A stretch of 64,000 nt of DNA from Paraburkholderia sp. Its GTDB lineage: Bacteria > Pseudomonadota > Gammaproteobacteria > Burkholderiales > Burkholderiaceae. Positions 1 to 64,000 of this stretch are shown piece after piece; within the stretch, counting starts at the first letter, position 1, and every line of letters starts with the position of its first letter. The stretch spans positions 20,075 through 84,074 of the forward strand of contig NZ_SCRP01000018.1 of the NCBI RefSeq assembly GCF_004298475.1. The letters are read 5' to 3'. Both the position numbers and the translations under genes were made by a program. Under the pieces are notes generated by a model. The model saw only the letters and a program-made list of their open reading frames with translations. It searched no databases and was not told where the DNA came from.

Positions 1-234
1 CGGCTGCGCGAGCGGGCTCGCCGGCACGGCGAAGAGCAGCACTGCGGAGGCGCCCATCGGCGCGATCAGGTACGGCGAGATCGAGGCCGATCCGGACAGC
101 CAGTGCGCGAGGCTTCCCGTCAACGCGACGCCGGACAGTGCGCCTGCGCTCGCGCGCATACGCTCCTGCCAGCGGATGAAAACACGCGTGGGGGTGAAGC
201 CGGTGAACCAGCGAGTGGATGTCGAACTTGACAC
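1..234 (-). CDS. HPP family membrane protein, N-terminal part (cut by window edge)
   Basis: The reverse strand reads an open frame of 78 codons running off the left edge. Its last visible residues, PMGASAVLLFAVPASPLAQP, match the conserved 'P-MGA-SAVLLFA-P-SPLAQP' stretch that names the HPP family of integral membrane proteins. Members have several membrane helices; some cyanobacterial and plant members have been linked to nitrite transport, but proteobacterial ones are mostly uncharacterised. Two hydrophobic segments are visible in the fragment. The start is taken as GTG at 234; a TTG at 240 is in frame and neither has a clear ribosome binding site. The C-terminal part, which may carry CBS domains in this family, lies outside the window. 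Confidence 0.75.
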   Translation of the reverse strand, partial: MSSSTSTRWFTGFTPTRVFIRWQERMRASAGALSGVALTGSLAHWLSGSASISPYLIAPMGASAVLLFAVPASPLAQP

Positions 235-541
235 GATCAAAAAAGGGTCTGGAGAGGCGGCGGAATTCAGCGGCGGTGGAAAATAGGCTGCGGCATTATA
301 TCGCAACGTGATATATATTGCGACGGTCAATTCGTTTAAACCCTGATTTCAGGGGGGCCATGCCCGATGCCGTTTCCTTCAATGTCGAAGCCATGCTGAT
401 TCAAAACGTGAAATTAAAAAGTACTGCGAATAATAAAGCCGTGAGTATTGGCTAAATAATCGATTGGGGTGGCGGGTAAGGTTGCGCGCGACCGGTGCGA
501 GTGACCGGTCGCGCGAAACTCATCTGTGGTTCAGCTACGGC
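235..541. other. AT-rich intergenic spacer
   Basis: This 307-base spacer is noticeably richer in A and T than its neighbours, with runs such as gtgatatatattg near 309 and an A/T stretch around 405-440. It lies upstream of the HPP gene (minus strand) and downstream of the minus-strand lipoprotein gene, so it probably holds the HPP promoter. No coding sequence or clear terminator is visible. Confidence 0.4.
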
Positions 542-1144
542 TCAGGTGTGCGACTGCGGGCGTTGGTTCGCGGCGGCCGTGCTGTTCGGCGCGGGCGTCG
601 GCTTGCCGGGTACCTGATGATGATGTTGGGGCGACTGACGCGCTTGTTGCGATCTGGACCGCGCGGGTGACGAATGCAGCTGGTGCGCTTGATGCACTTT
701 CGCCTGCCGTACCGGCGCGGCGTGCCGCGTGCGCGGCGGCGTCACGTGCGCCTTCTGCATTGGCAGATGGCCTTCGTGGTGAGCCATGACGAGCCGCAGT
801 TGCGAGCGCCGGTGGAGCAACTCGCCGCGCCGGTCGCCGTGGGCGTACAAGCGGCGATGACGTCGGCCGTCGTGGCCGACGTACCAGTAGTACGTATTGC
901 CGCCCGTGAAGACGATGTCGCTGTCGAGGGCGACGGAAATATACGCGTCATAAGGCTCCGGCACGTAGACCGGCTCCGCGGCGACAACGACCGGTTGCGG
1001 CGGGGGCGGTGCAGCGACGACTGCGGTGGGCCGCGCAGGATGAGCGGCGACACGGGAATCGGACATGCAGCCGCTCAGCAGCAGCAGCGTCGCGGCGAGA
1101 GCGCCGAGGGCGAGCGTTTTACCGTTCAAACAAGACTCCATCAT
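542..1144 (-). CDS. Putative lipoprotein of unknown function
   Basis: The product has 200 residues. It starts with a short charged N-terminus, then a hydrophobic stretch ending in LLLLSGC, a clear lipobox with the modified cysteine at about residue 26, so it should be a membrane-anchored lipoprotein. After a proline- and valine-rich linker comes a small ordered part containing the motif TGGNTYYWYVG (about residues 80-90). The last 80 residues are low-complexity, rich in His, Gln, Arg and Ser. Two adjacent ATG codons begin the frame. It is divergent from the MlaC-like gene. The C-terminal tail has the look of a non-conserved region. No specific function can be assigned. Confidence 0.6.
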   Translation of the reverse strand: MMESCLNGKTLALGALAATLLLLSGCMSDSRVAAHPARPTAVVAAPPPPQPVVVAAEPVYVPEPYDAYISVALDSDIVFTGGNTYYWYVGHDGRRHRRLYAHGDRRGELLHRRSQLRLVMAHHEGHLPMQKAHVTPPRTRHAAPVRQAKVHQAHQLHSSPARSRSQQARQSPQHHHQVPGKPTPAPNSTAAANQRPQSHT

Positions 1145-1627
1145 GATGGTTGATACCTCAACCGGTTAACGGCACGTTCGAACGGCTGCTTGAGAACGTG
1201 TCTGCATGTGACGGCTTTGCACGAGCCGCGCGATTCGGCCCGTTCGCGATGTGAGGGCTGTGAGGGATGAGACTGCGGTCGAGCGTTGCTGCACTGCAGT
1301 AACTGCCGCTCTGTGTTTGTAGTTCTTACCGGCGCATATTCGAAGAAGACGCAGCGAAGACGAGGCAGCATGCCGGATACCACGACTGCTATCCGTGCGT
1401 CGGGCGAGAGCGTGGCGACGCGCTTCGGGCAGTTTCCAGTTTGGTATGGGCCTTGCTTTGCATGAAGACGCAATCGCGCTCTTCTTCGTGTGCGCGCCGC
1501 AGTGCGTGCGGCGGGCCGACCCGGTTCGTTCCGAACTTCTAGACTGGAGGATATCGGGCTCGCTCAGTCAGGGTTCGCCCGTGCGTGCGCCTGTGCGCGC
1601 CCGTGCGATTCTCCTTTCGAGGCAACA
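1145..1627. promoter_or_regulatory. Divergent intergenic region, lipoprotein / mlaC-like gene
   Basis: These 483 bases separate the minus-strand lipoprotein gene from the plus-strand MlaC-like gene and must hold both promoters. A short inverted repeat, GTTCG-TTC-CGAAC, lies near 1524-1536 and could be an operator. Frames in this interval that look open lack ribosome binding sites and protein-like composition, so no gene is called. Confidence 0.35.
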
Positions 1628-2257
1628 ATGAAAAAGCTGCTGCTCGTTTTCGCGCTGTTCACATGGCTCGCGCCTGGCGTGAGCGCGCTCGCGCAGACCG
1701 CCGTCGATCAGTCGGACCCGCAGGCGCTCATCAAAACCGCCACCCAGCAGGTGCTGGACGAAGTGCGGGCGAAAGCCATCGCACCAGACGATATCGCGCG
1801 TATTCGCGACATCGTCGACCGGGACATCCTGCCGTACGTCGATTTCAATCGCACCACGCGGCTCGCGATGGGCCGTCACTGGCGCACGGCCACGCCGGAG
1901 CAGCAAAAGCGCATTGCGTCGGAATTCCAGTCGCTGCTCATTCATCTGTATTCGGGTGCGCTCGCGCAACTGAAGCCCGACCAGCAGATCAACTACCTGC
2001 CGATGCGCTCGTCGCCGGGCGACGTTGATGTGGTCGTCCGAACGCTTGCACAAACGAACAGCAAGCCTGTCGAGATCGATTATCGTCTGTACAAGACGCC
2101 CCAGGGCTGGCGGCTCTATGATCTGAACGTGCTGGGCGCGTGGCTCATCCAGACCTACCGGCAACAGTTCAACGAGAAAATCCAGGAGAGCGGCATCGAT
2201 GGCCTTATCCAGTTTCTCAGCGCGCGCAACCAGGAACTCGTCTCGGGCAAATCGTGA
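1628..2257 (+). CDS. MlaC/Ttg2D-family periplasmic phospholipid-binding protein
   Basis: This 209-residue protein has a Sec signal peptide (MKKLLLVFALFTWLAPGVSALAQ, cleavage around residue 23) and then the Tol_Tol_Ttg2/MlaC domain. The pattern of an N-terminal 'IK-ATQQVLDEVR' helix, DFNRTTRLAMGRHWRTATPEQQ, and a C-terminal 'KTPQGWRLYDLNVLGAWLIQTYRQQF' region fits MlaC, which shuttles phospholipids between the outer-membrane MlaA complex and the inner-membrane MlaFEDB transporter. The start at 1628 was chosen because it gives the signal peptide; the frame extends upstream without one. No mlaFEDBA genes lie beside it, so it is probably a stand-alone paralogue and its exact cargo and partners are unknown. 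It is followed by the AI-2E permease gene 63 bases downstream. Confidence 0.85.
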   Translation: MKKLLLVFALFTWLAPGVSALAQTAVDQSDPQALIKTATQQVLDEVRAKAIAPDDIARIRDIVDRDILPYVDFNRTTRLAMGRHWRTATPEQQKRIASEFQSLLIHLYSGALAQLKPDQQINYLPMRSSPGDVDVVVRTLAQTNSKPVEIDYRLYKTPQGWRLYDLNVLGAWLIQTYRQQFNEKIQESGIDGLIQFLSARNQELVSGKS

Positions 2258-2320
2258 GGCAGGCCACGTGCTGCGCGTACACGGCTTGTGTGCTTCGTGC
2301 GCCGCGCGCCCGACTGACTC

Positions 2321-4201
2321 ATGAAACCCCCGCGCTACGACATGAATTTCCCGATGCCGCCGCAGGGCAGGCGCAATCGTGTCTTTCCGCCGACCCCGCC
2401 GACGCTGCATAGCCTCGCCGCCGTGATTACCGGCGTGGTTGTCGTGTGCGGGCTGTACTTCGGGCGCGCTGTGCTGATCCCGATCACGCTTTCCGTGCTG
2501 CTGAGCTTCCTGCTCGCGCCGCTCGTGACGATGCTGCGCCGCCTGCATCTGGGCTCGTTTCTGTCGATCTTCCTTGCCGCGCTTGCCACGGTGCTCGCGC
2601 TGGCGGGCATTGGCACGCTGATCACGGCGCAGATCGTTCAGCTTGCAGCCGATCTGCCGCAATATCAGGAGGCGATCGAGCAGAAGGTGGAGACGGTGCA
2701 GGAAAAGACCGTGGGCCGCGCCGATCTGCTGATGAGCCGTGCGGCCACCGCACTGCAGCGCGTGACGCCCGCGCCGCCGCCCGCACCTCCGCCGCCGCAC
2801 GGGCACGCGGCGCGCAATGCGCCTGGCGTGCCGATGCCGGTCGAGGTCCACCCGCCCGCACCCACGCCGATGCAACTTGCGCGACGGGCATTCGCGCCGG
2901 TCATCGCGCCGCTCGAAACGGGCTTTATCGTGCTCGTGGTGACGATCTTCATCCTGCTGCAGCGCGAAGATCTTCGCGACCGGCTCATCAGCGTATTCGG
3001 TTCCGAAGATCTGCATCGCACCACGACGGCCATTAACGATGCATCCGAGCGCCTCTCGCGCTACTTCGTCGCGCAACTGGGCGTGAATGTCGCGGTGGGC
3101 GCGATCATCTCGATCGGGCTCGCCATCGTCGGCGTGCCGGGCGCGCTGCTGTTCGGCGCGGTGGCCGCGTTGCTGCGCTTCGTGCCGTACATCGGCATCT
3201 GGATTGCCGCGGCGCTCGCGACGGTGCTCGCTGCCGCCATTCAGCCGCAGTGGACGATGGCGGTTTCGACGCTGATTCTCTTTATCGTCGTCGATGTGGT
3301 GGCCGGGCAATTCGCGGAGCCGATGCTCTACGGACGCCGCTCGGGTCTTTCGCCGCTCGCGGTCGTCGTGGCGGCGATCTTCTGGACCTGGCTCTGGGGG
3401 CCGGTCGGGCTTGTGTTGTCGACGCCGCTCACGCTGTGCATCGTCACGCTTGGGCGCTATGTCGACCGGCTCAACTTCCTGACCATCCTGCTTGGCGACC
3501 AGCCCGCACTCACGCCCGCGCAGATGTGCTATCAGCGGCTGCTTGCCGACGATCCGCGCGAAGCGTTGCTGCAGGCCGACCGGCTGCTCGCGGGCATGCC
3601 GCTCATCGACTACTACGAGCAGGTGGTGTTCGAAGGCCTGCGCTTTGCGCGCAACGATGCGCTGCGCGGCGTGCTGCCCAGCGAACAGGTCGCGCGTATC
3701 AATCAGGCGCTGCGGGATATCGTGGAGGACCTCGAATCCGTCGACGATTCGCGGCATGTTACGGGTGACGAAAGCAGTGGCGACGGCGCCGCCACCGTTG
3801 CAGGGACAACCGCTTCCGACCCGGGCGCGGTGCTGTGCGTGCCGGGACGCGGCGCTTTCGACGAAGTGGTCGCCGCTATCGTCGCGCAACTGCTCGTGCG
3901 GCGCGGTATTGCCTGTGCGACGACGAGCTATGAGCAGGTGCGCGCCACGCGCGCTGCGATGGTGGATGCGCAGCACACCGCTGTGATCTGCGTGGTGTCG
4001 CTCGATGCGCCCGAATCGCCGCCGTATTTGCGCAATCTCGTGCGACGGCTGCGCGAGCGGACGGCGCAAGCGGTGATCGTTGTGGGTGTGTGCGGATCGC
4101 GCGGCGAGGAAATGCCCCTCACGTCCGACGATCCGAATGCGCGGATGGCGGCCACGTTGAGGGATTTGATCGACGAGTGCGCGGGTGCACGCGTGACGTG
4201 A
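2321..4201 (+). CDS. AI-2E family transporter with long C-terminal extension
   Basis: The 626-residue product begins with a proline-rich cytoplasmic segment, then hydrophobic helices (about residues 25-95), a loop with heptad-like QEAIEQKVETVQEK, a Pro/Ala-rich insert (about 145-180), and a second membrane half (about 195-400) with the family signature PYIGIWIAAALATVLAA and 'GRRSGLSPLAVVVAAIFW'. This is the AI-2E/PerM permease family; members are proposed exporters and few have proven substrates. Residues about 400-626 form a soluble extension that plain family members lack. It has a helical part, then an alternating beta/alpha pattern (AVLCVPGRGAFDEV, HTAVICVVSL, AVIVVGVCG) like a Rossmann or B12-binding-like fold. 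It may form an operon with the upstream MlaC-like gene. Confidence 0.8.
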   Translation: MKPPRYDMNFPMPPQGRRNRVFPPTPPTLHSLAAVITGVVVVCGLYFGRAVLIPITLSVLLSFLLAPLVTMLRRLHLGSFLSIFLAALATVLALAGIGTLITAQIVQLAADLPQYQEAIEQKVETVQEKTVGRADLLMSRAATALQRVTPAPPPAPPPPHGHAARNAPGVPMPVEVHPPAPTPMQLARRAFAPVIAPLETGFIVLVVTIFILLQREDLRDRLISVFGSEDLHRTTTAINDASERLSRYFVAQLGVNVAVGAIISIGLAIVGVPGALLFGAVAALLRFVPYIGIWIAAALATVLAAAIQPQWTMAVSTLILFIVVDVVAGQFAEPMLYGRRSGLSPLAVVVAAIFWTWLWGPVGLVLSTPLTLCIVTLGRYVDRLNFLTILLGDQPALTPAQMCYQRLLADDPREALLQADRLLAGMPLIDYYEQVVFEGLRFARNDALRGVLPSEQVARINQALRDIVEDLESVDDSRHVTGDESSGDGAATVAGTTASDPGAVLCVPGRGAFDEVVAAIVAQLLVRRGIACATTSYEQVRATRAAMVDAQHTAVICVVSLDAPESPPYLRNLVRRLRERTAQAVIVVGVCGSRGEEMPLTSDDPNARMAATLRDLIDECAGARVT

Positions 4202-4340
4202 TCCCTCGCCAGGATGACGTGGCACGCCGAACGCCACTTTGGCGGTGTTTGTGACATTCATGAAGATGTCACGGTAAACCGCGAATATGCGAGGCTCCGT
4301 GCCCATTGGCGCGGCATGATAGCTACCGGAAGACGATACG

Positions 4341-4595
4341 TTGCTGAGTCCGCACGAAATTGCCACGCTGATGCTGGTCCGCCATTCGCCGGACCAGATC
4401 GATATGAATCGCACTGAACTCGACACGCTGCTCGAGCGGCGGCTGCTCGCGCTGGAGTCGCGCACCGAAGGTCGACAGAGGCTTTCGCTGACTAAAACCG
4501 GCCGTCAGTTGCTGGAAGCGGTCGGGGGTCTGGATCCCGCTTTGCCGAGGGCGCGTGATGCCATCGGCTTCGGCCGCTGCATCGCGTCCGTCTAA
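4341..4595 (+). CDS. Small conserved hypothetical protein (winged-helix-like)
   Basis: This 84-residue frame begins with TTG at 4341 (or the CTG next to it). Its sequence, SPHEIATLMLV...DRTELDTLLERRLLALE...RLSLTKTGRQLLEAV, has the helix-helix-turn-beta-hairpin look of a small winged-helix domain, and short proteins of this kind are common in Burkholderia relatives. The purine-rich AGGAAGACGATACG-like stretch upstream is a weak ribosome binding site. The last 20 residues look non-conserved and may reflect loss of the original stop. Function is unknown; a DNA-binding role would be a guess. Confidence 0.45.
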   Translation: MLSPHEIATLMLVRHSPDQIDMNRTELDTLLERRLLALESRTEGRQRLSLTKTGRQLLEAVGGLDPALPRARDAIGFGRCIASV

Positions 4596-5551
4596 ATTCT
4601 TTCCCGCCTGATTTTCCGCACGTATTCACTCGCGCATTCATTCGATACCGCAGGCAGAGTGGGATGACATGCTGAATGCGCGCGCATGGCTGCACGAGTG
4701 CAGCCATTTGCATTTGTATTTTCGCTTTGCGCGACGCGCCGACATTCACGATTCGCGAGCCGTATGAATTACTTCATACAAAAAGCGAATCGTTCACGCT
4801 GTTTCTATTCACCAGAAATTTATCCTGAAATTTAGCCAAACCGTATGGACGTGTTTGGTAACGATGTGTTTTACTGCTTGTTCGATACATCGCATGGCGC
4901 ACACATGCATTGTGCATGACAACGTCTGTCGTACAAACGTCACGTCACCCGGGTAAGCTCAAGCGTCCACGACGCCCACGTGGGCGTGGTGAGTCGAGCG
5001 ACGGTACTTTTGTGCGGAAGCGTTCCTTATACGGAGCCCGTATTTTGATTCGCATTTCTGAGGATTATGTCGTTTCGAAAGCTGCGCGTCTGGGCGGCGC
5101 CCGGCTTTGCGATCGGCGCGTTTATACGGCGGCCGTTATTGCTCCGAAGCCCCACATCTACGCATTATTTCCCGTACGCGGCGCGCTTCATTGTCGCAGA
5201 CGCCTCGTTTGCACAGGATTGCACTCACTTCTTGCAGAGCGGCAGGATCTATTCTGATCTGCCGCACGGTTTTTTTGCCGACCCTGATCACGTGATGCCC
5301 GCAAGGGCCACAACTATCGCAACGCAGTGCGTTTGCACGGCGCGATAGTCGACAGCGGTGGATTTCAGTAAGAGGTTGTAGCCAGCGCGCCGCCGGCATG
5401 AGACACCGGCGCGCTTCACGTCCGTTTTGATGCCGCGCGTTTGCACGTACGGGTTAATGCCCATCGTATGGCGCGCGGCCGGTCGTCAAACTGGTTCATC
5501 CTCCATGGTTTTTGTCAGCTTGCTTATAACCCTAGAATGAAAGGAGGACAT
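4596..5551. other. Gene-poor spacer upstream of phaB
   Basis: This stretch of about 950 bases holds no gene I can support. Short open frames exist (for example a plus-strand frame from 5067 after a GAGGATT-like site), but their composition is Arg/Cys/His-rich and not protein-like. Its visible structure is a nested inverted repeat at 4748-4793, listed separately. The phaB promoter should lie at its right end. Confidence 0.4.
4748..4793. repeat. Nested inverted repeat
   Basis: An outer 9-bp arm ACGATTCGC (4748-4756) pairs with GCGAATCGT (4785-4793). Inside it a second 7-bp arm GTATGAA (4762-4768) pairs with TTCATAC (4773-4779) around a 4-base loop. The two concentric palindromes could form a cruciform, an RNA hairpin with an internal loop, or a double operator. 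There is no T-run on either strand, so it is not a classical terminator. Confidence 0.5.
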
Positions 5552-6292
5552 ATGGCGAAGCGTGTTGCTTATGTGACCGGCGGTATGGGTGGCATTGGAA
5601 CTGCAATTTGTCAGCGGTTGCACAAGGACGGCTTTACGGTGGTCGCAGGCTGTGGACCGAATTCGCAGCGTCGCGTGAAGTGGCTCGAAGACCAGAAAGC
5701 CGCGGGTTATGAATTCATCGCATCCGAAGGTAATGTGGCCGACTGGGAATCGACGGCTACGGCTTTCGCGAAGGTGAAGAAGGACGTGGGCGAAATCGAC
5801 GTGCTGGTGAACAACGCGGGCATCACGCGCGACGTCGTGTTTCGCAAGATGACGCACGAAGACTGGACCGCCGTCATCGATACGAATCTCACGAGCCTTT
5901 TCAACGTCACCAAGCAGGTCATCGACGGCATGGTCGAGCGCGGCTGGGGCCGCATCATCAATATTTCGTCGGTGAACGGGCAAAAAGGCCAGTTCGGTCA
6001 AACCAACTATTCGACGGCGAAAGCCGGCATTCACGGCTTCACGATGGCCCTCGCGCAGGAAGTGGCGACGAAGGGCGTGACCGTCAACACGGTTTCGCCG
6101 GGTTATATCGGCACGGATATGGTGCGCGCAGTGAAGCCCGAGGTGATGGAGAAGATTGTTGCGAGCATTCCGGTGCGTCGGCTCGGCGAGCCGCACGAAA
6201 TTGCATCGATCTGCGCGTGGCTTGCGTCGGATGAGTCGGGTTTTTCGACGGGTGCCGACTTCTCGTTGAACGGCGGCTTGCACATGAGCTAA
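5552..6292 (+). CDS. phaB: Acetoacetyl-CoA reductase (PhaB-type SDR)
   Basis: This 246-residue short-chain dehydrogenase matches PhaB throughout. It has the Rossmann motif TGGMGGIGTAICQRL at the N-terminus, NNAGITRD, the catalytic serine in INISSVNGQKGQFGQ, the YSTAK catalytic Tyr/Lys pair, and the C-terminus SGFSTGADFSLNGGLHM. PhaB reduces acetoacetyl-CoA to (R)-3-hydroxybutyryl-CoA with NADPH, supplying monomer for polyhydroxybutyrate. The ATG at 5552 is preceded by a strong AAAGGAGGACAT site. No phaA, phaC or phaR is adjacent, so this is either a stand-alone or an additional copy. A good terminator follows at 6328. Confidence 0.92.
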   Translation: MAKRVAYVTGGMGGIGTAICQRLHKDGFTVVAGCGPNSQRRVKWLEDQKAAGYEFIASEGNVADWESTATAFAKVKKDVGEIDVLVNNAGITRDVVFRKMTHEDWTAVIDTNLTSLFNVTKQVIDGMVERGWGRIINISSVNGQKGQFGQTNYSTAKAGIHGFTMALAQEVATKGVTVNTVSPGYIGTDMVRAVKPEVMEKIVASIPVRRLGEPHEIASICAWLASDESGFSTGADFSLNGGLHMS

Positions 6293-6327
6293 GTGCACGC
6301 CGCGTGCGTGCCGTAGCATTGTTTCAG

Positions 6328-6362
6328 TGCGGGAGTGGGCGGCAGCCTGCTCCCGCATTTTT
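6328..6362 (+). terminator. Rho-independent terminator after phaB
   Basis: The 8-bp stem TGCGGGAG (6328-6335) / CTCCCGCA (6350-6357) has a 14-base loop and is followed by five T residues. It lies 36 bases after the phaB stop codon. Confidence 0.8.
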
Positions 6363-6393
6363 CATGATGCGCTCGCGCGGCGAGGCACCGGGC

Positions 6394-6429
6394 AAAAAGA
6401 AAACGCGCCGGAAACAGGGGTTCCGGCGC
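6394..6429 (-). terminator. Orphan Rho-independent terminator on the minus strand
   Basis: Read on the minus strand, the 9-bp stem GCGCCGGAA / TTCCGGCGC (6421-6429 and 6405-6413, 7-base loop) is followed by GTTTTCTTTTT. The forward strand has no T-run here, so the signal acts only on minus-strand transcripts. No recognised minus-strand gene precedes it for over 600 bases. Confidence 0.75.
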
Positions 6430-7113
6430 CCAAGGTTGGCTTTGCGTGTAAAACCGGACTGCAGTGACATAAGACAGGGTATGGATCAGGGCGCGGGGGC
6501 ACTTCATTTCCCCGTTGTCTCGTTCCATGGCTGCTTTAACGGCAGATGCAACGCAAAATTGAGCGCGGAGAATCACGTTTTTTTCGATACTCATGCAGAC
6601 AAGCCGCGCCACCGCATCACGCGCACGGTCGTGCAATCTGGCCCGGCGGCTGGAATGAAAAGCGCCCTATCATGGGGCCGACGTATCCGGCAATGAGGTA
6701 GCCATTCGTGTCGCGGCAGTCAATGCGGTCACGTCGATGTTGTCGATCCGCCTCATCTTCGCGGCGCCGTTCGCGATAGGCGTGTGGCTGACTTATACGG
6801 GCTGGATCGCTCGAACGGAATCGACCTGATGAATTCGTCCTGACTGCGTGTGCACGTGGTGTCTGCGTGCACGCGCGCGGCCGAAGCCAGGATTCATGTG
6901 TTGCGAGGGATTGAATCAGATTGAGGCAGTGCTTTCCGGTCGAGCTTCGAATCGCCAGATAGCGATTCGGCAGCGATTCGGCGGCGATTGCGTGGAGCGA
7001 TTGAAACTGCCGGATAGTTGCACGAACAATGTTGCGCCGCGCAACTTTCACCGCGGCCCACGATCGACGTTTCAGTGTTGTCAGGCGCGCTACCGGTCTT
7101 GCGTGCCGTGCGC

Positions 7114-7290
7114 TTATGGCTTGTCGATTCCTTGCATGGCCCAGCCGACTGCCCAGAATGCAATTGCGGCCGTACCGAATAACAGGCCGCCGGACCCAAA
7201 GAACGCCGCCGAGCCTGCCACCAACAGCCAGACACAGCCAAGAATTTTGAATAGCGTGCCGAGGTGCATCAGTCCGGTAGGTGTTCGCAT
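7114..7290 (-). CDS. Small two-helix membrane protein, unknown function
   Basis: The start at 7290 follows GGAGACAACGGT, a good ribosome binding site, and gives a 58-residue protein. It consists of two hydrophobic helices (about residues 13-30, KILGCVWLLVAGSAAFF, and 34-52, GLLFGTAAIAFWAVGWAM) with a short Gly-rich turn, so it should be an inner-membrane hairpin protein. The frame extends upstream of 7290 but that part lacks a start site and is less protein-like. No family was recognised and no neighbour gives a functional hint. Confidence 0.55.
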   Translation of the reverse strand: MRTPTGLMHLGTLFKILGCVWLLVAGSAAFFGSGGLLFGTAAIAFWAVGWAMQGIDKP

Positions 7291-8362
7291 ACCGTTGTCT
7301 CCGTCTTCGTGTGCACAGTCAAAGATATTTCCCGTCAATCCATCGATACGAGCGACCCGCCAATGAGCACCTTGATTTGTTACGAGAATTTTCAACGTGT
7401 TCAGTGAGGGATGTGTGCCTCTACAGTAATCGGCCATTATGTCCGGCGACATCAGGATGTTTGAAAAAACAGTTTTTCTCTTTCTGTTTTGAGCCGTGTC
7501 ATATGGCGCATGCCTCCCTGCAACAGGCTAATCGGATTGAGAGACACTGCCGTACCGCGCTTCGTGCAAGACGTGCCGCTATTCGAGTGTTTTCTGTTGC
7601 CGGCTATCAAACGTTTGCATGCTCGATAACCCTTACTGATTTAAACTTCACTGATTGATTTTCGTGATGTTCCGATATCGATACGGTTCAAGTTCAAGTG
7701 TAGTGGTGTACGCGCGCCCATAGGGTGTACGCCGTTGTGATGATTGACAAAGCGGGTAATAAGGAACTGCATCGCGGTTGCGCGTGTGAACCGTGAAATC
7801 CACTGGGCTTCAGGAACAATTTCAATCGCCGTCATATGCCTGAATGCTTTGCGCAAATTGTTGCCGGTTACGATTTTTTTAGATCGTTCACCACGCAATG
7901 GAGAAGTGATGGAGAACGCGGGGCGGCGAACTTTGCCGTTCGCGTCCACACCAATCCTCACCCCACCTCTGACCGGATTTAGCCAGAATGCACGTGGTGT
8001 ATGATGCGTGCGCGATCCGGCGCGGAATGTTCCACTTGGATCGTGGAACGGCGGCGATACCATTCGCGCCGGATTGCACCTGAGCGCCAGTTTCTGTCAG
8101 TAGAACTTGAAATATCAGAATAACTAATAGTGTTCACGCTGCACGCACGGATTGTTTGATGGCGCGTTCATTTCAAGATTTGGAAAACGGCCGATAGAAG
8201 ACCGCGCCTACGGTCGCACGTTGGCAAACTTGCACGAATCCGGTCCAACGCGATAACGGGGGTGAGATCCGAATTAAACGGATCTGCACGCGCCACTGCT
8301 CTGCCACGTCAAACGACCGCGTCGCGCTCGGCGCGCGGCGCTCGAAGACCCAACGGGCTGAA
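7291..8362. other. Long gene-poor spacer, possibly with decayed coding sequence
   Basis: About 1070 bases without a supported gene. A minus-strand frame between roughly 8063 and 7641 has partly protein-like composition (for example VRRPAFSITSPLRGERSKK and MTAIEIVPEAQWISRFTR), but it has no ribosome binding site or known domain and may be a decayed fragment. The GC content is lower than in the flanking genes, which fits old horizontally acquired or degenerating DNA. Confidence 0.3.
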
Positions 8363-8527
8363 TCAGCTCTTTCTTGATGTCTGTGGAATGAATGTTGTAG
8401 GCACGTGTTGAACCTTCTCGCTTCCGCATTTGGGGCAGCGCGGGTGAGCCGATTGATGTTCCGCAAGATGCTCGACGCTCTCGAACGTTTCACCACATTT
8501 TTCGCAGCGGTATTGGTAGGTCGGCAT
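8363..8527 (-). CDS. FmdB-family zinc-ribbon protein
   Basis: This 54-residue protein begins MPTYQYRCEKCGETFE and has a second CPKCGS pair at about residues 30-33. The two CxxC knuckles make a zinc ribbon of the FmdB/CxxC_CXXC_SSSS type, named for a supposed regulator of formamidase/amidase genes in methylotrophs. The start at 8527 has a strong GGAGG site (CCGGAGGATTGCC). The frame extends upstream of this ATG, but only the 54-residue form has the family's N-terminus. Its regulatory role, if any, is not established. Confidence 0.82.
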   Translation of the reverse strand: MPTYQYRCEKCGETFESVEHLAEHQSAHPRCPKCGSEKVQHVPTTFIPQTSRKS

Positions 8528-8684
8528 GGCAATCCTCCGGTATCGACTATGCATCTGCGTATTAGTATGGCTCATGGTGCCGGGAACTCAATGAAGTCGC
8601 CAGGTTGAATGTAACGCCCGCTGTGGTCGGCAAGGGTGCACGCATCGTGCCCACCGGACACATACCGCTTTCAAGAGGGAAGAC

Positions 8685-9698
8685 ATGCCAAAGGATGTGA
8701 TTGTCTGGGGTATCCTGGGTACGGGAAAGATCAACGACAAGGTCGTCGTGCCCATGAACAGCGCGCCCCAATGCCGGGTAAAGGGCATTGCATCGCGAGA
8801 TCCGCAGAAGGCTCGAGAAGCCGCCGCGAAATACGGGTTGCCGGTGGCGTACGACAGCTACGAAGCCCTGTTGGCCGATCCGGAAATCGATGCCGTGTAT
8901 ATCCCGTTGCCCAACCACATTCACGTGGAATGGGCGATCAAATCCGTCGACGCGGGCAAGCACGTACTGTGTGAAAAACCGATTGGGCTGAATGCCGAGC
9001 AGGCCGCGCAACTGGTCGCCGCACGCGACAGGAGCGGACGATACATACAGGAAGCATTCATGGTCCGCACGCATCCGCAATGGCTCAAGGTGCGCGCGTT
9101 GATCGACGAAGGGGCCATTGGCGAATTACGGGCGATAACCGGCGGTTTCACCTATAGCAATACCAACCCGCACGATATTCGCAACCAGAGCGAACTGGGC
9201 GGCGGTGGCCTGCTGGATATCGGCTGTTATCCGATTACGACTTCGCGTTTCGTCATTGGGCGCGAGCCACGGCGGGTAGTCGCCTTGATGGAACGCGACC
9301 CGGCGTTCGAGGTGGATCGGCTGGGCTCCGTGATGATGGACTTCGACGGCGTACAGGCGAGTTTCTTCTATTCGACCCAGATTCACCCCTACCAGCGCAT
9401 GCAGTTTCACGGCACGGCAGGGCGGATCGAAGTTGAAATTCCGTTCAACGCGCCCAACGACCAGCCGACGCGCCTTCTCGTGAGTGAACGCACAAGCGCG
9501 AGAGCGATCGACGATCGGTGGGTGGAACTGCCGGCATGCGATCAATACGGCGTGGCAGCCGCGGTGTTTGCACAAGCGATATTGAGCGGTGGTCCACAGG
9601 CCATTCCGCTGGACGACGCGTGCGCGAATATGCGGGTGATCGACGCTGTTTTCCAATCGGCGCAATTGGGTGGCTGGGTGAGCATTCCGGAAAGGTGA
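8685..9698 (+). CDS. Gfo/Idh/MocA-family NAD(P)-dependent oxidoreductase
   Basis: The 337-residue protein has an N-terminal Rossmann domain (WGILGTGKINDKVVVPM) and the family signature GKHVLCEKPIGLN with the catalytic-site EKP lysine at about residue 95. The C-terminal alpha/beta domain contains ELGGGGLLDIGCYPITTSRFV. Members oxidise or reduce sugars, inositols and related compounds; sequences like this are often close to glucose-fructose oxidoreductase or xylose/1,5-anhydro-fructose dehydrogenases, but the substrate cannot be fixed here. It is monocistronic and convergent with acs. The start is preceded by AGAGGGAAGAC. Confidence 0.85.
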   Translation: MPKDVIVWGILGTGKINDKVVVPMNSAPQCRVKGIASRDPQKAREAAAKYGLPVAYDSYEALLADPEIDAVYIPLPNHIHVEWAIKSVDAGKHVLCEKPIGLNAEQAAQLVAARDRSGRYIQEAFMVRTHPQWLKVRALIDEGAIGELRAITGGFTYSNTNPHDIRNQSELGGGGLLDIGCYPITTSRFVIGREPRRVVALMERDPAFEVDRLGSVMMDFDGVQASFFYSTQIHPYQRMQFHGTAGRIEVEIPFNAPNDQPTRLLVSERTSARAIDDRWVELPACDQYGVAAAVFAQAILSGGPQAIPLDDACANMRVIDAVFQSAQLGGWVSIPER

Positions 9699-9812
9699 GG
9701 TAACCGCGAGCACCCGCACGCGCATTCGGTGCGATACCGCTGAATGCGCGCACGCCGGTGCCTGCGCGGCTGCGACTACCCCATCCTCGTGGCCTAGCCG
9801 CTTTTCGCTGTT

Positions 9813-11753
9813 TTAATGGGCGATCCGATGATCGATCAACTCGCTCACGACACGCGGATCGGCCAGCGTGGAAACATCGCCCAGATTGCTGTAATCGCCA
9901 TCGGCGATCTTGCGCAGGATGCGGCGCATGATCTTGCCTGAGCGCGTTTTTGGCAGAACCGGTGCCCACTGAATGAAGTCGGGGCTCGCGATTGGGCCGA
10001 TTTCCCGGCGTACGAGCGCTACTAACTCTTTCTGCAATGCCTCCGTCGGCACGATGCCGACCTTGAGAGTCACATAGGCGTAAATGCCCTGGCCCTTGAG
10101 CGAATGCGGATAGCCGACCACAGCCGCTTCCGCGACGTCGGGGTGCGTGACCAGCGCGCTTTCCACTTCGGCGGTGCCGAGCCGGTGGCCCGAGACGTTC
10201 ACGACATCATCGATCCGCCCGGTGATCCAGTAGTCGCCGTCTGCATCGCGATAGCAACCATCCCCTGTGTAGTATTTGCCTTCGAACTGGCTGAAATACT
10301 GCATCCGCATGCGATCGGGGTCGCCGTACACGTAGCGCATCTGTCCAGGCCACGAATCGAGCATGCACAGACTGCCTGTCCCTTCGCCTTCGATGATTTC
10401 CCCCTTTTCGCCGACGATAGCGGGCTGCACGCCGAAGAACGGCCGGGTGGCCGCACCGGGTTTGAGCGTCGTGGCGCCCGGCAGCGGCGTGATAAGAATG
10501 CCGCCGGTTTCCGTTTGCCACCAGGTGTCGATCACGGGACACCGCTTTTCACCGACGATTTCGTAATACCAAAGCCATGCCGCCGGATTGATCGGTTCGC
10601 CAACGGTGCCGAGCAGACGCAGCGATTGGCGCGACGTCTTCTTGACCGGCCCGTCGCCGTCGCGCATCAGGGCGCGAATTGCCGTGGGCGCGGTGTAGAT
10701 GATCTGCACGCGATGCTTGTCGCAGATCTGCCAGAAACGCGAGCTGTCCGGGTAATTCGGCACGCCTTCGAACATGATCGTGGTGGCGCCGTTGGCGAGC
10801 GGACCATAGACGATATAGCTGTGGCCCGTCACCCAGCCGACGTCCGCCGTGCACCAGTAAACATCGCCGTCGTGATAGTCGAAAACGTACTGATGCGTGA
10901 GCGTGACGTACGTGAGATAGCCGCCTGTGGTGTGCACGACGCCTTTGGGTTTGCCGGTCGATCCGGAGGTGTAGAGGATATAGAGCGGATCCTCCGCATT
11001 CATTTCTTCAGGCGGGCAGTCGGCGGAACTCTGGCTCATCAGTTCCTCATACCAATGATCGCGGCCTTCGCGCCAGCCGACCTTGCCTCCCGTTCGCTTG
11101 ACCACCACGCATGTTCCGACTGCGGGGCATTTTTCCATCGCCGCGTCGGCGCTTTCTTTCATCGCTATCGTGCGGCCGCCTCGCACGCCCTCGTCGGCGG
11201 TGATGAGTATGTTGGAAGCACAATCCTGAAGGCGATTTGCGAGCGCCTCGGGCGAGAACCCACCGAACACGACAGAGTGAATTGCGCCGATGCGTGCGCA
11301 CGCGAGCATCGCGACGGCGGTCTCGGGGATCATCGGCATGTAGATGGTGACGCGGTCGCCGCGCTTGACGTCGAGTGATTTCAGCACATTGGAGAACTTG
11401 CAGACTTCGGTATGCAGTTCGCGGTAGCTGAGGATGCGGCTGACGGCAGGATCATCGCCTTCCCAGATAATCGCGGGCTGATCGCCGCGCGTCTGGAGAT
11501 GGCGGTCGAGGCAATTGCTGCTGGCGTTGAGCGTGCCGTCGTAGAACCACCGGATGCGCAGATCCTGGCTCGCAAAGGAAACGTCTTTCACATGCGTGTA
11601 TGGGCGGATCCAGTCGAGACGTTTGCCGTGCTCGCCCCAAAATCCTTCCGGATCTTCCGTCGAACGGCGGTACATCTCTTCATAACGGGCCGCATCGGCC
11701 CAGGCACGCGTGGCCCGGTCTGCGGGCACAGGAAAGGTCTGATGTTCAGACAT
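9813..11753 (-). CDS. acs: Acetyl-CoA synthetase (AMP-forming)
   Basis: The 646-residue protein is full length for Acs. It has the N-terminal linker region ([20 protein letters not shown]), the P-loop-like [11 protein letters not shown] at residues 261-271, and the C-terminal [11 protein letters not shown] with Lys607, the residue that Pat-type acetyltransferases acetylate to silence the enzyme. It converts acetate, ATP and CoA to acetyl-CoA. The start has an AAGGAGG site. It lies 86 bases downstream of the acetate permease gene on the same strand, giving an acetate uptake and activation operon that is probably driven by the sigma54-type promoter near 12555-12569. Confidence 0.95.
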
Positions 11754-11839
11754 GGTTTCCTCCTTGAGGATGTCGCGCTGTCACGCGGGCGGCGGCGTGC
11801 CCATTCAAAGCGGCACGCCGCCGTCCCGGTATTGGCCCG

Positions 11840-12418
11840 CTACGCGGCTTGTGGGTGTGGTTCTGCGTAGGGGTGCGTGGGCAGCACCGTGCGCCCGAAG
11901 CTCTCATTGATCACCATTGCCGCGGACGCGTAGAACGCCAGCATGGCGGTAATCAGGCCCGTATAGCCGCCGAGATGCGTTGCGAGCGCGGACCCGGTCC
12001 ATACGCCGACGGCGAGGAGCAGATAGGTGATCCAGAGTGCGAGGAACACGAGTTGCACGGACGTGCTGGTGTGCATCGAGCCGATCCACATGTAGAACGT
12101 GAAAACGCCCCATACCAGTAGATACCAGCCGACGAACGCTGCCGGCACCTTCGTGCCGAGGAATGCGACGAACAGGGCGAAAGACCACCAGAACGCGCCA
12201 TAACTGAGGAATGCCACGGTCCCGAGCGTATTGCCGCGCGGAAATTCGAGTATGCCCGCGATCATTTGCGCCGTACCGCCGAACGCGAATGCGAGCGCCA
12301 GCACGAGCCCCATCGCGTCGGCGTTGAACCAGCCGGCGTTGACCATGCTGAGCATCCAGGTTGTGAATGCAAACCCGGCGAGTCCGAGGGGCGCCGGGTT
12401 GGAAAGATTGCCACCCAT
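11840..12418 (-). CDS. satP: Acetate/succinate permease, GPR1/FUN34/YaaH family
   Basis: The 192-residue protein has six hydrophobic segments and the family signature NPAPLGLAGFAFTTW at residues 7-21, which lines the central pore in SatP structures. The family imports acetate and succinate with protons. The ATG at 12418 follows CATGGAGGCAAATC. It is the first gene of an operon with acs, so acetate is the likely substrate. The C-terminus after the sixth helix ends in a short soluble tail. Confidence 0.9.
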   Translation of the reverse strand: MGGNLSNPAPLGLAGFAFTTWMLSMVNAGWFNADAMGLVLALAFAFGGTAQMIAGILEFPRGNTLGTVAFLSYGAFWWSFALFVAFLGTKVPAAFVGWYLLVWGVFTFYMWIGSMHTSTSVQLVFLALWITYLLLAVGVWTGSALATHLGGYTGLITAMLAFYASAAMVINESFGRTVLPTHPYAEPHPQAA

Positions 12419-12553
12419 GATTTGCCTCCATGGTCATTGTTTCCAGTTGCCAACTGCCGGGCGATCGGCGGCGGCATGACGGGCGGCCCGTCGCCGATGT
12501 GCTCGACCACATGCCGTGGACGACACGGCATTTACTTCACCGTTGCACAGTGC

Positions 12554-12569
12554 GCAAAACGCGTGCCGG
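12554..12569 (-). promoter_or_regulatory. Sigma54 (RpoN)-type promoter for satP-acs
   Basis: On the minus strand the sequence CGGCACGCGTTTTGCG places GG and GC exactly 10 bases apart and matches the consensus TGGCACG-N4-TTGC at all core positions except the leading T. Transcription would begin about 12 bases downstream, near 12543, leaving a leader of about 125 bases before satP. A sigma54 promoter implies control by an enhancer-binding activator, which is not encoded nearby. Confidence 0.5.
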
Positions 12570-12900
12570 AGGCGGCACGCGATCGTCTGAAGTTTGATTC
12601 GGGCCGCGCACTGATATCCGCCGTAAAAGCGGAATGGCTCATGCTTATTATAGGTCGCGCATCATGGCGTGATATTTCGTTTCACGAGTGAATTGGCCGG
12701 GAATATCAAACCTGAATTGCGCATTTGCAGCGTTATCGCTTACCGGAGCGGGAGGCGAAGATATGACGTAATCCTGATGGAATTGAAATGCGTGGTTTGT
12801 AGCGCGTAGCGTGATAACCGGCCCGCGCTAATGCGGAAAATCGGCTCACTTCTTGTCAATGACGAGAATGCCTTGGCACGCGTGGTGCGATTCGAGAAGA

Positions 12901-13068
<168 letters not shown>

Positions 13069-13069
13069 G

Positions 13070-13083
13070 TGGTTGATCAACCA
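13070..13083. repeat. Perfect 14-bp palindrome
   Basis: TGGTTGATCAACCA is a perfect palindrome just after the dehydrogenase remnant and before the convergent end of the GntR regulator gene. It is followed by several CAACCA/TCAACCACC copies up to 13125. It could be a regulator-binding site or the base of a terminator. Confidence 0.45.
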
Positions 13084-13109
13084 ACAATCAATCGCCGCTC
13101 AACCACCGA

Positions 13110-13853
13110 TCAACCACCAACCGGCCGCTCCGGTTCGAGCGCCGCGCCGCCGAGGATCGTGTTGGCGTCGGCGCGCGCGTTGTCGAGCTGCACGACGCTC
13201 GCCTGACGTGCGGCCAGCGCGTCGTGATGCTCGATTGCCGTGAGAATCGCCTTGTGGCGCGGCAGCGAAAGGGCATGCGTATTCGGGTGCCGGCTCGTGA
13301 GCTTGATCGATTCCGAAAGCGCGAGCGAGAGCATGTTGCCGATATACGCGAGCATGTCGTTATGCGTGGCCGCCATGATCGCGCGGTGAAATTCCAGATC
13401 GGGTTCGAGCAGTTCGGCGGCGGTGCGCGCGCGCTCCATACGTGCGTAAGCGGTGCGGATACGCGCCAGGTCTTCCTCGCTGCCCGAGATGGCGGCGAGT
13501 GCGGCGGCGGCCGGTTCGATGATCTGGCGCACCGTCATGAGCGACTGGAAAAACGCGCCTTCTGGAATGCTGTTGACGGTCCAGTAGAGCACGTCCGGAT
13601 CGAGCATGTGCCAGTCTTCGCGCGGCCGCACCACGCTGCCCACGCGCGGCTTGGACACGACGAGGCCTTTGGCCACGAGCACGCGCGTCGCCTCGCGCAA
13701 CACCGGACGGCTCACGCCGTACGCTTCGCAAAGCGTGGGCTCGGGCGGCAGGCGCTGGCCCGGCGCGAACCGGCCACTGACGATTTGCATGCCCAGTTCC
13801 TGCACGATGCGGCCGTGCATGCTTTTGCGATTCTGCAGATTGCGATAATTCAT
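13110..13853 (-). CDS. GntR-family transcriptional regulator, FadR/FCD subfamily
   Basis: This 247-residue protein has an N-terminal winged helix-turn-helix (residues about 10-75, with IVSGRFAPGQRLPPEPTLCEAYGVSRPVLREATRVL) and an FCD ligand-binding domain. That domain carries the metal/ligand-binding pattern PDLEFHRAIMAATHN and a later HKAILTAIEHHD. Regulators of this type respond to sugar acids and other carboxylates and often repress sugar-acid pathways. The gene is 46 bases downstream of the ABC ATPase on the same strand, so it is probably the last gene of the transporter operon and autoregulates it. Its usual target genes, the catabolic enzymes, are pseudogenes here. Confidence 0.88.
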   Translation of the reverse strand: MNYRNLQNRKSMHGRIVQELGMQIVSGRFAPGQRLPPEPTLCEAYGVSRPVLREATRVLVAKGLVVSKPRVGSVVRPREDWHMLDPDVLYWTVNSIPEGAFFQSLMTVRQIIEPAAAALAAISGSEEDLARIRTAYARMERARTAAELLEPDLEFHRAIMAATHNDMLAYIGNMLSLALSESIKLTSRHPNTHALSLPRHKAILTAIEHHDALAARQASVVQLDNARADANTILGGAALEPERPVGG

Positions 13854-13899
13854 TTTTTCCCGGCTGGTACAGCCTCGCCGGTTGCCCCCTCGTGTGTGG

Positions 13900-14736
13900 T
13901 CAGTGCGCGCCGTTGGAGCGCATCGCGCGGTACTCCCGCCGCACGATGTCCATCAGTTCCGGCACCGACGTTTGTGCGCTGTGCTGCTCGAACGTCACGC
14001 GGCCGCGCTGCATGAGCATGATGCGGTCGGCGATGTCGAGTGTCTGCGCATAGTTGTGCATGATCATAATAATCGAGAGCCCGCCTTTTTCCTTGAGGCG
14101 CAACACGAGATCGATGATGAGTGCGGCCTCGCGCGCGCCCATGGCGGCGAGCGGTTCGTCGAGCAGCAGGATCTTCGCATCGGAATGGACGGCGCGCGCG
14201 ACTGCGATGGCCTGGCGCTGGCCGCCCGAAAGCCGCTCCACGGGCAGATCGACCGAAGGCACATGCACGCCGATATCGTCGAGACACTGCGCGGCGAGTT
14301 CGCGCATGCGCGCATGATCGAGCAGACGGAACGGGCCGCGCCGCACGATTTCGCGGTTCAGGAACATGTTGTGATAGATGCTGAGCGAATTCGCGAGCGC
14401 GAGATCCTGATACACGCACTCGATGCCGAGCGCGCGCGCGTGATCGACGGAGCGCAGCAGCATTTCCTGGCCATTCACGTAGAGCGTGCCGCTCGTCTGC
14501 TGATGAAACCCGGTCAGGATTTTCACGAGCGTGGACTTGCCCGCACCGTTATCGCCGAGGATGCCGAGAATCTCGCCTTTGCCGAGCGTAAACGACACGC
14601 CGTCGAGCGCCGTCACCGCGCCGAAGCGTTTGACGAGCTGGTCGCCGCGCATCGCAAGCGCAGCGCTTTCCGCCACGTTTGCATATGCGTTAGAAGACGC
14701 GGCGGCGTCGGGTTGCCGCTCGACCGGCTCGACCAT
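13900..14736 (-). CDS. Sugar ABC transporter ATP-binding protein (single ATPase domain)
   Basis: The 278-residue protein has a Walker A GDNGAGKST, a Q-loop region ECVYQDLALA, the signature LSGGQRQAIAVARA and Walker B KILLLDEPLAAMG, followed by an H-loop IMHNYAQT. It is a single-ATPase-domain member of the carbohydrate uptake family (FrcA/XylG-like halves), rather than the usual double-domain RbsA type. Its start codon overlaps the permease stop codon as TAATG, showing translational coupling. It energises import by the permease and binding protein encoded upstream. Confidence 0.9.
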   Translation of the reverse strand: MVEPVERQPDAAASSNAYANVAESAALAMRGDQLVKRFGAVTALDGVSFTLGKGEILGILGDNGAGKSTLVKILTGFHQQTSGTLYVNGQEMLLRSVDHARALGIECVYQDLALANSLSIYHNMFLNREIVRRGPFRLLDHARMRELAAQCLDDIGVHVPSVDLPVERLSGGQRQAIAVARAVHSDAKILLLDEPLAAMGAREAALIIDLVLRLKEKGGLSIIMIMHNYAQTLDIADRIMLMQRGRVTFEQHSAQTSVPELMDIVRREYRAMRSNGAH

Positions 14737-15746
14737 TAGCGGCTCCCTTTGCGCCGGATGCGTCCGACGTGAATATTGAAGACCATCGCGGCGAGAATGG
14801 CGGCGCCGAGAATGATGTTGAACGTGAACGCGTTGATGCCGATGAGCGTGAAGCCGTCGTTGAGAATGCCGAGCACCGCCGCGCCGATCAGACCGCCGAT
14901 GATCGTGCCCGAGCCGCCCGTGAGCGGCGTGCCGCCGATCACGGCGGCGGCGATGGCGAGAAAGGTGATCTGGTTGCCGCCGGCCTGCGGATCGATGGAC
15001 GTGATGCGAAAGCCTTCGAGAATGCCGGTGAGGCCCGCGAGCATCGCGGCGATGATGAAGTTGCCGAGCCGCAGCCGGTTCACGTGAATCCCCGCCTCGC
15101 TCGCGCCGAGTGGATTCGCGCCCGCCGCCTGCGTATGCAGCCCCCAGCGCGTGTGGCGCAGCAGGATATGCATGGTGATCGCGAGCCCGAAGGTCCAGAG
15201 TATTTCGCTGTAGCCCCACGCGCCCATGACGTTCGCGAAGGTCGTCGACCCGGGCGCTTCGACCGGCGTGCCGCGCGAGACCGTGAGCGTGATCCCGTTG
15301 ATCAGAAAGAGCGTGCCGAGCGTCGTCACGAACGAGGGCAGACGCAGCCACACGGTGACTGCGCCGTTCACGAAGCCGACGAGCGCCGCCGCGGCGAGTC
15401 CTGCGATCAGCGCGAGCCACATGGGTGCGCCCGCATCGTTCGCGAACACCATCATGAACGGCGCGAACGCGAACACCATGCCCGACGAAAGATCGATATC
15501 GCCGCCGATCATCAACATGATTTCGCCGAATGCGATGATCGCGACCGGCGCGACGAATTGCGAGAGATTGACCAGACTCGCATTCGTCAGAAGGAAATCA
15601 TGATTGGCGAACTCGAAGTACGCGGCGAGCAGCACCGCGACCAGCAGAATGCGCAGCTCCGCTGACCAGTTTGCGAGCAGGAGCCCGCGCGGCCGCGCGG
15701 GCCGCGCCGGGACTTCGACTTTGCGGGGTTCGTCCACAGTACCCAT
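14736..15746 (-). CDS. Sugar ABC transporter permease
   Basis: This 336-residue protein has a short cytoplasmic N-terminus and about nine to ten hydrophobic segments. It belongs to the BPD_transp_2 family of ribose/xylose/fructose permeases; the GGDIDLSSGMVFAFAPFMM and later GGTPLTGGSGTIIGGLIGA stretches are characteristic. ATG at 15746 overlaps the stop of the binding-protein gene as TGATG; a GTG at 15749 is also in frame. It forms the membrane channel with the downstream ATPase. Substrate is a sugar, most likely L-arabinose, D-galactose or D-fucose, judging from the decayed enzyme genes on either side. Confidence 0.88.
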   Translation of the reverse strand: MGTVDEPRKVEVPARPARPRGLLLANWSAELRILLVAVLLAAYFEFANHDFLLTNASLVNLSQFVAPVAIIAFGEIMLMIGGDIDLSSGMVFAFAPFMMVFANDAGAPMWLALIAGLAAAALVGFVNGAVTVWLRLPSFVTTLGTLFLINGITLTVSRGTPVEAPGSTTFANVMGAWGYSEILWTFGLAITMHILLRHTRWGLHTQAAGANPLGASEAGIHVNRLRLGNFIIAAMLAGLTGILEGFRITSIDPQAGGNQITFLAIAAAVIGGTPLTGGSGTIIGGLIGAAVLGILNDGFTLIGINAFTFNIILGAAILAAMVFNIHVGRIRRKGSR

Positions 15747-16855
15747 CACGATTTGATCGGGCCTCTCATTTGCAGGATCTGCGCCTTGGTGCTCTTGCCT
15801 TCATAGCGCGTCGACGTGTTGAGGTACGGCTCGACCGTGTTCTTCGTCACGAATTTCAGGCCCGTGTTGACGTTCGCCGGTCCCACGAGACCACCCGATG
15901 CAAGCGTCACGAACGCCTGCATCACCGTATAGAAGCCCTGCACGTACGGCTGCTGGTCGATGGTGAAGTCGAGGAAGCCTTCGTGGATGAGCTGGACGGT
16001 GGTCGGCAGCAGATCGAAGCCGCCGCCGTGCACGCCCTTCGCAGGCAGGTTCTGTTCCTTCATCACCTCCGCGACGCCCTGCGTGCTGCCCGCGTCGACC
16101 GCGAACATGCCCTTCAGGTCCTGGTGGCCGAGGTAAAACGCCTTGATCTTCGAGAGTTCCTCGTTGACGGTCGCGCCCGTTGCGACGGTCTGGATGTCGA
16201 TCTTCTTGCCCGACTTCTTGATGGCGTCGGATGCGCCGTCAAGACGCGGCTGGATGTTCAACTGGCCCGGCGTCGCGATGAAGAGGCCGACAAGGCCGCT
16301 GTCGATGAGGCTCACGATGCGCTCGCCCATCTGATAGCCCGAGAGATACAGGTCCTGGCCGATATACGAGAGACGCGGGTTGCTCTTGCCGCGCGGTGCA
16401 TCGGCGTTGTAGGCGAATACCGGAATGCCTGCGTCGAGCGCCGCCTGGATCGGCTTGTCGAACGCAGTGGGGTCGACGATGGGGACCGCAATCGCGTCGG
16501 CCTTCGCGGCAATCGCGGCGTTCACCGCGCGCACCATTTCGCCCGCGTCCGAGGTGGCCGATCCGGTCCACTGATAATCCATGCCGAGCAGCCCGCACGC
16601 GTCCTGAATGCCGTACTGCGTGGGCACGAAGAACGGATTCGTCGTGACGTGGTTCACGAATACGACCTTCCACTTCTTGTGCGCGGGGAATGGCGCTTCG
16701 GCAGCCTGTGCCGTCGAAATCAGTCCGCCCGATCCCGCGCCTAGGGTACCGAGCAGCGAAAGCGCCGCGCCGAGTCCCGCGCCCTGCAACAGGCCGCGTC
16801 GGCCTGCTTTTACCTGCTCCTGCTGGTCTTGCCCGTCTTCCCGTTCTTGCGCCAT
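15746..16855 (-). CDS. Sugar ABC transporter substrate-binding protein
   Basis: The 369-residue protein begins with a charged N-terminus and a twin-arginine-like signal (AGRRGLLQGAGLGAALSLLG, cleavage near AQAAEA). The mature part is a periplasmic binding protein of the ribose/LacI-like fold: KWKVVFVNHVTTNPFFVPTQYG, DAIAVPIVDPTAF, and FAVDAGSTQGVAEV. It binds the sugar and delivers it to the permease. ATG at 16855 has a strong CAGGAGGAAGAC site; a longer frame upstream lacks one. It is the first gene of the SBP-permease-ATPase-GntR operon. A Tat-type signal is unusual for this class but has been seen in related bacteria. Confidence 0.9.
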   Translation of the reverse strand: MAQEREDGQDQQEQVKAGRRGLLQGAGLGAALSLLGTLGAGSGGLISTAQAAEAPFPAHKKWKVVFVNHVTTNPFFVPTQYGIQDACGLLGMDYQWTGSATSDAGEMVRAVNAAIAAKADAIAVPIVDPTAFDKPIQAALDAGIPVFAYNADAPRGKSNPRLSYIGQDLYLSGYQMGERIVSLIDSGLVGLFIATPGQLNIQPRLDGASDAIKKSGKKIDIQTVATGATVNEELSKIKAFYLGHQDLKGMFAVDAGSTQGVAEVMKEQNLPAKGVHGGGFDLLPTTVQLIHEGFLDFTIDQQPYVQGFYTVMQAFVTLASGGLVGPANVNTGLKFVTKNTVEPYLNTSTRYEGKSTKAQILQMRGPIKS

Positions 16856-17043
16856 GTCTTCCTCCTGTTGTTTTCGTGGATCAAAGTGCATGCACATTCA
16901 CGACGGCACCGGGCGGCGCGCCAGCGACCCGAAGGACGCAGCGGATTGAAGTATGTGGAGACCGTGCCGAACGGTACGTCGAAGATGGTAATGCAGCGTT
17001 TTCACGGGGCCTAATGCACGTATACCCGTAATAAGTCGGACTA

Positions 17044-17597
17044 TTGTCAGGTGCGGCGGGCCGATGCTCAACGGCAAGCACGAAGGGCGCGACATCGGCT
17101 CGGGCACCGTGGTCTGGCAGTTGAGCGAGCAGGTGAAAGCAGGGCGCATTTCGATTCACGAATTCATGTCGGCGGAAGCGGGCATGTCGCGTTCGGCGGG
17201 CACCTGTAACACCATGGGCACCGCTTCGACCATGGCCTGCATGGCCGAGGCGCTCGGCGTGACGCTGCCCCACAACGCGGCGATTCCCGCCGTCGATGCG
17301 CGCCGTTATGTGCTCGCGCAACTTTCGGGCATGCGCATCGTGCAGATGGCGCTCGAGGATCTGCGCCTCTCGAAGCTGCTCACACGCGAGGCGTTCGAGA
17401 ACGCGATCCGCACGAACGCGGCCATTCACCTGAAGGCGATTGCGGGGCGCGTTGGCGTGCCGCTCGAACTCGACGACTGGACCCGCATTGGGCGCGGCAC
17501 GCCGACCATCGTCGATCTGCAGCCCTCGGGCCGGTTTCTGATGGAAGAGTTTTATTACGCGGGCGGCCTGCCCGCCGTGCCGCGGCATTCCCATTGA
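17044..17597 (+). pseudogene. Truncated IlvD/Edd-family sugar-acid dehydratase (L-arabonate dehydratase type)
   Basis: A 177-codon open frame (from 17064) encodes only the middle part of an IlvD/Edd dehydratase: GGPMLNGKHEGRDIGSGT, the iron-sulfur cysteine motif SAGTCNTMGTASTMACMAEA, and LPHNAAIPAVDARRY. The N-terminal third, which carries another cluster ligand, is missing. After ENAIRTNAAI the sequence jumps to HLKAIAGR: the conserved GGSTNAVI is deleted in frame. After GGLPAV the frame diverges and stops, so the C-terminal third is lost as well. It cannot be active. The best match in memory is L-arabonate dehydratase of the oxidative L-arabinose pathway, which fits the neighbouring sugar transporter. 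Confidence 0.75.
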
Positions 17598-17712
17598 AGC
17601 GGGCTGCGGCTCGTATCGACGCGAACCGAATCAGGAGGACGCAGTCAGTGTCGGCGGCGTGGCATTGCGCGCAGGCCCGTTTTTAAGGGCGATGTGAAGG
17701 TGAACAAAACGA

Positions 17713-17741
17713 AAATGGCCCGCACTGTCTGCGGGCCATTT
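17713..17741. terminator. Bidirectional intrinsic terminator
   Basis: A perfect 12-bp stem AAATGGCCCGCA (17713-17724) / TGCGGGCCATTT (17730-17741) with a 5-base loop is flanked by an A-run on the left and T residues on the right. It can serve both the remnant dehydratase (plus) and the DUF4148 gene (minus), which converge on it. Confidence 0.8.
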
Positions 17742-17826
17742 CGGGGCGCGGGCGCCGGGCGGAAACCACCGGAATACCCACGTCAGGGTGCTTTGAAGCG
17801 CAACGGCGATTCATCAGCTCAATAGC

Positions 17827-18084
17827 TTACTGGCCTTGCTGCGACGAACCGTTCGCCACGCCGCCGACTGCAGCGTTTTCAGCAGCGACGCGGGCTTCGG
17901 CAGCCTGAATGTTGGCCGGATAGTCATACGGGTTCGCCCGCGACGGGTTGTAGCCGGCCTTTTCGATCTGGACCAGTTCCGCACGCACTTGCGCGCGGGT
18001 CATCGGCTGGTTCGACTGGGCGAAAACAGCAACCGGAGCGGCAAGCGTAGCGGCGATAACAACAGCTTGAACGAGCGATTTCAT
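17827..18084 (-). CDS. DUF4148 small secreted protein
   Basis: This 85-residue protein has a Sec signal peptide (MKSLVQAVVIAATLAAPVAVFAQ) followed by the DUF4148 pattern MTRAQVRAELVQIEKAGYNPSRANPYDYPANIQAAEARVA. Proteins of this kind occur in many copies in Burkholderia and Ralstonia genomes and are exported; their function is unknown. ATG at 18084 is preceded by CCTGGAGGTAATAGTC. It appears monocistronic and is probably stress- or growth-phase-regulated as many paralogues are, though nothing here shows that. Confidence 0.9.
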   Translation of the reverse strand: MKSLVQAVVIAATLAAPVAVFAQSNQPMTRAQVRAELVQIEKAGYNPSRANPYDYPANIQAAEARVAAENAAVGGVANGSSQQGQ

Positions 18085-18539
18085 GACTATTACCTCCAGG
18101 ATTTGTCTTTTTCGGCTGCCGAAAAGGTGTATGCAGCACTGAGGCAAGTGTAGGAGTCTGTAGGATTAGGGTAAATACCTAAAATACGAATTCACTGTTC
18201 TCCAGGCGTAAACAATCCGGGCTGAACAGGGCTACTGACCATCGAATCTGACGCGATCCGCAGCAATACGGCCGGTGAGGCGGAACCTCCGGCCCATGCG
18301 GCTCGCCCATGCGGGCGCTACGGGCACAGAAGCCGGGTTTCGATGTTTTCGTATGATGATTAAGCCGGCCAGGATGACCGGCTTGCGCGTCTGGGCGAGG
18401 GCGAGGCGCACACCGGCCGTAGCCGGTGCGGCCTGCGAGGAGAGTCCGGGCTTGCGTCAGGGATTGCGGCGATGGGCCGTTGCACAGGCACAGGCGGCAC
18501 AGGCGGCCCAGACGGCCCAGACGGCCCAGACGCGACGCG
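18085..18539. other. Spacer with small repeats
   Basis: About 455 bases upstream of the DUF4148 gene and downstream of the monooxygenase gene. It contains the inverted repeats AAGCCGG-N9-CCGGCTT near 18361-18383 and ACCGGC-CGTA-GCCGGT near 18413-18428, and a short tandem repeat of GCCCAGACG (about three copies near 18505-18532). No gene is supported. Confidence 0.4.
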
Positions 18540-18854
18540 TCACTTCACGGTCTGGACGACTTCGAAGCCTTCGAACTCCGGATGACCGCGATACAGCGGG
18601 CGGCTCGTGCTACCGGCGTTACGATGCGCCGCGCGAAATGCGTCCGAGCGGGTCCAGTCCTCGAACGCCGTGCGGTTCGCCCACACGGTATGGCTCGCAT
18701 AAAGCACGTAGTCGTCGCGCTGCGGACCTTTGAGCAGATGAAATTCGATGAAACCGGGCACGTCCTTGAGATGCGTGTCCCGGTTGAGCCACACGTCCTC
18801 GAAGGCGGCTTGCTCATCCGGCGCAACCTTGAAACGATTCATGGCGATATACAT
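18540..18854 (-). CDS. Antibiotic biosynthesis monooxygenase (ABM)-fold protein, HmoA/IsdG-like
   Basis: The 104-residue protein fits the single ABM domain: MYIAMNRFKVAPDEQAAFEDVW, VPGFIEFHLLKGPQRDDYVLYASHTVWANRTAFEDWTRSDAFRAAHR. The N-terminal Asn (position 6), the central Trp and the FRAAHR histidine are the residues used by the IsdG/HmoA-type haem-degrading enzymes, so a haem monooxygenase is possible. Other ABM proteins oxidise quinols or have no known activity. It appears to be a single-gene unit downstream of alr on the same strand. Confidence 0.75.
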   Translation of the reverse strand: MYIAMNRFKVAPDEQAAFEDVWLNRDTHLKDVPGFIEFHLLKGPQRDDYVLYASHTVWANRTAFEDWTRSDAFRAAHRNAGSTSRPLYRGHPEFEGFEVVQTVK

Positions 18855-19031
18855 GCCGTGGTCCTCTTCTGTTTCGATGTCGGTTCAATGTCGGCTCGAT
18901 GCGCCGCGCGCGCTCGCGCCGAACGGACTTCGATTATAGGCGCGCCGTGCCTGGCTCAAGCCATCGCGCCGATCATCTTGCCGACCGTCGCCGCCAATGC
19001 GCGCCGCCGAAGCGCGACGCCGCATGTGCAC

Positions 19032-20168
19032 TCAGTCCGCCGCGCACGCCGTCTGCGGTGCGTGAACGGCTGCGGCGGCCACGCCGGTCGCCCCGGTCGC
19101 GCCGCTTACCTCGACCGGCACGCGGCGTGCAAGCGCGCACATGAGTTCATAGCCGATCGTGCCCGACGCCTCGGCCACTTCGTCCACCTTCACCTGATCG
19201 CCCCAGAGTTCGACGGTCGAGCCAATGGCCGCCTGCGGGCACGGCGTGAGATCGACGGTCAGCATGTCCATGGAAACGCGCCCGACGATGCGCGTGCGCA
19301 CGCCATCGACGGCAATCGGCGTGCCGCTCGGCGCATGGCGCGGATAGCCGTCGGCGTAGCCGCAGGCGACCACGCCGATTCGCATCGGCTGGTCGGCCCG
19401 GAACGTGCGCCCGTAACCGATGGTTTCTTGCGGTGCGACGGTCTGCACGCCGATGATGCGGCTCGTGAGCGTCATCGCCGCGTGCAGTCCAAAGCCCGCA
19501 ACATCGCGCGCGACGCCCGTGGGCGACGCGCCGTAGAGGATCGTGCCGGGCCGCACCCAGTCGCGATGCGCGCGGGGATGCCAGAGCACGCCCGCCGAGT
19601 TCGAGAGCGACTGCTCGCCGGGCATGCCCTGGGTGGCGGCATCGAATTCATCGAGCTGCCAGTCGATGGCGCCGTCATCGGCCGTGGCGAAGTGGTTCAT
19701 GAGCCCGACCGAGCCGACCGACGGCAGCGCCGATGCGCGCTCCCACGCGTCGCGGAACACCTGCGGACGAAAGCCCAGTCGGTTCATGCCGGAGTTCATC
19801 TTCAGCATGATGTCGATGGGCTGGCGCGGCCTGGCCGCTGCGAGCAGTTGCAGCTGCTCGTTGCAGTGGATGGCGACGGTGAGGCGATGGCTGTCGGCGA
19901 GTTCGACGTCGACCGGCTCGAAGATGCCTTCGAGCAGCAAGATCGGCTTCGTCCAGCCGAGCTCGCGCACGCGCACCGCTTCGTCGAGATCGAGCAGGGC
20001 GATGCCGTCCGCCTGTGCGAGCGCGGGGTAAATGCGCTCGATGCCGTGACCGTAGGCGTTGGCCTTGACGACGGTCCAGACGCGGGACGTCGGCGTCATC
20101 TGCTTGATGAGTCCGAGGTTGTGGCGGACGGCTTCGGGATGAATACGGGCGGTGATGGGACGCGGCAT
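19032..20168 (-). CDS. alr: Alanine racemase
   Basis: This 378-residue PLP enzyme interconverts L- and D-alanine for peptidoglycan. The N-terminal TIM-barrel domain has [10 protein letters not shown] with the PLP lysine at residue 35. The C-terminal beta domain has the second catalytic base in [10 protein letters not shown] and the [12 protein letters not shown] stretch. The last 30 residues ([15 protein letters not shown]) are an Ala-rich tail beyond the usual end. ATG at 20168 was chosen because MPRPITARI is the normal start; the upstream extension is not conserved. It may be the DadX-like or the biosynthetic copy; no dadA is adjacent. Confidence 0.93.
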
Positions 20169-20342
20169 GATGGTTCGTAATTCGGAGATGTTTGGCCTGC
20201 GCCGCCCGTTTCGCGGGCAGCGCACTTAGCTTGGGCTAGTGGATTGTGCAATCATATTGATATTTGTGTAGTTATGTTTAATGTATTTGAACGAATTTTT
20301 GGACGAATAAACTGCCATGATGCGTGCGGACGAGAAATCGTC

Positions 20343-20810
20343 TCAGCGCGGCACGAGCACCGTGCGCACCGGACTGCCGCCGCCCAGCATCGTGCCGCGG
20401 CAGCCCGGTGTGCCGCATCGGCACGCGTACATCAGGCGCGTTTCATCGCTCGCGTCGCTTTCGAGTTCCAGCGCGTAATCGATGAACAGTTCCTCGCCCG
20501 CACGGATATCGCAGATCGCGTCGATGAATACGCGATTGCCGATTTCAATCGTTTCGCAATTTGCCGCGCACGCGTGATTGAGCCAGCGCGCGCCATTGCC
20601 GCCGCGTCCGCCATCGATCACGCGGCCGTTGGACAGTCCGAACAGAAACGTATGCGCGCAGTCGGCGCGCGATTGCCAGTGGCGCGCCGCCTCGCGCCAG
20701 GTGGTCACCTTGCCCCGGTATTCGAAGATCCGCTCGCCCGCGCGCAGCGCGCACAGGGCAAAGACGCCCCGGCCATGCACGGGGGAGTGTCGCACTGAAA
20801 CTCGTCTCAT
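20343..20810 (-). CDS. SET-domain protein-lysine methyltransferase-like protein
   Basis: The 155-residue protein is almost entirely a SET domain: VRHSPVHGRGVFAL at the N-terminus, the SAM-binding RWLNHACAANCE (NHxCxxN type), GEELFIDY (ELxxDY type), and a post-SET cysteine cluster YACRCGTPGCRGTML. SET enzymes transfer methyl groups to lysines of proteins. They are best known in eukaryotes, but free-standing bacterial forms are seen in Burkholderia and other groups; their targets are mostly unknown. The start at 20810 follows a run of ATC codons and lacks a strong ribosome binding site. There is no partner gene nearby that points to a substrate. Confidence 0.85.
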   Translation of the reverse strand: MRRVSVRHSPVHGRGVFALCALRAGERIFEYRGKVTTWREAARHWQSRADCAHTFLFGLSNGRVIDGGRGGNGARWLNHACAANCETIEIGNRVFIDAICDIRAGEELFIDYALELESDASDETRLMYACRCGTPGCRGTMLGGGSPVRTVLVPR

Positions 20811-20970
20811 GATGATCGCGCTCGTTTGGATGGCGCGCAGTATAGGCGTCCAATATTCGCGCGGTGTGAATGTCGCGTGACGCCGCTTTTGTTGGACGAT
20901 TGAATCTGGGCACGTACAATCGGCCATTCATCGAACGCGATGCGGCATCTTAGCGATGCTAACGATTGCT

Positions 20971-21014
20971 GTAAAAAATCGCGCGTTAGGCGTCATTGCT
21001 TTGACGCGCGATTT
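20971..21014 (-). terminator. Orphan minus-strand terminator upstream of the GNAT gene
   Basis: An 11-bp inverted repeat AAATCGCGCGT (20976-20986) / ACGCGCGATTT (21004-21014) is followed on the minus strand by a run of T (complement of GTAAAAAA at 20971-20978). There is no minus-strand gene upstream, since the GNAT gene lies on the other strand, so it would stop antisense transcription or act in a leader structure. Confidence 0.5.
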
Positions 21015-21089
21015 ACGCTTGATTCATGCATGGCCGGCTTACGAGACGTAAGCCGATCGCGCCACTCACCACCCTCGCCGGAGCAGACT

Positions 21090-21800
21090 TTGACACAGCG
21101 CCTCAACGAATTCGGGCAACCCATTGGCGAACCGGTTGCCGGCTGGACACCGCGCGAGCGGCCCGCCGATGTCACCCTGACCGGCGCCTGGTGCCGCCTC
21201 GAGCCGCTCGACGCGGCGCGCCACGCGGACGAGCTGGATCGCGCCTTTCGCGCCGCGCCGGATCAGCGGAGCTGGACCTATCTTTCTGCTGGCCCGTTCG
21301 ATACCAGCGAGGATTACCGCCGCTACGCGGAACGCGCGGCGCGCAGCACGGACCCGAAGCACTATGCGGTGATCGATCTCAAGACGGGCCGTGCGGTCGG
21401 CACGCTGGCGCTGATGCGGCAGGACCCGGCCAACGGCGTGATCGAAGTCGGCAGTGTGACGTTCTCGCCGCAGCTTCAGCAGACGCCGCTTTCCACCGAG
21501 GCGCAGTACCTGCTCATGGCCTACGCCTTCGATACGCTCGGTTATCGCCGCTACGAGTGGAAATGCGACAGCCTCAACGCACCTTCGCGCAAGGCGGCGG
21601 AGCGTCTGGGCTTTCGCTTCGAGGGGGTTTTCCGCCAGGCCGTGATCGTCAAGGGGCGCACGCGCGACACGGCGTGGTTCTCGATCATCGATACGGAATG
21701 GGCGCCGCTCAAGCGTGCGTTCGCGGCGTGGCTGGCGCCGGAAAACTTCGATGAGCAGGGGCGGCAGCGCGTGTCGCTCGCCACGCTCCGGGGCGCGTGA
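21090..21800 (+). CDS. GNAT-family N-acetyltransferase (RimJ/RimL type)
   Basis: The 236-residue protein has a RimJ/RimL-like acetyltransferase fold: GAWCRLEPLDAARHADELDRAF, then YAVIDLKTGRAVGTLALMRQDPANGVIEVGSVTFSPQLQQT with the central beta strands, and the C-terminal SLNAPSRKAAERLGFRFEG acetyl-CoA region. Members acetylate ribosomal protein N-termini, small amines or antibiotics; this long type is often annotated as a general acetyltransferase of unknown substrate. I chose the TTG start at 21090 because GGAG lies 7 bases upstream and the protein then begins MTQRLNEFGQPIG. An ATG at 21024 is in frame but adds a non-conserved extension. Confidence 0.82.
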   Translation: MTQRLNEFGQPIGEPVAGWTPRERPADVTLTGAWCRLEPLDAARHADELDRAFRAAPDQRSWTYLSAGPFDTSEDYRRYAERAARSTDPKHYAVIDLKTGRAVGTLALMRQDPANGVIEVGSVTFSPQLQQTPLSTEAQYLLMAYAFDTLGYRRYEWKCDSLNAPSRKAAERLGFRFEGVFRQAVIVKGRTRDTAWFSIIDTEWAPLKRAFAAWLAPENFDEQGRQRVSLATLRGA

Positions 21801-21892
21801 CGTACCACGCACATGACGCACAGCGTGCTGCGCGCGCCCTGGTCGCCACCCGTCGCCCGCCGTCGTCCGCCGTTATGCGCGCTTACCCGCTC

Positions 21893-24757
21893 TTACCCGC
21901 CGATCAGCTTCAGCCCCGCCGGGAGCGACTCGCCGAACATGCGCCCCGTATCGGCATCGTCGAGCGACACAACCTCGCGGACCATCGCGATCCACGCAGG
22001 CGGCGCGTTCGCCGATTCGAGCCGCCGGACGACGGCGTCGCGCATCGCCTGCGGCAGATCCCGCGAGCGGTCGCCGGTCATGCTGGCGATCTGCACGGCG
22101 GCGAACATCGCCGGCTCGACCTTGCGCCAGTTCACCGCGAGGATGACGTCGAGCCAGCGCGCCGCCACGTCGGGCGGCACGACACCGTGGGCGCTGCCGT
22201 AGAACGGCTGGCGCGCACCGATCCGGCCGACTGCCCACCAGCTTTGCGGGTTCGCGGACGGCTGCTGAAGCCGCGCGAGCAGGCCCTCGCCAATCTCGAT
22301 CTTGCGCTCGACCGCAATGTGTTCGAGCGAGGCGTACAGGCGGACCATGTCGGCCTGGCTCAGCTTCGCCGGATCGAACGGCAGTTTGTGGCGCCTGGCG
22401 CGCGCCGCCGCTTCGAGCCAGTCCATCGCTTCGAGCGCCTGCTGCTGCGCCGTTTCGGCGAGCCCGCCCGCCGCGCGCCGCCACAGCGTCCACCACTCCG
22501 ACCACACCTGGCTATCGTTGACGTGCTGAATGCCGTCGTCGAAGAGCGTCCATAGCTGCTCGACGCGCCACGCGTCGAGCGGATAGCCGAAGCCGGGCCG
22601 CACGCAGTAGCCCGCGAGATTCAGCCAGAGCCGTTCATGATCGGCAGAACGCCTGCGCCGGCCCGCGCGTTCCCAGAGCGCACCGAACAGTTCGCGCAGC
22701 AGCGCGCTGTCCCAGCCCTCGCGCGGCCCGAGGCGTTGTTCGAGTTGCGCGCGCAGCCGTTTCACTTCCTTCGGATCGACGCTCGCCGAGCGCGGCCCGA
22801 ATACCCGGTCGATGAGTCCGATGGCTTCGTCGAGCAGCGGATGACGCTGCGCCGTTTCCGCTTTGTCGCCAGTCTCGCCGCCGTGCTCGCTACGCCGAAG
22901 CTGGAATTCCAGCAGCCATCGTTGCGAAGGATCGTCGGTGGCGATGCAATGCACTTCCAGCGTGCCGAGTTCCGTAAGCGATGTCGTGAGCCTGACTGCG
23001 CGCTCGCCCGGCGCATTTGCGCCTGCGCGCTGCACGACGGTCGCGAGCGGCGGCAGGCGCACGAAGTCGCCGCTCGACAGATCGGCAAGCTCGCCCGGCT
23101 GCCATGCCGTATCGGCGACGGTGGAGACCAGATGGAACTGCACGGGGTGCCCGAGCCGCAGGGCGAACACGCGGTCGGCGAGATGGATTTCGTGCGCTTC
23201 CTGCGTGCCGCGCGGCAGCAGGCAGACGCCGCGCGGCGTCTCGCGTACGTCGTCCAGCACGAGGAAGTAGCTGCGCGGCGAGCCGCCGCCAATGCGCGGG
23301 GCCTCGCCCGAGCGGGCCAGCGCATAGGCGACCGCGCCGCGCGCCACGGCAACGTCCGGCTGGTCGTTTTGCAGGATGTGCAGCGGTTGCCCGCGCCAGT
23401 TGCCGAGCGTGTCGGCGAGGCGCGCGGAAAGCGCCTGCGCGCGAAAGACGCCGCCGTTCAGGAGCAGCGTATCCGGCACCGGCACGGACTGCGCTTGTGC
23501 AGCGCCCGACGCGTCGCTCTGCGCTTGTCCCGATGCTTCGCCCAACGCTTCGCGCGACGGCGCCGCGAAGCGGTCCAGAAACGCCGCGATGTGCCGCGTG
23601 ATCGCCGGATCGGCGGCATAGGGCAAGCCGAATTCGACCAGCGCCGCACGCGAGCGGCGCGGCAATTCGCGCGCATCGGTCTGCGGAAAGAAGCCGTCGA
23701 CGACCACCTGCTCGACTTCCTCGCGGCGCAGGTGCGTCGTGCGCGCGCCGCCCACGAGCCGCGCGCCCGCGCCGAGCAGCGTGACCGGAACGCTGGCGGG
23801 CGCTGCTGCGTCCAGCAATTGTTCCTTCGCGGCGCGGCATCGTTCGACCAGCTGCGACAGGCTTGCCGCCGACAGCCGCGTCTCGCCCGGCTGCGCGGCG
23901 GCAAGATGCGCCTCGACAAGATGCGCGAGCGCGAGATCCATGTTGTCGCCGCCGAGCATCAGATGGTTGCCCACGCCGATGCGCGTCAACTGCGGCTTGC
24001 CGTCCTCCACCTGCACCTTGATGAGCGTGAGGTCGGTCGTGCCGCCGCCCACGTCGCAGACGAGCACGAGGCGCGTGCCGGCGAGTTCGGCGTCGAGCGT
24101 CGCGCGATGGTGGAACAGCCAGTCGTAGAACGCGGCCTGCGGTTCTTCGAGCAGGCGCAGCGCGGGCAGCCCGGCGAGCCGCGCGGCTTCGAGCGTCAGC
24201 GCGCGCGCACCGTCGTCGAACGAGGCGGGCACGGTGAGGACCACATCCTGCTCTTCGAGCGGCGCATGCGGGAAACGCCGGTTCCACGCGGCGCGCACGT
24301 GCGCGAGGTAGCTGGCGCTGGCGGCGACGGGCGAGACCTTGCGCGCGTCGTCGGGCGCGCCCCACGGCAGGATCGGCGCGAGACGGTCGACCGACGCGTG
24401 CGAAAGCCAGCTTTTCGCGCTGCTCACGAGCCGCCCCGGCACCTGCGCGCCGAGCGTGCGCGCGAACTGGCCGATCACGGCCTGCGGCGCTTCCGTGGCA
24501 TCGGCGCTATCGGTCGTGGCGGCGCCGCTCCACGGCAGGCGCAGATCGTCTGCCGCCAGTTCACCCGGCGCGGGGTGATAGCGCGCGGACGGCAACAGCG
24601 GCCGCGCGTGCACTTCGCCCGGCCCCACGAGCTGATCGACGTCGAAGACGCGGATCTGCCCGCCGTCCGCCTTGCCGTTCGCCTTGCTGTTTGCCTCGAC
24701 GTACGCTACGACGGTGTTGCTCGTCCCGAGGTCGATGCCGACGAGGTATGACTTCAT
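21893..24757 (-). CDS. Hsp70-like ATPase with large C-terminal domain (DUF3731 type)
   Basis: The 954-residue product has an actin-like ATPase domain in its first 500 or so residues: GIDLGTSNTVVA (phosphate 1), LVCDVGGGTTDLTLI (phosphate 2) and LLLNGGVFRAQAL (adenosine). It lacks a normal DnaK substrate-binding domain. The second half (about 540-954) is mostly helical, with repeats rich in Leu/Trp/Arg (LWLNLAGYCVRPGFGYPLDAWRVEQLWTLFDDG). It matches what I remember as DUF3731, a domain found only joined to Hsp70 ATPases. It is the last gene of the DUF2760-Hsp70-Hsp70 operon, five bases after its neighbour. No client, co-chaperone or function is established. Confidence 0.85.
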   Translation of the reverse strand: MKSYLVGIDLGTSNTVVAYVEANSKANGKADGGQIRVFDVDQLVGPGEVHARPLLPSARYHPAPGELAADDLRLPWSGAATTDSADATEAPQAVIGQFARTLGAQVPGRLVSSAKSWLSHASVDRLAPILPWGAPDDARKVSPVAASASYLAHVRAAWNRRFPHAPLEEQDVVLTVPASFDDGARALTLEAARLAGLPALRLLEEPQAAFYDWLFHHRATLDAELAGTRLVLVCDVGGGTTDLTLIKVQVEDGKPQLTRIGVGNHLMLGGDNMDLALAHLVEAHLAAAQPGETRLSAASLSQLVERCRAAKEQLLDAAAPASVPVTLLGAGARLVGGARTTHLRREEVEQVVVDGFFPQTDARELPRRSRAALVEFGLPYAADPAITRHIAAFLDRFAAPSREALGEASGQAQSDASGAAQAQSVPVPDTLLLNGGVFRAQALSARLADTLGNWRGQPLHILQNDQPDVAVARGAVAYALARSGEAPRIGGGSPRSYFLVLDDVRETPRGVCLLPRGTQEAHEIHLADRVFALRLGHPVQFHLVSTVADTAWQPGELADLSSGDFVRLPPLATVVQRAGANAPGERAVRLTTSLTELGTLEVHCIATDDPSQRWLLEFQLRRSEHGGETGDKAETAQRHPLLDEAIGLIDRVFGPRSASVDPKEVKRLRAQLEQRLGPREGWDSALLRELFGALWERAGRRRRSADHERLWLNLAGYCVRPGFGYPLDAWRVEQLWTLFDDGIQHVNDSQVWSEWWTLWRRAAGGLAETAQQQALEAMDWLEAAARARRHKLPFDPAKLSQADMVRLYASLEHIAVERKIEIGEGLLARLQQPSANPQSWWAVGRIGARQPFYGSAHGVVPPDVAARWLDVILAVNWRKVEPAMFAAVQIASMTGDRSRDLPQAMRDAVVRRLESANAPPAWIAMVREVVSLDDADTGRMFGESLPAGLKLIGG

Positions 24758-24762
24758 CGGAC

Positions 24763-26613
24763 TCAAGCGTTGACGCCGCCGCGCACGTCGAATTCGACTT
24801 TCCAGCGCTCGTCCGTGCCGCTCGATACGGCTTCGAGTTCGAGCGTGCCCGCTTCGGTCACGCGCGCGTGCAGCTTCACGGGCACGACTTCGCCGGGCGT
24901 GCGGCCTTCGGGCGGCAGCGTGGCCTGGATTTCCTCGAGTTCCTGCAGTTCGTCGGGCGACCAGTAGTCGAGCATCGTGCCGACCTGATCCTGCCGCCGC
25001 ACCGACGATCCGAAGAAGCGGAAGTGCACGGGCTCGCCGACCACGAGGCCGAATTCCTGCGGCGGCAGCGCGGCGTCCGTGCCTTCTTCCATGCCGAAGG
25101 GCGCGACGCACAGCGCCGAAACCGGCGGTTCGAGACCGGGGACGGCGGGCATGGCCGATTCGATTGCGATGTAGTACGCGCGCGCCGTGCCGCCGCGAAT
25201 GCGCACGCCTTTGCCGCGCTTCACGTAGCCGTAGTACGCGGCGCCGCGTGCGACCGCGAGATCGAGGTCGGCGCCGCCGAGCAGGCGTGCGGGCGCGGCG
25301 CCCTCGGCGGCGAGCCAGCCGTTGAGCACGCCGAGAATGCGCTCGGTCAGCAGGGCGGACTTGAACACGCCGCCGTTGAACAGCACGGCGGTCGGATGGA
25401 GGAAGCTTGCGCCCGGCGCGGCGGACACGCCGCCGGGTTCGGCGAATTCGGCGAGTGCGGCGATCTGCTTGCCGAGGAAGGCCGCGAGGTGACGCGTGAT
25501 GCCTGCGTCCTGCGCGTACGGCAGGCCGAGCTGCGTGAGGCCGGCGCGTGCGCGGCTCACGGGCCGCGCTGCCGCGTCGGCCTGCGGGAAGAAGCCTTCG
25601 AGAATGGTTTGCGTGAGTTCGTCGCGGGTCAGCTCGGTGCGGATCGAGCCGCCGATCAGCTTCGAGCCGCGGCTCGGCACGACGAGCGGCACGGCGCTCG
25701 CGGCGGGGTCGCTCAGCAGCGTTTCCTTGGCGGCGCGGCACGCGTAGGTCAGCGCACGCAATTGCCACGGATCGGCCTGCGTGCCCTGCGCTGCGAGCTT
25801 GCGCGCGACGACGTGCGCGAGCGCGAGATCCATGTTGTCGCCGCCCAGCAGAATGTGTTCGCCGACGGCGACGCGATGCAGTTCGAGATTGCCTTCGCGC
25901 TCGATGACGGCGATCAGCGAGAGGTCGGTTGTGCCGCCGCCCACGTCGACGACCAGAATGATGTCGCCCACCTTCACTTCTTTGCGCCACGCGCCGCCGC
26001 TCTTCTGGATCCAGCTATAGAGCGCGGCCTGCGGCTCCTCCAGCAGCGTCATGCGCGCATAGCCGGCCGCCTGCGCGGCCTCGGCGGTCAGTTCACGCGC
26101 GGCGGGATCGAACGAGGCCGGAATCGTGACGGTGATGTCCTGGTCGCCGAACGGCGCGTCGGGATGCGCGTGGTCCCACGCTTCGCGCAAATGCGTGAGG
26201 TAGCGCACCGAGCTTTCGAGCGGCGAAACGCGCGCGACTTCGGGCGGCGCATCGCTCGGCAGGATGGCCGCGCGACGGTCCACGCCGGGATGGCAGAGCC
26301 AGCTCTTCGCGCTCGACACGAGGCGGATCGGCGTGCCCGCACCGCGGCTGCGCGCGAGTTCGCCCACGGCATAGTCGCGGCTCGCGGTCCACGGCAGGCT
26401 CAGGTCGCCGGGCGTGAGTTCGCCCGGATGCGGCAGATAGAGAAACGACGGCAGCAGATCCGGCGATTCGAGCGTGCCGGGCGCGGTGAGCTGCGCGACC
26501 GGCAGCACGCCCTGGCTGGCCTTGTCGCCGTCGCTCGCGGCAAGATCGACGTAGGACAGCGCGCAGTGCGTCGTGCCGAGATCGATACCGATGGAATAGC
26601 GCGGCTCGCTCAT
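24763..26613 (-). CDS. Hsp70-like ATPase (second paralogue of the pair)
   Basis: The 616-residue protein has the same three nucleotide-binding motifs as its neighbour: GIDLGTTHCALSYVD, LVVDVGGGTTDLSLI and VLFNGGVFKSALL. It shares other features too (LVSSAKSWLCHPGVDR, ITRHLAAFLGKQI), so the two arose by duplication. After the ATPase domain comes a short beta-rich part (about 510-616) ending ERWKVEFDVRGGVNA, shorter than the DnaK peptide-binding domain. It is close to the YegD/HscC-like branch of Hsp70 proteins. Its start overlaps the DUF2760 stop as ATGA and it is separated by five bases from the 954-residue gene. The pair probably works as a hetero-assembly. Confidence 0.88.
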   Translation of the reverse strand: MSEPRYSIGIDLGTTHCALSYVDLAASDGDKASQGVLPVAQLTAPGTLESPDLLPSFLYLPHPGELTPGDLSLPWTASRDYAVGELARSRGAGTPIRLVSSAKSWLCHPGVDRRAAILPSDAPPEVARVSPLESSVRYLTHLREAWDHAHPDAPFGDQDITVTIPASFDPAARELTAEAAQAAGYARMTLLEEPQAALYSWIQKSGGAWRKEVKVGDIILVVDVGGGTTDLSLIAVIEREGNLELHRVAVGEHILLGGDNMDLALAHVVARKLAAQGTQADPWQLRALTYACRAAKETLLSDPAASAVPLVVPSRGSKLIGGSIRTELTRDELTQTILEGFFPQADAAARPVSRARAGLTQLGLPYAQDAGITRHLAAFLGKQIAALAEFAEPGGVSAAPGASFLHPTAVLFNGGVFKSALLTERILGVLNGWLAAEGAAPARLLGGADLDLAVARGAAYYGYVKRGKGVRIRGGTARAYYIAIESAMPAVPGLEPPVSALCVAPFGMEEGTDAALPPQEFGLVVGEPVHFRFFGSSVRRQDQVGTMLDYWSPDELQELEEIQATLPPEGRTPGEVVPVKLHARVTEAGTLELEAVSSGTDERWKVEFDVRGGVNA

Positions 26614-27221
26614 AGCTCCACCTCGGCCGGGGCGATCACGGTCACGTCGTGGGTCTTGACGAGCTTCGGCAGGCGGACGTCGGCGACGCGCCAGCCGCGG
26701 TGCGCGATGCTGCCGTTAAACGGCGCCTTGCCGACGACGTTGCCGGTGAGGCGGACCGCGCTGGCGTCGAAGCCTTCCGCGAGCGTGATGCGGCTGCCTT
26801 CGGCTTCGTTGCGCACGGGCTCGATCGTGAAGTGCTCGCGCAGCGTCGTGCGGCAACCTTCGTGAACGAGGCGGGCCGCAGCGCCGATATCGGCATCGGA
26901 ATAGCCCGCGATGTTTTCTTCGACGAAATCGATGAAGCGTGCGTTGCGCTGGAGCAGGCCCAGCAGTTGAAGGGCCGAATCGGGGCTCGCTGCCTCGATG
27001 GCGGGCGCGGGCTGCACGGGGACGGGCGCGGGTTGCACGGCGGCGGGTGTGGATTGCACGGCAACTGGCGCAGCAACGGGCGCTGCGGCAGGTTCGGGCA
27101 GCGGTGCGCCTTCGCGCAGGCGGCGGACATTGGCGGCGAGGTTGCTGTCGCCGAGAATGGCGAAAAACGAGCCGACGGCGACGGAAAACCGGCCGATGAA
27201 CGAGAGATTCGATTCGGTCAT
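26610..27221 (-). CDS. DUF2760 protein, first gene of the Hsp70-pair operon
   Basis: This 203-residue protein begins with an amphipathic or weakly hydrophobic segment (LSFIGRFSVAVGSFFAILGDSN), then a Pro/Ala/Val-rich linker (about residues 40-75). The conserved DUF2760 domain follows: ALQLLGLLQRNARFIDFVEENIAGYSDADIGAAARLVHEGCR and a C-terminal beta-rich part ending HDVTVIAPAEVEL. The N-terminal segment may bind membranes. ATG at 27221 has AGGAG 10 bases upstream. The gene overlaps the next Hsp70 gene as ATGA. DUF2760 genes travel with paired Hsp70 genes in many proteobacteria, so it is a likely partner or targeting subunit, but that is inference. Confidence 0.85.
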   Translation of the reverse strand: MTESNLSFIGRFSVAVGSFFAILGDSNLAANVRRLREGAPLPEPAAAPVAAPVAVQSTPAAVQPAPVPVQPAPAIEAASPDSALQLLGLLQRNARFIDFVEENIAGYSDADIGAAARLVHEGCRTTLREHFTIEPVRNEAEGSRITLAEGFDASAVRLTGNVVGKAPFNGSIAHRGWRVADVRLPKLVKTHDVTVIAPAEVEL

Positions 27222-27684
27222 GAAAAACTGCTCCTGGAGGCTCGCCTGAACGGCGAGCAGGCCGGCCGGGGCTCGATGCGAGCCATGCAGGCGGCGGCCA
27301 GCGTGGAAAATCCGGGCCCGTTGAGGGCTCAAAACCGCTATTTTGCCTTGTTGTCGCCGCAAGCCGGACAAAATCCGGCCGCGATGCCGGGCGACGGCAC
27401 TTTTGCACGCGTGCCGCCGTTGGCCATTTCCATGTGATTTGCGCGCCTGGCGACGATTTGGCGACCGCGTTGTTGACGCCTGGTTGATGACGCGCTTTTG
27501 TCGATTCCAGCCGACGCGCAGGCGTTGTCTTGCCACAGTCGGGCGAAGCCGCCTGGCGGACTCCGGGTCGCCGGATATATAACGGAGTGCGAATCAAAAT
27601 GGCGCGCAGGCTGCGGTGAACGCAGCCTGCGCGCCTGCTTCGAAGATCTCCGGGAAAGCGTTGTGTCGAACGCCGTTGCCGGCG
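27222..27684. promoter_or_regulatory. Spacer with the operon promoter of the Hsp70 pair
   Basis: These 463 bases lie between the HiPIP terminator and the DUF2760 start, both on the minus strand, and must hold the promoter of the DUF2760-Hsp70-Hsp70 operon. A TATATA element on the minus strand near 27576 could be a -10, without a clear -35. I see no convincing heat-shock (sigma32) promoter. No gene is supported. Confidence 0.4.
27596..27635 (-). terminator. Strong terminator after the HiPIP gene
   Basis: A perfect 15-bp stem GGCGCGCAGGCTGCG (27601-27615) / CGCAGCCTGCGCGCC (27621-27635) with a 5-base loop is followed on the minus strand by ATTTTGATT. It ends the HiPIP transcript, whose stop codon is about 50 bases upstream. 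Confidence 0.85.
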
Positions 27685-27996
27685 TTACGCCTTCTTCACA
27701 TACGCATTGCACCAGCCGGTGCTGTCGACGAGCTTGCCGCCGAAGATCGGGCATGGCCCGCTCGCTGCACCCGCCTTACCCTGAAACAACTGGCAGTTCG
27801 AGCACGACTGGCCGGCCTGAAACTTGGGGAACTTTGCCTTATCCACCTGCGCGGCATGGGTCCGGTAGCCCATCGCCTGGGCCTGGGGATCGCTCTCGGA
27901 GAGCGCCGGGGCGTCGGCGCGCGCCTCCTCGGTGAGGATCGACGACGAAGCGAGCGTGGCGGCGATAGCAATGAACTTACGACGTGAGCATGGCAT
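27685..27996 (-). CDS. High-potential iron-sulfur protein (HiPIP)
   Basis: The 103-residue precursor carries a twin-arginine-type signal (CSRRKFIAIAATLASSSILT) and a mature part with the four cluster cysteines at about 65, 68, 82 and 96 in the HiPIP spacing (CSNCQLFQG...PCPIFGG...GWCNAYV). HiPIPs are soluble periplasmic electron carriers holding one 4Fe-4S cluster, exported folded by Tat. It probably donates electrons to a terminal oxidase or another respiratory enzyme; no specific partner is next to it. The start has a GAGGGAG site. It has its own strong terminator. Confidence 0.93.
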   Translation of the reverse strand: MPCSRRKFIAIAATLASSSILTEEARADAPALSESDPQAQAMGYRTHAAQVDKAKFPKFQAGQSCSNCQLFQGKAGAASGPCPIFGGKLVDSTGWCNAYVKKA

Positions 27997-28209
27997 CACA
28001 AGACTCCCTCTAATGGAGCGCGCCTTGGGGAAAGGATCGCGCGAGTTGGTGTTTGGGTCGAATGTTGCAGTGACGAGCCTAAAACTTGCCGTGGGCTGCC
28101 GCAAGAAATTTTGCAATGTTTTCGAATTGGCCGGCGCGCAACTGCACGCCGCCGCACCTTGCCGCACTCCACTGCACCTCGCCGCACGCCGTTTCAACTG
28201 CTGGCAACG

Positions 28210-29607
28210 TCACTCGTCCATCATGCGGGCCTTGACCTTCTTGCCCTTCACCTTGCCTGCATTGAGCTTGCGTAAAGCGTCGTGGGCGATGCTGCGCTCG
28301 ACGGCCACATAGGTCGAAAAGTCGGTCACGTTGATTTTGCCGATCTGCTCGCCCTTGAAACCCGCTTCGCCGGTCAGCGCGCCCAGCACGTCGCCGGGGC
28401 GGATCTTCTCCTTGCGGCCACCCAGAATCTGCAGTGTTTCCATCGGCGGCAGCAAGGGTGCGTTGCTCGCGGGCTTGAGCGAGGCGAGCGGTTGCCATTC
28501 GACTTCGCGCTTGAGGGCCGCTTCGATGCCGCCCACACGGCCCATTTCGTCCATGCTCGCGAGGCTCAGCGCCCAGCCGTCCTGATCGGCGCGGCCCGTG
28601 CGGCCGATGCGGTGCACGTAGGTTTCGGGGTCGGGCGTCACGTCCACGTTGATGACCGCTTCGAGCTGCGCGATGTCGAGGCCGCGCGCGGCGACGTCGG
28701 TGGCGACGAGCACCGAGCAACTGCGGTTGGCAAACTGGATCAGCACCTGGTCGCGCTCGCGCTGGTCGAGTTCGCCGTGCAGCGCGAGCGCATGAAAGCC
28801 CTGTGCGCGCAGCACGTCGAGCAGATCGCGGCACTGCTGTTTGGTATTGCAGAAGGCGAGCGTGCTGACCGGGCGATAGTGATTCAGCAGCATGCCGACC
28901 GCGTGCAGGCGTTCGTCTTCGGCGACTTCGTAGAAGCGCTGGCGAATCTTGCTGTCGTCGTGATGTTCTTCGAACCGGAGCTCCTTGGGATTGCGAAGGA
29001 AGCGCTGGCTCAATTTCGTAATGCCTTCGGGCAAGGTCGCCGAAAAGAGCAGCGTTTGACGCTCTTTCGGACATTGGCTCACCACCTTGGCGATGTCGTC
29101 GAAGAACCCCATGTCGAGCATGCGGTCGGCTTCGTCGAGCACGAGGGTGTTCAGCGCGTCGAGCGCGAGGCTTGCGCGCTCCAGGTGGTCCATGATGCGC
29201 CCGGGCGTGCCGACGACGATGTGCGCGCCGTGTTCGAGGCTCGCCGTCTGGGGCCGCATGGGCGTGCCGCCGCACAGCGTGAGGACCTTGATGTTTTCCT
29301 CGGCGCGCGCGAGGCGGCGGATTTCCTGCGTGACCTGGTCGGCCAGCTCGCGCGTGGGGCAGAGGATCATGGCCTGCACAACGAGACGGCGCACGTCGAG
29401 CCGCGCGAGCAGTGCGAGCGAAAACGCCGCCGTTTTGCCGCTGCCGGTTTTCGACTGTGCAATCAGATCGTGCCCGGCCAGCGTGACAGGCAGGCTTTCG
29501 GCCTGGATGGGTGTCATGTCGACATAGCCGAGGCGCGTGAGGTTCTCGATCATGGCAGGCGCAAGCGGGAGCGCGCTGAAGGGCGTGGCAGTGGTTGGAT
29601 TCGTCAT
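28210..29607 (-). CDS. dbpA: ATP-dependent RNA helicase DbpA
   Basis: The 465-residue DEAD-box helicase has motif I SKTGSGKT, PTRELA, TPGR, DEAD, SAT and HRIGRTGR in order. The last 75 residues form the DbpA RNA-recognition domain (LQILGGRKEKIRPGDVLGALTGEAGFKGEQIGKINVTDFSTYVAVER), which binds hairpin 92 of 23S rRNA and tells DbpA apart from other DEAD-box proteins. It acts in late assembly of the 50S subunit. ATG at 29607 gives the usual start; the frame runs further upstream but that part is not conserved. It ends with a basic tail (KVKGKKVKARMMDE). Confidence 0.93.
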   Translation of the reverse strand: MTNPTTATPFSALPLAPAMIENLTRLGYVDMTPIQAESLPVTLAGHDLIAQSKTGSGKTAAFSLALLARLDVRRLVVQAMILCPTRELADQVTQEIRRLARAEENIKVLTLCGGTPMRPQTASLEHGAHIVVGTPGRIMDHLERASLALDALNTLVLDEADRMLDMGFFDDIAKVVSQCPKERQTLLFSATLPEGITKLSQRFLRNPKELRFEEHHDDSKIRQRFYEVAEDERLHAVGMLLNHYRPVSTLAFCNTKQQCRDLLDVLRAQGFHALALHGELDQRERDQVLIQFANRSCSVLVATDVAARGLDIAQLEAVINVDVTPDPETYVHRIGRTGRADQDGWALSLASMDEMGRVGGIEAALKREVEWQPLASLKPASNAPLLPPMETLQILGGRKEKIRPGDVLGALTGEAGFKGEQIGKINVTDFSTYVAVERSIAHDALRKLNAGKVKGKKVKARMMDE

Positions 29608-29899
29608 ACGGGTCTCGCGCCAGATGGCTGGAGGCAACCCGGCTTGTCGGCCGGTGTCGCGTCGGGGAGAAAGGTGGATCGGGCGGCGAAGGAAGATCGC
29701 GCGTGCCGCGATTCTAGCGGAAGCGCGCGCCTGCCCGCCGAAGCGTGCATGAAGGGGGGCGCGGCTTTGACGGCGCATACGTGCGACGTCGACGCAAATA
29801 CCGGCGGCCGTTGCGGCCTCCTGGTGCTGCGAGACGGCTTCGCGAACCGATGGCACAATGGGTGCGTCCTCCACCTTCCTGGCTCCGGCACAAAAAAAC
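29608..29899. promoter_or_regulatory. Divergent spacer dbpA / diguanylate cyclase
   Basis: These 292 bases separate the divergent dbpA and GGDEF genes and hold both promoters. No convincing -10/-35 pair or operator was found by eye. Confidence 0.3.
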
Positions 29900-30988
29900 A
29901 TGCGCGAAGGCGACGTATCGAGCGTGGCAGCGAAGCAGATGGCCGGAAAGGGGGCGCGTTTTGTGGAACGCGTTTATCGCCTGCGTATCGCGGGTCTTGG
30001 GCTGGGTTTTTTCTGCGTCGCATCGGTGCTGGCCCAGCAGGAACGCGGCTTCGTGCTGTGGGCGCTGCTGGGTTTTCACGGTTTCCTGTGGCCGCACGTG
30101 GCGCGCCGCGCCGCGCTTGCCTGCAACGTGCCGTATCGCGGCGAGCGCGCAAACCTCATGATCGATGCGGTGTTCGGCGGCTTCTGGGTCGCCGCGATGC
30201 GTTTTAACGTATTGCCGTGCGTGCTGATTCTCACGATGCTCAGCATGGACAACATTGCGGCGGGCGGCCCGGGCTTTTTCGCGCGCGGCATCCTCGGGCA
30301 TCTGGCCGGTCTCGCCGCAGGGCTGCTCATACTCGGCTTCGCGTTCGAGCCAGTGTCGCGCATGCCGACCATCCTCGCCTGCCTGCCGTTTCTCGTCGTT
30401 TATCCCATCGCACTCGGCTGGTCGACTTATCGCACTTCCCGCAAGCTTGCCGAGCAGGCCCATGCGCTCGACCGCCTGAGCCGTACCGACGGCCTCACCG
30501 GACTCCTCAATCGCCGCAGCTGGGAGGGCGTTCTGGCGGGCGAATTCGCGCGCAGCCGCGCGAGCCGCTATGCGTCGTCGCTGCTGCTCGTCGATCTCGA
30601 TCACTTCAAGCGCGTGAACGACACGCACGGCCATCCGGCGGGCGATGTCGTATTGCAGACTTTCGCCACCACGTTGCGCGCGCACTTTCGCGAGTGCGAC
30701 CAGATCGGCCGTTACGGCGGCGAAGAGTTCGGCGTGGTGCTGCCGGGCGCGACGCTGACCGAGGCGCGCGCGCGTGCCGAACAGCTCGTGGCGACGGTGC
30801 GCGAGCTGGCGTCGCGGGCGGACGCCGGATGTCCGTGCACGATCAGCGTTGGCGTGGCGCAGTGCGACCTCGTCATGCACGATCACATCGCGTGGCTGCA
30901 GAAGGCCGATGCGAGTCTCTATGACGCGAAACTCGGCGGGCGTGATCGCGTGGTGGTTGCCGAGGTGATGACCGCGGACGCCGACTGA
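29900..30988 (+). CDS. Membrane diguanylate cyclase with MASE2 sensor
   Basis: The 362-residue protein has an N-terminal MASE2 membrane module (FVERVYRLRIAGLGLGFFCVASVLAQQ, VLWALLGFHGFLWPHVARRAA), as in AdrA/DgcC, with four to six helices. A GGDEF domain follows (about residues 190-350) with the active motif GGEEF at 273-277. An RxxD inhibitory site (RECD, 264-267) sits five residues before it. It should make c-di-GMP and be subject to product inhibition. In enteric bacteria MASE2 cyclases control cellulose production. The start is uncertain: 29900 was chosen, but 29858 and 29939 are also in frame and none has a strong ribosome binding site. Confidence 0.88.
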   Translation: MREGDVSSVAAKQMAGKGARFVERVYRLRIAGLGLGFFCVASVLAQQERGFVLWALLGFHGFLWPHVARRAALACNVPYRGERANLMIDAVFGGFWVAAMRFNVLPCVLILTMLSMDNIAAGGPGFFARGILGHLAGLAAGLLILGFAFEPVSRMPTILACLPFLVVYPIALGWSTYRTSRKLAEQAHALDRLSRTDGLTGLLNRRSWEGVLAGEFARSRASRYASSLLLVDLDHFKRVNDTHGHPAGDVVLQTFATTLRAHFRECDQIGRYGGEEFGVVLPGATLTEARARAEQLVATVRELASRADAGCPCTISVGVAQCDLVMHDHIAWLQKADASLYDAKLGGRDRVVVAEVMTADAD

Positions 30989-31087
30989 GCGCGCTACACA
31001 GTCACTGCGGCCTCTGTGGTGTCGGCGGCTGCGTGCGCCGCAGCGGGTCGCCTGGCCGGCCGATTGCCGCGCCGGCGGCTATTTCAG

Positions 31088-32101
31088 CTAAAGCGCGAGG
31101 GCGGCGCGCGCGGGCGATCCGAGGCAGCCGATTCCAGCCAGGGTCGCTTCGACAGCCGCGTCGAGCGGAGTGTGCGGCTCGCTGCCGAGTGTTGCGACGA
31201 GCCGCGCGTTATCGAGCCGGAGCGGCTCGCGCCACAGGTAGCGCATTTCGAGCAGCTCGCGCAGCGTCGTCACGAAGGGCGCGGCGGCGTACACGAGCGG
31301 CCACGGGAAGCGGCGCTGCGTCGCCTTCAGGCCGTGGCGCTCCGCGACGCGGATAATCGCTGCGGCCATCTGTGTGCCGTCGGCATCCCAATGACCACCA
31401 AAGTGGAACAGCGCGAAGGGCGGCAGCGTTGCACGCCGCCCGATCAATTCGACCATCGTCCGCGCGACGTCCGGCAAATACGCCCACTGATGCCCGACAC
31501 CGGGCCGGCCCGGCATGCTGACTTTGCGCACCGGCTTGCCCGCCTCTACGAGTCCCTGCGAGAACCAGCTATTGCCCGTCACCCGCGCGCCGAAGAAATC
31601 GCCTGCGCGCACAACGATCGTTCGCACGCCGCGCGCGGTGGCGGCCTGCAAGCGCCGCTCCATCTCGACGCGAATCGCGCCCTTGCGCGTGCGGGGCTGC
31701 TGCGGTGCGTCTTCACGCAGTAACGGAAACGCGTCCGGTCCGTAGTTGTAGACGGTGCCGGGCAGCACGATGGTTGCGCCCGCTCCTGCGGCTGCCGCGA
31801 TCGTGTTGTCGAGCATGGGCAGCACGAGTTCCGCCCAGCGGCGGTAGCCGGGCGGGTTCACGGCGTGGATGATTACTGCGCACCCGCGCGCGGCACGCAC
31901 GACCGCTTCGCGGTCCATGGCGTCGCCCTCGCACCATTCGATGCCGTCGCCTGTCGTGGCCGCATTCGCGGGACGCCGATGCAAAGCGCGCACGCGCCAC
32001 CCCGCTTCGCGCAGCTGGCGGGCGACTTCGCCGCCGATGCCGCCTGTTGCGCCGAGTATCAGCGCTTGCTTGTCGGTCATAGGAAAGGAAGTGCGGGCCA
32101 T
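31088..32101 (-). CDS. NAD-dependent epimerase/dehydratase-family protein (extended/atypical SDR)
   Basis: The 337-residue protein has a Rossmann-type N-terminus ILGATGGIGGEVARQLREAGW and continues with VIIHAVNPPGYRRWAELVLPMLDN, typical of NAD(P)-binding 'epimerase' or NmrA-like proteins. The usual YxxxK catalytic pair is not clear, so it may be a non-catalytic or reductase-like member. The ATG at 32101 has GGAG 8 bases upstream, and is preferred over an internal ATG at 32080 without one. It is divergent from a LysR regulator gene at 32268, its most likely controller. The substrate cannot be inferred. Confidence 0.75.
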   Translation of the reverse strand: MARTSFPMTDKQALILGATGGIGGEVARQLREAGWRVRALHRRPANAATTGDGIEWCEGDAMDREAVVRAARGCAVIIHAVNPPGYRRWAELVLPMLDNTIAAAAGAGATIVLPGTVYNYGPDAFPLLREDAPQQPRTRKGAIRVEMERRLQAATARGVRTIVVRAGDFFGARVTGNSWFSQGLVEAGKPVRKVSMPGRPGVGHQWAYLPDVARTMVELIGRRATLPPFALFHFGGHWDADGTQMAAAIIRVAERHGLKATQRRFPWPLVYAAAPFVTTLRELLEMRYLWREPLRLDNARLVATLGSEPHTPLDAAVEATLAGIGCLGSPARAALAL

Positions 32102-32267
32102 ACGGATTCTCCGGTTCGAACATTGCGACGGATTCATTCTGCGCGGGTGCGGGCCAGGAGAAAATTGGCTAATTTGCTCGACCGGCTATACATTTTTGTA
32201 TGACTTCGAACCTCAACGTGCGCGCAGGCACGGGCGGGGACGATGGGGACTTCGGGAAAGGGATGTC

Positions 32268-33164
32268 ATGAGCGACAGGGAACCGAACTGGGAGTGGTAC
32301 CGGAGCTTTCTGCATGTTCTGCAGACAGGTTCGCTTTCGGCGGCCGGGCGCACGCTGGGCCTGACGCAGCCTACAGTCGGCCGGCACATCGACAGCCTCG
32401 AGGCCGCGCTGGAGCTGAAGCTTTTTACCCGCTCGTTCGACGGCTACGCGCCGACCGACGCGGCTCATGAGTTGAGGCCATACGCTGTCGGTCTTGCCAC
32501 GACCGCTGCCGCATTGCGCCGGGTGGCCAGCAGTCACGGATCGGGGGTTCGGGGTACGGTGCGGCTGACCGCGAGCGAGGTGATCGGCGTCGAGGTTCTG
32601 CCTCCGATCCTGGCGGCGCTGCACGACACCTACCCGGAATTGATCATCGAACTGGTGCTGTCGAGTCGGGCGGACGATCTGGTGCGGCGTGAAGCGGATA
32701 TTGCCGTGCGCATGTTCCGGCCCGTGCAGGAGGCGCTGGTGGCGCGACGCATTGGCGGAATCGAGGTGGGTTTGCACGCGCACGAACGCTATCTGGCACT
32801 GCACGGCGTGCCGAAGTCGATGAGCGATCTGTCTCGCCACGCAGTGATCGGATTCGATCAGGAAACGGAATTTATCCGGTCGGCACAGGAAAAATTAAAG
32901 ACGTTCACACGCGACCGTTTCGCATTTCGGGCCGATAGCGACCTCGCGCAACTGGGCGCGATACGCGCCGGATTCGGTATCGGCGCATGTCAGTCGCCGC
33001 TGGCGGCGCGAGACGAGCGGCTCGTGCGGGTTCTGCAGGACGAATTCTCACTGACGATGGATACGTGGATCGCCATGCACGAAGACTTGCGCGGCAGCGC
33101 TCGCTGCGCCGTGACATTCGCCGCGCTTGTCTCGGGTCTGAACGCGTATCTGTCCGGCGCATAG
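32268..33164 (+). CDS. LysR-family transcriptional regulator
   Basis: This 298-residue protein has the LysR helix-turn-helix at residues about 8-65 (WYRSFLHVLQTGSLSAAGRTLGLTQPTVGRHIDSLEAALELKLFTR), then a two-lobed inducer-binding domain. It starts at ATG 32268 after GGGAAAGGGATGTC. The long open frame upstream is an artefact of high GC. It is transcribed away from the epimerase-family gene and shares a 166-base promoter region with it, the classical arrangement for a LysR regulator and its target. The inducer is unknown. Confidence 0.88.
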   Translation: MSDREPNWEWYRSFLHVLQTGSLSAAGRTLGLTQPTVGRHIDSLEAALELKLFTRSFDGYAPTDAAHELRPYAVGLATTAAALRRVASSHGSGVRGTVRLTASEVIGVEVLPPILAALHDTYPELIIELVLSSRADDLVRREADIAVRMFRPVQEALVARRIGGIEVGLHAHERYLALHGVPKSMSDLSRHAVIGFDQETEFIRSAQEKLKTFTRDRFAFRADSDLAQLGAIRAGFGIGACQSPLAARDERLVRVLQDEFSLTMDTWIAMHEDLRGSARCAVTFAALVSGLNAYLSGA

Positions 33165-33450
33165 AGAGAGCGTACGTGTTGCTTGCGCCCGCACGGGATC
33201 GACTGCGAGATCGCCACGCTTGCGCCACCAGCGGCGCAACGACGCAGAAAGGCTGCGAAGCCCGGTGGGCGGCGCGTTGGCTCGTGTGTCGGGGCCGTCG
33301 CGACGCGCATCGCCGCGGCGCAGTGTGTCTTGTTTGATGCAGGTCAACGCGGCCCGCGCGGGTAGTTCGATGATGAGCATGTCGAATCACCGGATTGCGC
33401 GAGATTCGCCCATTCTGGAATGTGCAACAAGGCCGGAAAGGAGGTAAACG

Positions 33451-33918
33451 ATGTATCAGAAGATCCTGGTGGCAGTGGACGGCAGTGACACATCGAAGCA
33501 TGCGCTGGCAGAGGCGCTGCGTGTCGCGCGCCTCACCGGCGGCAGCATCCGCGTGTCGATTGTCATCGATGTCGTGGCGCCCTTTGGGTTCGGCATGACG
33601 TATGTGCCCGCGGAGCTGATCTCGGGGTTTCGCGAAGACGCCCTGAAGCGTCTCGAAGCGGCGCGTTCGCAAGTCGAGGCGGCGGGTGTTCCGTGCGATA
33701 CGGAACTGCTCGAGTTGCACGAACTCGCCGACGATATCGCAGGTTGCCTCGTGCGCGACGCCGAGCGTTATGGTGCGGATCTGGCGGTGCTGGGCACGCA
33801 TGGCCGCCGCGGCGTGCGGCGTGCCGTGGTCGGCAGCGTGGCCGAGAGTTTCGTGCGACAGGCGAGTTGTCCCGTGCTGCTGGTGCGCGGCGCGGAGCCG
33901 GAGGCTGAGCCCGACTAG
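33451..33918 (+). CDS. Universal stress protein, UspA family (ATP-binding type)
   Basis: The 155-residue protein has the Usp fold, beginning MYQKILVAVDGSDTSKHALAEALRVA and ending with the ATP-binding signature GTHGRRGVRRAVVGSVAESFVRQASCPVLLV, which fits the G-2x-G-9x-G-S pattern. Such proteins bind ATP and help survival under starvation, low oxygen or other stress. It has a very strong ribosome binding site (GGAAAGGAGGTAAACG). It stands alone, with a separate promoter in the 285 bases upstream. Confidence 0.9.
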   Translation: MYQKILVAVDGSDTSKHALAEALRVARLTGGSIRVSIVIDVVAPFGFGMTYVPAELISGFREDALKRLEAARSQVEAAGVPCDTELLELHELADDIAGCLVRDAERYGADLAVLGTHGRRGVRRAVVGSVAESFVRQASCPVLLVRGAEPEAEPD

Positions 33919-34135
33919 GCTTTTCATCAACAGCACAGAGCCTGTGAAGGACAGGCGAACTGGCGTTGAGCGGATTGCGCCCGGATAACGCGGGCGACTG
34001 AATTGCCGCGCAGCGTGCGTGCACGCATGCAATAGGCTTCGAGCGCACGCTACGCGGGGTCCGGTTCGCCCGGGGCATCTGCGGTCCCCGCGCGCGTCTT
34101 GCGGTTCGCCCACGCTCTCCCAGGCGTCCCCGCGC

Positions 34136-34807
34136 TCAATCCGACCCGGAATCCACATCCGCGACCGCCGCCTGGCGCGCGGGCCGGCGCACGGCCCGCA
34201 CCTTGCCACTGTCGCCGCCGCCGCAGTAGAAACGCTCGCCGCCATCGGATTCGAGTCCCGATACGCCGGTTCCCTCGGGCATTTCGAGTTGTTCGAGCAC
34301 TTCGCCCGTGCCCGGATCGATGTGGCGCAACTCGCTTTCGTGGTTCTCCCACGTGCCGTGCCAGAGTTCGCCGTCCACCCACGTCACGCCCGTGACGAAA
34401 CGATTCGATTCGATCGTGCGCAGGATCGCGCCGGTCTGCGGATCGATCTGGTGGATCTTGCGCTCGTGATAACGCCCCACCCACAGGCTGCCTTCCGCCC
34501 AGGCGAGCCCGGAATTGTCGCCGCCCGCAGGAGACGGAATCGTCGCGACGATGCGCCCGCTGGCCGGGTCGATCTTCTGGATGCTCGCGCCGTCGATCTG
34601 GTACAGATGCTGGCCGTCGAAAGCCGTGCCCGCGTGCGAGGGCGCTGCGATCGAGCGCACGGGTTCGCCGCTGGCCGGATCGAAGGCGCTCACCTTGTCG
34701 CCGGATGCGAACCAGACGTGCTGGCCGTCGTACGTGACGCCGTGAACGTTCTCGCTGTCCGCGAAGGGGCCATATTCGCGGACGATTTCGGCGGGCATCG
34801 GTTTCAT
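34136..34807 (-). CDS. Cytoplasmic beta-propeller protein (glutamine cyclotransferase / Vgb-like)
   Basis: The 223-residue protein consists of repeated blades with the pattern 'IDP-TG-I/V' and 'W-G/S-x-LWVGRYH' (GTAFDGQHLYQIDGASIQKIDP, GDNSGLAWAEGSLWVGRY, FVTGVTWVDGELWHGTW). This resembles the glutaminyl-peptide cyclotransferase-like and streptogramin-lyase-like propellers. There is no signal peptide, so it should be cytoplasmic. The start at 34807 has a GGAG site and overlaps the stop of the upstream regulator gene as ATGA, which ties the two functionally. It may sense or bind a ligand for the regulator or act as an enzyme; neither is shown. Confidence 0.75.
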   Translation of the reverse strand: MKPMPAEIVREYGPFADSENVHGVTYDGQHVWFASGDKVSAFDPASGEPVRSIAAPSHAGTAFDGQHLYQIDGASIQKIDPASGRIVATIPSPAGGDNSGLAWAEGSLWVGRYHERKIHQIDPQTGAILRTIESNRFVTGVTWVDGELWHGTWENHESELRHIDPGTGEVLEQLEMPEGTGVSGLESDGGERFYCGGGDSGKVRAVRRPARQAAVADVDSGSD

Positions 34808-36036
34808 GTTTGCTCCTGGTCGGTCGGGATGGCGGTGGGGAGTAACAAGGCTGTCGCGAATCCGGGCATGGGCGGCGTGGCCCAGCGGCGCGCGCGGGCA
34901 CGGCCGAACGACTGCACCTTGTTCGCGGCGGCGAGCGCATCCAGTGTGCGCTGGACGGTGCGCTGGCTCGCGCCCAGCGCGAGGGCGAGCGAAGAACTCG
35001 ACCAGGACTCGCCGTCGGCGAGCAGCGCGAGCACGGCCGCATGCGGCTCTTCGACCGGGCGCGCGAGCACCACGACTTCGTGCGCCGTATGCGGCGCGAG
35101 CGTGAATCCGTGCTGGGTGGCGCGAATGCCGGCGAGCGGGCACAGCGCCGTGCGCAGGCGGCCCATTTCGACGCGCAGGCGCGCGCGGTGGGATTCGTCG
35201 GCGTGCTTCGCGCGAAAGGCGCGCTCGATGAGCGCGTCGCGTGGCACGTCGGCGGGCCATGCTTCGGCCAGCGCGCGGGCGAGCACGAACAGCACGGGGC
35301 GGCGCGTGAGCGCGACTACGGTGCCGGCTTCGCGCACGGCATGGCGGCATGCATCGACGACACATGTCTTCGACATCAGCAGCGCTTCGACTTCGTCGAG
35401 CCGCATCGGGCGCTGCGCGCCGCCTGCCAGCAGTCGCGCTGCGGGCGCGTTCAGGACGGCGCGCGCCGTGTCGATCTCGGCGGCCAGTGCGGGGATGCCC
35501 GCGCGGCGAGCGGCCTCCACGGCGCGCGCGAGCGCGGTGCGGGCGACCTGGGTCTGGATGCGGCGCATCGCGATACCGGCAATGGCCAGTTCGTGAACGG
35601 CGCGCAGTGCGGGGGGTAAATCGGAGGGTTCGATCGCGGCGATCCGGTCCTCGGCGTCGTCGAGGCGGCCGATCAGAACGAGACGCCGGATTTCCACTTG
35701 CCGCGCATGCGCGGCGTTCGTCCGGTCGCCGTGGGTTTCGAGCGTCGTGCGCGCGGCGTCGAGTGCGCGCTGAGGCCAGCTTAGGTCGCGTGAAGCGAGC
35801 GCGATTTCGGCTTCGGCGACCACGCATCGCGCGCGGGCCAGGGGCGCTTCGGGACCGAATGCGCGCGCCGCTGCGCGCACGAGCGCGCTTGCGCGTTCGA
35901 AGTCGCCGAGCTGCGCCATCGCGATACCGCGCAGCGCGAGCGCAGGCGCATCGTCGCGCAGTGCGACGCGGTTCAGCGCGCCGAGCGGATCACCGGCCGC
36001 GAGCGCGCGCGCGGCAGCCGCGATCAGCGTATCCAT
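34804..36036 (-). CDS. Winged-helix transcriptional regulator with N-terminal helical (TPR-like) region
   Basis: The 410-residue protein starts with about 210 residues of alanine-rich antiparallel helices resembling TPR repeats. A middle domain follows (about 225-330) with DVPRDALIERAFRAKHADESHRARLRVEMGRLR, similar to an OmpR-type winged helix as seen in SARP-like regulators. The C-terminal segment has a helix-turn-helix (SSSLALALGASQRTVQRTLDALAAANKVQSFGRARARRW). It is translationally coupled to the propeller gene and divergent from the DUF899-DUF2182 genes across a 126-base spacer, suggesting it controls both sides. The signal it senses is unknown. The start at 36036 is the likely one. Confidence 0.75.
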   Translation of the reverse strand: MDTLIAAAARALAAGDPLGALNRVALRDDAPALALRGIAMAQLGDFERASALVRAAARAFGPEAPLARARCVVAEAEIALASRDLSWPQRALDAARTTLETHGDRTNAAHARQVEIRRLVLIGRLDDAEDRIAAIEPSDLPPALRAVHELAIAGIAMRRIQTQVARTALARAVEAARRAGIPALAAEIDTARAVLNAPAARLLAGGAQRPMRLDEVEALLMSKTCVVDACRHAVREAGTVVALTRRPVLFVLARALAEAWPADVPRDALIERAFRAKHADESHRARLRVEMGRLRTALCPLAGIRATQHGFTLAPHTAHEVVVLARPVEEPHAAVLALLADGESWSSSSLALALGASQRTVQRTLDALAAANKVQSFGRARARRWATPPMPGFATALLLPTAIPTDQEQT

Positions 36037-36162
36037 TCGAATCCCGCCACACTTGTCACTCCCTGCGTCGGAAGCCGGCAACTAATCTAGCACACGAGTA
36101 CCGGCGCGCTTGACCGTATCGCGAGCCGGATCCTCGACGATACCCCTCTCAAGGAGGCAAGC

Positions 36163-36930
36163 ATGGGCACGATGCACAAAACCGGAACGCGCGAAGAATG
36201 GCTGGCGGCGCGCCTTGAACTGTTGAGCGCCGAAAAGGCGCTGACGCACCGCAGCGATGAAGTTGCACAGCAACGTCAGGCGCTGCCATGGGTGCGTATC
36301 GACAAGACATATCGCTTCGATACGGACGAAGGGCAAGCAACGCTCGCGGATCTCTTCAAGGGCCGCTCGCAATTGCTCGTCTATCACTTCATGTTCGGGC
36401 CGGATTACGCGGCGGGCTGCCCGTCGTGCTCGGCGATTGCGGACGGCTTCGACGGCTTCGTCGTTCACCTCGCGAATCACGATGTCACGCTGATGGCCGT
36501 GTCGCGCGCGCCGCTCGCCAGGCTGCACGCGTACCGGCAGCGCATGGGATGGACGTTCCCCTGGGCGTCCTCGCTCGACGGCGACTTCAATTTCGATTTC
36601 AACGTGTCGTTCACCGAAGCGCAGCAGCGCGACGACAGCGTGGAATACAACTACCAGCGCGGCGGTCATGCGATGGATGCGAAGCCCGCCCCCGAACCCG
36701 TTGCGCAGTTCGCGGCCGCCTGCGGCACCGATGCGCCCGCCTATGCGCGCGAGCGGCCCGGAATCAGCGCGTTCGCGATGGAGGACGGCGCGGTCTATCA
36801 CACGTATTCCGCCTATGCGCGCGGCGTCGATGGCTTGTGGGGCATGTATCAGTGGCTCGACCGCGCGCCGCTCGGGCGCAACGAGGCGGGCATCTGGTGG
36901 CGCCGCCACGACGAATACGGCGCGCGTTGA
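36163..36930 (+). CDS. DUF899 thioredoxin-like protein
   Basis: This 255-residue protein matches DUF899: REEWLAARLELLSAEKALTHRSDEVAQQRQALPWVRIDKTYRF near the N-terminus, and then a thioredoxin-like fold. It has the motif FGPDYAAGCPSCSAIADGF with two cysteines (CPSC) in the position of a redox or metal site, and a C-terminal YHTYSAYARGVDGLWGMYQWLDRAPLG. It has a strong AAGGAGGCAAGC site. Predicted to be a peroxiredoxin/dithiol-disulfide isomerase-like protein, but the activity has not been shown for the family as far as I know. It is followed 61 bases later by the DUF2182 gene. Confidence 0.82.
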   Translation: MGTMHKTGTREEWLAARLELLSAEKALTHRSDEVAQQRQALPWVRIDKTYRFDTDEGQATLADLFKGRSQLLVYHFMFGPDYAAGCPSCSAIADGFDGFVVHLANHDVTLMAVSRAPLARLHAYRQRMGWTFPWASSLDGDFNFDFNVSFTEAQQRDDSVEYNYQRGGHAMDAKPAPEPVAQFAAACGTDAPAYARERPGISAFAMEDGAVYHTYSAYARGVDGLWGMYQWLDRAPLGRNEAGIWWRRHDEYGAR

Positions 36931-36991
36931 TGTTGGGTTGAAGTTGCGTTGGAAACATTGAAGCCGCATCGAAGCCGCATCAAGGTGAGCC

Positions 36992-37777
36992 ATGCGTGCC
37001 CTGCCAGTCCCCGTAACCCGCGTGCGCCAGCAGCGGCGCGTGCGTGCCGTCGCCTGGATTGCCGTCGCCGCGCTGCTCTTTTGCGCGGCCACGACGCTGA
37101 CGATTGCAGCCTGCGCGTCGATGTCGTCGAAGGGCGGCATGCCGATGCCGGGCGGCTGGACGATGTCGATGGCGTGGGCACGCATGTGCGGACAAACCTG
37201 GCGCGGCGCGGCGGCTTCGTTTCTCGGCATGTGGTCCGCGATGACCGTCGCGATGATGTTACCCGCGCTCATGCCTGCGCTCTGGCGCTGCCGCGCCGCT
37301 GCGGCGCAGGCGGAGTGGTTCGCGGTACGGGTCGGCGCGGGCTACTTTGCCGTGTGGATCGCACTCGGCGTTGTGGTGTATCCGCTGGGCGTCGCGCTCG
37401 CCATGCTGGAGATGCGCTGTCCCATGCTGGCGCGCGCGGTGCCCTTCGCGACGGGCCCGGTCGTGCTGCTCGCGGGTGCGTTTCAGACGAGTGCTTCGAA
37501 GGCGCGTTATCTCGCGTGCTGCCGTGCGGCGGCACCGCGAGATCTTGCGTGGCGCGAGGGCGTGCGGCTCGGCTGGCATTGCATCGGCTGCTGCGCGGGG
37601 ATCACGGCGACGGTGCTCGTCATGGGCGTCATGAATTTGCGTGTCATGGCGTTCGCCGCCGCTGCCATCACGGGCGAACGGCTCGCGCGTAACGGCGAGC
37701 GCGTGGCGCGGATCGTCGGCTTCGTCGTCATGGCCGTGGGCGCGGCGCTGGTTGCGCAGGCAAGTGGCATCGCTTGA
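36992..37777 (+). CDS. DUF2182 predicted metal-binding integral membrane protein
   Basis: The 261-residue protein has about six membrane helices. It contains WTMSMAWARMCGQTWRGAAASFLGMWSAMTVAMMLPALMPALW, the Met/Trp-rich region (MWSAMTVAMMLP) that marks DUF2182, and later WREGVRLGWHCIGCCAGITATVLVMGVMNLRVMAF, with His and Cys residues (HCIGCC) that may bind a metal. The family is often annotated as a predicted metal-binding membrane protein and its genes usually lie beside DUF1326, DUF899 or YciI-like genes. It probably forms a transcription unit with the DUF899 gene. Confidence 0.82.
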   Translation: MRALPVPVTRVRQQRRVRAVAWIAVAALLFCAATTLTIAACASMSSKGGMPMPGGWTMSMAWARMCGQTWRGAAASFLGMWSAMTVAMMLPALMPALWRCRAAAAQAEWFAVRVGAGYFAVWIALGVVVYPLGVALAMLEMRCPMLARAVPFATGPVVLLAGAFQTSASKARYLACCRAAAPRDLAWREGVRLGWHCIGCCAGITATVLVMGVMNLRVMAFAAAAITGERLARNGERVARIVGFVVMAVGAALVAQASGIA

Positions 37778-37809
37778 TGTTCGCAGCTTTGCGCGCTGCG
37801 CGAACCCGC

Positions 37810-38151
37810 TCAGGCGGCTGCGACGACGTCGATGCGCAAGGCTGTGCCGCCCGCAGCGACGGCGAGCAGGCGATCGACATTGGGATGCGCGCCCGGACGG
37901 TTACGCGCGTCCGCAGTGTGCTCGGCGAACACGGCGAGGCCATGTTCGGCGGCGCGGGCGTCGAGCGTCCCGAACGCCTGCTTCAGATAGTGGTAGACGG
38001 CAAGCGATCCCTGCTTGCCCGGCATGTTTTCGATGGTCGCCACGACTTCGCCCCGATCGTCGACGAGATCGATACGTTCGATCCCGTCGATGGCCGGAAG
38101 CTGCGCCAGATTGTCCTTGAAGAGGTTGCCTGCCTGAATCACTCGAATCAC
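37810..38151 (-). CDS. DUF2322 protein
   Basis: The 113-residue protein matches DUF2322 over its length: IQAGNLFKDNLAQLPAIDGIERIDLVDDRGEVVATIENMPGKQGSLAVYHYLKQAFGTLDARAAEHGLAVFAEHTADARNRPGAHPNVDRLLAV. It lacks a signal peptide or membrane segment. The start is a GTG at 38151, supported by CGGAG 8 bases upstream; a second GTG at 38142 gives the commoner MIQ start. The function is unknown. It converges with the DUF2182 gene across 32 bases. Confidence 0.82.
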   Translation of the reverse strand: MIRVIQAGNLFKDNLAQLPAIDGIERIDLVDDRGEVVATIENMPGKQGSLAVYHYLKQAFGTLDARAAEHGLAVFAEHTADARNRPGAHPNVDRLLAVAAGGTALRIDVVAAA

Positions 38152-38262
38152 TTGAAATACTCCGTTGAACGCGAATGCCGCAGCGCGCTGCGGCAGATCG
38201 AATAGAAGAAGGAAGTCCCCGTGCGGGGGATACTGTGCCGGGGATACCGCTTTACGCCCGCT

Positions 38263-38910
38263 TTACACCAATGGTTGCGAGATTTGCTCGGTCTTGTATG
38301 CGCGTACAACGGCCGGGCGTTCAAGCATGCGCTGAAGATAGGCGCCGATTCGCGGCCATGTCCGCGCCGGACGATGAAGAACGCGCGTCCACCGGCAGAG
38401 CATCAGCGTATACGGATCGAGCGCGCTATAGGTTTCGCCGAGCAGCCACGGGCCGCCTGACGTTTCCAGTTGCGCTTCGAGCTGATCGAGCAGCGTGACG
38501 ATCTTCGCTTCGGCCCGTGCCTGCACTTGCCGGGCGCCCTCGGCGTTTTCCGCATCGACCCAGCGTTCCGGATAGAAGTAGGCGATCAACGTGCTTTGCA
38601 GCGTGTTCGTGAGCCACATGAGCCACTTGTAGAACTCGGCGCGTTGCGGCGTGCCCAGTGCGGGGGCGAGGGCGCTCCCCGGATGCGTATCGGCGAGATG
38701 CAGACAGATCGCAGCCGATTCGTAGAGCACGAAGTCGCCGTCGGCGAGCACGGGAATCAGGCCATTCGGATTCAGCTTCAGATAGTCTGCGGACTTGTGC
38801 TCGTTACGTTCGCGATCGACGAGCTTCAACTCGAAAGGCTGCCCGATCTCTTCGAGCAGAATATGCGGAGCCATGCTCGCGTTGCCGGGGTAATAGAACA
38901 GTGTGTTCAT
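38263..38910 (-). CDS. Glutathione S-transferase family protein
   Basis: The 215-residue protein has an N-terminal thioredoxin-like domain (MNTLFYYPGNASMAPHILLEEIGQPFELKLV, NPNGLIPVLADGDFVLYESAAICLHLAD with the cis-Pro and the ESxAI glutathione-binding motif) and a helical C-terminal domain with FYKWLMWLTNTLQSTLIAYFYPERW. This is the beta/Nu-like GST class common in proteobacteria. It may detoxify electrophiles or reduce peroxides. It seems monocistronic. Confidence 0.9.
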   Translation of the reverse strand: MNTLFYYPGNASMAPHILLEEIGQPFELKLVDRERNEHKSADYLKLNPNGLIPVLADGDFVLYESAAICLHLADTHPGSALAPALGTPQRAEFYKWLMWLTNTLQSTLIAYFYPERWVDAENAEGARQVQARAEAKIVTLLDQLEAQLETSGGPWLLGETYSALDPYTLMLCRWTRVLHRPARTWPRIGAYLQRMLERPAVVRAYKTEQISQPLV

Positions 38911-39058
38911 CGTGTCTCGACAGTGGTTGAGTGAATCCGGTCAGAAAAAACGCGCGCCTATTATTGCAGGAACGTTCGTGCAACGCATTCCGTTGCGTGC
39001 GCAAGCGGGTTCGTTGATGCGCAATCCGCCTGCAGTCTTCGACGCGGCCCGCGCACAC

Positions 39059-40651
39059 TCATCCCGGCTGAACCGCATCGCCAGCGGCGGCGATGGGCGG
39101 CACGGCGCGCACGTAGCGTGCGAACGCGTCGGCCGGCATGGCCTTCGCGTAGAGCCAGCCCTGGGCATAGCCCACGTTGTGGGTTCTGAGCCAGCGCGCC
39201 TGGGTTTCGGTTTCCACGCCTTCTGCAACCGTCAGGAGGTTGAGGCTCTGCGCCATCGCGACGATGTGCGGGAGGATGGCGTTGACTTCCGTGCCGGTCA
39301 CGAGCGCGTGCATGAACACCTTGTCGATCTTGATGCCGTCGACGGGCAGTTCCTGCAGATAGGCGAGACTCGAAAAGCCGGTGCCGAAGTCGTCGATGAG
39401 GATGCGAAACCCCGCCGCGCGGTAGCGCTCGAGCACGGGCGCGAAGCGTTTGGCGTCGAGGAACGCGCGCTCGACGGCCTCGAACCAGATCTGATTCGGA
39501 TGCACGTCGTATTTGACGAGGCAGGCCTGCAGGGTTTCCATCATGCGCGAGGTTTCGAGATCGTCGCGGGTGAGATTGATCGAGACGTGCAGGTCGCGGC
39601 GCTGCGCGAGCAGGTTGCCCGCGCCTTCGAACACGGAGCGGATCACCTGATCGGTGATGGGCTGGATCAGTCCGACCGATTCCGCCATCGGAATGAACGA
39701 GTCCGGCGCGATGATGGTGCCGTCCGCGAGCTGCCAGCGCACGAGCGCTTCCGCGCCGATGCAGCGCCCGCTGTCGAGCGCGACGATCGGCTGGAACCAG
39801 ACGACGAACTGGCGACGCCGGATCCCTTCGAGGAGCGAGTTGCGCGGCGTGCGCAGCTCGCGCCGCCAGGTCAGGACGAACCAGGTGGCGAGGCCGCCGA
39901 CAACGAGCGCGGGCACGATGAACACACTCATCTGCCGGAACCAGCTGGGGCGAATGCGCTGCGCCGGTTCGTACGCGACGATGGCAAGCGGATAGCGGCG
40001 CGAGCGCTCGACCACGTAGTAGCGCCCGGCCTCGTAGCCCGTCGTCAGATCGTGCTGGACCGCGGCGCGAACAAGGCTCTCGCTGGTTCGCGGCCAGCGC
40101 GTGATGACCGTGGCGTCCTGCGTCTCCACCACGCCGAGTTCGAGCGCGTCGTTGAGCGGCACGATATCGACGTAGAAACGCGGGTCGATCACGACGAGAT
40201 GGTTGCCGTAACGGATATTGAGCATGCTCTGCTTCGCACCGCGCCGGCCCACTTCGGAATGCCATGCGGAGAAACCGTAGGCATCGGTCCATTCGGGCGG
40301 CGGCAGGTCGCCGCCGCCCGTTGCGCTGAGTGTCGAGCAGCGAAGCGTCTGGCCGTCCGTGTATCCCACGTCGCGGATATAGCGGCGCGCCGCCTCGGTC
40401 TGCTTGAGCAGGCGCAGGTGGTCGTCGGTGCACGGGGAGTCGCCGTAGCGCGCGGCTTCGCGCAGCGCCGATTCTGCTTCGTCGGTCACGCGTTCCGCGC
40501 GCAGCAGCGCGCGCTCGGAATAAGAGTCGACCTGCAGGCGTTGACGCTGTTCGATGACGACATCCGTCGCGTAGATGGCGATGCCCACTACCGCCGTGAC
40601 AGTCAGCGCGACGAGGCAGAACGTTGTCAACACGGTCGATTTGTGATCCAT
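39059..40651 (-). CDS. Membrane cyclic-di-GMP phosphodiesterase (CSS-motif sensor plus EAL)
   Basis: The 530-residue protein begins with a membrane helix (LTTFCLVALTVTAVVGIAIYATDVVIE) and a periplasmic sensor (about 30-250) of the CSS-motif type with two conserved cysteines (DSPCTDDHL, TLRCSTLSA), a module known from redox-sensitive phosphodiesterases. A second helix leads to an EAL domain with EALVRW, VSINLTRDD, IDDFGTGFSSLAYL, DGIKIDKVF and VAEGVET, so the metal and catalytic residues are present. It should hydrolyse c-di-GMP. Start at ATG 40651; the frame extends upstream without a clear site. It opposes the MASE2 cyclase 8 kb away. Confidence 0.88.
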   Translation of the reverse strand: MDHKSTVLTTFCLVALTVTAVVGIAIYATDVVIEQRQRLQVDSYSERALLRAERVTDEAESALREAARYGDSPCTDDHLRLLKQTEAARRYIRDVGYTDGQTLRCSTLSATGGGDLPPPEWTDAYGFSAWHSEVGRRGAKQSMLNIRYGNHLVVIDPRFYVDIVPLNDALELGVVETQDATVITRWPRTSESLVRAAVQHDLTTGYEAGRYYVVERSRRYPLAIVAYEPAQRIRPSWFRQMSVFIVPALVVGGLATWFVLTWRRELRTPRNSLLEGIRRRQFVVWFQPIVALDSGRCIGAEALVRWQLADGTIIAPDSFIPMAESVGLIQPITDQVIRSVFEGAGNLLAQRRDLHVSINLTRDDLETSRMMETLQACLVKYDVHPNQIWFEAVERAFLDAKRFAPVLERYRAAGFRILIDDFGTGFSSLAYLQELPVDGIKIDKVFMHALVTGTEVNAILPHIVAMAQSLNLLTVAEGVETETQARWLRTHNVGYAQGWLYAKAMPADAFARYVRAVPPIAAAGDAVQPG

Positions 40652-41179
40652 CGGGGACGGATGGCCTCTCGTGACTGCGACGGTCAAGATGCCTTGTGCT
40701 GCGCGCGTGTGGGCTACGCGATTCGCCACGATGCTGGCCGCTTTCCGGCCGTGCGCCGCTCCGCGACAGACAGGTGCGTTTTGCCGTCGATGGCGCGCAA
40801 GTGCTGCGCATCGATTGCGCAGAGAGCGGCGCCGCTGCGCCCGTTATGGCCTGCCCGAGTGGCGTGGAGCAGCGGGGCGCAAAGTACCGGGAGAGGATAG
40901 CATCGCGCGCGGCAGGCGTTGCGTACGGTAGCGCGCGCTAGATGCGGGCGGCAGGCCGGACTGGCCAGGCAGGCGGGACTGCCTGGCCACTCTGTTTATC
41001 GGACGATCGGGAGCAATCTGAACCCTCGCGGGGAAAATCCGCACCGGAATGTCGCGTCGATATGCCGGGGCGCGGGATATGCGCACGGGCGGCAAGCGCA
41101 GGTGTGCCCGTGCCGGTATGATCGGCGCGATGGCAAGGGCGGCGCCTGGGCGGCCCGCTCGCCGCTTCGAGGATTGGCA
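40652..41179. other. Spacer between EAL and FRG genes
   Basis: About 530 bases between divergent genes. It contains a hairpin TGGCCAGGCAG (40962-40972) / CTGCCTGGCCA (40979-40989) with a 6-base loop and no T-run. No gene is supported; short open frames here are Arg/Ala-rich. Confidence 0.35.
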
Positions 41180-41968
41180 ATGCAGACGGTCGTAATCACC
41201 GATTGGCAGCAGTTCATGGCGCTCACGATGCAGCTCGAAGGCTGGGCCTTTCGGGGGCAGCAAAACGAGGCCTGGCGGCTCGAAAGCTCGCTTTCGCGCT
41301 ACATGCGCGACTATGTGCAGGACCGCAGCCAGTGGCGCGTGCGCGAGGAGCGCGCGATCCGCATCTTCCGGCGCAAGGCGCACAACTTTCTCGCGCATCC
41401 CGACCTGCTCAAGGACGATCTGCGCTGCCTCGCGCTGATGCAGCACCACGGCGCGCCGACGCGCCTGCTCGATTTCACGAAAAGTCCCTTCGTCGCCGCG
41501 TTCTTCGCACTTGAACGCGCAACCGGCGATGCGGCGGTCTTCGCGCTGAATACGCCCGCGCTATGGAATAACCGGGCGGTGCCGAAGGCCAATCCGACGC
41601 TCACGCGCGACATGATCGATCCCCGCGTGCACGACAATTTCGACCGCTACTATTTTTCGAACCGTCACGAGATCGTGTGGTTCGGCGAACCCACGGAAAT
41701 GGACGACCGGCTCGTCGCGCAGTCGGGCACGTTCGTGGTGCCGGGCGTCATCGACAAGTCGCTGCAGGCCATTCTCGACGGCTACGAAAGCAACGAGGAA
41801 CTCCTGCACAAGATCGTGCTGCCCGAACGCATACGCGTCGACGCGATGAAGTGGCTCTACCGCATGAACATCGCCAATGCATCGCTGCTTCCGGGACTCG
41901 ACGGTCTTGCGCGCTCGATTGCCGTCGAACTGGAAATCGTCTGGCCGGGCCTGATGCCGTCGCCGTGA
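41180..41968 (+). CDS. FRG-domain protein
   Basis: The 262-residue protein is a single FRG domain: GWAFRGQQNEAWRLESSLSRYM near residue 20 (the Phe-Arg-Gly motif), RIFRRKAHNFL, and LALMQHHGAPTRLLDFTKSPFVAAFFAL in the middle, all hallmarks of the family. The ATG at 41180 follows GAGGATTGGCA. FRG domains are often found in mobile or defence-related loci and are suspected to have enzyme or nucleic-acid activity, but none is firmly established to my knowledge. It stands alone between an EAL gene and a lyase gene, with no toxin-antitoxin or restriction partner in sight. Confidence 0.8.
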   Translation: MQTVVITDWQQFMALTMQLEGWAFRGQQNEAWRLESSLSRYMRDYVQDRSQWRVREERAIRIFRRKAHNFLAHPDLLKDDLRCLALMQHHGAPTRLLDFTKSPFVAAFFALERATGDAAVFALNTPALWNNRAVPKANPTLTRDMIDPRVHDNFDRYYFSNRHEIVWFGEPTEMDDRLVAQSGTFVVPGVIDKSLQAILDGYESNEELLHKIVLPERIRVDAMKWLYRMNIANASLLPGLDGLARSIAVELEIVWPGLMPSP

Positions 41969-41991
41969 CGCCCGCCGCCGCATTAGCCGCA

Positions 41992-42825
41992 TTAGCCGCG
42001 CTGGTGGTTCGCACTGAAAATGCCATTGAGTTGCGGGCCACGCGCGGCGCCTTCGAAGCTGTCGAAGCGGCCCTCGGCCAGCAACTGTGCGGCGCGCATG
42101 AAAGCGCCCCATGCCACGCGCGCCAATGCGCCGCCGACGCTCACGCGCCGCACGCCGAGCGCTGCGAGATCCGCAAGCGTGAACTCCGATATTGAGCCCA
42201 CCAGCACGTTGACCGGCTTCGGCGCGACTGCGCCGACCACGGCGGCGATCTGTTCGCGCGTCTGGATGCCTGGCGCGTAAAGGCAATCGGCGCCCGCGTC
42301 CGCGTAGGCCACGAGGCGCCGGATGGCGTCGTCGAGATCGGTCTTGCCCGCGAAAAAATTTTCGGCGCGTCCGACGAGCAGCGTGTCGCCGCCGTGTGCG
42401 TCGATGGCGCGCCGCGCCGCCTTGATCCGCTCGACCGCCGCTTCGACCGGAAAGAGCGGCGCGGCCGGGTTGCCGGTCGAATCCTCGATGGACAGGCCCG
42501 CAACGCCCGTTTCCACCGCCAGGCACACGCTTTGCTCGACTTCATCGGCGGTCGCGCCGAAGCCGCTTTCAAAATCGGCGTTCACGGGCAGGTCCGTCGC
42601 GCTCACGATTGCGCGCAGATGGGCAAGCACCGCCTCGCGGCCGACGGTGTTGTCGGCGTGGCCCGTGGACCAGGCAAAGCCGGAACTGGTGGTGGCGAGC
42701 GCCTTGAAGCCGAGGTCCTGCAAATAGCGGGCGCTGCCCGCATCCCACGGATTCGGCAGCATGAAACAGCCGGACTCGTGCAGCGCGCGAAACGCCGCGC
42801 GCTTTTCGCCTGTGGTTTGAGGCAT
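41992..42825 (-). CDS. Isocitrate lyase/PEP mutase-family protein
   Basis: The 277-residue protein is a TIM-barrel member of the PEP mutase/isocitrate lyase superfamily: FMLPNPWDAGSARYLQDLGFKALATTSSGFAWSTG, the Mg-binding NADFESGFG, IEDSTGNPAAPLF, and RAENFFAGKTDLDDAIRR. This subgroup includes oxaloacetate decarboxylases, carboxyphosphonoenolpyruvate mutase-like enzymes and 2-methylisocitrate-lyase-like proteins; sequence alone does not fix the substrate. The start at 42825 has an AGGAG site. It converges with the FRG gene, 23 bases apart. Confidence 0.82.
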   Translation of the reverse strand: MPQTTGEKRAAFRALHESGCFMLPNPWDAGSARYLQDLGFKALATTSSGFAWSTGHADNTVGREAVLAHLRAIVSATDLPVNADFESGFGATADEVEQSVCLAVETGVAGLSIEDSTGNPAAPLFPVEAAVERIKAARRAIDAHGGDTLLVGRAENFFAGKTDLDDAIRRLVAYADAGADCLYAPGIQTREQIAAVVGAVAPKPVNVLVGSISEFTLADLAALGVRRVSVGGALARVAWGAFMRAAQLLAEGRFDSFEGAARGPQLNGIFSANHQRG

Positions 42826-42945
42826 GACATGTCTCCTGGTCGAACAAGGGGGGGCGGCAAGCGTGAGTGCCGCACGCTCGCCAGCATAAACGGGGAAGTC
42901 GTTTCGCGCGGTCGGCGTGACATGGTGCGGTGCGATGAAGGCGGC

Positions 42946-42987
42946 GCAATGAAAGCGGTGCAATGAAAGCGGTGCAATGAAAGCGGC
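42946..42987. repeat. 14-bp tandem repeat, three copies
   Basis: The unit GCAATGAAAGCGGT is repeated three times (the last copy ends GCGGC), preceded by a diverged copy GCGATGAAGGCGGC near 42932. It lies in the spacer upstream of the minus-strand lyase gene and of the plus-strand transporter gene. Confidence 0.7.
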
Positions 42988-43118
42988 GTGAGCTCACACC
43001 GACATGGAGGGACATGAAATGTTTGCTATCGCAGATGCTGGAGCCGAAACCTGATTGAAGTTAATTCGGTAAGTCACTATCCAATCGTTCAGATCTGCCT
43101 TTCTTTTTGGGGTACGAA

Positions 43119-44489
43119 ATGACTGATGAATCATCGGGGGTGATGCCCCTATCCGCGGAAGACGCCCAACGTCAGTTGCGCCGCGCCGTCATTGCCAGCA
43201 CGATCGGCACGACGATCGAGTGGTACGACTTCTTCCTCTACAGCATCGTAACGGGCCTCGTTTTCGCGAAACTGTACTTTCCTGAATCAGATCCGCTCGT
43301 CGGCACGCTGCAGGCGTTTCTGATTTACGCGGTCGGTTTTATTGCGCGGCCGGTCGGTGCGGCGATTTTCGGCCACTACGGCGATCGCGTCGGCCGCAAG
43401 GCTACGCTGATCGTGACGCTGCTCACGATGGGGCTCGCCACGTTCGCCGTGGCGTTCGTTCCGACCTATGCCTCGATCGGCATCTGGGGCGCCGTGATTC
43501 TCACCGTGCTGCGCTTTATCCAGGGCGTGGGCGTGGGCGGCGAGTGGGGCGGCTCGGTGCTGATGTCCATGGAGTGGGCGCGAACCAATTCGCACCGCGG
43601 CTTCGTGGCTTCCTGGCCGCAGTTCGGCGTGCCGGCGGGACTGTTCATCGCCAACCTGGCGGTTCTGGCGATGAGCGAAATCTCCGGTAGCGCGTTCCTC
43701 GCCTGGGGATGGCGCGTGCCGTTCTTCATGAGCATCGTGCTGGTCGCAATCGGCCTCTATATCCGCTTGAACATCCTGGAGACGCCGATCTTTGCGAAGC
43801 TGCTCGCCGAGCGCAAGATCGAAAAGACGCCGATGCTCGAAGTGATACGCCGCCAGCCGAAAGACATTCTGTATTCGGCGCTCGCACGCATGGCCGAACA
43901 GGCGCCGTTCTACATCTTTACTGCCTTCGTCTTTACTTATGGTGTGACGAACCTCGGCGTATCGCGCAACCTCCTGCTGATTGCGGTGCTTGCGGCTTCC
44001 GTCGTGGAATTCGGCACGATTCCGTTCTTCGGCTACCTGTCCGACCGGATCGGGCGCAAGCGGATGTACATGATCGGCGCCGTGGCGGTAGGCGTATTCG
44101 GCTTCCTCTACTTCGCGATGGTCGACACCAGAAATCCGCTGTGGATTTTCGCGGCGGTCGTGCTTTCGCTGGTGCCGCACTCGATGCTGTACGGTCCGCA
44201 GGCGGCCTTTATCGCCGAATCGTTCACGGGGCGGCTGCGCTACAGCGGCGCATCGCTCGGCTATCAACTGGCTTCCGTTATTGCCGGTGGTCCCGCGCCA
44301 TTGATCGCAACGGCGCTCTTCGCTTACTACCGCTCGGGCTATGCGATTGCGGCGTACATCCTCGTGTGTGCGGTGGTCAGCCTCTTTGCCGCGTGGCGCA
44401 TGGGCGACTACACGAACAAGGATATTTCGCGCGAATACGATGAAGCGCATGCGTTGCCGGACGGCGGACATGCTTCACGGCCCGCATGA
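43119..44489 (+). CDS. MFS transporter, metabolite:H+ symporter (MHS) family
   Basis: The 456-residue protein has twelve hydrophobic segments and MHS-family features: ASTIGTTIEWYDFFLYSIVTGLVFAKLYFP, the loop motif GDRVGRKATLIVTLLTMGLATF, and RFIQGVGVGGEWGGSVLMSMEW. MHS transporters import carboxylates, proline/betaine, shikimate and similar compounds with protons; the substrate cannot be read from the sequence. ATG at 43119 follows GGGGTACGAA, a moderate site. A long hairpin at 44539-44568 lies beyond its end. Confidence 0.88.
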   Translation: MTDESSGVMPLSAEDAQRQLRRAVIASTIGTTIEWYDFFLYSIVTGLVFAKLYFPESDPLVGTLQAFLIYAVGFIARPVGAAIFGHYGDRVGRKATLIVTLLTMGLATFAVAFVPTYASIGIWGAVILTVLRFIQGVGVGGEWGGSVLMSMEWARTNSHRGFVASWPQFGVPAGLFIANLAVLAMSEISGSAFLAWGWRVPFFMSIVLVAIGLYIRLNILETPIFAKLLAERKIEKTPMLEVIRRQPKDILYSALARMAEQAPFYIFTAFVFTYGVTNLGVSRNLLLIAVLAASVVEFGTIPFFGYLSDRIGRKRMYMIGAVAVGVFGFLYFAMVDTRNPLWIFAAVVLSLVPHSMLYGPQAAFIAESFTGRLRYSGASLGYQLASVIAGGPAPLIATALFAYYRSGYAIAAYILVCAVVSLFAAWRMGDYTNKDISREYDEAHALPDGGHASRPA

Positions 44490-45256
44490 GCTATCGGTTT
44501 GCTGCACGGGTTTGCTGCACGGGTTTGCGGTACGGCAGGTCAATGCGCCAGGCAACTGGCGCATTGACTGATTCGGTGCGCATACACGCAGCCGCTATCG
44601 CGACGATGTTGAGAACCGTCAAGTCGGATGTCTGATTTTTTTTAAAGGCATAAAACCCTTTCGTCGTCACGGGAATATGTGCGGCATTTTGCTGCATAAC
44701 CGTGGTTGAGGAATTGATGGCTGTCAAAGATATCTATAACCGGAGGGTTTAGTCTCTTTCATGTCGCGAAGTCGTAATTAACAGGTTGCGCTGATGTAGC
44801 TGAAGTAGAGAAAGACATTATTTCATTCCGCCGGGAAATGGCTATTTGAAAACAGAATTGCTGCTGCCCGCGTTGAATGTAATTAGCTTTGGAATCTCCG
44901 TTCATTATGGTTGCACATCTCAAACCCGGCTTTTACGGGTAACCGGGGTTATTTGCCTGCGTCGCTAATCGGCCGCGCAGGGAAGCCAGTCCTTGATTCG
45001 CTCGTGCGGCACCCGTTGCCGCAGGGGGAGTTGCGGGCATGAACGGGAGCATCGTCTTCAGGTAATGAATCCAGCCTGGTTCTGGCAGGAAATTCCGAAC
45101 GAAATTCGGACGAGAATACACACAAAAGGCTCTGTTTAACGGCGCCGTGGATTGCTGGAAAAGGGAACGTTAGCTGCCGTCGGGGGGATTTTCGGCGCCA
45201 ATTTATTCCTGGCGCATCACAGCTCCCGGCAGCGAGAGCAAATATGGAGAATGCTC
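44490..45256. promoter_or_regulatory. Long upstream region of nirK
   Basis: About 770 bases hold the end of the MFS transcript and the nirK promoter. Seen here: tandem copies of TTTGCTGCACGGG near 44499-44531, a perfect 13-bp hairpin at 44539-44568, T-rich stretches near 44635, and a CCGAA-N5-TTCGG inverted repeat near 45096-45110. I did not find a clean FNR/Dnr (TTGAT-N4-ATCAA) or NsrR site by eye. A minus-strand frame near 44933-45121 begins with GTG without a binding site and is not called. Confidence 0.4.
44539..44568 (+). terminator. Perfect 13-bp hairpin after the MFS gene
   Basis: GTCAATGCGCCAG (44539-44551) pairs perfectly with CTGGCGCATTGAC (44556-44568) around a GCAA tetraloop, about 50 bases after the transporter stop codon. 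No T-run follows, so it could be a Rho-type or RNA-stabilising hairpin rather than a classic terminator. Confidence 0.5.
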
Positions 45257-46765
45257 ATGAATCGAAAAATTTTTAATGTGTTGGCCGTTGCCAGTCTGCT
45301 GGCCGGTTTCTCTTATCCGGCGTTTTCCGCGACTGCGGTGCCCGGTGATCTGGGTGCGCCGCAGGGTGCGCCGATTACGGCTGTGCTGACCAGCCCGCCG
45401 AACGTGCCGCCTCCGATCGACCGGAAATATCCGGCGCGCGTGATCGTCAATCTCGACATCAAGGAAGTCAAAAAGGAAATCGCGGACGGCGTGACGTACG
45501 ACTTCTGGACGTTTGGCGGCACCGTGCCGGGCAGCTTTATCCGCGTGCGCCAGGGCGACACGGTCGAACTGCATCTGACGAATCCGCCGGATTCGCACAT
45601 GCCGCACAACATCGACCTTCACGCAGTGACCGGTCCTGGCGGCGGCGCGCCGCTGACGCTGACGTCGCCGGGCCACGAGAGTGTGTTCACGTTCAAGGCG
45701 CTGAACTCCGGCCTGTTCGTTTACCACTGCGCGGCAACGCCGGTCGGCATGCACATCGCCAACGGCATGTACGGCATGATCGAAGTGGATCCGCCGGAAG
45801 GCCTGCCGAAGGTCGACCACGAATACTACGTGATGCAGGGCGATTTCTACACGGCCGGCAAGTATCACGAGCAAGGCATGCAGGGCTTCGACATGGAGAA
45901 GGCCCTCGATGAACGTCCGACCTACGTGCTGTTCAACGGCCGTGAAGGCGCGCTCACGGGCGATAACGCCCTGAAGGCCAAGGTCGGCGAGAGCGTGCGT
46001 CTGTTCGTGGGTAATGGCGGTCCCAATCTGGTGTCGAGCTTCCATGTGATCGGGGCGATCTTCGACCGCGTGTGGGACGGCTCGCTCAAGCACTACGAAG
46101 AGAATGTGCAGACCACGCTGATTCCTGCGGGTAGCGCGAAGGTAGTCCAGTTCAACACGCCGGTGCCGGGCACGTTCCTGATGGTCGATCACTCGATCTT
46201 CCGCACGTTCAATAAGGGCGCGCTGGGTATGCTGAAGGTGGACGGTCCGGCGGCGCCGCAAGTCTACGCACCGGGCCCGGTTACGGCGATGGCGAAGGCA
46301 ACGACGGCACCGGCAGCGCCGGCGGCGGCAGCCGCAGCCGCAGCGTCAGGGGCAGCCGCGCAATCGAGCACGGCAGCGCCGGCACACGACACGAGCACGC
46401 ATGCAGCAGCAGGCAAGCCGGCCGATCTCGTCGCAACGGGCAAGCATGTGTTCGAGGGCATCTGTGCCGCGTGTCACCAGGCAACGGGCGGTGGCATTCC
46501 GACCGTGTTCCCGCCGCTCGCGAAGTCTGACTTCCTCGCGGCCGATCCGAAGCGTGCGATCCACATCGTGCTGAACGGTCTGAACGGGAAGGTCACGGTG
46601 AATGGCGAGCACTTCGATTCGTCGATGCCGCCGCTCGGCCCGCAACTGACCGACCAGGAAATCGCCGGCGCACTGACGTACGTGCTGAACAGCTGGGGCA
46701 ATCCGGGCGGACACGTGAGCCCGGAAGAAGTGGCGGCAGCGCGCGCGCCGACCTCGGCACACTGA
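45257..46765 (+). CDS. nirK: Copper nitrite reductase with C-terminal cytochrome c domain
   Basis: The 502-residue precursor has a Sec signal (to about residue 24) and two cupredoxin domains. Type 1 copper ligands are His117, Cys158, His166 and Met171; type 2 ligands are His122, His157 and His312; the catalytic Asp120 and His263 are present. An Ala/Pro-rich linker (about 345-385) leads to a class I cytochrome c domain with CAACH at 403-407 and a distal SSMPPLG methionine. It reduces nitrite to nitric oxide in the periplasm; the fused haem domain should receive electrons directly, as in three-domain enzymes such as that of Ralstonia pickettii. The start at 45257 has GGAG 7 bases upstream. Confidence 0.95.
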
Positions 46766-46795
46766 CGCTGCGATTTACCGGAGTGGAGTTCAACG

Positions 46796-47587
46796 ATGCG
46801 ATCTCCCAGGCTGTTGGCCGTCACACTCTTACTGGCAGCTTCGTGTGCGTATGCCGATGGGCAATACGCCTTCGTGCCGGGGGGATCGTTTCATAGCGCG
46901 ATTGCGCAAGAGGGCAATGCGACCGAAGCCGTGGCCGTAGCGTCCTTTCAGATGCGAACGAAGCTCGTAACCAACGCGGAGTTCCTCGCTTTCGTCAAGC
47001 AGGACCCGAGTTGGCGCCGGGATCGCGTCGCCCCCTTGTTCGCCTCTTCGGGGTATTTGTCTCACTGGGCCGAGTCGTCAAGACTCGGCGACAACGCGCC
47101 AGCCGATCAGCCGGTGACGAAAGTCAGCTGGTTTGCTGCGCGCGCCTTTTGTGCTTCCGAACACGCGCGTCTGCCCGACTGGATCGAATGGGAATACGCG
47201 GCGGCAGCGGACGCACACCATCGTGACGCTCGCGCTGACGTGATCCGCAAGGCGCGCATTCTTGCGGCTCTGACCGCCAGTTTCAGCAGCGCGCAGACCA
47301 AAGCTGACGACAGCAGCGCGCCGAACACATACGGGCTGTATGGCATGCATTCGCTGGTGGGCGAATGGGTGAACGACTATGCGGCATTGTTTGTGAACGC
47401 CGATACACGCGCCCCGGGTGGAACAGGACAACTGCAGCTTTGTGGCGGTGCGGCGCTCGCGTTTGTCGATCGCACCGATTACGCGTTGCTGATGCGCGTT
47501 GCGGCTCTCGCCGCGCTTGCACCCGCCGATAGCGCCAATGTGGGCTTCCGGTGCGTCAAGGACGTCGGTGACGGAGAAAAAACATGA
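46796..47587 (+). CDS. NirV-like SUMF1/formylglycine-generating-enzyme-family protein
   Basis: The 263-residue protein has a signal peptide (to about residue 21) and a SUMF1/FGE domain: YAFVPGGSF, TKLVTNAEFLAFVKQDPSWRR, PADQPVTKVSWFAARAFCASEHARLPDWIEWEYAAAAD, and YGLYGMHSLVGEWVND. This family member, called NirV next to nirK in other bacteria, is thought to help mature or support nitrite reductase. Whether it modifies a residue is not known. It lies 30 bases after nirK and overlaps the SCO-like gene as ATGA, so the three form one operon. Confidence 0.85.
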   Translation: MRSPRLLAVTLLLAASCAYADGQYAFVPGGSFHSAIAQEGNATEAVAVASFQMRTKLVTNAEFLAFVKQDPSWRRDRVAPLFASSGYLSHWAESSRLGDNAPADQPVTKVSWFAARAFCASEHARLPDWIEWEYAAAADAHHRDARADVIRKARILAALTASFSSAQTKADDSSAPNTYGLYGMHSLVGEWVNDYAALFVNADTRAPGGTGQLQLCGGAALAFVDRTDYALLMRVAALAALAPADSANVGFRCVKDVGDGEKT

Positions 47588-48210
47588 AGTACATCCGTGT
47601 TGTCTGTCGCGCACTCTACGCACTGTGTCTGCCCTGTTTGCTCGGCCCGGTGCTCGGCTCATGCCTGCTCGCCAGCTCGCCGGCCATTGCGGCAGCGCCT
47701 GCCGCGCAGCTTCCGGGCGATTCGCTGTACCGAACCCCGCTCGTCTTGCAGGACCAGCAAGGGCGCAAGTTCGATCTCGCGTCAGTGCGCGGAAAGCCGG
47801 TCATCGTCAGCATGTTCTACGCGTCCTGCACCTCGGCATGCCCGTTGACGGTCGACACGATCGATCAGACGCGCCGCGCTGTCGATGCAGACGGTCGCAC
47901 CGCGCCTCCCGTTCTGATGATCAGCTTCGATCCGGAACACGACGACGTCCTCAATCTCGCGGCCATGGCGAAGGCGCATCAACTCGATCCGGCGTACTGG
48001 CGTCTGACGCGCCCGGCGTCCGGCGACGTGATGGCATTTGCCGCCACGCTGGGCATTGCCTACCGTCACCGCGCGGGCGGCGATATCAGCCACAACGCCG
48101 TGATTGCACTGCTGGACGAGAACGGCCGGGTCATTGCGCAAACAACGGTTGTCGGCGCACTCGATCCGGCGTTCGTCGATGCGGTGAAAGCACAAGTTGC
48201 GAAGCACTGA
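47584..48210 (+). CDS. SCO1/SenC-family copper chaperone-like protein
   Basis: The 208-residue protein has an N-terminal signal or anchor (to about residue 38) and a thioredoxin-like domain with the copper ligands Cys82 and Cys86 (CTSAC) and His170 (ISHN). SCO proteins deliver copper to cuproenzymes or reduce their cysteines. Beside nirK, it probably loads copper into the nitrite reductase or keeps its type 1 site reduced. The ATG overlaps the NirV-like stop codon. Confidence 0.88.
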   Translation: MKYIRVVCRALYALCLPCLLGPVLGSCLLASSPAIAAAPAAQLPGDSLYRTPLVLQDQQGRKFDLASVRGKPVIVSMFYASCTSACPLTVDTIDQTRRAVDADGRTAPPVLMISFDPEHDDVLNLAAMAKAHQLDPAYWRLTRPASGDVMAFAATLGIAYRHRAGGDISHNAVIALLDENGRVIAQTTVVGALDPAFVDAVKAQVAKH

Positions 48211-48275
48211 GGGATACGAACGGTCAATTCGACCACGGATCAACCCGAAGACGCCTTTAAAGCTGGCGTAGATTT

Positions 48276-48956
48276 TCAAAGATACGTGGCGAGCAGCGCC
48301 ACGATCATTGCGGCAAGCGCCAGCAATAGCGCCGCGAGCCAGAGCGAAGCGCGCGCCGGTGCGGCGATTGTCGAGGGCAGCCGTTTGCGGCCCGTGAGCA
48401 TCGGGCCCAGCAGATTGTGGCCTTTTGCGAGCGCGTAGACACTGATCGCGCAAAGATGCAGCACCACCGCCGCGAGCAGAACATACCAGCCATAAGCGTG
48501 CAGCGCCGAGATCGCATTCGCGATGCGCGCCGGAACGATCTCGCTGAGCGGCCCTTCGTCGGCGATATCGTTGTAGACGTAAATGCCGCTCAGCGTCTCG
48601 ATCAACAAAAGCGCGAGCAGCAACAGGACCATCCAGGCGCCCGCCGGATTGTGCCCAACCTGGACGTCCGGCTCGCGCCTGAAGAGGTGCCGCAGATGCC
48701 GGAACGCCGCCGCTGGCGTTGAGATGAAACTGCTGAACCGCGACGTTTCGCTCCCGACACAACCCCACATCAGCCGGAACAGCACGAGCGCAAGCAGCGT
48801 TTCGCCAAAGCGCACGTGCAGGCTGATCCAGTTGAACTGCTCGGTGATCCAGGCGCCGGCCACGAGCGTGACGGTCAGCCAGTGAAAGAGCCGCGTCGGG
48901 AAATCCCAGACGCGCACCGGGCGTTCGCGAACGGCATGGGCTCGATTCGATTCCAT
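48276..48956 (-). CDS. Cytochrome b561 / Ni-Fe-hydrogenase-type b subunit-like protein
   Basis: The 226-residue protein has four hydrophobic helices with histidines (DFPTRLFHWLTVTLVAGAW, ISLHVRFGETLLALVLFRLMWG, SALHAYGWYVLLAAVVLHLCAI) placed as haem b ligands, so it belongs to the cytochrome b561-like family (CybB/HupC type). It moves electrons from quinol across the inner membrane. It converges with the nirK operon and may supply electrons to periplasmic carriers for nitrite reduction; that is inference from position. Confidence 0.82.
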   Translation of the reverse strand: MESNRAHAVRERPVRVWDFPTRLFHWLTVTLVAGAWITEQFNWISLHVRFGETLLALVLFRLMWGCVGSETSRFSSFISTPAAAFRHLRHLFRREPDVQVGHNPAGAWMVLLLLALLLIETLSGIYVYNDIADEGPLSEIVPARIANAISALHAYGWYVLLAAVVLHLCAISVYALAKGHNLLGPMLTGRKRLPSTIAAPARASLWLAALLLALAAMIVALLATYL

Positions 48957-49173
48957 AAACGGGAGAGAGATCGGCGTGTGGTGCCGCTCCTCCTGAATAC
49001 GAGTCTAGCGAATCCGTGTTCGCGTGTCGCGGACGCGGCACGCTGTGGTGCGCCGCAGTGTGCGTCGAGCGTGCTGCCCTGCAACATCAACTGCCATGCG
49101 CTTGCGAAGCGCCGCGTCGATGCGGAATTCACGCGCATGGCGCGTGAAAGCACGTAGTGATTAATCGCGCGTT

Positions 49174-49359
49174 TCAGGTCATCATCGGTAATGCTTCGAT
49201 GAGAACGAACCCGAGCAATGCGCCGATGGCGGCCCCGATGAGCCGTGGATGCCAGCGCTCCAGATGGAGCGCGGTAATCAGCGCGCCGATCAGGATTGCG
49301 CCGAGCAATGCGAACGCAATGAGAAGATAGGTGATTTCGAATCCACTGGTGATGAGCAT
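49174..49359 (-). CDS. Small two-helix membrane protein
   Basis: The 61-residue protein (MLITSGFEITYLLIAFALLGAILIGALITALHLERWHPRLIGAAIGALLGFVLIEAL) consists of two transmembrane helices joined by a short charged loop. ATG at 49359 is preceded by CAGGGAGGCCGT, a strong binding site; the frame extends upstream but without one. It is divergent from the universal stress gene across a spacer with a palindromic operator and a heptanucleotide repeat. No family was recognised. Confidence 0.6.
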   Translation of the reverse strand: MLITSGFEITYLLIAFALLGAILIGALITALHLERWHPRLIGAAIGALLGFVLIEALPMMT

Positions 49360-49408
49360 ACGGCCTCCCTGATGACGCCGTGATCGCAGTGACAAGCCAC
49401 GTTTCAAC

Positions 49409-49427
49409 TGTATCACGCTGTGATACA
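49409..49427. promoter_or_regulatory. 19-bp perfect palindromic operator
   Basis: TGTATCACGCTGTGATACA is a perfect inverted repeat (8-bp arms, 3-bp centre). It overlaps the -35 position of a promoter whose -10 is TATAAT at 49433-49438, so a protein bound here would block or alter the plus-strand promoter of the stress-protein gene and could also affect the minus-strand small membrane gene. Confidence 0.65.
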
Positions 49428-49432
49428 ACACC

Positions 49433-49438
49433 TATAAT
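49433..49438 (+). promoter_or_regulatory. -10 element of the stress-protein promoter
   Basis: A consensus TATAAT lies at 49433-49438. The matching -35 region (TGTATC at 49409, 18-base spacing) is poor and is covered by the palindrome, as expected for a regulated promoter. Start of transcription would be near 49445, which puts the heptanucleotide repeat inside the leader RNA. Confidence 0.5.
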
Positions 49439-49452
49439 CGAAACAGACCGTT

Positions 49453-49519
49453 CGCGACACGCGACACGCGACACGCGACACGCGACACGCGACACGCGAC
49501 ACGCGACACGCGATACGCG
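49453..49519. repeat. Heptanucleotide tandem repeat CGCGACA, 8 perfect copies plus 1
   Basis: Eight perfect copies of CGCGACA run from 49453 to 49508, followed by a ninth with one change (CGCGATA) and CGCG. The unit of seven is not a multiple of three, and slippage would change the leader length by 7 bases. It lies between the TATAAT promoter element and the start codon of the stress-protein gene. Confidence 0.95.
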
Positions 49520-49593
49520 CCCTTCGTTGCCTGGTGATGTCGCAGGCCGCGCGCGTGTCGTACCTCACGCAACGCAAAGCGGGGGAGGAGAAA

Positions 49594-50052
49594 ATGTCTT
49601 CGTTCAGCCGGATTTTGCTGTGCTACGACGCCTCGCGGGAAGGGCGTCGGGCGTTACGCGAAGGGGCGCAGCTTGCGCTCGACTGCCACGCGCAAACGCA
49701 CTTGCTGGCCGTGCTCGATAACGCGCCAGTGCAGTGGGCGATGGCGGATGTGACATTGGCAGTGCCACTGGATTCGGCAGAAGACGCGGCCCGCGAGATT
49801 TTACGCGAGGGTGTCGCCCGCTTGACCGCGATGGGGCTCGATGCGCAAGGCCATTTTGTAGTTGGGCGGCCGATCGACGAGATTGCGCGCTATTGCGAAA
49901 TGTTGAAACCCGATGTCGTCGTGCTCGGGCATCATCGCCGCGGCGCTTTGGCCCGCTGGTGGGAGGGGCGCGACGACCGCCTGTTGCTTGACCGCGTGTC
50001 GTGCAACGTGCTGGTCGTGACCGCGCCGGAACCAGAACCGGCGCCCGCGTAA
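49594..50052 (+). CDS. Universal stress protein family protein with atypical ATP loop
   Basis: The 152-residue protein has the Usp fold (SSFSRILLCYDASREGRRALREGAQLAL; KPDVVVLGHHRRGALARWWEGRDDRLLLDRVSCNVLVV). The usual G-2x-G-9x-G-S/T loop is not present: the stretch after GHHRRG reads ALARWWEGRDDRLLLD, so ATP binding may differ from UspA. ATG at 49594 has GGGGGAGGAGAAA. Its expression may be set by the upstream palindrome and repeat. It follows the nitrite-respiration genes, so a role in low-oxygen or nitrosative stress is possible but unproven. Confidence 0.82.
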   Translation: MSSFSRILLCYDASREGRRALREGAQLALDCHAQTHLLAVLDNAPVQWAMADVTLAVPLDSAEDAAREILREGVARLTAMGLDAQGHFVVGRPIDEIARYCEMLKPDVVVLGHHRRGALARWWEGRDDRLLLDRVSCNVLVVTAPEPEPAPA

Positions 50053-50113
50053 GCAGAGCGCTACGCCAGGATCAAGTTTACAGTCCGAAAGGTGTTCGAC
50101 GCGTTTTACGGCG

Positions 50114-50800
50114 GTGCCGCGCGACCTCACACGCGGTCTGCTGCGCCTCGCCTATACACCGACTTTCTCTGAATACCTGATCGATCCCGCGTTGCGGAAA
50201 TTTCGCGCGGCGCATCCGGCAATCGCCATCGAACTCGCGGAGAAGCCGCTGGAAGAAATCGAGGGCGGGCTCCTGCGCGACGAACTCGATCTCGGCATCG
50301 GCTTCACGGATGTGCGCTCGGAAGACATTCACGCACAACCTCTGTTCGCGGAGCACATCGCGCTCGTGGTGGCGAAACACCACGATCTCGCGCGGCGCAA
50401 AGAGCCCATTCCCGCTGTCGAACTCGCCGCGACGCCCATGACGCTGCTCAGCCCGGATTTCGTCGTGCGCCAGTTCGCCGACACATGGTTGCGCGTGCAT
50501 CAGACCCGGCCGCCGGTCATGGTGCAGTCGAACTCGCTGGGTACGGTGCTCAAGCTCGTGAAGCAAGGCACGCTCGCGTCGATCCTGCCAGCGGCGGTGA
50601 TACGGGAACACGACGGGCTTGTCAGCCTGTCTGTATCGCCCGCACTGCCGCAACGGACGGTGGCGCTGCTCTCGCCTCGCAACGCCTATACGACGCTGGC
50701 CGCGAAGGCGTTTTCGGCCATGCTGGTCGAACTGGGCGAAAGCGAAGGCTACGCGCAACGCCAGGCGGGTGAAGCGGGGACTGTTGCACGCGCACGCTGA
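50114..50800 (+). pseudogene. LysR-type regulator lacking its DNA-binding domain (probable 5' truncation)
   Basis: The 228-codon frame from GTG 50114 encodes only the inducer-binding domain of a LysR regulator of the CynR/CysB-like type: RGLLRLAYTPTFSEYLIDPALRKFRAAHPAIAIELAEKPLEEIEGGL through SLGTVLKLVKQGTLASILPAA and a C-terminal AFSAMLVEL. The winged helix-turn-helix that should occupy the first 60 residues is missing and the upstream DNA does not encode it in any frame. The start has no binding site. The junction lies near 50060-50110, just after the stress-protein gene. A free inducer-binding domain might be made but would not bind DNA. Confidence 0.65.
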
Positions 50801-50845
50801 TCCGATAACGGATCGCACGGGCGCGTCACGTCACGTCAAGTTACG

Positions 50846-51487
50846 TCACGCTTGCGCGAGAATTTGCCGGATCGCCTGCTCGAAGGTTTCCACGGGTTGA
50901 CCGCCGCTCACGAGATAGCGCTCGTTGAAGATGACCGCGGGCACCGACTGAATACCCATCGACTGAACTTCCTCTTCCTGCGCGCGAACCTCGTCGGCGT
51001 AGGCTCCGCTCTCGAGGACCTCGCGCGCCTGCGCGCCGTCGAGCCCGACCGATTGCACGGCTTCCACCAGCACGTCATGGTTGCCCGGATCCTTCCCGTT
51101 CGAATGATAGGCGCGCAGCAGCGCCAGCTTCAGCGGCACTTGCTGGCCCACGAGACCGGCCCAATGCATTAGGCGATGCGCGTCGAACGTGTTGTAGACA
51201 AAGTTGCGCGGGCCGAAATCGAAGCCCACGTCTTTACCGCGCGTGCGGATCATGGCCTGGTTTTCGGCAATCTGCTCGCGCGTAAGCCCGTACTTCTTGC
51301 TGATGTAATCGACGACCGATTCTCCGGCCGGTCCCATCTGCGGGTTCAGCTCGAACGGGTGCACGACGATCTGCGCGTCGACCTCGTTGCCGATGCGTTG
51401 CAGCGCGAGTTGAAGCGAAGAAAGGCCAATCGCACACCACGGGCAGGCGATATCGGAGACAAAATCGATCTTGAGCGGCTGCGTCAT
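50846..51487 (-). CDS. DsbA-family oxidoreductase, FrnE-like
   Basis: The 213-residue protein has a thioredoxin fold with a CPWC active site at residues 15-18 (IDFVSDIACPWCAIGLSSLQLAL) and the FrnE-type helical insertion (LNPQMGPAGESVVDYISKKYGLTREQIAENQAMIRTRG; FNTFDAHRLMHWAGLVGQQ). The C-terminal GIQSVPAVIFNERYLVSGGQPVETFEQAI carries the cis-Pro loop. It has no signal peptide, so it works in the cytoplasm, perhaps as a disulfide isomerase in oxidative stress. The start at 51487 has a GAGGAACGCA site. Confidence 0.88.
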   Translation of the reverse strand: MTQPLKIDFVSDIACPWCAIGLSSLQLALQRIGNEVDAQIVVHPFELNPQMGPAGESVVDYISKKYGLTREQIAENQAMIRTRGKDVGFDFGPRNFVYNTFDAHRLMHWAGLVGQQVPLKLALLRAYHSNGKDPGNHDVLVEAVQSVGLDGAQAREVLESGAYADEVRAQEEEVQSMGIQSVPAVIFNERYLVSGGQPVETFEQAIRQILAQA

Positions 51488-51681
51488 TGCGTTCCTCATG
51501 GAAATGACTGGTTGCGCGCCGGGAAAAGCGGAACGCAACAATGGCGCACAGGGTAGCGCGAAACGCCGCGTTCTGCAGAGCCGCGACCGGACGTTTTGCG
51601 CTGGACTATCATGCTCGACAGTCGTTCTACTGCGAATCCGGCGCTGACTCGCCCACCTCATATAGCGGGCATTCATGCGGC

Positions 51682-54600
51682 TTACACCCGTTCGAGCGCA
51701 ACCATCTCCCTGACCACCACCAGCAGCACCGCAAGACTCGCACCGCCCGTGGCGCGAAGATCCGCGAGTAGCTGGCCGTAGCGCGCGAGCGCGGTTTCGC
51801 GGCAGTCGCACCATGCTTTGACGATCGCCTCGGGCGTCGACGATTCCGGCGACTGCGCGAGCGCACTCGTTGTCAGCGCACGCTTGAGCCGTGCGACCTC
51901 GGCCAGTGCCGCCGCGCGCGCCATCATGTCCCAATGCGTGGGCGTCGGCAGCGAAGCGGCCCGTTCGCTGATCCAGCCGTAATTGAGCTGCGTGCCGAGC
52001 GCGAAGTACACCCCGGCGACGAGATCCAGACTCCGGTTGCAGGCTGCGGCGACCTCGGCGATATCGAGCAGCGCTGCCGAAATGTCGCCACTCGCCACGC
52101 GCGCGGCCAGCCCGCTTTCCACGCCCGCATCGACCAGCGTGCGCTGGCGTGCCGTGAGCGCTTCGAGCTCCGTGGCATGCAGCAACTGCGGCAGTTGCGG
52201 CGCAAGCTGTTGCGCTGCGTCGCGACAACGCGCGAGCAGATCGCTCACGCTGCCGTTGCTGCTGTTACCCACAGCGCCCGATTGCAGGTGCCGCAGGAAC
52301 CACAGCGCCGCGCGTTCGAGCAGCCGCGCGACGTCGACGAACATGCGCGCCTGCACGTCGTCGGCGACACGATTGTCGAGCGTGTCGATATCGCGCCAGA
52401 CTTCGTCGAGATCGAACACGTCGCGCGCGAGGATGCAGGCGCGCACGATGTCGCCAGGCTTCGCGTCGGTTTCCTCCATGATGCGGTGCACGAACGCACA
52501 GCCCACGCGATTGATGAGCGCGTTGGTCAGATGCGTGGCGAGAATTTCGCGGCGCAGCGGATGGCGGCGCATCGGCTCGCTGAAGCGCTGTTGCAGCGGC
52601 TTCGGGAAGTAATCGACGAGCATTTCCGCCACGAGCGGATCTTCGGGAATGTCGGAGTCGAGCAGCGCGTCGTACAACCACATCTTGCTGTAGGCGAGCA
52701 GCACAGCACGTTCCGGCGACGTGAGGCCGAGCTTCGCGGCCTGGCGCTCTGCAATGTCTTCGTCGGTGGGCAGAAATTCGATTACGCGATTCAGGCGGCC
52801 CGCGCGTTCGAGCGCGTGGATCAAGCGCGCTTCGGCGTCGAGCATCGGCACGGCGTAACGGCCCGCGATCGAAAGCGCCTGGGTCTGGTAGTAGTTGTCG
52901 CGCAGCACAAGCAGGCCGACTTCGTCGGTCATTTCCGCGAGCAACGCGTTGCGCTGCTTTTCGGTCATTTCGCCGTCCGCGACCACGAGTCCGAGAAGAA
53001 TCTTGATATTGACTTCGTGGTCGGAGCAATCGACACCGGCTGAATTATCGATGGCGTCCGTATTGATACGGCCGCCGCGCAACGCGAATTCAATCCGCCC
53101 GAATTGCGTGGCGCCGAGATTGCCCCCTTCGCCGACGACCTTGCAGCGCAGGTCGGCACCGTTGACGCGCACGGCGTCGCTGGCGCGGTCGCCGACCTGC
53201 GCGTTCGTTTCGTGCGTCGCTTTCACATAAGTGCCGATTCCGCCGTTGTAAAGCAGATCGACGGGTGCAAGCAGGATCGCGCGAATCAACTCGTTTGGCG
53301 TGAGTGCCTTCGCATCGATACCGAGCGCGGCCTGAACTTCGTGCGAGAGGGGAATGGTTTTTACGGTGCGCGCGTAGACGCCGCCGCCCGTGGATATTTT
53401 CGTGGTGTCATAGTCGGCCCAGCTCGAACGCTCCAGCGCAAAGAGGCGCTGCCGTTCCGCGAGGCTCGTGGCCGGATCGGGATTCGGGTCGAGGAACACG
53501 TGCCGGTGATCGAATGCGGCAACAAGCCGGATGTGCGGCGAAAGCAGCATGCCGTTGCCGAAAACGTCGCCCGACATGTCGCCGATGCCCACCACCGTGA
53601 AATCGGTTGCCTGCGTATCGACGCCCATTTCGCGGAAATGCCGCTTCACGGATTCCCAGGCGCCGCGCGCCGTGATCGCCATCTTCTTGTGGTCGTAGCC
53701 GACCGAGCCGCCCGAGGCGAATGCGTCGTCGAGCCAGAAGCCGTATTCGTGCGAGATCGCGTTTGCGTAATCGGAGAAGGTGGCCGTGCCCTTGTCGGCT
53801 GCGACGACGAGATAGGGATCGTCGGAATCGCGACGCACGACATCGGCGGGCGGCACGACGGCGTTATTCGCGAGGTTGTCGGTGAGGTCGAGCAGGCCGC
53901 GCAGGAAAGTCTGATAGCACGCGATACCTTCGCGCATCCACGCTTCGCGATCCGAGGGCGCGGGCGGCTGCTTCACGACGAAGCCGCCCTTCGAGCCGAC
54001 CGGCACGATAACCACGTTCTTCACCATCTGCGCCTTCATCAGCCCGAGCACTTCCGTGCGGAAGTCTTCGCGCCGGTCGGACCAGCGCAGGCCGCCGCGT
54101 GCGACGCGACCGCCACGCAGGTGCACGCCTTCGACGCGCGGCGAGTACACCCAGATCTCGAACATCGGCTTCGGTTCCGGCAGGCCGGGCACTTTCGCCG
54201 GATCGAACTTGAACGAGAGATAGGACTTGGGCTGGCGGCTGGCGTCGCGCAGGAAATAGTTGGTGCGCACCGTCGCGTTAATGACGCCGAGGAATTGCCG
54301 CAGAATGCGGTCTTCGTCGAGATTGGGCACCTGGTCGAGCGCGCTTTCGATGGCCCGCAACTGGCCTTCGGCCTGCGCGTTGCGCGCCTCGCCCACATAC
54401 GGATCGAAGCGCGTCATAAACAGTTCGACGAATTGCCGCGCGATGGCCGGATTGCCGGTGATCGCGCGTTCGATATACGCGTCGCTGAAAGTCGAGCCCA
54501 CTTGCCGCAGATATTTCGCGTACGCCCGCAGGATCGTGACTTCGCGCGCGCTGAGATTCGCGCGCAGGACGAGGCGATTGTAATTGTCGTTTTCGATGGT

Positions 54601-56541
54601 GCCGTTCCACACCTGATCGAACGCATCTTCGAACAGATCCTTCACGCGGTCGATATCGAATTCGGCGTCGTCGGCCAGTTCGAGCCCGAAATCGTGGACC
54701 CACGCAGGCGCGCAATCGGGCGCCTGAATCCGATAAGGCCGCTCTTCGTCGACGCGCACGCCAAGATGTTCGAGCATCGGCAGGCTGCGCGAGAGTGCGA
54801 TTGGCTCGCCCGCACGATAGACCTTGAAGCGGAACTGCCGCACCCCGGCCTCGATGGGGCGATAGAGATTCATCGCGAGACGAGGCGTGCCTTGAACGCG
54901 CTCGATCAGTTCGATGTCGCGCACGGCGGTGCGCGCAGGATAGTCGTCGCGATAGCCCGCGGGAAACGAATCCGCATAGCGGTGCAGCAGCCGGTTGCCC
55001 TGTTCTTCGCCGAACGCGTCGAGCAGCGTATCGGCGAGATCGTCCTGCCAGCGGCGCGTTGCCTGCACGAGCCGTGCTTCGAGTTCGCGCGTATCGACAT
55101 CGGGCATCGTGCCCGGCTCGGCATGCACGACGAAATGAATTCGCGCGATGGTCGATTCGGACAACAGCGGCGTAAATTCTGCGGACACACCGTTGAACGC
55201 CTGCATGAGCAGGCGCGCGATGCGTCGGCGTATATCGGTGTTGTACTTGTCGCGCGAGACGAACACGAGGCACGACACGAACCGGTCGAAGCGGTCGCGC
55301 CGCACGAAAAGCCGCGTGCGCTGATGTTCCTGGAGGCGCAGCACGCCGAGCGCGTCGTCGTAAAGCTGGTCTTCGTCGGCCACGAACAACTCATCGCGCG
55401 GCCAGGTATTGAGCACCGTCACAAGCGTTTTGCCGAGATGTCCCTTCGGCAGAAAACCTGCGCGCTGCACGATGTTTGCGCACTTGCGGCGCACGATCGG
55501 AATCTCGGCGCTGGACACCATGTAGGCCGTCGACGTGTAGAGACCGAGAAAGCGCCGTTCGCCGGTCACTTTGCCGTCGGGGCCGAAGAGTTTTACGCCT
55601 ACGTAGTCGAGGTAGCCGGGCCGGTGAACCGTTGCGCGCGAATTCGCTTTCGTCAGGAAGATCGGCGACGCGCCCGTGATGATTTCGGCGGCGGCGCGCG
55701 GCAACGGCGTGACGCTGGGCGTCCCGGGCGGACGCCGCGCGCCGCGCAGGATGCCGAGGCCCGATTCGTCCATGCCGCGCAGGCCAAAGCCGGTATCGAG
55801 CGAGACGAGCGCATAGTCGCGTTGCCCGAGGAACGTGAAATGGTCGGCCACCATCCATTCGAGGAATGCGCGCGCCTCGATGTCCTCCGCGGTTTTCTCG
55901 CGGGCCTTCATGAGCTTGATCGTGTCGCGTGCGATATCGATGAGCTTCGGCCAATCCTCGACCGATGCGCGCACATCGTTCAGGACCTGTGCGATGTCGT
56001 TGCGCAGCGTGTCGAGTTTTGCCGCGTCTCCGCATCGATCGACTTCGAAGTGAATGAAAGAGGCGAGTTGCGACTGGGCTTCGTCGCCGGTTGCACCACC
56101 CGCGCCGCCCACGCTAACGCGGCCCATGCCGCCGTCCTTGTCGCGCCAGACGCGGAACACCGGATGCAGAACCGAATGGAGAACAAGACCGAGCCGATTG
56201 ACGGCCATGGTGACGGAGTCGACGAGAAACGGCATGTCGTCGTTGACGATCTCGATGACCGTGTGGTCAGAATGCCAGCCGTGCTGTTCGAGGATCGGGT
56301 TGTAGACGCGCAGACGTTCGCTGCCCGGTACGAAACGTTGCGCTGTCTGCCAGTGCGCCATGGCGGCGCCATAAAGGTCGGCGATGCTGCGGCTCTTGAG
56401 ATCGTCGACGTCGGCAAAATCGTAATAATGCTGGAGAAACGGCTCGACGATCTGGAACGCGGGTTCCGGTAATCGTCCACGCGCGAAATCAACGAGATCA
56501 ACAAGCAGGTGCGTGACGACTTCCTCGTTCTTCGCGTGCAT
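51682..56541 (-). CDS. NAD-specific glutamate dehydrogenase, large (about 180 kDa) type
   Basis: The 1619-residue protein is full length for the L-180 class of NAD-dependent glutamate dehydrogenases. It has a long N-terminal part with regulatory-like domains ([45 protein letters not shown]). A catalytic core around residues 800-1150 follows ([34 protein letters not shown], the GSKGGFVVK lysine, and [23 protein letters not shown]), then a long helical C-terminal region. It deaminates glutamate to 2-oxoglutarate and ammonia and is used for amino-acid catabolism. ATG at 56541 has GAGGAG. The long antisense frame on the plus strand is an artefact. Confidence 0.95.
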   Translation of the reverse strand: [1619 protein letters not shown]

Positions 56542-56984
56542 GGCGCTCTCCTCGGCGGGTGACCATCATTGCATCGGTAGTGGTGGGCCATTATGCGCCC
56601 GTTGCGTGAATGGGCCGTGCAGCGCGAGCAGGGCAACCTGCGCTGCAATCACGGGCTGGTGCGCTTCAACGGCTACCACCCGATTGCGCGCGCCAACTGG
56701 AAATTGGAAGTCTCGCCCGAATGGCATGGAAGCGCTCCCAAGCCGTCCGTCCTGTTCGTTTCGGATGTAAAGCTTTGTAGCTTTGCTCGCGTATTCTGCA
56801 CGAACTACCGATACTCGCGCGGCGAGCAGGGACGCAAACCGGGATGCCAACAGGAACGCAAACCGGCGCTTCCTTGCATTACCCTGACAACCACCGCGAT
56901 TTTATTATTGCACCGCAGCAAAATGATGCCTACACTGGATACGTTGCGTGGTCGTTACGAATGTTTTTGAAAGGAGAGCGTGAC
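56542..56984. other. Spacer with a possible gene fragment
   Basis: About 440 bases between the glutamate dehydrogenase start and a small hypothetical gene. A plus-strand frame from 56593 reads LREWAVQREQGNLRCNHGLVRFNGYHPIARANWKLEVSPEWHG before it becomes non-protein-like. It has no strong ribosome binding site and may be a decayed fragment or noise. The dehydrogenase promoter should lie here. Confidence 0.3.
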
Positions 56985-57209
56985 ATGACGACTCGATCTC
57001 CATCGCATCAATCAAACCCGATGCTACATGTCTTCGAACAAGAAGGTGGATGGCATTGGGGTATCACAATCCCCAGGCCGGCTGGCAGTGGCTTCAAAGT
57101 AATTGCATACAGTAAGACGACATTTGCCGGCGAAAGCGAGGCCAGACGAGACGGTAACGACGCACTCGATAGTCTCCCTGGCGTGGGGGGATTCTCGTTC
57201 GTGAGTTAA
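56985..57209 (+). CDS. Small hypothetical protein
   Basis: The 74-residue protein (HVFEQEGGWHWGITIPRPAGSGFKVIAYSKTTFAGESEARRDGNDALDSLPGV) is soluble, with a beta-rich middle that looks like a small globular domain with conserved Trp/Gly pairs. ATG at 56985 has a clear AAAGGAGAGCGTGAC site. No family was recognised. Similar short proteins are found in Burkholderia relatives as conserved hypotheticals, from memory only. Confidence 0.6.
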   Translation: MTTRSPSHQSNPMLHVFEQEGGWHWGITIPRPAGSGFKVIAYSKTTFAGESEARRDGNDALDSLPGVGGFSFVS

Positions 57210-57220
57210 TTCGTAAACGA

Positions 57221-57252
57221 TGATCGAGCGGAGGATCGAGCGGAGGATCGAG
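57221..57252. repeat. 12-bp tandem repeat GATCGAGCGGAG
   Basis: The unit GATCGAGCGGAG occurs twice and is followed by a third partial copy GATCGAGCGAG, just after the small hypothetical gene. It lies in a 213-base spacer before the convergent PHP-domain gene. Confidence 0.6.
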
Positions 57253-57422
57253 CGAGCCGATAACGCAAGGCGGTGGAAACGTTATGCGATGTCTCGCCTT
57301 GGTCTGGCGATGGATCGACTGATGAAGAATGGGACAAAAACGCGGAAAGGTGGAACCGCCGCACGGCGCCAGTCCACCCTCCGCTTATCCGGCTATCTGA
57401 TTATGTGCGGATATCTCTCGTG

Positions 57423-59054
57423 TTACGACCCGACCGTCACGAACACCGGGTTCGAATAGAACCACAGGCTATTGTAGTTACGTGCGTTGATCGTATTGAA
57501 GCGCGCGTCATCTTGAGTCACGACGGTCTTCTGGTCGGGTAGCGGATTGCCGTTCTCCGTTTCGCCCGGCACATTCACCCCCAGGTTCGTACCGCGCAAC
57601 CGGAAGTATTGATTCTTCGTCGCCACGTACTTGTACGTCATTGTGTTGTAGCCATCCTTGTCGAGCTTCCAGTCGGCAGCCTTGAACGTAGCGATAACAC
57701 GCGTCGAATCATTGGTGTCCTTACTGTAGTTCGGCGTGCCAGGCGCAGCGCGCGGCGTGACGTCACCGGCAATCAAATCAATATGATCCACGGTGGGGCG
57801 CGCGTTGACGCTGATGCCACTGTCAATCGGATATTGATAATTGTTGCGATCCGGGCTCTTGAAGCGGATCGTGATCGATATCGTATCTCCCGCCTTCGCC
57901 TTCAGTTCACCGCCCATATCGGCAGTGGTAGTGTCGCCGCCGATATGAAAGTCGAGCGCATTGATCAAGTCGCCGTACACGGAAAACATCTTGCCTGAGC
58001 GCAGACCTTCCAGTATCCCTTTCACGCCCGTGTACTTGTCGTCTACCCACATATAGGTTCGAGCATACTCACCGGGGAAGTAACTGCTGCTGTAAGGGCC
58101 GCGAATTTTGAAGTGGTGGTCGGAATTGCCTATGTTCCAGAAGCGGCGACCGTCACCGAGCAACGCATCCCAGACGCCGCCCACCTGCGCCACGGTGTAG
58201 TCAACGCCGCCATAGACACGGTTTTTCCGGTTTGCGTCGACATAATCCGTGGCATAGCTACCGCGATCGGGCTCCATCTGCCCTCCAACCATGCCTTCCA
58301 CGGCAAACACGATGTTCGGTGCAACGTCATTGAACTCGCGATAGTCGGCCGCACTCCAATTGCCGATATTGCGCGACGGGTGGTTAATCAACGCATAACT
58401 CGTATCCGGGTAGTTGTCGCGCAACCACGTGATCGCCTTGACTGCATCCTCGTGAGTCGCGAAGGCGCGCGTACCGGCGGCATCCCATCGGGCGACATCG
58501 GCTGAGTCGAACTGGCTGGCCTCGCGGTTGGTGAAGTAGTACTCGAATTGTTTGGCCGCATCGAGAGACGTGGTCAGTGGCGAACCGGTGAAGATGCCCA
58601 CGTTAATGTGATCGTGCGTGGGCATATCCCATTCGAATGTCGAGAAAATCAACTTGTTGGCATAGCGGCCGCCGGCCTGCATTTCGCGTACTGCCGGAAT
58701 TTCGTATTGCGCCATCGCCAAAGAGAACGGTAGCGGACCGTTGATGAGGGCAACGCCATTGTGGTCGTGCTTTGACAGGCGGAGATGGTTTGAGAGGGCC
58801 ATCCAGTCGAGGTCGTAGCGGAGCAGTGCTTCATCCAGAACGACCGACAGCTTGTCCTGCGCATCGTCCGATTCCACCGTATGGACGTGAAAATCACCCG
58901 TCGTCCATTTGCCCGTGATCTCGGGCGTTGGTGTTGGCGGCGCCGTGGGCTTCGACTCGATTGGCCTGTTGTTGTTAGCGTCACTGCAGCCATAAGACAG
59001 GGCGATGATAAAAGCCGCCATGGCGGTCATCGTCAACTTGCGAGAATTCGTCAT
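57423..59054 (-). CDS. PHP-domain phosphoesterase-like lipoprotein
   Basis: The 543-residue protein has a lipoprotein signal (MTMTAMAAFIIALSYGCSD, lipid cysteine at about residue 23), a Pro/Thr linker, and a PHP-type metal domain. That domain has WTTGDFHVHTVESDDAQDKLSVVLDEALLRYDLDWMALSNH (HxH and later SNH), YALINHPSRNIGNWS and NIGNSDHHFK (the SDxH end of the metal site). PHP domains are phosphoesterases. It is anchored in the envelope and is divergent from two alkaline phosphatases, with a Pho-box-like promoter, so it probably releases phosphate from some organic phosphoester. The start lacks any Shine-Dalgarno sequence (CCGCAAATATAGATATTTGAAAT precedes it). Confidence 0.8.
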   Translation of the reverse strand: MTNSRKLTMTAMAAFIIALSYGCSDANNNRPIESKPTAPPTPTPEITGKWTTGDFHVHTVESDDAQDKLSVVLDEALLRYDLDWMALSNHLRLSKHDHNGVALINGPLPFSLAMAQYEIPAVREMQAGGRYANKLIFSTFEWDMPTHDHINVGIFTGSPLTTSLDAAKQFEYYFTNREASQFDSADVARWDAAGTRAFATHEDAVKAITWLRDNYPDTSYALINHPSRNIGNWSAADYREFNDVAPNIVFAVEGMVGGQMEPDRGSYATDYVDANRKNRVYGGVDYTVAQVGGVWDALLGDGRRFWNIGNSDHHFKIRGPYSSSYFPGEYARTYMWVDDKYTGVKGILEGLRSGKMFSVYGDLINALDFHIGGDTTTADMGGELKAKAGDTISITIRFKSPDRNNYQYPIDSGISVNARPTVDHIDLIAGDVTPRAAPGTPNYSKDTNDSTRVIATFKAADWKLDKDGYNTMTYKYVATKNQYFRLRGTNLGVNVPGETENGNPLPDQKTVVTQDDARFNTINARNYNSLWFYSNPVFVTVGS

Positions 59055-59271
59055 ATTTCAAATATCTATATTTGCGGGTGCCGAAGAGAGGGTAGTCGTG
59101 GAAGCCGAAAGGTGCGCGTCTGCCTGTAGAAGCGGTGCCGTCACCGCGGGCGGAAAGTAACACGGGACTACTAAGCGGCGCGATGATGCCAACCCTTGCT
59201 GTCGGGCAAGAATGCCATCTTGCTGCTTGTTCGCACTCACTGAGTTTTCCTCATGAATTCCGAGGCCGCAA

Positions 59272-59305
59272 TTATGCGTAAGGAAAATGACATCTATCTG
59301 ACTCG
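59272..59305 (-). promoter_or_regulatory. Pho-box-like promoter for the PHP lipoprotein gene
   Basis: On the minus strand, GAGTCA and ATGTCAT form half-sites 11 bases apart (AGTCA to TGTCA, 59304 down to 59289). Eleven bases after TGTCA comes CATAAT (59277-59272). In E. coli phoA the TGTCA half-sites are also 11 bases apart and the -10 also begins 11 bases after the second one. The first half-site is imperfect. Confidence 0.6.
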
Positions 59306-59469
59306 GTGCGTGGCGGATTTTGCGGCGATCTCAACGTGAGCCGGGTTCGGCCTGCGCCCGCTCGCCCATCCACGCCTGCGTCTTGCAACTTTTGACGAAA
59401 CGCCGGTTTCCACCTTTTCGCTCGGCCTCACCGACGTGGCGCGTGGTTCCGTCGTGAAGTATTCCTTAT

Positions 59470-59514
59470 CTTTCGTTATGCTTTCACTGTCGAGTCACAC
59501 TTGTTCCTTAACAT
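59470..59514 (+). promoter_or_regulatory. Pho-box-like promoter for the alkaline phosphatase operon
   Basis: On the plus strand, CTTTCAC (59481-59487) and GAGTCAC (59492-59498) are 11 bases apart, with a third weak copy CTTTCG (59470-59475) a further 11 bases upstream. TAACAT at 59509-59514 begins 11 bases after AGTCA, the same geometry as E. coli phoA. Transcription would start near 59521, about 35 bases before the phosphatase start codon. Confidence 0.6.
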
Positions 59515-59555
59515 CCGAGCTTCCTGAAAACCTTCGCGACGGGGGAGTAGAAAAC

Positions 59556-60980
59556 ATGGAGCGAGCCAAACTGGCGGCGCTGCTTAGTTCTTGTGTCTTT
59601 GCACTTGCTGGATGCAACGGCAGCGATGAACGGACCAGCACCGATACTGCGCCGACTGCGGCGCGCAACGTGATCTTTTTCCTCGGCGACGGCATGGGCA
59701 TCACGACCCTGACGGCCGCTCGCATTTACGCCGTTGGCGAAAGCGGCGATCTCACGATCGATACGCTGCCTGAGTCCGCGTTCGTGAAGACCTATTCCAA
59801 CGACGCACAGGTGACCGACAGTGCACCGTCGATGTCCGCCTATATGACGGGCGTCAAGTCCAACAATGAAGTCATCGCGATGTCGTCCGAAACGAAGGCG
59901 ATCGAGCCGACTGCCGGCGTCGGCAACTGCGGTGCGAACAACGGCACACCGGCGACGACGCTGCTCGAAATCGCGAAGGCGAAGGGGTTGGCCACGGGCG
60001 TTGTGACGACCACGCGCGTCACGCACGCGACGCCCGCCGCAACGTACGCGCACGCATGTCATCGCGACGCCGAGAACGACATCGCGGCACAGCTCGTGCC
60101 GGGTGGTGCGGGCTTTAACAGCGCGCTGGGCGACGGCGTCGACGTGGTGCTCGGCGGCGGCAAGAAATTCTTCGTCCCGAAGGATGCAGGCGGCAAGCGC
60201 GGCGACGGGCGCAACCTGGTCAACGAGTTGAAGGCGAAGGGCTACGCGTTCGCGCAGAATCGCGACGACCTCATTGGCGCGGATGCGATCAAGAGTGGAA
60301 AGCTGGTCGGCCTTTTTGACTCGGATCACATGAGTTACGACCTCGATCGCAACGCGGTGAAGGAGCCGAGCCTGTCCGAGATGACGACGCGCGCACTCGA
60401 CGTCCTGCAAAAGAACCCGAAGGGTTATTTCCTGATGGTCGAAGGCGGCCGGATCGACCATGCGTTGCACAACACCAATGCGAAGCGCGCGCTGCAGGAC
60501 ACGGTCGCGTTCGACGACGCGATCAAGGCGGCGCTCGACAAGGTGCGCAAGACCGATCCCGGTTTGAAGAACACGCTGATCGTCGTCACGGCCGATCACG
60601 ATCACACGCTGGTGCTGAACGGCCCTGCGGCGCGGACCGGCAAGACCGAGCCGGGCAAGCCTGGCGTACTGGGCGTGGTACGCAAATATCAGGACGGGAC
60701 TATCGCAAGGGACGCAGACAAAGTGCCGTACACGATCATCGGCTTCGGCAACGGCGACAACCGCGTGCAGGGTAGCCGCGCGGGCACCGCGCTTACTGAC
60801 GAAGTGACAGGCGCGAACGATTATCACCAGGAGGCGGTCGTGCGGGTGCCTGCGGGCGAAGAAACGCACGGCGGCACGGATGTGTTCCTCGGTGCAATCG
60901 GCCGCGGCGCGGACACTTTCCACGGCGTGATCGAGAACAATGCGGTTTTCGATCTGATTCGCAAGGCGGTGCAGCTATGA
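59556..60980 (+). CDS. Alkaline phosphatase, lipoprotein form
   Basis: The 474-residue protein has a lipobox (FALAGC, Cys20), so it should be anchored to a membrane. The PhoA domain follows with FFLGDGMG, the nucleophile Ser92 in TDSAPSMSAYMTG, VEGGRIDHALHNTN, TADHDHTLVL and GEETHGGTDV, which give the two zinc and one magnesium sites. It releases phosphate from phosphomonoesters outside the cytoplasm. The start at 59556 follows GGGGGAG. Its stop codon region is followed directly by the second phosphatase gene, and a frame starting at 60977 overlaps it as ATGA. Confidence 0.93.
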   Translation: MERAKLAALLSSCVFALAGCNGSDERTSTDTAPTAARNVIFFLGDGMGITTLTAARIYAVGESGDLTIDTLPESAFVKTYSNDAQVTDSAPSMSAYMTGVKSNNEVIAMSSETKAIEPTAGVGNCGANNGTPATTLLEIAKAKGLATGVVTTTRVTHATPAATYAHACHRDAENDIAAQLVPGGAGFNSALGDGVDVVLGGGKKFFVPKDAGGKRGDGRNLVNELKAKGYAFAQNRDDLIGADAIKSGKLVGLFDSDHMSYDLDRNAVKEPSLSEMTTRALDVLQKNPKGYFLMVEGGRIDHALHNTNAKRALQDTVAFDDAIKAALDKVRKTDPGLKNTLIVVTADHDHTLVLNGPAARTGKTEPGKPGVLGVVRKYQDGTIARDADKVPYTIIGFGNGDNRVQGSRAGTALTDEVTGANDYHQEAVVRVPAGEETHGGTDVFLGAIGRGADTFHGVIENNAVFDLIRKAVQL

Positions 60981-61012
60981 GCGCCGACAACACGGGTACA
61001 GGGGGATACATG

Positions 61013-62404
61013 ATGTCGACCATCAAGTGCATTGCGGCGGCGTTGGCCGCCGTGGGTTTCGCGTGCAGCCCGGCGCAGGCCGCCGGCCAGGCGAAGAACG
61101 TGATTTTCTTTCTCGGTGACGGCATGGGGCCGACAGTCGTAACGGCGAGCCGGATCTACAAGGTCGGTGAGTCGGGACAACTGACGATGGACACGCTGAA
61201 GCACACCGCGCGCGTCAAGACGTTCTCGAACGATGCGCAGACAACCGACAGCGCGCCGTCCATGTCCGCGTACATGACCGGCGTGAAGATGAACAACGAA
61301 GTGCTGTCGATGTCGCCCGACACGATCGCCGTTGCGCCGGGTAAAGACGCCAACGGCAACAAGAACGCCGTCAACAACTGCGCACCGGACAACGGCAAGC
61401 CGGTCGAGACGATACTGGAACTGGCGAAGGCGCAAGGCAAGGCGATCGGTGCGATCACAACGACCGAGCTTACGCACGCGACGCCCGCCGCGACCTACTC
61501 GCATATTTGCCACCGCGATGCGGTGTACGACATCGCTGCACAGGCGACGCCGGGCGGCGTCGGCTACAACAAGTTGCTTGGCGACGGCGTCGACGTGTTG
61601 ATGGGCGGCGGCCGCAACCACTGGACGCCGTCCGTGGAGAAAGACGATGGCGGGCGAGCAGACGGTCGCAACCTGCTCGACGAGATGGAGGCGAAGGGCT
61701 ACACGGTCGCAGCCACCAAGGATAAACTCGCGCAGGCGGGCGACGGCAAGCTGATCGGTCTGTTCAGTAAGAAGGGCCATCTTCAGTACGACATGGATCG
61801 GGTCGCGGGCAAGGGCGAAGAGGGCGAAGGGCGGACGCAGCCGAGCCTGGCCGAGATGACGTCAAAGGCGATCGACGTGCTGCAAAAGAACCCGAAGGGC
61901 TATTTCCTGATGGTCGAGGGTGGCCGGATCGATCATGCGCTGCACAGCACCAACGCGAAACGCGCGCTTGACGACACGGTGGCGTTCGACGAAGCGATCC
62001 GCGTTGCGCTGGAGAAGGTTGATCTGTCTAACACGTTGATTGTCGTGACCGCCGACCACGACCACACGATGACGTTCAACGGCTATTCGGGGCGCGGCAA
62101 TTCGATTCTCGACATCAGCCGCAGCTATCGCGACGGCCAGCCGAGCAAGGATGCCGATGGCAATACGTACACGACGCTGGTATTCGGCAATGGTCCGAAT
62201 CGACCGGACGTGCGGAAGTCCGTCGATTCAGCCGAGGCGCGGAGCGACGACTATCACCAGGAGGTCGGTTTCCGGATGGGTGGTGAGACGCACGGCGGCG
62301 GCGACGTCATGCTGTTTGCCGATGGCGCGGACGCGAAGTTGTTCAAGGGCACGATCGACAATACGAAGGTGTTCGGTCTAATGCGGTCTGCGCTCGGCTT
62401 GTGA
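61013..62404 (+). CDS. Alkaline phosphatase, secreted form
   Basis: The 463-residue protein resembles its neighbour closely (FFLGDGMGPTVVTASRIYKVGESG; nucleophile Ser83 in TDSAPSMSAYMTG; VEGGRIDHALHSTN; TADHDHTMTF; GGETHGGGDV), so the two arose by tandem duplication. Instead of a lipobox it has a Sec signal peptide (MSTIKCIAAALAAVGFACSPAQAAG), so it should be soluble in the periplasm or secreted. ATG at 61013 has GGGGGA six bases upstream; an ATG at 61010 and one at 60977 are also in frame. The pair covers membrane-anchored and free phosphatase. Confidence 0.93.
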   Translation: MSTIKCIAAALAAVGFACSPAQAAGQAKNVIFFLGDGMGPTVVTASRIYKVGESGQLTMDTLKHTARVKTFSNDAQTTDSAPSMSAYMTGVKMNNEVLSMSPDTIAVAPGKDANGNKNAVNNCAPDNGKPVETILELAKAQGKAIGAITTTELTHATPAATYSHICHRDAVYDIAAQATPGGVGYNKLLGDGVDVLMGGGRNHWTPSVEKDDGGRADGRNLLDEMEAKGYTVAATKDKLAQAGDGKLIGLFSKKGHLQYDMDRVAGKGEEGEGRTQPSLAEMTSKAIDVLQKNPKGYFLMVEGGRIDHALHSTNAKRALDDTVAFDEAIRVALEKVDLSNTLIVVTADHDHTMTFNGYSGRGNSILDISRSYRDGQPSKDADGNTYTTLVFGNGPNRPDVRKSVDSAEARSDDYHQEVGFRMGGETHGGGDVMLFADGADAKLFKGTIDNTKVFGLMRSALGL

Positions 62405-62435
62405 GCCTCTCGATTTCTAGACGGACGGAGGATCG

Positions 62436-63200
62436 ATGAGACTCAGCATCTTTTGCGTGCTTGCCTGCGCATTTGCCGCGTCCCCGGCGCTTGCGGCGGC
62501 GGATCTCGACGCCGTGGTACTGCATGAAAGCCGCGTCGTCACGGCGGACGGCGTGACGCGTACCACGACGTATCGGGAGCGGATGGTCCGGCGCGACGGG
62601 CACGTGTGGGTCGAGCGTGTGCTGCCGGTCGCGGCGGCGGGCGGCAGTCATGGTGGCCATCACGACCATGACCACGATGCGGGTCATGTGCGCAAGGACC
62701 CGCTGCGCGCCGGTGTGCAGCCGGTTGCCGCACATGCAGCCCAGGCGGCCCACGCCGGCCACAAGCACTTCAACTTCCAGGCGGCCGCGCGGCACGTCAC
62801 CTATGACGGCAAGACGGCGAGCATCGAGTACGTGGACGCGGCGAACCGGACGGTCGTCAGCGTGCCGCCGACGGAGTACGAATCCACGGGTTTCGACGGC
62901 TCGTGGGACAACGCGTACTACGTCACGCCGCCATCGCAGTTGAAGCGTTTCGCGGCCGTGAAGCGCGGCGCGACGACCGGCGCGCGCTGGTACGAGCAGG
63001 CGGTCGATATGCGCGGCGTGAACCGGATCCTGTGGAGCGAAAAGCTGCAGGCACCGCTGTCGGTCGAGTATCGGAGTGCGGATGGCCGTGTGATGCGCAA
63101 GCTGACGTTGACGCAAGTTCCAGCCTCGCGGAACAAGCCGTTGCCGTGGCAAACGCTCGCCGACTATCAGCGCAAGGAATATGCCGACTACCTGGATTGA
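62436..63200 (+). CDS. His-rich secreted protein of unknown function in the phosphatase operon
   Basis: The 254-residue protein has a Sec signal (MRLSIFCVLACAFAASPALAA) and a His-rich segment (GSHGGHHDHDHDAGHV) near residue 70-85, followed by AHAAQAAHAGHKHFNFQ. The rest is beta-rich (TYDGKTASIEYVDAANRTVVSVPPTEYESTGFDG) and ends with a basic YQRKEYADYLD. The His cluster should bind zinc or copper. It follows the two phosphatases after 31 bases, with a GACGGAGGATCG site. A zinc-supply role for the phosphatases is a reasonable guess; no family was recognised. Confidence 0.65.
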   Translation: MRLSIFCVLACAFAASPALAAADLDAVVLHESRVVTADGVTRTTTYRERMVRRDGHVWVERVLPVAAAGGSHGGHHDHDHDAGHVRKDPLRAGVQPVAAHAAQAAHAGHKHFNFQAAARHVTYDGKTASIEYVDAANRTVVSVPPTEYESTGFDGSWDNAYYVTPPSQLKRFAAVKRGATTGARWYEQAVDMRGVNRILWSEKLQAPLSVEYRSADGRVMRKLTLTQVPASRNKPLPWQTLADYQRKEYADYLD

Positions 63201-63273
63201 CCGGGTACGCGGTTGGGCCGAGATCGGTTGCAGCAAGCTGGTCGAGTAGTTCGCGCAGACATCACCTTCACAC

Positions 63274-63303
63274 AACCGGATGAGTCTTTCGATTCATCCG
63301 GTT
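63274..63303 (+). terminator. Hairpin ending the phosphatase operon
   Basis: A perfect 10-bp stem with a 10-base loop lies about 75 bases after the last operon gene. The following bases CCTCTCGCTC are pyrimidine-rich but not a T-run, so termination would be weak or Rho-assisted. Confidence 0.45.
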
Positions 63304-63392
63304 CCTCTCGCTCATACGGCGCACTTGCCTGACTCGACATGTCTTGATCGAGCACCGAGCGAGTCTCGGGCGTGCCTGCACCGACCCTGGAT

Positions 63393-63417
63393 CGCGTTAC
63401 GCGTTACGCGTTACGCG
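63393..63417. repeat. Heptanucleotide tandem repeat CGCGTTA, 3.6 copies
   Basis: Three perfect copies of CGCGTTA are followed by CGCG, in the leader region of the metallophosphoesterase gene. The unit resembles CGCGACA found in nine copies near 49453. Confidence 0.85.
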
Positions 63418-63502
63418 GCGCGCAGCTCGCATCCGCTACCGACCTCGACATCCTCCAAAGTTTTTTCTCTTGCCTTAACCCCATCAACCAGATCACCACC
63501 TC

Positions 63503-64000
63503 ATGAAAAACGAAGGCGTTCCCGCAACAGGACCTGTTATCACCGACGACATAAGCGTGTCGGATTCCCGCAGGCGAAGCCTGCTTAAAGCAGGCTTCGG
63601 CGCCACACTGCTGCCGATTGGCGGCAGCGTGCTGCTGTCCGCTTGCGGCGGCGAACTCGGCGTACCAGGCGCTGCAACCCAGCCGCCGGCCCAATCTCCG
63701 GACCAACCGCCGGTCCAGCCGGACATGCCGGGGCTCGTCTCCAGTTTCGCGCTGGCCGTGCTGCCCGACACGCAGTTCTATGCCCGATACGCCACCCTCG
63801 ACGAGAACCGGCAGTTCACTCGCAAATACGGTAGCGAGCCGTTCCGTGCCCAGACCCAATGGGTGGCGAGCAACGCCGCTGCGCTGAATATCCCGTTCCT
63901 GATCCATCTGGGAGACGTGGTTGACCAGCAGAACAAAGAAGCGCAGTGGATGGTGGCCCACAGTGCGATGCAGGTGCTGGAGAGCGCCAAAGTGCCGTAC
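63503..64000 (+). CDS. Tat-type lipoprotein metallophosphoesterase (cut by window edge)
   Basis: The 166 visible residues begin with a twin-arginine motif (DSRRRSLLKAGFGATLLPIGG) and a lipobox (LLSAC, at about residue 48), then a Pro/Gln linker (PPAQSPDQPPVQPDMPG). The start of a calcineurin-type metallophosphoesterase domain follows: ALAVLPDTQFYARY (first metal Asp) and IPFLIHLGDVVDQQ (the GDxxD motif). It should be a folded-exported lipoprotein hydrolysing phosphoesters. It lies at the right edge of the phosphate locus and the remaining metal ligands are outside the window. No strong Shine-Dalgarno precedes the ATG. Confidence 0.85.
   Translation, partial: MKNEGVPATGPVITDDISVSDSRRRSLLKAGFGATLLPIGGSVLLSACGGELGVPGAATQPPAQSPDQPPVQPDMPGLVSSFALAVLPDTQFYARYATLDENRQFTRKYGSEPFRAQTQWVASNAAALNIPFLIHLGDVVDQQNKEAQWMVAHSAMQVLESAKVPY

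Follow-up and report, generated by a model that had tools for sequence, protein, structure and literature searches.

The locus described here raises the question of what a cassette consisting of one DUF2760 gene and two divergent Hsp70 genes does in the bacterial cell. It is located in a window of 64,000 nucleotides, the whole stretch of DNA that was analysed, from Paraburkholderia sp. (Burkholderiaceae; assembly GCF_004298475.1, contig NZ_SCRP01000018.1, positions 20,075-84,074, forward strand). The trio is encoded on the minus strand (21893-27221) in the transcription order DUF2760 gene, HspA, HspB. The DUF2760 gene (26610-27221, minus strand) is an open reading frame of 203 aa that matches PF10816 over residues 80-202 (E 5.8e-55; 184.9 bits vs. 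a curated cut-off of 25). HspA (24763-26613, minus strand; 616 aa; PF00012 E 1e-16) and HspB (21893-24757, minus strand; 954 aa; PF00012 E 8.1e-20) are both divergent Hsp70s and putative ATPases. The large C-terminal domain that the initial annotation had noted in one of them is the DUF3731 domain of HspB (residues 704-951; 21905-22648, minus strand; PF12531 E 2.6e-104, 348.9 bits vs. a curated cut-off of 25). The tight packing reported for the trio was found exactly as annotated, with an ATGA overlap between the DUF2760 gene and HspA (26610-26613, minus strand) and a gap of 5 bases between HspA and HspB (24758-24762). Likewise, the reported absence of DnaJ and GrpE genes nearby holds for the six window neighbour genes that were scanned; four J-domain genes were found in the host genome, all on other contigs. 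The window proteins are clear members of PF10816 and PF12531 ('DNA-K related protein'), families that have names but no function, and a literature search for DUF2760/PF10816 and DUF3731/PF12531 by name and accession returned no paper.

Linkage and genomic context of the three genes

Co-occurrence of the genes was surveyed in 299 Pseudomonadota and 369 Gammaproteobacteria genomes. In the former set, DUF2760 is present in 22 genomes and DUF3731 in 21, with 21 genomes common to both (Fisher p 2e-31); at the genus level, each family occurs in 9/154 genera (p 9e-15). In the Gammaproteobacteria set, the numbers are 13, 14 and 13. Both genomes with a single family carry a cassette that is interrupted by a contig end (L177, L217). 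HspA follows DUF2760 in 47/47 DUF2760 loci; in 30 of these, the two genes share either 4 or 1 bases. Within the Burkholderiaceae, the order DUF2760-HspA-HspB is found in 79 of 80 loci, and the remaining one (L074) begins within HspA; the cassette is also carried by Paraburkholderia xenovorans LB400 and Cupriavidus necator (L090 and L105). The arrangement is more than chance, as the same order is seen again in distant members of the phylum. A short reading frame in L149 that had been considered as an additional HspA scores as the front of a broken HspB and was rejected.

The near-total co-occurrence, the constant order, the frequent start-stop overlap and the parallel trees (mirror-tree correlations of 0.94-0.97, which lack comparison with a control gene and are due in part to the history of the species) strongly support, at the level of genome comparison, that the three genes form a dedicated unit. 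Exceptions to the full arrangement are three genomes (G486, G586, G053), in which DUF3731 is encoded elsewhere and does not adjoin HspA. Since HspB can sit apart, DUF2760 and HspA, and not the two ATPases, make up the tightest unit. The dedicated two-ATPase machine with its own adaptor, as proposed in the initial annotation, is partly supported. DUF2760 is near-core in its own genus (100/117 genomes).

The surroundings of the cassette are less constant. Across the seven lineage groups compared, only the DUF2760, HspA and HspB genes recur in all, and no client-indicating neighbour conserved across all of these groups was found. A GGDEF gene is located near the cassette in the window, and members of the same similarity cluster occur at ten other loci, one of them confirmed as GGDEF; because such genes are common and their architectures differ, it was not taken as linked. 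When upstream sequences from the window and from 33 related loci were aligned (34 in total), a conserved block emerged, CAACAAGGCAAAATAGCGGTTTTGAGCCC (27325-27353, minus strand), that is a candidate promoter region of the operon. The sigma-70 promoter consensus has no match in 21400-28000. A heat-shock promoter was also considered and rejected; its loose pattern is present in only 6/34 upstream sequences and absent in the window, so that the operon is not assigned to a heat-shock regulon. A phage origin of the cassette was likewise rejected, as DUF2760 has no match among 50,697 phage records. Scans of IMG/VR revealed two relatives of HspA, one of them L184, and none of DUF2760 or DUF3731; these scans are not exhaustive, since L184 does carry DUF3731.

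Nucleotide-binding and C-terminal domains of HspA and HspB

The nucleotide-binding domain of HspA (residues 7-468; 25210-26595, minus strand) aligns to residues 4-386 of DnaK (hhalign probability 99.5%), and the listed PDB matches of HspA are Hsp70s. All three nucleotide motifs had been described in both ATPases, and the phosphate-1 (GIDLGT), phosphate-2 (DVGGGT) and adenosine-type (NGGV) motifs are indeed found in HspA and HspB alike. The positions K70, P143, E171, D194, T199 and D201, which include the catalytic residues, are retained in 31/31 HspA and 40/40 HspB rows. At the Hsp70 allostery switch positions, P143 is kept in 71/71 and R151 in 63/71 rows. By PF00012, motifs and catalytic residues, both proteins thus belong to the Hsp70 superfamily and presumably hydrolyse ATP.

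The features of canonical Hsp70s of the DnaK/HscA/HscC type are not found in the pair, be it in the J-contact residues, the VLLLD linker or the position in the tree. N170 and T173, which we take to be J-domain contact positions, are replaced in all 71 HspA and HspB rows, N170 always by E and T173 by Q in 67. Q378 is also replaced throughout (Y or F in 69/71). R167, listed together with Q378 and L391 among the J-domain contacts in a review on bacterial Hsp70 systems (PMC8215388), is retained in 2/31 HspA and 25/40 HspB rows, so that J-domain contact of HspB may remain. All four residues are retained in 28 DnaK sequences, one HscA and one HscC. E206 is not discriminating, because K is found at this position even in the HscA row. 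A VLLLD-like string at the domain border is found in 0/31 HspA, 1/40 HspB and 28/28 DnaK rows, and the linker has no aligned counterpart in 69 of the 71 HspA and HspB rows. In a tree of nucleotide-binding domains, HspA and HspB form one clade (support 100/100) outside YegD and the DnaK/HscA/HscC clade (97/98; six DnaK, one HscA, one HscC); the MreB root of this tree carries a long-branch warning.

Behind the nucleotide-binding domain, the two proteins share a C-terminal module, comprising residues 468-616 in HspA (24766-25212, minus strand) and 484-632 in HspB (22862-23308, minus strand), that was identified by profile comparison (hhalign 99.9%, E 1.1e-33). By profile, HspA aligns to DnaK no further than residue 386 of the latter, and comparison of the C-terminal modules with the DnaK substrate-binding domain gives a match probability of only 0.1%. 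At the sequence level, the earlier statement that neither ATPase keeps a normal peptide-binding domain therefore holds. The multiple alignment had suggested that the module is a worn-down substrate-binding domain, an idea that received no support from the profile comparison. PDB searches with the HspA module returned chance-level matches or none, with no Hsp70 among them, and the sequence search with DUF3731 gave chance-level matches only. The DUF3731 domain follows the shared module, at the place where DnaK carries its helical lid; judged by this order along the chain and not by structure, it may take the place of the lid.

The DUF2760 protein and a proposed mechanism

The DUF2760 protein is composed of a hydrophobic or amphipathic N-terminal segment (residues 6-36, FIGRFSVAVGSFF; 27114-27206, minus strand), an Ala/Pro-rich linker of poorly conserved columns (residues 37-79; 26985-27113, minus strand) and the DUF2760 domain with the conserved C-terminus APAEVEL (residues 80-203; 26613-26984, minus strand). 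In the window, the N-terminus is only amphipathic, without a clear transmembrane helix (Kyte-Doolittle maximum 1.67, at residue 6). Across lineages, the N-termini are unlike each other, yet hydrophobic. A transmembrane-like segment is present in 19/46 of them at a Kyte-Doolittle value of at least 1.9 (26/46 at 1.6). Of the remaining 27 rows, 25 contain an aromatic-amphipathic motif of the type found in the window protein; both the 1.9 cut-off and the motif pattern were set after the rows had been seen. In all 19 transmembrane-like N-termini, K/R outnumber D/E in the flank after the segment. Hydrophobicity and lineage comparison thus support the membrane-binding N-terminus suggested in the initial annotation as a predicted feature, and the adaptor role proposed there gains from the recurrence of unlike but hydrophobic N-termini. 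At the opposite end of the protein, the pattern [EQ][VI]E[LV] lies no more than one residue from the C-terminal end in 47/47 sequences. An HPD motif was found in 0/47. The structural model of the DUF2760 protein, with low-confidence helices at 8-24 and 26-36, is unusable (mean pLDDT 42.7) and leaves the adaptor role without support from a fold; PDB relatives were at chance level or none.

These observations are consistent with two Hsp70s that are tethered to the membrane, operate independently of J-domains and have DUF2760 as their anchor and co-factor, a reading whose chances we consider about even. The cassette would encode a dedicated Hsp70-type machine at the cytoplasmic face of the inner membrane that works without J-domain proteins. 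The N-terminus of DUF2760 would bind the membrane and its conserved cytoplasmic domain would offer the AxVEL tail to HspA, so that DUF2760 might act both as anchor and, in place of a J-protein, as the partner controlling the ATPase. HspA and its paralogue HspB may then work as a pair in a physical complex, with DUF3731 of HspB binding a client or partner, and ATP turnover could drive the remodelling of membrane-associated proteins as putative clients, similar to the action proposed for HscC with the membrane-anchored DjlB and DjlC.

The HscC-DjlB/DjlC system of E. coli, in which a divergent bacterial Hsp70 has dedicated membrane-anchored partners encoded nearby, is a close parallel; the review suggests a function at the plasma membrane (PMC8215388). 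The anchor of DUF2760 is a predicted one. DjlB and DjlC are, however, tail-anchored J-domain proteins, whereas the DUF2760 proteins have no HPD motif and their proposed anchor is N-terminal. HscC moreover belongs to the DnaK/HscA clade and keeps the checked J-contacts, neither of which applies to HspA and HspB (apart from R167 in part of HspB), and the DUF2760 cassette contains two Hsp70s. With DnaK-DnaJ-GrpE and HscA-HscB, the pair has in common the nucleotide-binding domain, the catalytic residues and the P143 switch, but it differs in the missing VLLLD linker, the replaced J-contacts, the separate clade and the lack of a profile-detectable substrate-binding domain. E. coli YegD is also a divergent Hsp70 without the DnaK residues at the checked J-contact positions; it is different in having 450 aa, its own branch in the tree and annotated neighbours that include no DUF2760 or DUF3731 gene. 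Two unequal Hsp70 paralogues, one of them changed C-terminally, are also a feature of the Hsp70-Hsp110 and Ssz1-Zuo1-Ssb systems, in which the paralogues cooperate; these systems are, however, eukaryotic and J-protein-dependent.

Alternative explanations and significance

The same parts could belong to an auxiliary general chaperone, in which HspA and HspB would, as DnaK does, bind unfolded proteins and rely on DnaJ and GrpE encoded elsewhere in the genome. The Hsp70 catalytic set and P143 kept in both proteins, the four J-domain proteins of the host, R167 in part of HspB and one Bradyrhizobium plasmid on which the cassette adjoins groES-groEL are compatible with this. The replaced J-contact residues and the missing linker, as read from the alignments, make general DnaK substitutes with standard co-chaperones unlikely; together with the undetected substrate-binding domain and the lack of J and GrpE genes among the scanned neighbours, they leave this explanation a low probability. 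The undetected domain and the chance-level PDB matches of DUF3731 would suit a non-chaperone, membrane-bound actin-like pair with a structural or signalling role, e.g. as a nucleotide switch, for which weak MreB-type profile matches can also be cited (PF06723 E 1.2e-5 for HspA, under its cut-off). The Hsp70 match is far stronger, the listed PDB matches of HspA are Hsp70s and the allostery switches are kept, all of which renders such a pair improbable. HspB might instead be a putative Hsp110-like exchange factor of HspA, the membrane link being incidental. Such a role would fit two paralogues of which one has an enlarged C-terminal part and is more diverse (mean column identity of 44% in HspB vs. 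57% in HspA rows, on partly different loci); it is given little credence here, as the closest coupling is that of DUF2760 with HspA and dissimilar anchors are found repeatedly.

A role in defence or conflict was considered as well, in which the two NTPases, bound to the membrane, would sense or block invading phages or plasmids. GTPase-centred conflict systems include Hsp70s, some without a peptide-binding domain (PMC7159879). On a Thiodictyon plasmid, the DUF2760-HspA pair has a TIR-domain gene and genes with anti-phage annotation in its vicinity, and another copy adjoins conjugation genes; in all, defence-rich surroundings were seen at one of four annotated plasmid loci. PADLOC reports a weak match to PDC-M61B (E 1e-6 and 1e-5), but it is confined to ~90 residues surrounding the phosphate-2 motif and could be generic. 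Near-core status, as found for DUF2760, is unusual for defence genes. The ten neighbours scanned at seven further loci belong for the most part to housekeeping or metabolic families (e.g. sigma-70, DnaG, ABC ATPase, CcmH), with one transposase-family nuclease among them. As DUF2760 is also unmatched in the phage records, a defence function appears very unlikely.

The membrane-tethered Hsp70 pair with DUF2760 as co-factor is accordingly the preferred reading. A tentative extension of it, possible but rather doubtful, is a further class of bacterial Hsp70 beside DnaK, HscA and HscC, namely a paralogue pair in which all classical accessory parts would be swapped: DUF2760 for the J-protein, the second Hsp70 for the exchange factor, a new module for the peptide-binding domain and DUF3731 for the lid, with the AxVEL tail docking on an Hsp70 in the way that partners of other chaperones recognise an EEVD tail. 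The review names three prokaryotic Hsp70 types (DnaK, HscA and HscC) and calls J-domain proteins essential Hsp70 co-chaperones (PMC8215388). If the preferred reading is true, the kept ATPase and the changed J-surface, linker and client domain would mean that Hsp70 control has been rebuilt around another co-factor. The three-gene unit is tight and thus a directly testable system, and it would represent an unexplored inner-membrane activity in Paraburkholderia, Cupriavidus and other genera.

Architecture and linkage of the gene cassette

The cassette consists of three minus-strand genes. The DUF2760 gene (26610-27221 (-); Pfam PF10816 at residues 80-202, E 5.8e-55) is followed by the genes for two divergent Hsp70 ATPases, HspA (24763-26613 (-); PF00012, E 1e-16) and HspB (21893-24757 (-); PF00012, E 8.1e-20), the latter with a C-terminal DUF3731 (PF12531) at residues 704-951 (E 2.6e-104). 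These positions agree with the initial annotation, whose ATGA overlap and 5-base gap between the genes were also confirmed. DUF2760 and DUF3731 are families already known by name in Pfam. An NCBIfam search assigned no family to the DUF2760 protein and returned only Hsp70 and actin-like matches for HspA and HspB, all far under the cut-offs. The host assembly is Paraburkholderia-like (4.25 Mb, 99.98% complete).

The six surrounding genes scanned with Pfam encode a GNAT acetyltransferase, a SET-domain protein, an alanine racemase, a high-potential iron-sulphur protein, a DbpA-type helicase and a MASE2-GGDEF protein. The SET-domain gene (20343-20927 (-); PF00856, E 2.7e-20) is located two genes downstream of the operon; the domain is more familiar from eukaryotic histone methyltransferases. 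Upstream of DUF2760, a block at 27325-27353 (-), CAACAAGGCAAAATA...GGTTTTGAGCCC, is conserved across related Burkholderiaceae (34 aligned sequences). It showed no match to the sigma-70 consensus and is possibly the operon promoter or a regulatory site.

The linkage of DUF2760, HspA and HspB is itself almost certainly real. A genome-wide count of DUF2760 and DUF3731, suggested in the initial annotation, found the two families together: among 299 Pseudomonadota genomes, DUF3731 occurs in 21, DUF2760 in 22 and both in 21 (Fisher p 2e-31), and among 369 Gammaproteobacteria genomes the counts are 14, 13 and 13 (p 5e-23), in samples that partly overlap and with kin genomes that are not independent in the p values. 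At the genus level of the Pseudomonadota sample, each family is found in 9/154 genera (p 9e-15). Neither was detected in 14 named control genomes. Contig ends plausibly account for the two genomes with a single family. In G026, the contig with DUF2760 and HspA stops just past HspA (L177), and a DUF3731 search of the remaining contigs found none; in G461, HspB is present and HspA runs off the contig end (L217).

Relatives of HspB were found in 363 stretches of the genome contig collection, of which the best 80 were analysed. The order DUF2760-HspA-HspB on a single strand is seen in 79/80, including two loci whose DUF2760 is truncated by the contig start (L058, L096); in the 80th (L074) the contig begins within HspA. 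The HspA-HspB gap exceeds 60 bases in 9 of the 79 ordered loci (maximum 998, L095). The closest named relative among these 80 shares 95% identity with the HspB of the window.

In 51 loci examined in detail, DUF2760 is present in 47, and each of these has HspA downstream of it on that strand. The pair shares 4 bases or 1 base in 30/47 and lies within 60 bases in 42/47; the greatest distance (511 bases, L144) contains a called 137-aa frame. The HspA-HspB distance, measurable in 43 loci, is looser (≤60 bases in 27, ≤300 in 38), reaching 2919 bases with intervening genes in L131. In three genomes (G486, G586, G053) HspB is on a separate contig from HspA, in pieces in the last two, so the partner is retained even when unlinked. 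Because of this invariant succession, the looser HspA-HspB distance and the occasional unlinking of HspB, DUF2760-HspA is the tightest unit of the cassette. In G053 (L149, 10011-12801 (-), and L176), HspB is encoded in two frames on one contig, with DUF2760-HspA on a different one, owing either to gene breakage or to misassembly.

Within the genus of the window, DUF2760 is near-core (100/117 genomes), and across the family it is patchy (51/160). Only 11 of 72,556 plasmid records contain it, 7 of them exceeding 1.3 Mb. Across seven lineage groups, only the three cassette genes are common to all. On the Bradyrhizobium barranii plasmid pCC829_3 (L151, typed conjugative), trb conjugation genes and a topoisomerase gene flank the cassette, and a groES-groEL pair is found about 1 kb downstream of it on pCB82_1 of Bradyrhizobium sp. 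CB82 (L152). A viral collection contains an HspA-like gene (L183, 7941-9794) on a putatively viral 157 kb contig, with transposase-like genes some kilobases off and no DUF2760 in the 17.8 kb examined. An HspB-like gene with DUF3731 on another contig of this collection (L184, 2091-4994) is flanked by putative C-terminal-processing-type protease and ClpS-ClpA genes, assigned from sequence reading.

Domains and putative J-domain contact positions of HspA and HspB

HspA and HspB share 41% identity over 641 aligned positions. In a tree of nucleotide-binding domains they form one clade (support 100/100), apart from DnaK/HscA/HscC (97/98) and YegD, with HscA and HscC represented by one row each, YegD by two, and a long-branch warning on the MreB root. 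HspA is monophyletic; HspB is not strictly one clade under this root. The three proteins show correlated distances over 42 loci (0.94-0.97), without a control gene for comparison. The profile alignment of HspA to DnaK covers DnaK 4-386 and ends there. Profile comparison paired the C-terminal modules of HspA (468-616) and HspB (484-632) with one another (99.9%, E 1.1e-33) and gave no match to the DnaK substrate-binding domain (0.1%); a PDB search with the HspA module found no Hsp70.

Residues of 31 HspA and 40 HspB rows were compared with 28 DnaK sequences. R151, a switch position in Hsp70 allostery, is retained in 31/31 HspA and 32/40 HspB, and D8 and T11 in 30/31 and 38/40, the remainder being gaps. 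K70, P143, E171, D194, T199 and D201 are retained in every row, the roles of K70 and P143 being described in PMC8215388. A VLLLD-like string near the domain border is found in 28/28 DnaK, 0/31 HspA and 1/40 HspB. At two positions touched by J-domains, N170 is replaced by E in 71/71 rows and T173 by Q in 67/71. Q378 is Y or F in 69/71, and R167 is retained in 2/31 HspA compared to 25/40 HspB. Both are among the J-domain contacts named in PMC8215388, with linker L391, E206, D211 and E217. E206 is A in 28/31 HspA; this position and D211 say little, since the HscA row itself has K at E206 and most DnaK rows have a gap at D211. R167, N170, T173 and Q378 are retained in the same-genome HscA and E. 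coli HscC, both J-protein users, and not in YegD.

A family-specific insertion, GFFP...GLPYAxDxxxTRHxAxFL, is located at about residues 340-380 of HspA and 355-394 of HspB. Its GFFP...GLPYAxDxxxTRH motif probably surrounds the equivalent of DnaK D326, which, according to PMC8215388, clamps the docked substrate-binding domain.

The DUF2760 protein

Conservation is confined to the C-terminal 124 residues. The N-terminus is not conserved and was analysed in 46/47 proteins, one being too short as called. At least one transmembrane-like segment is present in 19/46 (Kyte-Doolittle ≥1.9 over 19 residues), and a pattern of the type FFxRxxxAxGxFF fits 25 of the other 27, including the window protein, where both cut-off and pattern were chosen after the rows were seen; a cut-off of 1.6 gives 26/46, window included. 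In all 19 proteins K/R exceed D/E in the flank after the segment, and the C-terminal domain is therefore predicted to be cytoplasmic. As the N-terminal segments vary in sequence and number among lineages, their comparison suggests that membrane location matters more than the means of attachment. The HPD motif is absent from 47/47 rows. All 47 proteins end in [EQ][VI]E[LV] followed by at most one residue, apparently resembling a tail that is read by a partner. An AlphaFold2 model (66 Burkholderiaceae rows) was unusable (mean pLDDT 42.7).

Possible function of the Hsp70 pair

No paper on DUF2760, DUF3731, 'DNA-K related protein' or their Pfam accessions was found in a literature search mostly without subscription papers, and a broader search gave nothing on the operon among the matches listed. 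A loose parallel is provided by GTPase-centred conflict systems, which, according to PMC7159879, include an Hsp70 and GrpE, some of them also having a second Hsp70 that lacks its peptide-binding domain.

The Thiodictyon plasmid pTs485 (L150) carries, in the plasmid sequence searched, only DUF2760 and HspA, without HspB, near annotated anti-phage genes (DUF499, DUF3780, DUF1156, phospholipase D) and a TIR-domain gene. This neighbourhood and one weak match point to a defence module, which fits badly with the near-core distribution of DUF2760 in the genus and is improbable. A general chaperone is unlikely, being weakened by the changed J-contact residues, and there is a small chance that the pair is a non-chaperone nucleotide switch. 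The chances are roughly even that HspA and HspB form a dedicated, membrane-tethered and J-domain-independent Hsp70 pair, anchored and controlled by DUF2760 as its co-factor. By the tests made, the pair is not a member of the HscC-DjlB/DjlC system. It would work like HscC with its membrane-anchored DjlB/DjlC, which may act at the plasma membrane according to PMC8215388.
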